Position numbers and translations under genes: made by a program
In this document: one piece after another, positions 1-26,492 of the stretch
Numbering within the stretch: position 1 is the first letter of the stretch
Layout: each line of letters begins with the position of its first letter
Virus record (IMG/VR): IMGVR_UViG_3300027759_000371
Coordinates: 1 to 26,492 of that record
DNA length: 26,492 bases
DNA from: a virus
Direction: 5' to 3' (one strand)
The notes under the pieces: model-generated
Told to the model about the DNA's origin: nothing
Database searches by the model: none
What the model saw: only the letters and a program-made list of their open reading frames with translations

Positions 1-2
1 TT

Positions 3-437
3 TATTTATTGGATGAAGATAAATGGATGTATGAATCTGAGTTTGATGAAATGAGAGAAAGAAAAAGAAAAAAAAATATTCAGGAAAATAAATCAACTGA
101 TTTAACACTACATTCATTGTTAGTAAAACATTTCAACATGTTGTATTTAAAAAAATATCTTAATAAATTAAGAGAGACTAGTGTTGTTAATATGTTTGCA
201 GCGGCACCATATCTTTATATAGGTAAAGAAAGATTGGCTCACGAACACAAATATAACGATACTAACGAATCGTTTGATGAGTTACTTGATATGGCCGATA
301 AGGCTCAAGGTGAAATGGTAAACGGAGTAATCAGTATTATTGAAGACGAAAATAAAGAAGTAACCGTAGAAAGAATCAATGCTTATTTAAGAAGATACTC
401 TCCAAAAATTATTTCATTTTACGCAAATTACTTCTAA
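3..437 (+). CDS. Hypothetical protein, 5'-truncated by the window edge
   Basis: The reading frame is open from the first complete codon of the window to a TAA at 435-437, so the gene most likely starts upstream. A TTG at position 9 is the first possible start inside the window, but nothing favours it. The visible part is about 145 residues: a very charged N-terminal stretch rich in Lys and Glu, then a more ordered region with the segment VVNMFAAAPYLYIGKERLAH, then helical-looking sequence ending in FYANYF. I do not recognise the family. Its stop overlaps the stop of the convergent gene at 434-670 by four bases, with no separate terminator visible. That the gene is real is likely from the length and the dense packing; its function is unknown. 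Confidence 0.7.
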   Translation, partial: YLLDEDKWMYESEFDEMRERKRKKNIQENKSTDLTLHSLLVKHFNMLYLKKYLNKLRETSVVNMFAAAPYLYIGKERLAHEHKYNDTNESFDELLDMADKAQGEMVNGVISIIEDENKEVTVERINAYLRRYSPKIISFYANYF

Positions 438-670
438 AGTAAAAACAAAGGATTTCTTTCACCGAAATGTCCACCAACAATGTTGTAGTAGTAATATTCT
501 AAAGCATCTTCATAAGACATATCTTTTTGTAATGACTCAAGTATTTTATCACGTGAATAAAGTATTCTTATACCATTACCAAACTCTTCAACAACTCCTG
601 TAATACAATCATCAAATCCGTCTAATAGAATTGCTCCTTCAGCTAATTCTTCTACTTCTTCTTTTGTCAT
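434..670 (-). CDS. Small conserved-type phage protein of unknown function
   Basis: This 78-residue protein starts at ATG 670-668. The pattern GFDDCITGVVEEFG, then a tyrosine- and lysine-bearing segment (ILYSRDKILESL), then MSYEDALEYYYYNIVGGHFGE is one I associate with a small protein found in many tailed phages that has no assigned function. The start codon overlaps the stop codon of the epimerase gene upstream (ATGA at 667-670), a classic translational-coupling arrangement, so the two are very probably one leftward transcript from the promoter near 1181-1211. At its 3' end it overlaps the convergent gene by four bases. The family resemblance is from memory and no enzymatic motif is visible. 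Confidence 0.75.
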   Translation of the reverse strand: MTKEEVEELAEGAILLDGFDDCITGVVEEFGNGIRILYSRDKILESLQKDMSYEDALEYYYYNIVGGHFGERNPLFLL

Positions 671-1176
671 TTGTTTTTGTATTCTTTCAGTGTGATTCCT
701 TCGGTGTCTTTATCACTAATCTTAACTTTAAAGTTAAATCCTCTCATGTATTTTGTGATAATATCTTTCACTTCTTCTACGGTATCCCATTGAATACATC
801 CTTCATGTTCTTTTGAGTATTCATTGTCAACCAAATAGTTAACGATTGTTCCACTTTGAAGTGTTAAAAATCCGTGAGCGTATCCTTTTGGAACATATAC
901 CGATTCACCTGATGTTAAAATGAATGTTTCTAACTTACCGAAGTCTTCACTGTCTTTATCTAAGTTGATAACAAAATCAATTACTTTTCCTTGAATAACT
1001 GAAACTAATTTGGATTGAGCCATTGGGTCATCTTGATAATGTAATCCACGAAATACGAATATATCGTCGTTTATGCTAATGTTTGATTGAACCCACTTGT
1101 CAGAAAGTTTAATTGGTGTAAAAGACCCACGATGGTCTTTAAAAACTGGTTGTAATAGTTGATAAGGTTTTTCCAT
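667..1176 (-). CDS. dTDP-4-dehydrorhamnose 3,5-epimerase-like protein (RmlC cupin family)
   Basis: This 169-residue protein matches the RmlC fold signature along most of its length: DHRGSFTPI near residues 14-22, the strand and active-site block RGLHYQDDP (His46), AQSKLVSVIQGKVIDFV (Lys56), the VPKGYAHGF motif (His101), then a Tyr-bearing segment at 114-120. In RmlC enzymes the first His acts as the base and a Tyr as the acid for epimerising the 4-keto-6-deoxy sugar made from dTDP-glucose. The protein is slightly short of the usual 180-190 residues. No other nucleotide-sugar gene is in this window, so the exact substrate cannot be stated; it could act on a host surface sugar or a virion glycan. 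A TTG-N20-TATATTTT promoter lies just upstream. It is followed by an ATGA overlap with the next gene. Confidence 0.88.
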   Translation of the reverse strand: MEKPYQLLQPVFKDHRGSFTPIKLSDKWVQSNISINDDIFVFRGLHYQDDPMAQSKLVSVIQGKVIDFVINLDKDSEDFGKLETFILTSGESVYVPKGYAHGFLTLQSGTIVNYLVDNEYSKEHEGCIQWDTVEEVKDIITKYMRGFNFKVKISDKDTEGITLKEYKNK

Positions 1177-1180
1177 GTGT

Positions 1181-1211
1181 AAAATATAATAAATTAATAT
1201 TATTCAATCAA
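1181..1211 (-). promoter_or_regulatory. Host-like promoter for the epimerase pair
   Basis: On the minus strand, TTG at 1211-1209, a 20-base spacer and TATATTTT at 1188-1181 fit the Bacteroidota -33/-7 pattern (TTTG, TAnnTTTG) with one mismatch in the -7 box. The box ends 4 bases before the ATG, so the leader would be very short. Confidence 0.5.
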
Positions 1212-1216
1212 CCATA

Positions 1217-1224
1217 TATTTATA
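1217..1224 (+). promoter_or_regulatory. TATTTATA box (putative phage late promoter)
   Basis: TATTTATA sits 16 bases before the ATG at 1241. It is one of a dozen such boxes in front of rightward structural genes in this window. Confidence 0.5.
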
Positions 1225-1240
1225 TAGAAAACAATTATAT

Positions 1241-1708
1241 ATGAGAAACGCATTTTTTTTGAATATTACTAAAGAAGAAAAAGAATCAATACAAGATAAA
1301 CACAGAAGTCAATATGATGGATATGTTACTCGTGGATTTAACACACCAAAAGAACAAATCCTTAATGTTGAAAATTTGGCGTTAGATGAAAAAGGAATTA
1401 CTGTTAATAATAAAGGTGATGTTACTGAATATAGAAACACGAACATTAATCAAAAACTTAAAAAAGTTTGTGAACAATGTACTGGATTATATGAAGGTGA
1501 TATGTGTGAACAATGTTCATCCATGAAAGAAGGTGAAATGTGTGAGCAGTGTGGTGGTGGAATAAAAGAGGGAGAACAATGTGAACAGTGTTCAACTAAA
1601 TCATATTCTATGGAAGAAATTGAAGAAGGTATTAAAGTAAAATCAAAGGCTTATTTAGTACAAGAACAAATTAATGAATCACTTAAGTGGTTCAAGAAAA
1701 TCATTTAA
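1241..1708 (+). CDS. Cys-rich repeat protein with four CEQC knuckles, probable virion protein
   Basis: This is a 155-residue protein I do not recognise. The N-terminal third is hydrophilic (ITKEEKESIQDKHRSQYDGY). The striking part is residues 77-117: four CEQC pairs at 77/80, 89/92, 101/104 and 114/117. The last three are preceded by EGDM, EGEM and EGEQ, which gives a roughly 12-residue repeat. Paired CxxC knuckles spaced like this could bind two zinc ions. The C-terminus contains QINES, which resembles the I/L-x-E sites cleaved by T4-type prohead proteases. A TATTTATA box lies 16 bases upstream, like those of the structural genes. The zinc site and virion role are inference. Confidence 0.8.
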   Translation: MRNAFFLNITKEEKESIQDKHRSQYDGYVTRGFNTPKEQILNVENLALDEKGITVNNKGDVTEYRNTNINQKLKKVCEQCTGLYEGDMCEQCSSMKEGEMCEQCGGGIKEGEQCEQCSTKSYSMEEIEEGIKVKSKAYLVQEQINESLKWFKKII

Positions 1709-1712
1709 TGAA

Positions 1713-2048
1713 ATGAAAATCAAAGAAATCGTTGATTACTATTACAATCCAAAATCTGAAATCATACAAGTTAGTTTCAGATTAAAAGAAGATGGTGAAG
1801 ACGAGATAAGAGAACATGAATTTGAACTGGACTTTGTTGAAAAGTCTGGTTTTTTCATTTTAGAGAACTATGATTATGAATCAAATGATTTACCAATTAT
1901 ATATGAAGAAGATACTGACGAGTTAATTATTGATGAAGAAGCGTCAGATGAAAAAGAATACGAAGTAGATGTAACTGAGTTAAAGGATTTTATGGAAGAA
2001 TTCTACAAATTAAATCCAAAGAAAATTCCACCTTCGTTTTTATTCTAA
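1713..2048 (+). CDS. Small acidic hypothetical protein
   Basis: I start this 111-residue protein at ATG 1713, four bases after the stop of the Cys-rich gene. An earlier in-frame ATG at 1674 would overlap that gene by 35 bases and add an unremarkable 13 residues. The protein is very rich in Asp and Glu, with alternating hydrophobic residues suggesting beta strands (IIQVSFRLKEDG, then FELDFVEKSGFFILENYDY), and it ends with a helix-like segment, KDFMEEFYKLNPKKIPPSF. No motif or family is recognised. It is probably cotranscribed with the gene before it, because the gap holds no terminator or promoter box. Confidence 0.75.
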   Translation: MKIKEIVDYYYNPKSEIIQVSFRLKEDGEDEIREHEFELDFVEKSGFFILENYDYESNDLPIIYEEDTDELIIDEEASDEKEYEVDVTELKDFMEEFYKLNPKKIPPSFLF

Positions 2049-2077
2049 TAACTACATTTTTTTTATTGGTTGTGTTA

Positions 2078-2085
2078 TATTTATG
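2078..2085 (+). promoter_or_regulatory. TATTTATG box (putative late promoter)
   Basis: This variant of the TATTTATA box lies only 5 bases before the ATG at 2091. It belongs to the short-spacing group of these boxes. Confidence 0.45.
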
Positions 2086-2090
2086 TAATA

Positions 2091-2348
2091 ATGACACAAG
2101 ACGTTGATTACATAATTTCATTACTTAAAGAATTGACTACCAATAACAGAAAAAAAGGTAGTAAAGATGAGTTAGGTGAACAAGACGCCGCCGCTGGTGG
2201 TGGAGGGGGAACTGCTAACACAAATAAAAGAGGTAGTAATTGGAATGAATTATATGTAACAACAAGAGGACCTGCAAATATGTTAGGTAAGAAAGGTGAG
2301 AAATGGGACTCAGGAGTTAAACGTGGTTCGGCAAATCAAGTTTGGTAA
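2091..2348 (+). CDS. Small Gly-rich hypothetical protein
   Basis: The protein has 85 residues. The start at ATG 2091 is chosen over an upstream in-frame ATG at 2070 because the earlier one would place the TATTTATG box inside the gene. The first 17 residues look helical (TQDVDYIISLLKELTTN). They are followed by a low-complexity stretch with AAAGGGGGTANTNKRG, and the rest is rich in Gly, Lys, Asn and Trp. No family is recognised. It is followed after two bases by the large gene at 2351, so the pair is almost certainly one transcript. Given its neighbours a minor virion protein is plausible, but nothing in the sequence proves it. Confidence 0.7.
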   Translation: MTQDVDYIISLLKELTTNNRKKGSKDELGEQDAAAGGGGGTANTNKRGSNWNELYVTTRGPANMLGKKGEKWDSGVKRGSANQVW

Positions 2349-2350
2349 AT

Positions 2351-4186
2351 ATGGATAGTAAACAAGAATTATTAGAAAGAGTGTTGTTGATGATGAAATA
2401 TGACTCATCAAGAACTTTAAATGAAAATGTTCAAATTATAAATGAACAGTCAGATGCAAATTGGAAAACCAAATATGCGTGTGTTCCCAAACACTATGGT
2501 GCTACAAAGGATACTTTAAAAGATGGCTCTACCGCATATAAAATTAATGGACTTTATTATTACAACAACGGAAGAGCTCAACCGTCACGAACATATTCAT
2601 GTAATGACGCTTTTTTCAAATATCCTAAAAATCAAGTCGATGGAGATGCGTTTAGAAAATGGTTTTATAAGAATTATAGTAATGACAAATATTTAGGTAA
2701 CATTGCAAAAAAATATAAAGTTTCACAAACAGGTCCTTACAATTCACCTGAATTAAGAAATGCTTGGGAATCGTATGGGTGGGAATTTTTAGAAGGTGGA
2801 GGGAAATTAACACCAGATGAAGTAATTGCTAAACGAAAAGAAATAGAAAATTCTGATATTGATGGTTATATGAGAAAGGTATGGGGAACAAGTTTTTCTA
2901 TGCCTAACGCTAAATCTAAACAAGAATGGATTAATGGTTATGCTAAGTACGCGGCTAAAGAAATTGAAGGAGCTATTTACATGGTGTGGGGTACTAATCC
3001 TGATGGTAAATGTTCTAGAAAAGATAAATCATTTTTGGATGATAAACCAATCGGTTTAAAATGGCCTTCATTATGGGAAAGATTAAATAAAAAAGGAAGT
3101 TACAATGACGGAGGTAGTACGGTTAACGAATATAATACATGTTATAATGAAGATGTTGCAATGGGATTAAAAGATGCTTACAAACCTTCTTGGGACCATG
3201 TCGTTAAAGCTTACGGTATCAATACTACAGTATCTGTTGAAAAGATTGTTGATAAATTATGGAAAACATATACGGATGGTCATGGAAGTATTTCAAACGT
3301 ACCGTCATATAGTAATCGTAGAATTTATAGAAATACGGGTTCTGTTTCAAAATCGGGTGGTATAACAATGGAAGAATTCCATGAAATTATGATGTATTTA
3401 GAAATAGGTTCAGCGTTTATACCTGGTATCGGCCCTATATTATCTTTCGGATTTGGTTTTGGTGACGCATTATTTTATATGGATGAAAATCCGGAAATGG
3501 GGGCCTTTGTTTTACTTTTAACTGTATTACCTGAATTAAAATTGTTTACTAATACTGTAAAATTAGGTAAAGCAACAGGTGTTTATGCCACTACCTTAAA
3601 TAAACTCGCCAAAGGTGATGTTAAAGCGTTAACGAAACAAGAGATTGCGTTTGTTAATGAAGTTAAGACATTAGTTGAAACAAATAAAGGTGAGGTTAAA
3701 TCTGAAGTTAAAAAGGTTGTAGGTAAAGAAGCTGATAAAATTTTAAATAATCCAAGTGCGAAAAAACAATTAAAACAGGAAGAGATTAAAGCTTTAAACA
3801 CAGTATCTGCTGCGAAAAATTTAGAATTTTTAAAATTAGATACTTTATTTGGTATTGCTTTACCATTTACAACAAAATATGGTAGAGATATATTAAAACG
3901 AATTTTTGGATTATATGAAGAAAATTTTGGAGGAATGACGGAAGCTCAATGGGTTGATTTAGAAAGAAAACTTAATAAAGTTCCTAAAGAAGTAATGCCT
4001 CCAACTGTTACCGCTTTTGAAAACAAACCTGAGGAGTTTGTAGCGTATGTAAAAGAAGAAAAAGTTTCTAAAGCAATTAATTCAAGATTACAAAACTTAA
4101 CACTAAAAGTACCATTAAACCAATTAGAGACTAAAACAACTGAAGAAGATATTGCTGTTATGATGGCACAAGAACCAAACAAATAA
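2351..4186 (+). CDS. Large probable internal virion protein with a Gly-rich hydrophobic segment
   Basis: The protein has 611 residues, starting at ATG 2351 (a TTG nine bases earlier is less likely). The N-terminus is a short amphipathic peptide with LNE at 23-25 and INE at 30-32, which resembles a capsid-targeting peptide cut after I/L-x-E by a T4-type prohead protease. Around residues 97-152 lies a module (DAFRKWFYKNYSND, then YNSPELRNAWESYGWEFL) that resembles part of the protein encoded at 5745-7487. Residues 352-395 are hydrophobic and Gly-rich (GSAFIPGIGPILSFGFGFGD, then MGAFVLLLTVLPEL), which looks membrane-active, as in injected phage proteins or pre-toxin domains. The rest is Lys- and Glu-rich helix. 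I do not recognise a named family. Ejection into or through the host membrane is an inference. Confidence 0.85.
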   Translation: MDSKQELLERVLLMMKYDSSRTLNENVQIINEQSDANWKTKYACVPKHYGATKDTLKDGSTAYKINGLYYYNNGRAQPSRTYSCNDAFFKYPKNQVDGDAFRKWFYKNYSNDKYLGNIAKKYKVSQTGPYNSPELRNAWESYGWEFLEGGGKLTPDEVIAKRKEIENSDIDGYMRKVWGTSFSMPNAKSKQEWINGYAKYAAKEIEGAIYMVWGTNPDGKCSRKDKSFLDDKPIGLKWPSLWERLNKKGSYNDGGSTVNEYNTCYNEDVAMGLKDAYKPSWDHVVKAYGINTTVSVEKIVDKLWKTYTDGHGSISNVPSYSNRRIYRNTGSVSKSGGITMEEFHEIMMYLEIGSAFIPGIGPILSFGFGFGDALFYMDENPEMGAFVLLLTVLPELKLFTNTVKLGKATGVYATTLNKLAKGDVKALTKQEIAFVNEVKTLVETNKGEVKSEVKKVVGKEADKILNNPSAKKQLKQEEIKALNTVSAAKNLEFLKLDTLFGIALPFTTKYGRDILKRIFGLYEENFGGMTEAQWVDLERKLNKVPKEVMPPTVTAFENKPEEFVAYVKEEKVSKAINSRLQNLTLKVPLNQLETKTTEEDIAVMMAQEPNK

Positions 4187-4205
4187 TTTTTTATCAAAAC
4201 AATAA

Positions 4206-4213
4206 TATTTATA
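4206..4213 (+). promoter_or_regulatory. TATTTATA box (putative late promoter)
   Basis: An exact TATTTATA lies 13 bases before the ATG at 4227, in the 40-base gap between two structural-type genes. Confidence 0.5.
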
Positions 4214-4226
4214 AAAAAAGACAAAA

Positions 4227-5735
4227 ATGAAATCAGAAATTTTACTTGAAATAAATAGAGTTAAAGAGATTATGGGGTTATCCCCATCATTACTCAACGA
4301 GCAACTTGCGTTTTTAAAATCAATTGCAAAATCAGGAAAGGCAGAATTAAAGGCAGAATTAAAAAATTATTTAGATACATATGCAAAGGCTATGAATGTA
4401 AGTACGGACACCGCTCTTGAAGCATTTGAAAAAGACTATGCTGAGGCTTTGTTAAAAAATGACGATAATGTAGTTAATAAAGTATTTGATGATTATTTTA
4501 GTATTGTTTCTAAAGATTATGCGGATGATTTAATTGAGATGTATGCGAGAGTTTCACCTATAGAATTTGGTAAAGAGGTAGTCGGTGCTCAGTTAGGAGT
4601 TCAATATAAAGGAGTGTATGCTAAATATATTAAACCAGAAACTAAACTTACCGACGAAACTTTTAACAGTGTTAGAAATATGTTATACGATGTTAAATCT
4701 AAAAAATTAAATATTGTTGGAGATAGTTCTGCGGACATATTAGCAAGAGAGTCTCTTGCAGAATTTGAAGAAGCTCTTGAAAAGAAATTTACTGATTATA
4801 ACGATGAGTATATTAAAAGGGAAGAAAAAAGAGAAGCTGAGGAAATACTAAAACAACAAGAAAAGGAACTGGCAACAAGAAGTTTAGATGACTGGTATGA
4901 TGATGTTTATACGGTTGATACTAAAAATGCAAGTAAAAAGCCATTAACAAGAGAAGAATTCAAAGCTCAGGTAAAATCAGCTCAAGCTAAAGTCGCTGGT
5001 GCAAAACCAGTAGACATTGTAAAAGAGTTAATTGAAAGTGCTCCGAATAAGAAAAATGCGGTTGAATACATTAATAATGCGTTTAGAAAAAAAGGAGGTG
5101 TTGGAGATGTTGTTGACATGGCGGCAGATGGTAGTATAAAGACAACTAATAAATTGGTTGAATTTACAAAATCACTTGGAGCATTGGGTTGGGGAGGGTT
5201 ATTAGTTATAGGTATTGCGGTTGCGGTTTTTGCACCAAGTGTTATTGAGTCTATTTACCAAAAATATAAAGAAATGAGCACTAAGTATAATGATGTTTAT
5301 GATGCTCTTGGGGAAAGATTATCTGGAAATTATTATGATTTACCTGATGATGTTAAATTTTTTATTAGTCGGGAATTCACAATTGAACAAGCTAAAAAAA
5401 ATGACACTACACCATATATTAAAAATATAGAATATAAAGAAAATACGGACTCTGAGGCAGGTTCAATAACAATTAAAATGAGTGATGACTCTATTGTAAA
5501 ATATGAAACCTCTGATGGTAAAACATTTAATAAAGTTGGTGGTGAAGGTGAAGTTGAAAGCGGAAAAAAAACTGAAGAGGAATTTAAAGCCGCCGCTATA
5601 AAAGGAGGTTTTGATATTGGAAAATCATTTGTTAAACAAACAGACACAAAATATTGGGGGGTTGATAACGATGATACAGAAAGTACTACTGAATGGAACG
5701 GGACAACGTTTATTGTAACGGCAGGACACATTTAA
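4227..5735 (+). CDS. Probable internal virion protein with one membrane segment
   Basis: The protein has 502 residues. The N-terminal 26 residues form an amphipathic helix ending in LLNEQ (LNE at 23-25), again like a capsid-targeting peptide with a prohead-protease site. The body to about residue 310 is highly charged and probably coiled-coil in part (KREEKREAEEILKQQEKELA). One clear hydrophobic segment occupies about 316-339 (LGALGWGGLLVIGIAVAVFA). The C-terminal 160 residues are acidic and Gly- and Thr-containing with beta-like pattern (GSITIKMSDDSIVKYETSDG). No family is recognised. It sits between two other large proteins of similar composition, and nine bases separate it from the next start, so the next gene probably shares its transcript. 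A role in DNA ejection or as an internal head protein is inferred. Confidence 0.85.
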   Translation: MKSEILLEINRVKEIMGLSPSLLNEQLAFLKSIAKSGKAELKAELKNYLDTYAKAMNVSTDTALEAFEKDYAEALLKNDDNVVNKVFDDYFSIVSKDYADDLIEMYARVSPIEFGKEVVGAQLGVQYKGVYAKYIKPETKLTDETFNSVRNMLYDVKSKKLNIVGDSSADILARESLAEFEEALEKKFTDYNDEYIKREEKREAEEILKQQEKELATRSLDDWYDDVYTVDTKNASKKPLTREEFKAQVKSAQAKVAGAKPVDIVKELIESAPNKKNAVEYINNAFRKKGGVGDVVDMAADGSIKTTNKLVEFTKSLGALGWGGLLVIGIAVAVFAPSVIESIYQKYKEMSTKYNDVYDALGERLSGNYYDLPDDVKFFISREFTIEQAKKNDTTPYIKNIEYKENTDSEAGSITIKMSDDSIVKYETSDGKTFNKVGGEGEVESGKKTEEEFKAAAIKGGFDIGKSFVKQTDTKYWGVDNDDTESTTEWNGTTFIVTAGHI

Positions 5736-5744
5736 AAAAATATT

Positions 5745-7487
5745 ATGAAAAAAATAATACTAGAACAGGTTGATAAATTAAATGTTAAAGAAAAGAGTAA
5801 ATACGATGCCGCTATAAAGTCGGGATTTAAAATTACTACTGTTAAAGAGTTTAATAAGGATACTGCGAATTATGAATATAAGTCGTTTGGAACGGGATAT
5901 AGTCCCGCAATTCAGCCTGTTTATGTTAGAAAAAAGAAAACAGTTAGCCCCCCAAAACCAGTTGAAACTGAAAAAGAAAAAAAAGACAAAAAACCTTATA
6001 GTGAAGTAAAATTACCGTTTACAAAAACTTCAGAGAGTGATGAGTTTAGAGCTTGGTTATTATCAAAATTTCCTGATTATGGAGATGAGGTAAAAATGAC
6101 CAAATTATTAACTGTCGCTAAACCATCATCAAAATACAAAACATCAGACGCCCTTAAAAACGCTTATTTTGATAAAGGTGCTGAATATGTAAAATGGGTT
6201 ACTGGTGGTGGAAAAGTTGATAGTAAAACATTTGCAGTTACTGACGGAACATATATACCAACCAATGACAAACCAACTGAAATAGAAAAAACTACTAAGA
6301 AGATAAAAAGAATGGGATGTAAAAATGTTGGTGATACTAGCAGATTTAAAACCTTATCCTCTGACGATTCTCAAAGAAATGATTTTGTTAGAGATTTTTT
6401 ATCGTGGTGGAAGAAAAAATTCAATAAGATATTTTTTGTATCAGATGGTAAATGTGGTATGTATCCTAGAACGGTATCCAGTTGGATTTATGGTGTTTTA
6501 TATGATGAAAACGGTGATGAGTATTACGCATGGCAAGATGAAAATATAAATAATCTCGCAAATGTTAAAGATACAACTGAAGAAGGAGATGATACTACAT
6601 ATTTTGATATGTGGTTAAGAGATAGAGAGTTAAATATAAGAGCTCAAGAAGAAAAAAGAAAAGAAATACAAAATAAATACGGTGATAAAAACGAAAAAGA
6701 AATATCAGTTGTTAAAGATTTTGAAGGTCTTAAACTAGCGGCTGGTAACGCCAAAATTAACCCTACTAGACAAAATTGTAAGGTGTTATTCCAACAAACG
6801 AAAGGTTACAATAATACTGATAAAACTATTAACGCAACCATTGAAACTTGTAGGTCAAAATTCCCATTGATGGACATACCTGAAAGTCTTGAAAATAAAA
6901 TATCCGGAAAATTAAAACTAATGAAAGAAAATAAAAGTTTAAGTGAATCTATAACTAATAAGATTAAATCAAAGAAATATGAAAAAACTTTGGGTGGTCT
7001 ATCAGAACAGTTCGACAAACAAAATTACAGAAAATTCTTTGATACGTTAACTAAATTTAGAAATAACAATATCAACGAAGCGACAAATTCAGAATTTGAA
7101 AAATCATTTGATGTTATTTTCCAAGGTAAAGAAACAGAGTTTAAAAACAGAGCGATAGAATATATCTTAGGTAAATTGGAAGTTTCACCATCGTCTGAAC
7201 TTGGTAAAAGTATTAAATCAGAATTAGATAGAGTACCAGCTAAAGACATGTTTAGAAATGAATATGATGTCCCTGAGGCAATATCAAAGGCTATTGAGAC
7301 ATCTTCACAATCAAATAATGGTGAACAAACAGGATTAAAAGGTATTGTATCTCAATCAATTAAATTTGACGATAAACAAATCAAACAAGGTGTTAGACAA
7401 CATCTTCATGATTATATCGAAGGAGTTAAAGATGATATTAAGTCTTTGGAACAAAAATTAAAAAGTTCGATAGTACAAGGTCTTTAA
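5745..7487 (+). CDS. Large probable virion protein, unknown function
   Basis: The protein has 580 residues, starting at ATG 5745, nine bases after the previous stop and with no TATTTATA box of its own. Residues 89-150 hold a segment (SDEFRAWLLSKFPDYGDEV, then ALKNAYFDKGAEYVKW) that resembles residues 97-152 of the protein at 2351-4186. A second region at about 200-265 contains two Cys-Gly pairs and a Trp-rich stretch (FLSWWKKKF), with CGMYPRTVSSWIYGVLYDENG. The last 200 residues are helical and charged and end in a likely coiled coil (VKDDIKSLEQKLKSSIVQGL). I know similar C-terminal patterns from uncharacterised phage structural proteins, but I cannot name the family. Its stop overlaps the HNH gene on the other strand by four bases, and its terminator seems to lie inside that gene. 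Confidence 0.82.
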   Translation: MKKIILEQVDKLNVKEKSKYDAAIKSGFKITTVKEFNKDTANYEYKSFGTGYSPAIQPVYVRKKKTVSPPKPVETEKEKKDKKPYSEVKLPFTKTSESDEFRAWLLSKFPDYGDEVKMTKLLTVAKPSSKYKTSDALKNAYFDKGAEYVKWVTGGGKVDSKTFAVTDGTYIPTNDKPTEIEKTTKKIKRMGCKNVGDTSRFKTLSSDDSQRNDFVRDFLSWWKKKFNKIFFVSDGKCGMYPRTVSSWIYGVLYDENGDEYYAWQDENINNLANVKDTTEEGDDTTYFDMWLRDRELNIRAQEEKRKEIQNKYGDKNEKEISVVKDFEGLKLAAGNAKINPTRQNCKVLFQQTKGYNNTDKTINATIETCRSKFPLMDIPESLENKISGKLKLMKENKSLSESITNKIKSKKYEKTLGGLSEQFDKQNYRKFFDTLTKFRNNNINEATNSEFEKSFDVIFQGKETEFKNRAIEYILGKLEVSPSSELGKSIKSELDRVPAKDMFRNEYDVPEAISKAIETSSQSNNGEQTGLKGIVSQSIKFDDKQIKQGVRQHLHDYIEGVKDDIKSLEQKLKSSIVQGL

Positions 7488-7978
7488 AAAGACTTTTGAT
7501 ATTCAGTCCAAACTTTTTGTAAAGATTGACCCACAGAATCCGAAAATATAGAAGGTTCTGTGGGTTTTTTCATTAACCTCATATTGGTTTCACCCAATAA
7601 CTTGTCCCCTTTCTTCGAATTACACGTTATACAACACGTAACTAGGTTATCCCATGTGTTACCCCCACCTTTTGATTTAGGGATGATATGGTCTATTGTA
7701 AGGTCTTTTTTACTACCACAATAAACACAAGCGTTATGGTCACGTCTCATGATTCTATGACGATTAACACGAATACGTCTACGAGTGATTGAAACGTAGT
7801 TTAAAAGTCTAATAATAACGGGTCTAACGAGTTTTATAATACCGCACACGACTGGCTCGTCAGATGATTTTACAACCTCTGCCTTCCCTTTATAGACTAA
7901 ATTAAACCCACGATTAAACGATGTTACATTTAAGGGACTATAATCTGAATTAAGAACTAATACTCCATTCATATTCAT
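7484..7978 (-). CDS. HNH endonuclease
   Basis: The protein has 164 residues. It opens with VLVLNSDYSPLNV, a typical start for the HNH proteins common in Bacteroidota and cyanobacteria. The nuclease core is at 84-120: CVYCG (Cys84, Cys87), DHIIPKSKGGGNTWDN (catalytic His97, Asn111) and CITCN (Cys116, Cys119), so all four zinc cysteines and the HNH triad are present. The region before the core is basic (RRRIRVNRHRIMRR) and likely contacts DNA. Such genes in phages are often free-standing homing-type nucleases, but some take part in packaging or host DNA breakdown, and no choice can be made here. ATG 7972 is an alternative start two codons in. A TTG-N20-TAAATTTT promoter precedes it. Confidence 0.92.
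   Translation of the reverse strand: MNMNGVLVLNSDYSPLNVTSFNRGFNLVYKGKAEVVKSSDEPVVCGIIKLVRPVIIRLLNYVSITRRRIRVNRHRIMRRDHNACVYCGSKKDLTIDHIIPKSKGGGNTWDNLVTCCITCNSKKGDKLLGETNMRLMKKPTEPSIFSDSVGQSLQKVWTEYQKSF
7529..7571 (+). terminator. Rho-independent terminator inside the HNH gene
   Basis: On the plus strand ACCCACAGAA (7529-7538) pairs with TTCTGTGGGT (7556-7565), a perfect 10-bp stem with an extra CC/GG pair inside, followed by five more Ts. It would end rightward transcripts from the gene stopping at 7487, though the DNA codes the C-terminal part of the opposing HNH protein. Confidence 0.75.
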
Positions 7979-7991
7979 AAAGATATTAATA

Positions 7992-8022
7992 AAAATTTAT
8001 TAGGACAAATTGAATTTACCAA
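7992..8022 (-). promoter_or_regulatory. Host-like promoter for the HNH gene
   Basis: On the minus strand TTG (8022-8020), 20 bases and TAAATTTT (7999-7992) fit the Bacteroidota -33/-7 pattern with one mismatch. Confidence 0.45.
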
Positions 8023-8040
8023 TAAGTATTATTATACTTA
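8010..8040 (+). promoter_or_regulatory. Possible rightward host-like promoter
   Basis: TTG at 8010-8012, 20 bases, then TATACTTA at 8033-8040, eight bases before the ATG at 8048. The -7 box has two mismatches to TAnnTTTG, so this is a weak call, but the spacing equals that of the better sites. Confidence 0.25.
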
Positions 8041-8047
8041 AATTGTT

Positions 8048-8299
8048 ATGTCAGAAAACAAAATACAAATATCAGAAAAATATAGAAATGATGTTAAGGG
8101 ATTGACTCATGATAAACTTATATTAGTTCCTTTGGAGGTATTAGAGAGTTTATGTGATTTTTATACATGGAAAGAATTTATGTCAAATCCATACTTTATT
8201 GAAGAACAATCATCTCCAATCATTAAAAAATATGATAAAGTGAAGTTTTCGTTTGATGACGAATGGGATAATTATAGTGGAACACATTTTGGGTATTAA
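8048..8299 (+). CDS. Small hypothetical protein
   Basis: This is an 83-residue protein with no recognised motif. It begins with a hydrophilic segment (MSENKIQISEKYRNDVKG), contains a leucine/valine patch (KLILVPLEVLESLCDFYTW), and ends acidic and aromatic (KFSFDDEWDNYSGTHFGY). It is followed after two bases by another short gene, so the two form a small operon upstream of the tRNA. There is no TATTTATA box; a weak TTG-N20-TATACTTA site lies just upstream. In this position between the HNH gene and a tRNA it looks like a typical accessory phage gene of unknown role. Confidence 0.7.
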   Translation: MSENKIQISEKYRNDVKGLTHDKLILVPLEVLESLCDFYTWKEFMSNPYFIEEQSSPIIKKYDKVKFSFDDEWDNYSGTHFGY

Positions 8300-8301
8300 T
8301 T

Positions 8302-8478
8302 ATGTTTGTAATCGTTAAATTTATAAAAAACAAAAAAGGAGTTGAGATGCCAGTCATCCTTCTAAACATCCATGATGAAATCTTGGAGTTTAATACCTAT
8401 GAAGAAGCTGAAATAACAAAAGAATTATTTGAGAAAAATTCTGATTCAGGTCATAAGTATATTGTCAAAGAACTTTAA
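8302..8478 (+). CDS. Small hypothetical protein (58 residues)
   Basis: An ATG at 8302, two bases after the previous stop, opens a frame of 58 codons ending in TAA at 8476-8478. The product begins MFVIVKFIKNKKGVEMPVIL and contains a likely beta-beta-alpha pattern (ILEFNTYEEAEITKELFEKN), ending in HKYIVKEL. The alternating hydrophobic residues, AT-rich codon use like the neighbours and the tight spacing make it a believable gene despite its size. Phage genomes often carry short proteins of this shape (a phone-pad-like sheet with a helix after FxTYEEAE), but no function is known to me. The inverted repeat at 8481-8511 starts two bases after its stop. Confidence 0.68.
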   Translation: MFVIVKFIKNKKGVEMPVILLNIHDEILEFNTYEEAEITKELFEKNSDSGHKYIVKEL

Positions 8479-8480
8479 TA

Positions 8481-8511
8481 TTGTCACAAATTTAATCTAT
8501 ATTTGTGACAA
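8481..8511. repeat. Perfect 11-bp inverted repeat over the tRNA promoter
   Basis: TTGTCACAAAT (8481-8491) and ATTTGTGACAA (8501-8511) are exact reverse complements with a 9-base spacer. The right arm contains most of a TATATTTG -7 box (8498-8505). There is no T-run after it, so an operator is more likely than a terminator. Confidence 0.75.
8498..8505 (+). promoter_or_regulatory. Host-like -7 box for tRNA-Arg
   Basis: TATATTTG is an exact TAnnTTTG match ending 12 bases before the tRNA 5' end, a sensible distance for a start site just before the tRNA. The -33 region is only TTA at the 20-base spacing, so the upstream part is weak. Confidence 0.5.
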
Positions 8512-8517
8512 ATAAAT

Positions 8518-8591
8518 GCCTTCGTAGCTCAGTAGGATAGAGCAACAGATTTCTAATCTGTGGGCCAGGGGTTCGAATCCCTTCGGGGGTA
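8518..8591 (+). tRNA. tRNA-Arg (anticodon UCU)
   Basis: A full cloverleaf can be drawn. The acceptor GCCTTCG (8518-8524) pairs with CGGGGGT (8584-8590) using G-T pairs. The D-arm is GCTC/GAGC, the anticodon stem ACAGA/TCTGT encloses TTTCTAA with anticodon TCT, and the T-arm AGGGG/CCCTT encloses TTCGAAT. The discriminator is A, and the 3' CCA is not encoded (CTA follows). It reads AGA, the dominant Arg codon in the window. A terminator follows directly. Confidence 0.95.
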
Positions 8592-8597
8592 CTATTT

Positions 8598-8630
8598 AAA
8601 AAGGGTAAATTTTTACCCTTTTTTATTTTT
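8598..8630 (+). terminator. Rho-independent terminator after the tRNA
   Basis: AAAAAGGGTAAA (8598-8609) and TTTACCCTTTTT (8612-8623) form a stem with a T-rich tail, seven bases after the tRNA. The A-run on the other side could let it work leftward as well. Confidence 0.8.
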
Positions 8631-8635
8631 ACTAA

Positions 8636-8643
8636 TATTTATC
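8636..8643 (+). promoter_or_regulatory. TATTTATC box (putative late promoter)
   Basis: The box directly follows the tRNA terminator and lies 33 bases before the GTG start at 8677. This is further than the other boxes, so the call is weaker. Confidence 0.35.
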
Positions 8644-8676
8644 AATTAGTGATATAAAAATTTAAAGAAAAAAACG

Positions 8677-9294
8677 GTGAAGGAAATTATACCAACAATT
8701 ATTACATCAGTAACATCTATCATTATAGCATTAATTACCGCAGGGGTTTTTAACATGATGAAAGAAAAAAGAGCGAAACAAAACTCAAGAAACAAACTTT
8801 CACAACAAATAGAAACAGACGAAATTGTTCATTCTACGTTAAGAGAAATAAGAAGAAAATATAACGCAGATAGAATATATGTCATCCAATTTCACAATGG
8901 TGGTAATTTTTATACATCGTCAGCAATGCAAAAAGCCTCAGTTACATATGAAAGATGTTCTGACGGACTTGAAAGAATAACTGAAAAAATACAAAATGTA
9001 TTTGTAAGTCACTATAATTGGTTGATTAAACAAACTATGGAGCACGGATTGTTTATTCACGATTGTGAGCATATTTCCGATATATCAACAAGAGCATTAA
9101 TTAAAAAGTTTGGAACACAGTCTATGGTAGCATTACCAATTACGGATAAAGATAATCATTTGATTGCTCTTCTTTGTATGGATTGGGTATTCAGTGAGCA
9201 TGTTGAGATATATTGTGAAAATGAGGAGTTTACAAAGACTTTTGTTGAAGAATTTAAAACTGATACCGAATCGGTTAAAAACTTTTTGATTTAA
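8677..9294 (+). CDS. Membrane-anchored protein with a GAF-like domain
   Basis: The protein has 205 residues and starts with GTG (8677), as no ATG is available before the hydrophobic segment. Residues 4-26 form a clear N-terminal membrane anchor (IIPTIITSVTSIIIALITAG) followed by a basic linker (KEKRAKQNSRNK). From about residue 45 the pattern of secondary structure and the segments DRIYVIQFHNGGNFYTSS, SMVALPITDKDNHLIALLCM and the C-terminal helix resemble a GAF-type sensory domain. I have seen this anchor-plus-domain arrangement in uncharacterised phage proteins; no ligand residues can be assigned. It ends in a four-base overlap with the convergent DnaJ-like gene. It may act at the host inner membrane, but its role is unknown. 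Confidence 0.8.
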   Translation: MKEIIPTIITSVTSIIIALITAGVFNMMKEKRAKQNSRNKLSQQIETDEIVHSTLREIRRKYNADRIYVIQFHNGGNFYTSSAMQKASVTYERCSDGLERITEKIQNVFVSHYNWLIKQTMEHGLFIHDCEHISDISTRALIKKFGTQSMVALPITDKDNHLIALLCMDWVFSEHVEIYCENEEFTKTFVEEFKTDTESVKNFLI

Positions 9295-10058
9295 TAATCT
9301 AAATCAAAGTTTGGGTTACTAGCCCTATTACCAACCCATCCAGCGGTATCTATTTCATAAAAATATTCGGTATTATATTCTAAATCTTCAGTTGTCTCAA
9401 CTTCTATTGCTATTGGTAGTGCATATATAAATATAGTTTCATTTGTCTCTTCATAATCTGTGATTGTGTCAGAGTCAATTTTGTCATATCTGTTAAGTTT
9501 ACTAACTTCTGATTTTAATTCTTCATTAATACTAAAATAAATGTCTAATTTTAATTCGTAAGCATCGCTTTTTTGTTGTTCACCTGTACCACTACAGTCA
9601 TAACAATCTTCATGACCGCTACCCCCACAGGTATCACAATCACTTTTACCACCACCATCACAATTTCCACATGTTTCACCTTCTTCGTTTTCACCTTCAC
9701 CACCACAATCAGAACATTCTACTTCACCTGAACCATCACATTCACTGCAACTAATCTCACCATCACCACCACAGTAATCACAGCTTTCCTGAACTTCAGT
9801 ATCAAATACATTGGCAATTGCGTAGGTAAATCTTTCATTATCTACTTTCCATAATATTGATTCAAATTCTTTTTCACCATTATTAATAGCACCGATTAAA
9901 AATACCAATTTAACAAAATCCCATCCTTCTAACACGGACATCATTTGTTGATACGGGCCTTTACTGCTATTTAATTTTCTTGATATTTGTGCGACATTTG
10001 TATCTTTAATCGATAAAGATAACTTTTGAGCAATTCTAATTAATTTATTGTTTTCCAT
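9291..10058 (-). CDS. DnaJ-like Cys-rich zinc-finger protein without a J domain
   Basis: The protein has 255 residues, starting at ATG 10058 just after a late-type box; an ATG 14 codons upstream would run through that box. Residues 93-158 carry six CxxC motifs (Cys 93/96, 104/107, 115/118, 130/133, 141/144, 152/155), most as CxxCxGxG, the signature of the DnaJ Cys-rich domain. DnaJ itself has four such repeats binding two zincs; here there are six, enough for three. There is no J domain (no HPD), so it is unlikely to stimulate DnaK by itself. The N-terminal 90 residues and the acidic C-terminal 95 residues are unrecognised. A role in protein folding or holding is an inference from the zinc domain alone. 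Confidence 0.87.
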   Translation of the reverse strand: MENNKLIRIAQKLSLSIKDTNVAQISRKLNSSKGPYQQMMSVLEGWDFVKLVFLIGAINNGEKEFESILWKVDNERFTYAIANVFDTEVQESCDYCGGDGEISCSECDGSGEVECSDCGGEGENEEGETCGNCDGGGKSDCDTCGGSGHEDCYDCSGTGEQQKSDAYELKLDIYFSINEELKSEVSKLNRYDKIDSDTITDYEETNETIFIYALPIAIEVETTEDLEYNTEYFYEIDTAGWVGNRASNPNFDLDY

Positions 10059-10060
10059 AA

Positions 10061-10072
10061 TATTTATAAATA
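10061..10072. promoter_or_regulatory. Overlapping divergent TATTTATA boxes
   Basis: Twelve bases hold TATTTATA on the plus strand (10061-10068, 17 bases before ATG 10086) and on the minus strand (10072-10065, 6 bases before ATG 10058). The two sites share four bases, so both genes could not easily be started at once. Confidence 0.5.
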
Positions 10073-10085
10073 TACCATTTTTATA

Positions 10086-11747
10086 ATGAATAAAAAACAA
10101 TTACACGAACAATCGTTAAAGGAACTACGTAAGTTAGAATATATCTTTGAGGAGGAATCAACTGCAAGACCTGTTGCAACAAGTGTTAAAAGTCACTTGG
10201 AAGGTTTAGGATACGAAACTAAAAGAACAATGGCGGAAGTTGGTGATTTAACTCCTGAATTTGGGGACACCTTAAAAGATGTCGGAAGTGCATTTAAACA
10301 AAAATTACCTGATTTAAAAATAAAGTTTGGTTCAGGTAGAGATTTATTTCATAAAGCATATCCAAATAGTAGACACAATAAAGGTAATGCTATTGATGTT
10401 GTATTCAAAGGAATTGAAAAAGGTGATGATGATGAATTAAATAAAATCTCAACTTTACTATGTGCGTTAAGAAAAAAATACCCCGGATTTACATTTATTG
10501 ATGAGTATAGAAGACCAAGTAGATTCTCAACAGGAGTTCATTATCATTTATCATATTCAGATAGTAAAACAGATGAAGGTGGTGGAACCTCTCAATTTTG
10601 TTCGTCCCTAAAAAACTTAGATAATTTAGAAGATATTGATTTTGAAAAAATTGATAACCTACAAACAACAGAAACAACAAAAGACCCTAGTAAATTAGAG
10701 AAGTTCTTAGATTATATTGGATTAGGAAGTTTAACTGATATTAAATCAGGTGATAAAGAAAGTCAAAAAGAATTGGTATCAAAGGTTCAAGATAAAGAAG
10801 ATGTTAAAGATACTGATGACGGATTTGAAATCTTTGGATATAATGTTGACGATATAATAAATAAAATTGATGACATTTTACCTCAATTTGAGTCGGAACA
10901 AAAGAGAAAGAATATTTTAGAAACTCTTGCAATTAGAGATATTTCAGGAATGTCAACTTACGGAAGGAAAAATGAAAAACTTAAATCAAGAGATTTTTTT
11001 GTTATCCACCATACCGCAGGTAGAGGTGATGCTGAAAAAGTTGTTGGTATTCTTAACAGTAGAAAAGGTGGATTAGGAGTTCAGTGGGTTATAGAAAGAG
11101 ATGGGTCAATTGTTAGAACATTACCAAGTGGAAGTAGAGGCGCACACACTTTAAATTCAAGTGATTTCCCATCGGCACCACAAGGAATTAATAATTCTAA
11201 CGCTGAAGGTGTTGAAGTTATTGGTATGAATGATGAGGACATTTTACCAGTACAAGCGGTTTCAGCACTTAAATTAGTTAAATCTTTGGGGTATAGTCCT
11301 GATAGTATTTACGGTCATGGTGAAATAAATCCGGGGCATAAAGCAAAAACTGAGGGTCAAACAATCAAACAATTCATTTTAAAAAATTGGGGTAATAGTG
11401 AATCTGATTATGATTATTCTATGTTTGAAAATAGGGGAATTGATGTTGAGGCGGAAACAAAGAATATTAAAGAACCAAGTAAATTGGATTCATTTTTAGA
11501 TGCCGTTGGATTAGGAAGTCTGACAGGGGCTAAAGCTGGTGATAAAGAAAGTCAAAAAGAATTAGTTTCAAAGGTTGAGAATGAAAAAGACGTTAAAGAT
11601 ACTGGCGATGGATTTGAAATTTTTGGATATAAAGTTGACGATATATTAGATAAAATTGGTGATTTATTACCTCAATTTGAATCAGAACAAGAAAAAAAGA
11701 ATCTTTTAGAAGATATTGAAAGAATTAAATCAAAAATGATTAAATAA
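10086..11747 (+). CDS. Two-domain peptidoglycan hydrolase (peptidase plus amidase) with a duplicated module
   Basis: The protein has 553 residues. Residues 80-158 look like an M15-type D-Ala-D-Ala or L-Ala-D-Glu peptidase: SRHNKGNAIDVVF (His97, Asp104) and GVHYHLSY (His152, His154), the usual zinc set. Residues 300-430 look like an N-acetylmuramoyl-L-alanine amidase of the Amidase_2/PGRP type: FFVIHHTAGR (His308/309), NAEGVEVIG and GHGEINPGHKAKTEG (His411), with Glu423 where many relatives have Asp or Cys as third zinc ligand. A 79-residue module occurs twice, before and after the amidase (201-279 and 464-542). Both activities cut peptidoglycan, so this is a lysin. The N-terminal peptide MNKKQLHEQSLKEL resembles those of the virion proteins, so it may be carried in the particle rather than act only at lysis. 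Confidence 0.88.
   Translation: MNKKQLHEQSLKELRKLEYIFEEESTARPVATSVKSHLEGLGYETKRTMAEVGDLTPEFGDTLKDVGSAFKQKLPDLKIKFGSGRDLFHKAYPNSRHNKGNAIDVVFKGIEKGDDDELNKISTLLCALRKKYPGFTFIDEYRRPSRFSTGVHYHLSYSDSKTDEGGGTSQFCSSLKNLDNLEDIDFEKIDNLQTTETTKDPSKLEKFLDYIGLGSLTDIKSGDKESQKELVSKVQDKEDVKDTDDGFEIFGYNVDDIINKIDDILPQFESEQKRKNILETLAIRDISGMSTYGRKNEKLKSRDFFVIHHTAGRGDAEKVVGILNSRKGGLGVQWVIERDGSIVRTLPSGSRGAHTLNSSDFPSAPQGINNSNAEGVEVIGMNDEDILPVQAVSALKLVKSLGYSPDSIYGHGEINPGHKAKTEGQTIKQFILKNWGNSESDYDYSMFENRGIDVEAETKNIKEPSKLDSFLDAVGLGSLTGAKAGDKESQKELVSKVENEKDVKDTGDGFEIFGYKVDDILDKIGDLLPQFESEQEKKNLLEDIERIKSKMIK
10686..10922 (+). repeat. Copy 1 of the 237-base (79-residue) repeat in the lysin gene
   Basis: It encodes PSKLEKFLDYIGLGSLTD to LPQFESEQKRKNILE. 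The other copy at 11475-11711 has exactly the same length and shares most residues, including GDKESQKELVSKV and DGFEIFGY. Confidence 0.9.
11475..11711 (+). repeat. Copy 2 of the 237-base (79-residue) repeat in the lysin gene
   Basis: It encodes PSKLDSFLDAVGLGSLTG to LPQFESEQEKKNLLE, lined up with copy 1 without a gap. The identical spans GDKESQKELVSKV and LPQFESEQ show a duplication rather than chance likeness. Confidence 0.9.
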
Positions 11748-11773
11748 AAAAAGGGACTGAAAAGTCCCTTTTT
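11748..11773. terminator. Bidirectional terminator between the lysin gene and tmRNA
   Basis: AAAAAGGGACT (11748-11758), loop GAAA, AGTCCCTTTTT (11763-11773): a symmetric hairpin with A-run and T-run, starting right after the lysin stop and ending 3 bases past the tmRNA 3' end, so it can end both transcripts. Confidence 0.88.
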
Positions 11774-11776
11774 AAT

Positions 11777-12169
11777 TGGTGGAGGTGCTGGGTTTCGAAC
11801 CCAGGTCCAAAAATGTTTACGATAAAACACTACACGTTTAGGTCATTGTTTTTCTAAACAATCCGAAACTTCACAATTCCCTTATTTTATAGTGGTTCGG
11901 TTTACTGAGAACTAATCCTCCACTTTGTTCCTTTTCGGATAGAAACCACACCACGGTACGAGCTTCTGTTTCAAGGCGTATGCTTACCGGCCCATTGTAT
12001 ACTAATCTTAGATTAGGCTACAGATACTTCTTCAGTACGGATTAAACCGAGTGTAGAAAGTTTTGCAATTGTGTTGCCGTTTGTTTTTTAAACCAGTTTT
12101 ACAGGGTTAGTTTAGCCCCGACGTGCGTTTTATAATAAATTCATTCCTGTCAAATCCAGAAACACCCCC
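11777..12169 (-). ncRNA. ssrA: Phage-encoded transfer-messenger RNA (tmRNA)
   Basis: Read leftward, the 393-base RNA has every tmRNA landmark. The 5' end GGGGGTGTTTCTGGATTTGA is close to the bacterial consensus. Its first seven bases pair with CACCTCC at the 3' end, followed by A and an encoded CCA (11777-11779). The T-arm is CTGGG-TTCGAAA-CCCAG. ATAAAACG-CACG near the 5' end pairs with CGTG...TGTTTTAT near the 3' end (helix 2). An H-type pseudoknot (GGG/CCC and TAAACT/GGTTTA) lies ten bases before the proposed resume codon GGC at 12078-12076. That frame encodes a 21-residue tag beginning GNTIAKLSTL and ending RTEEVSVA, with TAA at 12015-12013 followed by a CTAATC/GATTAG hairpin. tmRNA and SmpB free stalled ribosomes and mark the nascent protein for proteolysis. 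No SmpB gene is in the window, so the host's is presumably used. The tag is long and lacks the usual YALAA end. Confidence 0.95.
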
Positions 12170-12190
12170 ATAAATCAAAGAACTATGTTA

Positions 12191-12221
12191 CAAAGATATA
12201 AATATATTCTTCTTTTACCAA
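12191..12221 (-). promoter_or_regulatory. Host-like promoter for the tmRNA
   Basis: On the minus strand TTG (12221-12219), 20 bases, then TATCTTTG (12198-12191), an exact TAnnTTTG. It ends 21 bases before the mature 5' end, which fits a short leader removed by RNase P. Confidence 0.65.
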
Positions 12222-12222
12222 G

Positions 12223-12230
12223 TATTTATT
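12223..12230 (+). promoter_or_regulatory. TATTTATT box (putative late promoter)
   Basis: It lies 13 bases before the ATG at 12244 and directly abuts the -33 region of the leftward tmRNA promoter, so the two could interfere. Confidence 0.4.
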
Positions 12231-12243
12231 TAAAAAAAGTTTA

Positions 12244-13323
12244 ATGAGTCAACTTTATCAAGCATTAAAAGATTTTACGGAAGGTTTAGCTACTGCAAAT
12301 TTTGTTAGATACGAAGACGATGAAGATATTTTACGTATTACAAGAATAAATGAAAAAAATCTTGGTAAATCTTTGGTTTATTTAACATTTGATACTGAGG
12401 ATTATGTTGACCTTTTCACTAGAAATAATGATGAAACTAATAACGGTTATTTAATTAGAGTTGCTTTCCAAGGGGGGTATTATGGAGATAATGTTTTCGT
12501 TGATGATTATTCCATGGATTATGATTGGGATGAGGGTTATTTACTACATTATTTCAATAATGAGAATTTAGATAGGGTCAAACAAATAGTAAAAATATTA
12601 CGACCTAGTCTTTCCGTAGAGAATTTAACAGAACATAACGATAAAATTATTGAAATTTGTAAGTGGTTAAAAAATGATTTTTCAAATGAGATAGATAGTA
12701 TTATTTACGATTATTCAAGTGAATATGATGAAGCACTCGTTAAAGGATTAAGACAATATGTTACATCTAAATTATGTAACGCTTTACTTCCTTTAAATAT
12801 CTTTGAGAAAAAATGTACTAATCTCTACATGACAACTGTAGCAATTCTTTTAAATACTTGGGATAAATCTGGTGAAGACAAAGACGCTAAACTTTCAGAT
12901 ATGTTAAAAACAAGTATTGACCAATTGGGAATACAGTTTGATGAAGATTTATATGAAGATTATTATGCTTATTTTGATAGTCAAAATTATGATGATGAAA
13001 GTTTTAACAGAAGTGTAACTTGGAATCTTGATAAAATCATGGAAAAAATTGAAGATAGTGATAATATTGATTCTTATCGTAAAAACTCTGAAGTACTTGA
13101 AAAATTGTCAAATTTAAAGTATGGTGATATTGGTAAATGGTATGAATTTCCTCCACAAAAAACATTTGGCGAAAAAACACCAAACAAATTCATAATTCAA
13201 GATGTTAATGACGGAAAAATACTTATTACATATACTGACTATGAAAAAAATCAATTTAACCAAACCGTTAAAATTGATTATGATACTTTCTTAAATTTTT
13301 TATATCATCCTGAATTGTTTTAA
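12244..13323 (+). CDS. Acidic hypothetical protein
   Basis: This 359-residue protein matches nothing I recognise. It is rich in Asp, Glu, Tyr and Asn throughout, with predicted alpha/beta content. The first 110 residues look like a small domain with strands (SLVYLTFDTEDYVDLFTRN, then GYLIRVAFQGGYYGDNVFVD). The middle is helical (KLCNALLPLNIFEKKCTN). The C-terminal 60 residues have a separate beta-like look (KFIIQDVNDGKILITYTDYE). It is divergently placed to the tmRNA and starts with a TATTTATT box. The gap between this gene and the peptidase (27 bases) contains a host-like promoter, so they may not share regulation. No link to tmRNA function can be shown from the sequence. Confidence 0.8.
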   Translation: MSQLYQALKDFTEGLATANFVRYEDDEDILRITRINEKNLGKSLVYLTFDTEDYVDLFTRNNDETNNGYLIRVAFQGGYYGDNVFVDDYSMDYDWDEGYLLHYFNNENLDRVKQIVKILRPSLSVENLTEHNDKIIEICKWLKNDFSNEIDSIIYDYSSEYDEALVKGLRQYVTSKLCNALLPLNIFEKKCTNLYMTTVAILLNTWDKSGEDKDAKLSDMLKTSIDQLGIQFDEDLYEDYYAYFDSQNYDDESFNRSVTWNLDKIMEKIEDSDNIDSYRKNSEVLEKLSNLKYGDIGKWYEFPPQKTFGEKTPNKFIIQDVNDGKILITYTDYEKNQFNQTVKIDYDTFLNFLYHPELF

Positions 13324-13349
13324 TAGAAAAATGGCTTATCTTTATAAGC
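13315..13349 (+). promoter_or_regulatory. Possible promoter and hairpin before the peptidase gene
   Basis: TTG (13315-13317), 19 bases, TATCTTTA (13337-13344) is near the host-like pattern. The same stretch holds GCTTAT-CTTT-ATAAGC (13334-13349), a hairpin ending one base before the ATG at 13351. Confidence 0.35.
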
Positions 13350-13350
13350 T

Positions 13351-14169
13351 ATGATAGAAAATGTTGATTTCTTAAAAAAGGTATTGTCAATACCTACAAA
13401 ATCATTTAAAGAAGATTTAATGATTGAATTTTTGGTTGAATATTTAACCGAAAAAAAACACAATTTTAAAGTTGATGACTTTGGAAATGTTTATGTCACA
13501 AAAGGTGAAATAAACGAGGGTGAATCCTACCCTTGTATTGTTGCACATACCGATACGGTTCATAACATTGACACAATCAATATCCATGAAGAACAACTTA
13601 AAGACTCAAAAGGTAATCCAAGTTTATCACTTAAAGCATATAATGATTTGGGTAACCCGACAGGTATTGGTGGTGATGATAAGTGTGGAGTGTTTGCCTG
13701 TCTTCAGTTATTGGAAGTCTTTGATGTAATTAAAGTTGCTTTATTTGTATCTGAAGAAGTTGGTTGTTTGGGTTCAAAAGAAGCTGACAGGGATTTCTTT
13801 AGTAATGTGGGTTATGCAATTCAATTTGATGCTCCTGACGATTACATGGTAACAGAATATTGTTATGGTGTTAAAGTATTTGAAACGGATTCTGAATTTG
13901 AGACAAAGGCTAAAAAAGTTCTTTCTGAAGGTATGTTGTCTGAACCAAAATATATGCAACATCCTTACACTGATGTTTGGCAACTTCGTAAGAAGTTTGA
14001 TTTCTCTTGTATTAACTTTTCAATCGGATATCACAACTATCACACACCAAATGAATATGTTGTTGTTCATGAAGTTTTTGCTGGTATGAATACAGGTAAA
14101 AAACTAATTGAAGAACTTGGTAAACAGAAATACAAATTCATACATAGTTCACAAGTTTTTAATTTTTAA
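13351..14169 (+). CDS. Zinc metallopeptidase of the M20/M42 type (peptidase T-like)
   Basis: The protein has 272 residues. The order of motifs is that of co-catalytic zinc aminopeptidases: VAHTDTVH (His66, Asp68), GIGGDDKCGVFACL (Asp109/110), FVSEEVGCLGS (Glu135, Glu136), FDAP (Asp160) and YHTPNE (His231). The nearest general likeness is peptidase T and related M20 enzymes, which release N-terminal residues from short peptides. M20 enzymes are usually about 370-410 residues with a lid/dimerisation domain between the Asp and the last His. Here only about 70 residues separate them, so that domain is absent or much reduced. All metal ligands appear intact, so it should be active. It converges on the ClpC gene with a shared terminator. 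A role in trimming peptides made by Clp proteolysis is attractive but inferred. Confidence 0.87.
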   Translation: MIENVDFLKKVLSIPTKSFKEDLMIEFLVEYLTEKKHNFKVDDFGNVYVTKGEINEGESYPCIVAHTDTVHNIDTINIHEEQLKDSKGNPSLSLKAYNDLGNPTGIGGDDKCGVFACLQLLEVFDVIKVALFVSEEVGCLGSKEADRDFFSNVGYAIQFDAPDDYMVTEYCYGVKVFETDSEFETKAKKVLSEGMLSEPKYMQHPYTDVWQLRKKFDFSCINFSIGYHNYHTPNEYVVVHEVFAGMNTGKKLIEELGKQKYKFIHSSQVFNF

Positions 14170-14174
14170 TCATA

Positions 14175-14201
14175 AAAAAAGGGGGTTTATTCCCCCTTTT
14201 T
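14175..14201. terminator. Bidirectional terminator between peptidase and clpC
   Basis: A-run plus GGGGG (14181-14185), a six-base loop, then CCCCC (14192-14196) plus T-run. The right half also encodes the last residues of ClpC (KKKGE and stop at 14189-14187). Confidence 0.85.
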
Positions 14202-16250
14202 CTTTCTTGGTCTTTTCACTTTTGATGTTTCATCAGGTTGAATTTCAATTTCTGATATTGACACTTCTTCCTCATTAATTTCAATATTGTAGGTTTTATC
14301 CATTACAATTTTTTCACGTAATACTTCATCTGAAATGTAGTCTTCAATCTTTTCTTGAATTGCTCTCTTCAAAGGACGCGCTCCGTAAACATCATCAAAT
14401 CCAACTTTTGAAACAAAGTCAATTACTGACTGACCGAAGTTAATGTTATATCCCAATTTTGACAAACGAGATTTCAATTTGTTAACTTCAACCAAAACAA
14501 TCTTTTGAATATCGTCATTTTGAAGTGTATTGAATACAATTACCTCATCCAAACGATTGATAAACTCAGGTGCGAAGTGATTCTTCAATTCTTTGTTTAA
14601 CATTGTTTTCTTAAGTTCTTCGTTGGTATAAACATTACCTGTCTTACTAAATCCAACACCTGCTCCAAACTCTTGCATCTTTTTCACCCCAAGATTTGAT
14701 GTCATAATGATTAGACAGTTCTTGAAATTAATTTTTCTTCCAAAACTATCCGTCATATAACCTTCATCTAATAGTTGAAGTAATGCTGAGAAGATATCTT
14801 TGTGTGCTTTCTCAACCTCGTCAAATAATACCACAGAGTATGGTTTAGTTTTAACTTGTTCTGTAAGTTGTCCACCTTCATCGTATCCTACATAGCCAGG
14901 AGGAGAACCAATCAAACGAGATACAGTATGTTTATCTTGGTACTCAGACATATCAACTCGAATAAGATTTTCATCGCTACCAAAGATTTGTTTTGCTAAT
15001 TCTTTTGCCAATAATGTCTTACCAACACCTGTTGAACCTAAGAATATAAATGAACCAATTGGTTTATTTGGGTCCTTGATACCTAATCTATTTCTACGAA
15101 TAGATTTCGCAATCTTTGTAACCGCTTCTTTTTGTCCGATAACCGATTTATTTAATTCTTCTTCTAAATTAATAAGAGCAATCTTATCATCTAAATTAAG
15201 TTTTGTTAAAGGTATTTTTGTCATTGTTGACACCACCTCGTAAACCAATTCTTCAGAAATTGTTTTTCTATTATCTAATAAAGTTTGTTCAAACTTTTTC
15301 TTTTCAATATCAAGTTGTGATAAAACTTTCTTTTCTTTATCTCTTAAGTTTGCGGCTTCTTCATAATTCTGTTTTTTAACAACAAGTAATTTTTGTTGTT
15401 TAATCTCTAACGCCTGACGTTTTAATTCATCAATTATCTCAGGATTTTTTACATCCACCTGAGCTCTTGCTCCGACTTCATCCAAGATGTCAAATGCTTT
15501 ATCAGGGAACTCTCTGTCCGTGATATATCGCTCTGCTAAGTCAACACAGATTTGTAGAATATTATCGGTATAATTTACTTTGTGATAATTTTCGTATCTG
15601 TCTTTAACATTTTTAAGGATTTGTAATGTTTCTTCTTTTGTTGATGAACTAACAATTACTTTTTGGAAACGTCTATCCAACGCTCCGTCCTTTTCAATTT
15701 GTTTTTTGTATTCGTCCAATGTAGTAGCTCCAATACATTGTATTTCACCTCTCGATAATGCTGGCTTTAAGATGTTGGATGCGTCCATGGAACCTGAGGC
15801 ATTACCCGCTCCGACAATAGTATGGATTTCATCAATGAATAGAATAACATTTGGGTTTGCTTGAATTTCTTCCAAAATAACCTTTAATCTCTCTTCAAAT
15901 TGACCACGATACTTTGTTCCGGCAACAACTGAATTCATTTCTAATGAAAGAATACGTTTGTCAACCAAGTTTCTTGGACAATCACCTTCAAAAATCTTCA
16001 TTGCTAATCCCTCAACAATTGCCGTCTTACCACAACCAGGTTCACCGATGATAATTGGGTTATTTTTCTTTCTTCTTGAAAGAATTTGAGCAATACGTAA
16101 TATTTCGTCTTCCCTACCAACAACTGGGTCTAACTTACCTTCTTCAGCAAGTTTAATAAGGTCACGACTAAAATTGTCTAAAACAGGTGTACTTGAGTTA
16201 ACCTCTGCTTTTTTTGGTAGTTTCCCACCTTCTTCAACTGAATCTGTCAT
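14187..16250 (-). CDS. clpC: ClpC-type AAA+ unfoldase without N-domain
   Basis: I start this 687-residue protein at ATG 16250; the frame extends 15 codons up to a TTG, which is less likely. Both AAA+ rings are complete. D1 has Walker A GEPGCGKT (69-76) and Walker B ILFIDEIHT (136-144). D2 has GSTGVGKT (405-412), VVLFDEVEKAH (473-483) and the arginine finger in FINRLDE. A short middle domain with a UVR-like helix (YEEAANLRDKEKK, about 295) marks ClpC rather than ClpB. VGF at 532-534 is the tripeptide that docks on ClpP, so it should feed a protease. The usual 150-residue repeat N-domain is missing: only about 20 residues precede TPVLDNFSRDL. That domain binds adaptors and substrates. No ClpP gene is visible here, so host ClpP would be the partner. 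The gene may derive from a Bacteroidota host clpC. Confidence 0.95.
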   Translation of the reverse strand: MTDSVEEGGKLPKKAEVNSSTPVLDNFSRDLIKLAEEGKLDPVVGREDEILRIAQILSRRKKNNPIIIGEPGCGKTAIVEGLAMKIFEGDCPRNLVDKRILSLEMNSVVAGTKYRGQFEERLKVILEEIQANPNVILFIDEIHTIVGAGNASGSMDASNILKPALSRGEIQCIGATTLDEYKKQIEKDGALDRRFQKVIVSSSTKEETLQILKNVKDRYENYHKVNYTDNILQICVDLAERYITDREFPDKAFDILDEVGARAQVDVKNPEIIDELKRQALEIKQQKLLVVKKQNYEEAANLRDKEKKVLSQLDIEKKKFEQTLLDNRKTISEELVYEVVSTMTKIPLTKLNLDDKIALINLEEELNKSVIGQKEAVTKIAKSIRRNRLGIKDPNKPIGSFIFLGSTGVGKTLLAKELAKQIFGSDENLIRVDMSEYQDKHTVSRLIGSPPGYVGYDEGGQLTEQVKTKPYSVVLFDEVEKAHKDIFSALLQLLDEGYMTDSFGRKINFKNCLIIMTSNLGVKKMQEFGAGVGFSKTGNVYTNEELKKTMLNKELKNHFAPEFINRLDEVIVFNTLQNDDIQKIVLVEVNKLKSRLSKLGYNINFGQSVIDFVSKVGFDDVYGARPLKRAIQEKIEDYISDEVLREKIVMDKTYNIEINEEEVSISEIEIQPDETSKVKRPRKKKGE

Positions 16251-16298
16251 AAAATAGTTTTTATTAAAATTAAATGAATTTGTTCTTAAATTCAACTA

Positions 16299-16306
16299 CA
16301 AATGTA
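16299..16306 (-). promoter_or_regulatory. Host-like -7 box upstream of clpC
   Basis: On the minus strand TACATTTG is an exact TAnnTTTG match, about 50 bases before the ATG at 16250. No TTG lies at the 20-base distance, so only the -7 element is supported. Confidence 0.4.
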
Positions 16307-16315
16307 ATTCAAAAT

Positions 16316-16323
16316 TATTTATC
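16316..16323 (+). promoter_or_regulatory. TATTTATC box (putative late promoter)
   Basis: It lies 15 bases before the ATG at 16339, back to back with the leftward clpC promoter region. Confidence 0.4.
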
Positions 16324-16338
16324 ATTAAAAAAAAAGTT

Positions 16339-16581
16339 ATGGCAATCACAAAAGAAACAATCAGTGGAACAAATATTATTTGTGAAATTGAATCATCAAA
16401 CATTACTAAAACTGATTTCAACACGGAGAGTAAAAAACTAATTGTTGATTTTAAAACAGGGGCTCAGTACGAGTATGAAGGAGTCCCACATGAAGTTTAT
16501 ACAAGATTTAGAATGGCGGAATCACAGGGAAGTTTTTTTAATAAAAACATTTCAAAAACATACAAATATAAAAGATTGTAA
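16339..16581 (+). CDS. KTSC domain protein
   Basis: This 80-residue protein matches the KTSC domain pattern: a strand with LIVDFKTGAQYEYEGVPHEVYTRF followed by SQGSFFNKNISKTYKYKRL (residues about 33-79). KTSC domains are small beta-rich modules found alone or fused to lysyl-tRNA synthetases and other proteins, and they are common in phages and mobile elements; the molecular role is not established. The first 30 residues (ITKETISGTNIICEIESSNI) are a second strand-rich part. It begins a rightward block of mostly structural genes, 20 bases before the nucleotidyltransferase, with its own TATTTATC box. Confidence 0.85.
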   Translation: MAITKETISGTNIICEIESSNITKTDFNTESKKLIVDFKTGAQYEYEGVPHEVYTRFRMAESQGSFFNKNISKTYKYKRL

Positions 16582-16589
16582 TTAGTTGA

Positions 16590-16597
16590 TATTTATT
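16590..16597 (+). promoter_or_regulatory. TATTTATT box (putative late promoter)
   Basis: It ends 4 bases before the GTG start at 16602, in a 20-base intergenic gap. Confidence 0.4.
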
Positions 16598-16601
16598 ATT
16601 T

Positions 16602-17363
16602 GTGAAAGATAATAATATAATCCAAAGTTTTTTTTCTAAAGATGAACTCAACTCAAAAATTTGGGATGAGAATCAAAAATTGAGAAAAGAAGTAAGAGAA
16701 AAACTACTTCAAACAGCCAATGAATTTATTGATTTTATTGGTGTTCCTTTATTAATTGAAGATGTTATTTTCACAGGTTCTTTAGCAAACTATAATTGGT
16801 CTGAGTATTCTGACATTGATTTACACGTAGTTTGTGATTTTATTCAATTTTCAGATACTGAATTATCACTTTACGAAGAATTATTTAAAGTTAAAAAAAC
16901 TATTTTTAATACCAATCACGATATTAAAATCTTTGGGTATGAAGTTGAACTATATGTTCAAAACGCATCTGAAGCACATTTTAGTTCAGGGGTTTATTCA
17001 GTTCTATATGATGAATGGGATGTAAAACCTGAAAAAGAAGATTCAAATATTGACACTAAAATTCTTAAATCAAAAATTAATCATTGGAAAAGTCAAATTG
17101 ATACTGTTGTTGATAACGCAACTGAAAAGGATATTGATGAGGCTCGAGAATATATTAAAAAGTTTAAAGAGAAACTTAAAAAATATCGTAGTTCAGGTCT
17201 TAAAAAAGAAGGTGAATATTCTTACGAAAATTTGGTGTTTAAATACTTAAGAAGAAGTGATTATTTAGAAAAATTATTTAATTTAGAGAATAATCTTTTA
17301 GATAAAGAACTTTCTTTAATGGAACAAAACATAGATTTTTTACTTAATCTAAAAAAATCCTAA
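16602..17363 (+). CDS. Nucleotidyltransferase-fold protein
   Basis: The protein has 253 residues and starts with GTG 16602. The first 45 residues are charged and helical (LRKEVREKLLQTANEFIDFI). Then comes the nucleotidyltransferase signature FTGSLANYNWSEYSDIDLHV with Gly59-Ser60 and the metal-binding pair Asp71/Asp73. A third carboxylate is likely Glu116 in YEVELYV. These are the catalytic residues of the MNT/pol-beta superfamily, which transfer a nucleotide to RNA, a protein or a small molecule. The C-terminal 100 residues are helical and Lys-rich. Proteins with this N-terminal helix and GS-x-DxD arrangement are familiar from marine T4-like phages, where they remain uncharacterised. The target cannot be told from sequence. 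Its placement among structural genes with a late-type box suggests late expression. Confidence 0.85.
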   Translation: MKDNNIIQSFFSKDELNSKIWDENQKLRKEVREKLLQTANEFIDFIGVPLLIEDVIFTGSLANYNWSEYSDIDLHVVCDFIQFSDTELSLYEELFKVKKTIFNTNHDIKIFGYEVELYVQNASEAHFSSGVYSVLYDEWDVKPEKEDSNIDTKILKSKINHWKSQIDTVVDNATEKDIDEAREYIKKFKEKLKKYRSSGLKKEGEYSYENLVFKYLRRSDYLEKLFNLENNLLDKELSLMEQNIDFLLNLKKS

Positions 17364-17372
17364 TTTTCTGTA

Positions 17373-17380
17373 TATTTATA
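17373..17380 (+). promoter_or_regulatory. TATTTATA box (putative late promoter)
   Basis: An exact TATTTATA lies 13 bases before the ATG at 17394. Confidence 0.5.
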
Positions 17381-17393
17381 AAGAAAAAATAAC

Positions 17394-17579
17394 ATGGCAG
17401 TATTTTCGTCGGGAACTTATACTTATAAGTTAATTAATTACACAGGTGTAACTAATTGTGAAGCGTGTACTTCATCAATACAACCACACCCAATATATGG
17501 TAGTATGTCAAATTCTGCGGACACTATTGTTCAACTAACTGCAATAACCCTTGGCGGATTTAATGGATTAAATAATTAA
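17394..17579 (+). CDS. Small hypothetical, possible minor virion protein
   Basis: This 61-residue protein is unusually poor in charged residues for this window and rich in Ser, Thr, Asn, Gly and Tyr (MAVFSSGTYTYKLINYTGVT), with a CEAC pair at 22-25. Composition like this is common in small surface or decoration proteins, but I recognise no family. It is preceded by an exact TATTTATA box and followed six bases later by the acidic structural gene at 17586, which has no box of its own and is probably on the same transcript. Confidence 0.65.
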   Translation: MAVFSSGTYTYKLINYTGVTNCEACTSSIQPHPIYGSMSNSADTIVQLTAITLGGFNGLNN

Positions 17580-17585
17580 AAAAAA

Positions 17586-18833
17586 ATGAGTAAGATAAAC
17601 CCAATCGGTAGTGAAAAACTACAAGGAATTGAAAAATTACAAAGAATTATGGAAATTGCAAGATATAAAGAAGCAATCCCAAATTCTATAAATGAAACAT
17701 CATCAATTGATTACAGAATCACATTGGCTGATGGTAATACCTATGAGATTGTTAAAGAAAGATTAGGATACATTATTAAGAAACAAATTAACGAATCTAC
17801 TTCAGATTATATTGATGTTATTAAAAATAGAAAACATTTTTCATCATATTCTGCGGCAATGAGAAAATTAAACTTAATGGCTGGTGAACTTAACAGAGTT
17901 AATGGTATTAGTGAAGGTATATCTTTATTTACTGAAGATAAAAAATATATGTTGAAGGCACCTCAACCAAAAATGGAAGCTCCAACTGAAGAACCTTCAG
18001 ATTTACCGCCACCATCTCCTGAGCCAGCTCCGGCACCGGCTCCTGAGGGCGCAATGTCAACACCTCCATCAGATGAGGAATTACCAATGTCTCCTGAAGG
18101 TGAAGAGCCGGATATGGACATGGATTTACCTGATATGGAAGATATGGGTGGAGAACCGTCAGAAGGTGGTGAAGGTGAACCTGTTACATTTAAGTCTATC
18201 CAAAAGTTAACTGGTAAGTTGGCTCAAAAGATTAGAGATTATTCAGGTGAAGACGAGTTATCAAGTAAAGATGTAAAATATGTTATTAATTCAATATTAT
18301 CTTCTTTAGATTTAAATTCATTAGATGAAGAAGATAAGGAAGAAATCTTAACAAGATTTGATGGTGAAGAAGATTCTGACTATGGAATGGAAGATATGGG
18401 TTCAGAAGAAGACGAAATTGATATTGATACTGAAGAAGAACCAATTGAAGAACCTGAGGGTGAAATGGCTGAAGGATTTATGGATGAAATGGAATTTAAA
18501 GAAGAAGATTATGTTAATTCAGCTTTAAACAGTATTTTCAGTGAATCAACAATTGAAAAAGTTCTTAAAAGTTATGTTGTAGTTAATGAAAATGAAAAGA
18601 AATTTGTTAATAACAAGAAAAAAGAACAAAAAGTTATTTCAGAATCAAAAAAAATAAGATACTCAAAAGAAATTGAAAGATTATCTTTAACTGAAGCACA
18701 AGCTGAAATATCAAAAAAGATTGTTAATAATTTCCCATATATAACTTTTGTTGGTAAGACTAATAAAGGTAATTTAGTATTTGAAAATAAAAACAAACAA
18801 CTTAAGGTATCCCCACAAGGTAATATCCTATGA
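17586..18833 (+). CDS. Acidic Pro-rich structural protein, possible scaffold or internal head protein
   Basis: The protein has 415 residues. The N-terminus to about residue 125 is helical and ordered; INE motifs at 35-37 and again near 69 fit I/L-x-E prohead-protease sites. Residues about 130-200 are a long disordered Pro/Glu/Met-rich stretch (EEPSDLPPPSPEPAPAPAPE and similar). A short helical domain follows (FKSIQKLTGKLAQKIRDYSG), then a second very acidic stretch, and a C-terminal ordered 90 residues (YSKEIERLSLTEAQAEISKK to the end). Strong acidity with helical ends is typical of T4-like head scaffold and internal proteins, but I cannot assign a T4 counterpart. Its last four bases overlap the next start (ATGA). 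Confidence 0.82.
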   Translation: MSKINPIGSEKLQGIEKLQRIMEIARYKEAIPNSINETSSIDYRITLADGNTYEIVKERLGYIIKKQINESTSDYIDVIKNRKHFSSYSAAMRKLNLMAGELNRVNGISEGISLFTEDKKYMLKAPQPKMEAPTEEPSDLPPPSPEPAPAPAPEGAMSTPPSDEELPMSPEGEEPDMDMDLPDMEDMGGEPSEGGEGEPVTFKSIQKLTGKLAQKIRDYSGEDELSSKDVKYVINSILSSLDLNSLDEEDKEEILTRFDGEEDSDYGMEDMGSEEDEIDIDTEEEPIEEPEGEMAEGFMDEMEFKEEDYVNSALNSIFSESTIEKVLKSYVVVNENEKKFVNNKKKEQKVISESKKIRYSKEIERLSLTEAQAEISKKIVNNFPYITFVGKTNKGNLVFENKNKQLKVSPQGNIL

Positions 18834-19249
18834 GTTATTTAGTTTTTGTTAACGGATTAGGGGCAAATTATAAAGGGAATAAAACTTACGAGTTTATTTT
18901 CTCAGAAACCACTGATGTATTTGGTGATGATTGGGACACAAACCCCGCAAATGGGAATCCAACACCACCTGATACTGAAGAAATTAAAAAAGTAGGAGTA
19001 TTGAATAGAGACGGAATAGATATGGAGCTCATTCAAAACTCCGATTTTTTTTGTATGAAAGATGCGATTGATAAAGTAATTGCGTTGGCTTGGGAAAAGG
19101 ATAGTGATAAAGATAATAGATTAGTATTTCACTTTGGAATGAGTGAACAACAGGTTAAAGATAAACTATACGAAAAGGACATAATCCTTGAGTATTACAA
19201 AGAATTTGAAGAAAATGGTAACAGAAAAACAAATCCAAGAAATAATTAA
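18830..19249 (+). CDS. Hypothetical protein
   Basis: The protein has 139 residues and its ATG overlaps the previous stop as ATGA (18830-18833), so it is translationally coupled to the acidic structural protein. It opens with a strand-rich segment (SYLVFVNGLGANYKGNKTYE), contains an acidic, Pro-rich loop (WDTNPANGNPTPPDTEEI), and ends in a likely helix (SEQQVKDKLYEKDIILEYYK). I recognise no motif. The C-terminal tail (EENGNRKTNPRNN) overlaps the next gene by 35 bases. The tight packing with structural genes suggests a late protein made in step with them, such as an assembly factor, but that is inference. Confidence 0.75.
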   Translation: MSYLVFVNGLGANYKGNKTYEFIFSETTDVFGDDWDTNPANGNPTPPDTEEIKKVGVLNRDGIDMELIQNSDFFCMKDAIDKVIALAWEKDSDKDNRLVFHFGMSEQQVKDKLYEKDIILEYYKEFEENGNRKTNPRNN

Positions 19250-20039
19250 GATGGGTGTTAGTAAAAACACTTTATCAAAGATGACATTAAAAGAAATTAA
19301 AAACTTACATGAGAGTATGGTAAATTCTCAAGGGTTTGTCGGAATGGATAAACCAATCGGAAGAATGGAAACTAAAGAACAAGTTACATCAGTACCTGGA
19401 AAACCATCATATAAGATTGGAGACAAGGGTGGAGTAGTTCCCGCAAACGATAAGGGGTATTCAATAAAGAAAAATACTGATAATACGGTTACCGCAACTC
19501 CAATGGAAGAAAATAAAAAACCAAAGAAAAAAGTTGAACAAAATCCTTTTGGTATTTGTACGACATCATTAGGTTTAAAAGGTAAAAAGAAAGACGATTA
19601 TACTAAAGGTGAAGAGAAAAAATTTGAAAGATGTGTTCTTGATGTCAAAAAGTCATTAAAAGAAGGTAAAAATCCATATGAAGTAATTTTGGAACAAAAA
19701 ATGAGAGAGATTGTTGAATCAAATTTAAGACCCACTATGACAAAGAACGATTTAATCAATAGTATTTTGGAATCAAAAACAAAAGAAAAAACTAAAGAGA
19801 AAGAAAAAACAACTACTCCTACTAGAAAGAATCCTTTCAAACCGGCTCCTGATACTGAGCCAAGACCAAAAGGTTCAGGTACTAAGGAAAAAGAAAAAAC
19901 TAAAGAAAAGGAAAGAACAACAACAAATCCTAGAAAAAATCCTTTTCAACCAGCTCCTAACACAGACCCAAGACCAAAAGGTGAATTACCATCATATTTG
20001 AATTTTGGTAAAATGAATATTAAATTAAAAGGTGAGTAA
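19215..20039 (+). CDS. Basic repeat-containing protein, probable internal virion protein
   Basis: I start this 274-residue protein at ATG 19215, giving MVTEKQIQEIIKMGVSKNTL, an amphipathic start like other proteins here; the frame extends nine codons further up to a TTG. It overlaps the preceding gene by 35 bases. The protein is very rich in Lys, Thr, Glu and Pro and mostly low-complexity. A Cys pair lies around 113-137 (FGICTTSLGLKG, then FERCVLDVKK). Residues 193-256 contain a 28-residue repeat twice, each copy ending in RKNPF-x-PAP-x-T-x-PRPKG. The basic, flexible sequence would suit binding to packaged DNA, but no named family is recognised. Confidence 0.78.
   Translation: MVTEKQIQEIIKMGVSKNTLSKMTLKEIKNLHESMVNSQGFVGMDKPIGRMETKEQVTSVPGKPSYKIGDKGGVVPANDKGYSIKKNTDNTVTATPMEENKKPKKKVEQNPFGICTTSLGLKGKKKDDYTKGEEKKFERCVLDVKKSLKEGKNPYEVILEQKMREIVESNLRPTMTKNDLINSILESKTKEKTKEKEKTTTPTRKNPFKPAPDTEPRPKGSGTKEKEKTKEKERTTTNPRKNPFQPAPNTDPRPKGELPSYLNFGKMNIKLKGE
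19791..19874 (+). repeat. 84-base repeat, copy 1
   Basis: It encodes TKEKEKTTTPTRKNPFKPAP and on to RPKG. The second copy lies 108 bases further on, in frame, and is also 84 bases. Confidence 0.85.
19899..19982 (+). repeat. 84-base repeat, copy 2
   Basis: It encodes TKEKERTTTNPRKNPFQPAP and on to RPKG. The differences from copy 1 are mostly synonymous or conservative. Confidence 0.85.
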
Positions 20040-20040
20040 G

Positions 20041-21234
20041 ATGAAAAAAGAACAATTAGTAAAAAGATTGGTTAGTCGAATTAATGAGGCTCCTATCGGA
20101 TACGAAGGACCTGAAAGAATGGCTCCTGATATCCAATCTAAATTTGAAAAAGGTGAAACTCCTCATTCAGGTAGTAAAGCATTTCCTGAAATTACACCTG
20201 AAGGACCGGATAAACCATCTAACTTTGAGCAACTTATTGCTTCACAAAGATTTAAAGAGGTTATCAACAGACTAAAAAGATATACTGGTCTTCAAGATGT
20301 TACATCACAAAACGCGATGATGCAACTTCAAATGATGGTGATGAGTGCTATGCAAGAGATTGCTCAGATTGAATCTGAAAACAAAGAATACTTGGAAGAA
20401 CTTGCAATTGAAGTTGTTCAAAAAGAATTCGCAATTCCTGAAGGTTCATTACAATATGATGTAAAGTTAGTTCAACCAAATGATATTGACTCAAGTAAGT
20501 TATCACCTAAAGGTGAAGAACCAAGTGAAGAAGAAATTGAAAATATGTTTGGGTCTGAAGAAGAACAAGAACAACTTGAAGATTTCATGGACTCATTCGA
20601 ACAATTTGACTTAGAAAAGGCAAAAAGAAGATTTATCAACTCACTTATTCAAGGAGCCGCTAAACAATCTTCTTATATGTTTGAATTGTTAAACAGAGAG
20701 TTAAATGCTATTAACCCAAGGTTATTAAATTTGTATGGTGTGTTTATGTCATTTGCTGATTCACTTTATTGGTTAATGCCTGACTCAATGGTTCAAGGTA
20801 TGGCAGGTGATGGAGAATCTACTTTTGGTATGTCTGAATTGGATGCTAAAACTGACCCACCGACAGTAAAAGCTCGTGGTGTTAACTTACCAATCCTTAT
20901 TCATGAACTTGCTAAAGGTGTTATGGAAATTGCTGGAACATACGGATTACCAAAAGATAAAACAAGACAAGAGGCGGTGATTAACTCACAAGATACTGTT
21001 GTAGGTGAAATTTGGGATATGAGATTAGGTCCTGTTATTTGGCAAAAGTTCCGTGAGTCTTATCCTGATGAGTTATTTGATGACGATAAAAGAAACTTAC
21101 AACAATATTTTCTTGTAAAGTTTGCAGAACTTACACCAAACGAATTCTTTGCTATGGCTCGTGAAATTTTATCAGGTTCACCAAAAGGAAAGAAAATGGT
21201 AAAAGACATGGTTGATGAAATTGAGAGGAATTAA
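20041..21234 (+). CDS. Virion structural protein of unknown role
   Basis: I use ATG 20041 (397 residues), one base after the previous stop, rather than a GTG nine bases upstream. The N-terminus MKKEQLVKRLVSRINEAPIG has a basic amphipathic helix and INE at 14-16, the clearest capsid-targeting-like peptide in the window, because the next residue is Ala as in many T4 sites. The middle is acidic (GEEPSEEEIENMFGSEEEQE). The C-terminal half is well ordered and mostly helical, with NLPILIHELAKGVMEIAGTY and YFLVKFAELTPNEFFAMARE. HEL might suggest a metallopeptidase, but HExxH is not present. I associate this protein type with structural gene clusters beside the terminase in marine T4-like phages, with no known function. 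Confidence 0.82.
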   Translation: MKKEQLVKRLVSRINEAPIGYEGPERMAPDIQSKFEKGETPHSGSKAFPEITPEGPDKPSNFEQLIASQRFKEVINRLKRYTGLQDVTSQNAMMQLQMMVMSAMQEIAQIESENKEYLEELAIEVVQKEFAIPEGSLQYDVKLVQPNDIDSSKLSPKGEEPSEEEIENMFGSEEEQEQLEDFMDSFEQFDLEKAKRRFINSLIQGAAKQSSYMFELLNRELNAINPRLLNLYGVFMSFADSLYWLMPDSMVQGMAGDGESTFGMSELDAKTDPPTVKARGVNLPILIHELAKGVMEIAGTYGLPKDKTRQEAVINSQDTVVGEIWDMRLGPVIWQKFRESYPDELFDDDKRNLQQYFLVKFAELTPNEFFAMAREILSGSPKGKKMVKDMVDEIERN

Positions 21235-21257
21235 AAGGATATGAGTATGAAGATACT

Positions 21258-21338
21258 ATGAAGAAATATGAGGATGATGATGACGACGATGATGATGAAG
21301 ATTTTGATGACTTCTTAAAAGGATTAGGTATCAACTAA
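21258..21338 (+). CDS. Tiny Asp-rich protein (26 residues)
   Basis: ATG 21258 opens a 26-codon frame ending at TAA 21336-21338: MKKYED, a run of Asp with one Glu, then FDDFLKGLGIN. It lies 23 bases after the structural gene and just before the terminator at 21346. The ordered ending FLKGLGI after the acidic run suggests a real short peptide, not chance. The same frame is open upstream through the stop of the previous gene, so a C-terminal extension by -1 shift cannot be excluded. No function is known. The Asp run could simply reflect GAT repeats in the DNA. Confidence 0.4.
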   Translation: MKKYEDDDDDDDDEDFDDFLKGLGIN

Positions 21339-21345
21339 AAACTTT

Positions 21346-21376
21346 AAAACCCTTCAGAGATGAAGGGTTTTCTATT
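21346..21376 (+). terminator. Rho-independent terminator before the terminase gene
   Basis: AAAACCCTTCA (21346-21356), loop GAGA, TGAAGGGTTTT (21361-21371), then more Ts. It separates the 16.3-21.3 kb structural block from the terminase transcript. Confidence 0.88.
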
Positions 21377-21391
21377 TTACGATAAATTTTA

Positions 21392-21399
21392 TATTTATA
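21392..21399 (+). promoter_or_regulatory. TATTTATA box (putative late promoter)
   Basis: An exact TATTTATA lies only 4 bases before the terminase ATG and directly after a terminator, so it must be where this transcript gets its own start if the terminator works. Confidence 0.55.
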
Positions 21400-21403
21400 G
21401 TAT

Positions 21404-23149
21404 ATGAGTTTATCTAAAGAAGCCGTTTTAATGGAGTATGCCAAGTGTATGAAATCAACACCATACGCCCTTAAAACTTATTTACAGACATATGACAACA
21501 CTGTTTCAAAGTATGTCCCATTAGAGTTATTCCCTGACCAAATTAGTCTGGTTGAAGATTATGAAAACTATAATGAAAATATTGCACTAAAGTATAGACA
21601 AGCTGGTGTATCTACGGTAACCGCTGCTTGGTCATCAAAAAAACTTGTTTTTGCTAAAAAGAATAGTCCTGAAAAGGTTTTGATTATAGCAAATAAGTTG
21701 GATACTGCGGTGGAGGTGGCGAATAAGATTAGAGGATTCACCGACCAATGGCCTAGTTGGGTTGGTGTTGGGTTTTCTGCTGAAAAAAATTCACAAAGAC
21801 ATTTTAAATTAACTAACGGATGTGAAGTTAAGGCAGTTGCGACATCTAAGGATGCTCTTCGTGGTTATACACCCACAATATTAATATTTGACGAGGCTGC
21901 GTATATTGAAGCTGATGGGGATTTTTGGGCGGCTTGTATGGCATCCTTATCTACAGGTGGTAAAGTAATAGTTGTATCAACACCAAACGGATATGACGCA
22001 ATCTATTATGAAATTTACGACCAAGCATTAAAGGGAATGAATGAATTCAAAGTTTCCGAAATGGTTTGGTGGAAAGACCCAAGATATGCGAAAGATTTAT
22101 CATTAGTTAATGTTAAAGATATTATTCATTATTATTTAAATCGTAATGAATACCCGAATGTTGAAATTATTGAATATAATAATAAAGAAAAGAACTTTGA
22201 TGAGATAAGACAACTGATTTCACAGGGTTATAAGCCAAACTCATCTTGGTATGAGTCAATGGTAAAGAAACTTAAATACGATAAACGTAAAGTTAACCAG
22301 GAGTTGGAATGTGCGTTTCTTGGTTCAGGGGATAACGTATTTAATTCTGATATGTTGGAAGATTTAAGGGTAAATATGGTTAAGGAACCACCTACGAAGA
22401 TGATGGGTGGTGGACTATGGATTTGGAAAGAACCTGAAATAGGTAAAAAATATATCATGGGAGTTGACGTATCTCGTGGTGACAGTGAAGACTTTTCAAC
22501 ATTTCAAATTGTTGATTTTGATACAAGAGAACAGGTTGCTGAGTATGTTGGTAAACTTCCTCCTGACACTTTGGCTGAAATATGTTATAAGTGGGGTAAT
22601 ATGTATAATGCGTTCATTGTTGTGGATATTACTGGTGGTATGGGTGTTACAACATCTTTAAGATTAAGGGAACTTGGATATAGGAATGTGTATGTTGATG
22701 GAGTTGATGTGTCAAACAAATGGCAATACGACCCAAAGGCAACTGAAAAAATACCAGGAATTAACTTTAATGCTAAAAGAGTTCAAATTATAGCAACTTT
22801 TGAAGAATATCTAAGACATGGATTTAGAATAAATTCAAGTAGGTTGTTAAATGAAATGAATACATTTATTTACATGAATGGAAGACCTGACCACCAAAAG
22901 GGACAACATGATGACTTGATTATGTCTGTTGCGATGGCACTTTATGTTGGTGAAACATCATTTTCATCACTTAACAAGGTGACAAATCAAACAAAGGCGA
23001 TGATTGACTCGTGGACTGTTAACACTAATGAATTTAATAGAAGACAATTTATGGACCCGGTAATTTCACAACAACAAGAAAACTTTAAACGAGAGGCAAC
23101 AAAAAGTGACTACGAAAACTATTTATGGTTATTCGGTGGTAAACGATAA
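21404..23149 (+). CDS. Terminase large subunit (T4 gp17-like)
   Basis: The protein has 581 residues. The packaging ATPase is N-terminal, with a deviant Walker A YRQAGVST at 64-71 (gp17-type proteins have RQxGxST/T), Walker [11 protein letters not shown] at 160-169 and coupling motif STPNG at 192-196. The nuclease is C-terminal, of the RNase H fold: [14 protein letters not shown] (Asp355), VVDITGGMG (Asp408) and HDDLIMSV (Asp503/504), the three acidic groups that bind metal. The enzyme docks on the portal, pumps genomic DNA into the head and cuts concatemers. No small terminase subunit is recognised in this window. It begins its own transcript after a terminator with a TATTTATA box, and four bases after its stop the Pro/Thr-repeat gene begins. 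Confidence 0.97.
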
Positions 23150-23153
23150 AAAT

Positions 23154-24434
23154 ATGGGATTATCTAAAAGACAAAGAACGGGAACATATAACGCGACTGG
23201 GTCAAGAATGATTGTACCTGGACTGGGTGGATTAAGTTCTAAAATACAAAATGGAGATAAAGTTTCTATTCGACCAAATAACACAATTATTTTTGAACCA
23301 TCTCCGACGCCTTCGTCAACATCTATACCAACATCTACACCAACTCCAACACCTTCTATAACTCCAACACCTTCTATAACCCCTACTAATACTGTTACGC
23401 CAACAAATACAATTACTCCTACTAACACTCAAACACCAACTAATACTGTTACACCAACAAATACTCAAACACCAACTAATACTGTTACACCAACAAATAC
23501 AATTACACCAACAAATACAATTACTCCAACTCAAACACCGACTAATACTGTTACACCAACAAATACTCAAACACCAACACCTACTCAAACTCCTACTAAT
23601 ACACCGACACCTTCAATTACCCCAACTAAAACTGTAACTCCAACGGTAACTCAAACACCTACTAATACTATAACTCCAACACCTTCAATTACTCCAACTA
23701 AAACTGTAACTCCAACGGTTACTCAAACACCAACTAATACCACAACTAAAACACCTACACCAACTACTACACCTACACCAACAAGATTACCAGCATTAGT
23801 TTATGATTTAGACGCCGCTTATTATTCCGCAATGCCAACTAATGGTTCTGTAGTTTCTGGAACAGGAGCCTATAGTGTTACAGTAACTAATGCAGGAAGT
23901 AGTATATCTTGGAACAGTGCAAATGGTGGGGTATTTATTAAATCAAATAATGTTGGTACAGATGCGATATATGGTGGTCCAAACTATGTAACCAGTCAAA
24001 GTTACACAGTATTTATGGCCTATAAACTATCAGCAACATCTCTTGGAAGATTGTTAAACACTCAAAATGAAAGTATTAAGGATTGGTTGATGGGGGCATA
24101 CAATGGTAATCCAAATACTTTTTATCCAAACTTTAGTGTAAACTTACCATCATCAGGAGCTGATACAGTTTGGCATTTAGATTGGGCAACTTGGGATACG
24201 GGGACTAATACAGGTACACTGTATACCTCAACAAATACCGCCCCAACTAATTTCTCATATTCTGCAACTAATGGTGGTGGAGGTGGATTTAACCAAATAA
24301 GATTGTTTAGTCGTTCATCAGGTAGTGAAGTACAAACAGCAAACATAGGATTTGTTAAAGTTTGGGATGGGGTATTATCATTATCCCAAATACAGGCTCA
24401 ACACGCTTTATACAAAACTAGATTTGGATATTAA
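23154..24434 (+). CDS. Pro/Thr-repeat protein with a C-terminal lectin-like domain
   Basis: The protein has 426 residues, starting at ATG 23154 four bases after the terminase stop; a start at 23106 would overlap the terminase. Residues 1-48 form a short head ([20 protein letters not shown]). Residues 49-211 are almost entirely Thr, Pro, Asn, Ser, Val and Ile in a six-residue rhythm of the TPTNTV kind, likely an extended stalk. Residues 213-426 ([14 protein letters not shown], then [36 protein letters not shown]) have the look of a concanavalin A/LamG-type beta-sandwich, as in carbohydrate-binding domains. Such stalk-plus-lectin proteins decorate capsids or tail fibres. No homologue function is claimed. 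Placement between terminase and portal is unusual for an adhesin. Confidence 0.85.
23298..23786 (+). repeat. Thr/Pro-coding degenerate repeat tract
   Basis: About 490 bases of an 18-base-type repeat coding TPTNT(V/I/Q) units. Near-identical longer copies (CCTTCAATTACYCCAACTAA and on) begin near 23610 and 23683. Guanine is almost absent from this strand, mostly in the GTT or GTA of Val codons. Confidence 0.85.
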
Positions 24435-24488
24435 AAACCATTCTATGTGTCCATCATGTTTTGATTAAACTTTAATTTAATTTAAAAG

Positions 24489-24496
24489 TATTTATA
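24489..24496 (+). promoter_or_regulatory. TATTTATA box (putative late promoter)
   Basis: An exact TATTTATA lies 7 bases before the portal ATG. The rest of the 69-base gap holds nothing else I can name. Confidence 0.5.
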
Positions 24497-24503
24497 TTTT
24501 AGT

Positions 24504-26339
24504 ATGAGTGAAAATAAACTAACGGTATGGCAACGGTTATCCCAAACATTTGGACCCAATTCTCTTTTGGGGCAGGATTATCCTACGTACAAATATGATA
24601 AAAGTGAATTATTAAAAACAACCTCTAAGTCTGAATATGATAGAGAAAAACTTCAGGCACAACAAACATATTATTTAGCTAACCAATGGGGTAGAATTGA
24701 AAATAATCTATATACACAGGCGGTTTATTATGAACCAACTCGTTTATCATCTTTCTACGACTATGAGTCAATGGAATTTACCCCTGAAATTGGTGCCGCT
24801 CTTGACATATACGCTGAAGAATCTACAACCATTGACCAAAATGGTTTTATGTTACAAATTTATTCTGAATCATCGAGAATTAAATCAATTCTTGGAGATT
24901 TGTTTAATAATGCTTTAGATATTAACACTAACTTACCTATGTGGATAAGAAACACATGTAAGTATGGTGATAATTTTGTATATCTTAAATTAGACCCTGA
25001 AAAAGGTATTATAGGATGTATGCAATTACCAATCATTGAGATTGAACGATTGGAAGCGGGTATGGGAGCACACTCAACAGACTCAACAACTAATCCTGAA
25101 AAGAAACATTTGAAGTTCAAATGGAAACAAAAGGATTTAGAGTTTAATACTTGGGAAATTGCTCACTTTAGATTACTTGGTGATGATAGAAGACTTCCTT
25201 ATGGAACTTCTATGTTAGAAAAGGCTCGTCGTATTTGGAAACAATTATTGTTATCTGAAGATGCTATGTTAATCTACAGAACATCAAGAGCACCTGAAAG
25301 ACGTGTATTTAAAGTATTTGTTGGAAACATGGATGATGCGGATGTTGAACCATATATCCAAAGATTTGCTAATAAGTTTAAGAGAAGTCAAACGGTAGAC
25401 CATAAGACAGGTAATGTGGATATGAGATTTAATCAGATGGCTGTTGACCAAGATTATTTCGTTCCAGTTAGAGATACCGCACAAGCAAGTCCTATTGAGA
25501 CATTGGCGGGAGCTCAAAACTTATCTGAAATTGCCGACATCGAGTATATCCAAAAGAAATTGTTAACGGCTCTTCGTGTTCCTAAAGCGTTTTTAGGATT
25601 TGAAGAAACTGTTGGTGATGGTAAGAACTTATCATTACAAGATATTCGTTTTGCAAGAACTATTAATAGAATTCAGAAAAATATGATTTCTGAATTAAAT
25701 AAAATTGCAATCATACACCTATTCATTTTAGGTTTTGAAGATGAGATATCAAACTTTAATTTAAGTTTAACAAATCCATCAACTCAAGCTGATTTGATGA
25801 AGATTGATGTATGGAAAGAAAAAATTCTTCTATATAAAGATATGGTTGCTGACCCTGGTAGTGGTATTGCCGCAGTATCTATGTCATGGGCTAAGAAACA
25901 TATTCTTGGATTTTCTGATGAAGAAATTAAACTTGATTTACAACAACAACGTATTGAAAGAGCTGTTGGTGAAGAACTTAAGAAAACTGCTGAGGTAATT
26001 ACTCATACAGGATTATTCGATAATCTTGATAAGTTGTATGGTAAAAAGGAAGGTGAACCTGCTGCTGCACCATCAGAAGGAGGGGCACCACCAGATGGTG
26101 GAATGAGTGATTTTGGAGGTGGTGAAAGTGCTCCACCTGAAGCTCCGGCCTCACCAGCTCCAGCACCACCTGAAGCCGCTCCAACAGTACCTGAAGGGTC
26201 GTATACCCGTAATTCTGAACTTAATATAATATTAGAAAATACAGGAATGTTAAATGAAGATGAATTAATTGATTTAAATCGTGTTCAAGAATCTTTAGGG
26301 GAAATGGGTAATCAATTAGATAAACTACTTAAAGGTTGA
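24504..26339 (+). CDS. Portal protein (T4 gp20-like)
   Basis: The protein has 611 residues. It shows the gp20 family pattern: an N-terminal part with YDKSELLKTTSKSEYDREKL, then FTPEIGAALDIYAEESTTID, GDNFVYLKLDPEKGIIG, WEIAHFRLLGDDRRLPYGTS, the long helix region RIWKQLLLSEDAMLIYRTSR and APERRVFKVFVGNMDDADVE, and YIQKKLLTALRVPKAFLGFE. Twelve copies form the ring at one head vertex through which DNA enters and leaves. The C-terminal 110 residues are an extra disordered Ala/Pro/Gly-rich linker (residues 520-565) followed by a helical end with MLNE near 585, a possible prohead-protease site. The gene directly follows the Pro/Thr-repeat gene and starts with a late-type box. Confidence 0.96.
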   Translation: MSENKLTVWQRLSQTFGPNSLLGQDYPTYKYDKSELLKTTSKSEYDREKLQAQQTYYLANQWGRIENNLYTQAVYYEPTRLSSFYDYESMEFTPEIGAALDIYAEESTTIDQNGFMLQIYSESSRIKSILGDLFNNALDINTNLPMWIRNTCKYGDNFVYLKLDPEKGIIGCMQLPIIEIERLEAGMGAHSTDSTTNPEKKHLKFKWKQKDLEFNTWEIAHFRLLGDDRRLPYGTSMLEKARRIWKQLLLSEDAMLIYRTSRAPERRVFKVFVGNMDDADVEPYIQRFANKFKRSQTVDHKTGNVDMRFNQMAVDQDYFVPVRDTAQASPIETLAGAQNLSEIADIEYIQKKLLTALRVPKAFLGFEETVGDGKNLSLQDIRFARTINRIQKNMISELNKIAIIHLFILGFEDEISNFNLSLTNPSTQADLMKIDVWKEKILLYKDMVADPGSGIAAVSMSWAKKHILGFSDEEIKLDLQQQRIERAVGEELKKTAEVITHTGLFDNLDKLYGKKEGEPAAAPSEGGAPPDGGMSDFGGGESAPPEAPASPAPAPPEAAPTVPEGSYTRNSELNIILENTGMLNEDELIDLNRVQESLGEMGNQLDKLLKG

Positions 26340-26347
26340 TATTTATA
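26340..26347 (+). promoter_or_regulatory. TATTTATA box (putative late promoter)
   Basis: An exact TATTTATA starts one base after the portal stop and lies 15 bases before the ATG at 26363. Confidence 0.5.
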
Positions 26348-26362
26348 TAAAAAAATATAAAC

Positions 26363-26492
26363 ATGAGATTCGGATTAATAAAAACATTAGTAGAAAATAA
26401 ATTAATTGATTCCTTTGTTAAAGGAACTCTTAAAACTGATATGAGACTTTTTGAAAGAAAATTACTTAAAAATAGTGATTTTTGTAAATTAA
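26363..26492 (+). CDS. Start of a structural-region gene, cut by the window end
   Basis: ATG 26363 opens a frame that runs off the window after 43 codons. The visible residues MRFGLIKTLVENKLIDSFVK and RLFERKLLKNSDF are basic and amphipathic. In T4 the portal gene is followed by small head-core genes and the prohead protease, so a head-assembly protein is expected here, but the fragment itself does not identify one. LVEN at 9-12 would also fit an I/L-x-E site. Confidence 0.65.
   Translation, partial: MRFGLIKTLVENKLIDSFVKGTLKTDMRLFERKLLKNSDFCKL

Follow-up and report, generated by a model that had tools for sequence, protein, structure and literature searches.

The bacterial SsrA tag is encoded codon by codon, ends in small hydrophobic residues and follows the ClpXP/ClpAP route; in the Bacteroidota such tags normally end YALAA. 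Absence of the N-domain does not stop Hsp100 proteins from drawing C-terminal tags through their pores. tmRNAs have already been reported from phages as well (accessible portions of PMC4131195, PMC9004378 and PMC7162821). The accessible portion of PMC9004378 counts them in 402 of 18,146 phage genomes, mentions ssrA fragments in prophages and offers only possibilities for why phages carry the gene.

The window analyzed here comprises a virus record in full (26,492 bases) and encodes, by PHROG matches, a terminase large subunit (TerL) and a portal protein. Like the tmRNAs of mycobacteriophages, Bacillus phage G, Melnitz-like phages and huge phages, the tmRNA of this window is carried by a lytic-type phage genome; unlike those, it belongs to a family that shares a 21-residue tag with a GL[ILV]RTEEV core and has a syntenic ClpC. 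The tag resembles the bacterial SsrA tag in its codon-by-codon encoding and small hydrophobic end, but it lacks the LAA terminus and has 21 residues, whereas the commonest bacterial tag length is 10 in the accessible portion of PMC11915505. Searches of openly licensed papers turned up no title or abstract on the tag GNTIAKLSTLGLIRTEEVSVA or on a phage tmRNA-ClpC pairing.

Identity and Fold of the tmRNA Gene

Both ARAGORN and the covariance model RF00023 detect the gene, at exactly the positions given by an earlier, sequence-only reading that did not state the strand, which is minus (Table 1). The RF00023 match scores 130.5 bits, where the cut-off is 47 (E 3.9e-51), and covers the model in full (1-374 of 374). 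An acceptor stem with a G-U third pair and an encoded CCA can be read directly from the letters; stem and CCA, together with the T arm, the long helix 2 and the pseudoknot PK1 that emerge from the sequence and the covariance alignment, are the parts that the sequence-only reading had listed. The GGC resume codon follows the 3' arm of PK1 after ten bases, and the stop codon of the tag falls at a predicted hairpin, also in agreement with that reading. The full-length match, the G-U/CCA acceptor, PK1, the resume codon and an open tag frame together place the RNA in RF00023. A G-U third acceptor pair is what alanyl-tRNA synthetase reads; among 28 intron-less relatives this pair is G-U in 27 and G-C in one.

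Table 1. Features of the phage tmRNA locus, in window coordinates
Feature	Positions	Strand	Basis or remark
Inverted repeat GGGACT/AGTCCC, flanked by A and T runs	11746..11773		Read from sequence
tmRNA gene (ssrA), CCA encoded	11777..12169	-	RF00023, ARAGORN, covariation in relatives
Tag reading frame GNTIAKLSTLGLIRTEEVSVA, with stop UAA	12013..12078	-	Frame and length conserved in relatives
TATCTTTG, TAnnTTTG-type element	12191..12198	-	Putative promoter; TTG 20 bases upstream, at 12219-12221
PepT/M42-like metallopeptidase, 272 aa	13351..14169	+	PHROG 4191 peptidase, Foldseek
ClpC-like double AAA+ unfoldase without N-domain, 687 aa from ATG	14187..16250	-	ORF listed to 16295

Most of the helices also covary. 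Pairing was compared across 36 distinct tmRNAs (28 intron-less ones for the T arm and acceptor) with that in shuffles, which do not keep relatedness: it stood at 98% versus 78% in the T arm, 96% versus 90% in the acceptor, 96% versus 80% in the middle of P2, 90% versus 76% at its base and 85% versus 70% in stem 1 of PK1, with little added by stem 2 of PK1 (85% versus 82%) and apical P2 (100% versus 99%). On sequence comparison, then, the gene is an intact phage tmRNA, maintained and under selection.

The inverted repeat just past the CCA is a likely terminator. On the other side, TATCTTTG, which we take to be a match to the Bacteroidota-type TAnnTTTG promoter element, would provide the gene with its own putative promoter, TTG-N20-TATCTTTG. 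TAnnTTTG occurs in 42 of 52 distinct tmRNA upstream regions, mostly at -27 to -38; over the whole window it is not enriched, and the stricter pattern TTTG-N16-23-TAnnTTTG has zero matches there. Also upstream of the tmRNA is GTTCTTTGA (12175-12183, minus strand), shared by many of the 52 distinct upstream regions and presumably akin to the boxA antitermination element.

The Tag in Relatives of the Phage

Relatives were gathered through the ClpC protein (77 loci), TerL (80 loci) and a tmRNA 3'-end pattern (41 stretches), and by a fourth scan with the tag core GL-x-RTEEV-x-(V/A)-A-stop, a pattern that, except at x, dictates residues 11-18, 20 and 21. This core matched 104 stretches in the IMG/VR viral_contigs and none in genome_contigs, a collection that represents each of 84,980 bacterial and archaeal species by one genome and leaves out contigs under 3 kb. 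The tag was likewise absent by tblastn from 50,697 phage records, where the sole match to the tmRNA DNA had 11% coverage (E 0.4). Within the collections searched, the tag is private to these phages.

Every one of the 167 matches, with overlapping loci counted, has (G/D)(N/E/D)xx-x-(K/N)L in residues 1-10, which the pattern leaves free. The tags read from 65 distinct contexts comprise 33 different sequences, 21 residues long in 32 cases and 22 in one, all ending VA (28) or AA (5), in a count that required a partial match in residues 11-17 and in which the core pattern had fixed the VA/AA end for some tags. The LAA terminus of the canonical SsrA degron is thus not found, and the third residue from the end is S, T, A, Y or V, never L. 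At the protein level, positions 6, 7, 11, 14 and 15-18 are nearly fixed, part of 11-18 being fixed by the search pattern, and the charged R-T-E-E stretch is conserved. A divergent branch carries GNVLDKMATIGLIRE(E/D)AAVVA, and the 380-kb record L164 carries GNILENATVGHFVAEDAAVVA, of 21 residues; the tag of L184, GNIFENATVGHFVAEGAAVVA, is equally long and distantly related.

Relatives favor the GGC start because residue 1 is confined to G (31 of the 33 distinct tags) or D (two), residue 5 is variable and the base at -4 of the resume codon is A in 65/65 distinct contexts; the claim of a long, divergent tag beginning at GGC is therefore upheld. ARAGORN starts at a GCA four codons later, giving AKLSTLGLIRTEEVSVA, a choice ruled out by the variation at residue 5 (A, N, D, E, S). 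The sequence-only reading had also offered an alternative frame starting at GCA, which lies one base past GGG/GGC. The 11-residue tag ending LHSV that it encodes does exist in the window, but lengths in the relatives range from 2 to 40, and the 11-residue +1 frame is rejected on that ground. The +2 frame, rejected as well, shows no synonymy excess and ends at 14 residues in 32 of the 38 distinct readings, for which the usual spelling of R-T-E with ACT-GA is the probable cause.

The main synonymy test used 28 distinct tmRNAs obtained through Clp or TerL, without the tag pattern. In the tag frame, 34 of 76 inferred changes were synonymous where random placement gives 22.0 (p 0.002), and neither of the other two frames showed an excess. 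Codons 1-10 alone, over all 68 tips, gave 68 synonymous changes of 166 against 45.9 expected; because the +1 frame exceeds random over the same codons and tips too (53 versus 37.7), they do not by themselves decide the frame.

A Linked Unfoldase without N-domain

The ClpC-like protein of the window shares with bacterial ClpC, a class I Hsp100, the D1 and D2 modules, a coiled M domain, pore loops and a ClpP loop. Its Pfam domains are AAA, AAA_lid_9, AAA_2 and ClpB_D2-small, and its two AAA+ modules with an M domain identify it as ClpC-like. Residues 29-680 align to ClpC 153-803 of 6em9, the match starting at ClpC residue 153. Unlike bacterial ClpC, the phage copies are without an N-domain in 25 of 25 aligned proteins (the window and the near-identical L190 among them), and the ClpP-docking [VIL]GF loop and pore loops are present in every one.

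Genes of this kind are rare among phages, with 166 matches in 50,697 phage records at E 1e-5, several of those listed looking like host contamination. All 40 tested records of the tag family that were found without Clp carry one, against 0 of 10 other phage-tmRNA records. Part of this comparison comes from a set of 26 records, in which 12 family members had been obtained by the tmRNA 3' end, all 12 with the ClpC-like gene, and 11 others through Clp, which offer no test; in the same comparison the gene is present in L153, found by TerL, and in L164, and absent in L194, which has another tag. A further 38 records, chosen for length (34-297 kb), comprised 28 of the family (26 by tag pattern, two by tmRNA pattern), with the gene in 28/28, and 10 others. 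Six of these ten other tmRNAs encode tags ending ALAA or AMAA and two VAVA, the remaining ones being L184, with no Clp on its 50.8-kb fragment, and L166.

The arrangement is constant. In all 43 Clp loci that reach 60% identity and have sufficient flank, the family tag is found downstream of Clp and on its strand (18 further Clp loci being too short for this count), and, seen from the tag, Clp lies upstream on the same strand at 1.3-6.7 kb in 63/63 pattern-scan loci that hold a piece of Clp. Sixteen loci with Clp of about 37% identity have no family tag, and eight of their records, all short, have no tmRNA. The huge phages LR745206, LR756502 and LR756501 possess a ClpC-like gene and no tmRNA over the cut-off. 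LR756508 combines ClpC and a ClpP match with a tmRNA whose frame, picked by eye, ends HGSERKPAAV; LR756504 has three ClpP matches (one with an internal stop), a homologue of the peptidase described below, and a tmRNA whose frame, likewise picked by eye, ends FAPVEMAVAA.

The Peptidase and Other Genes of the Block

The fold of the neighboring peptidase is that of PepT and the M42 (TET) metallopeptidases: the model (pLDDT 89.7) has its best Foldseek match in PepT 3gb0 (E 5.2e-13), followed by TET peptidases. Unlike these, the phage protein has only 272 residues in the window, and its Pfam M42 match is below the cut-off. H66, D68, D109, E135, E136, D160 and H231 are invariant in 17/17 copies, and we take them to be metal or catalytic residues; fold and putative ligands together assign the protein to the PepT/M42 group. 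The gene stands between ClpC and the tmRNA in 22/22 sampled loci, the window counted; outside the subgroup to which the window belongs, it occurs in all 28 loci covered.

Other genes of the block are just as constant (KTSC 15/16, a 253-aa gene 14/14, a 415-aa gene 11/11), while the far side of the tmRNA is not (amidase 4/26, DnaJ-like 5/23). Since the phages are related and these other genes are equally constant, the linkage of ClpC and tmRNA may be inherited synteny. An SspB-like adaptor was considered for the gene that separates tmRNA and peptidase (12244-13323) and rejected, its model (pLDDT 86.1) having no PDB match at E <=0.001; a homologue occurs in only 17 of 33 covered loci. Elsewhere in the window are a DnaJ-like CXXCXGXG zinc protein (9291-10100, below the Pfam cut-off), a dTDP-4-dehydrorhamnose 3,5-epimerase (667-1176) and a GAF-domain protein (8677-9294); 207-aa frames that look similar to the GAF-domain protein by eye lie beside phage ClpP in L202 and L322.

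Host Partners

ClpP is encoded in 8 of 52 family records (3/24 and 5/28), in 3 of 10 others and, with two copies, in the L164 record, and because it is not enriched in the family it marks nothing. The two phage ClpP frames of L202 and L322 hold the Ser, His and Asp motifs when read by eye. Host ClpP is the likely partner of the phage ClpC. An SmpB gene was found in 0 of 64 phage records, which may be fragments, and host SmpB is assumed on that account.

A search for the host through TerL in genome_contigs returned no relative. TerL and portal protein come closest to those of a Flavobacterium phage, of an uncultured huge phage and of a Microcystis phage, with identities of 27-38%, a distance that leaves the host unsettled; a Bacteroidota host is what we infer.

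What the Tag May Do

The reading we tentatively prefer is that the phage tmRNA works and that its tag is a private degron for the N-domainless phage ClpC acting with ClpP, the peptidase trimming what emerges. The host would charge the phage tmRNA with alanine and provide SmpB, and the tmRNA would rescue ribosomes that stall during infection, adding the tag. The later steps are the least certain, above all recognition of the tag by the phage ClpC. This unfoldase may read the tag as a private degron and dock on the ClpP of the host or, in a few records, on one that the phage encodes; the peptidase may trim the products, and stalled products may be cleared and their amino acids recycled by a phage-controlled route. 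Counting against this reading are the constancy of further genes in the block, the lack of ClpP enrichment, the three huge phages in which a ClpC-like gene comes with no tmRNA over the cut-off, the absence of Clp from the L184 fragment and the synonymy excess of the +1 frame in codons 1-10. The sequence-only reading had suggested a changed proteolytic fate through another unfoldase, and the linked phage ClpC lends that suggestion circumstantial support. The strict form of the proposal, an orthogonal pathway in which host proteases largely ignore the private degron and the phage ClpC reads it and feeds ClpP and the peptidase, turning stalled-ribosome rescue into phage-controlled protein recycling, is on the unlikely side.

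A possible, if somewhat doubtful, alternative is that ordinary host proteases read the tag and that ClpC is a phage chaperone unrelated to it, carried in a syntenic block. The VA/AA end of every distinct tag would then be an acceptable degron, the VA end resembling degradable tag variants (LVA, AAV and ASV variants are degradable in E. coli), with the inner tag retained because the ribosome or SmpB has to handle it or because the RNA structure needs it; synteny that reaches beyond ClpC and the three huge phages with ClpC and no tmRNA over the cut-off are consistent with such an arrangement. It leaves unexplained, however, the positions nearly fixed at the protein level and the occurrence of ALAA or AMAA in six of the ten other phage tmRNAs and in none of the GNTIAKLSTLGLIRTEEVSVA family. 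The want of an LAA end and the conserved R-T-E-E stretch might instead suit a tag that spares or relocates proteins, for instance one that blocks host ClpXP or directs them to a phage structure, but the sparing proposed by the sequence-only reading is not borne out and appears improbable, as the small hydrophobic end is kept in 33/33 distinct tags and the linked genes encode an unfoldase and a peptidase. That the gene is a decayed or captured host tmRNA, such as a remnant at a prophage attachment site with a meaningless tag, is barely conceivable. The prophage ssrA fragments noted above provide a precedent; against it stand the full-length covariance match, the covariation, the synonymy excess, a tag conserved in frame and length and the absence of the tag core from genome_contigs. 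Random, stop-filled tags, which the sequence-only reading had named as the sign of decay, were looked for in the relatives and not seen, and its suggestion of relaxed selection is rejected with them.

A selected private tag beside a phage unfoldase makes the question of why phages carry tmRNA testable. If the preferred reading, a degron for the phage ClpC, is true, these phages encode a tag-and-destroy pathway of their own, and the tag and unfoldase would be a new orthogonal degron pair for use in bacteria.

Variation in the tmRNA Body

The tmRNA at L004:7036-7430 keeps the tag of the window (98% identical) with a largely replaced 5' body (43% identical) and a compensated acceptor stem, as if the body had been exchanged. 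Another kind of variation is an interrupted T-loop (GGGTT, insert, CGA), found in 8 of 36 distinct tmRNAs (L023, L024, L025, L030, L031, L034 at 7175-7405, L037 and L150); the 3' exon was located by pattern in five of the eight. The group I intron model RF00028 matches above its cut-off in L034 (69.6 bits) and below it in L025, these being the two given, and group I introns are described at four T-loop sites of bacterial tmRNA in the accessible portion of PMC11915505. One of six scanned sources also has a GOLLD RNA (RF02032, 326.8 bits), at L040:15327-15734 on the minus strand, about 0.5 kb beyond a divergent-branch tmRNA.
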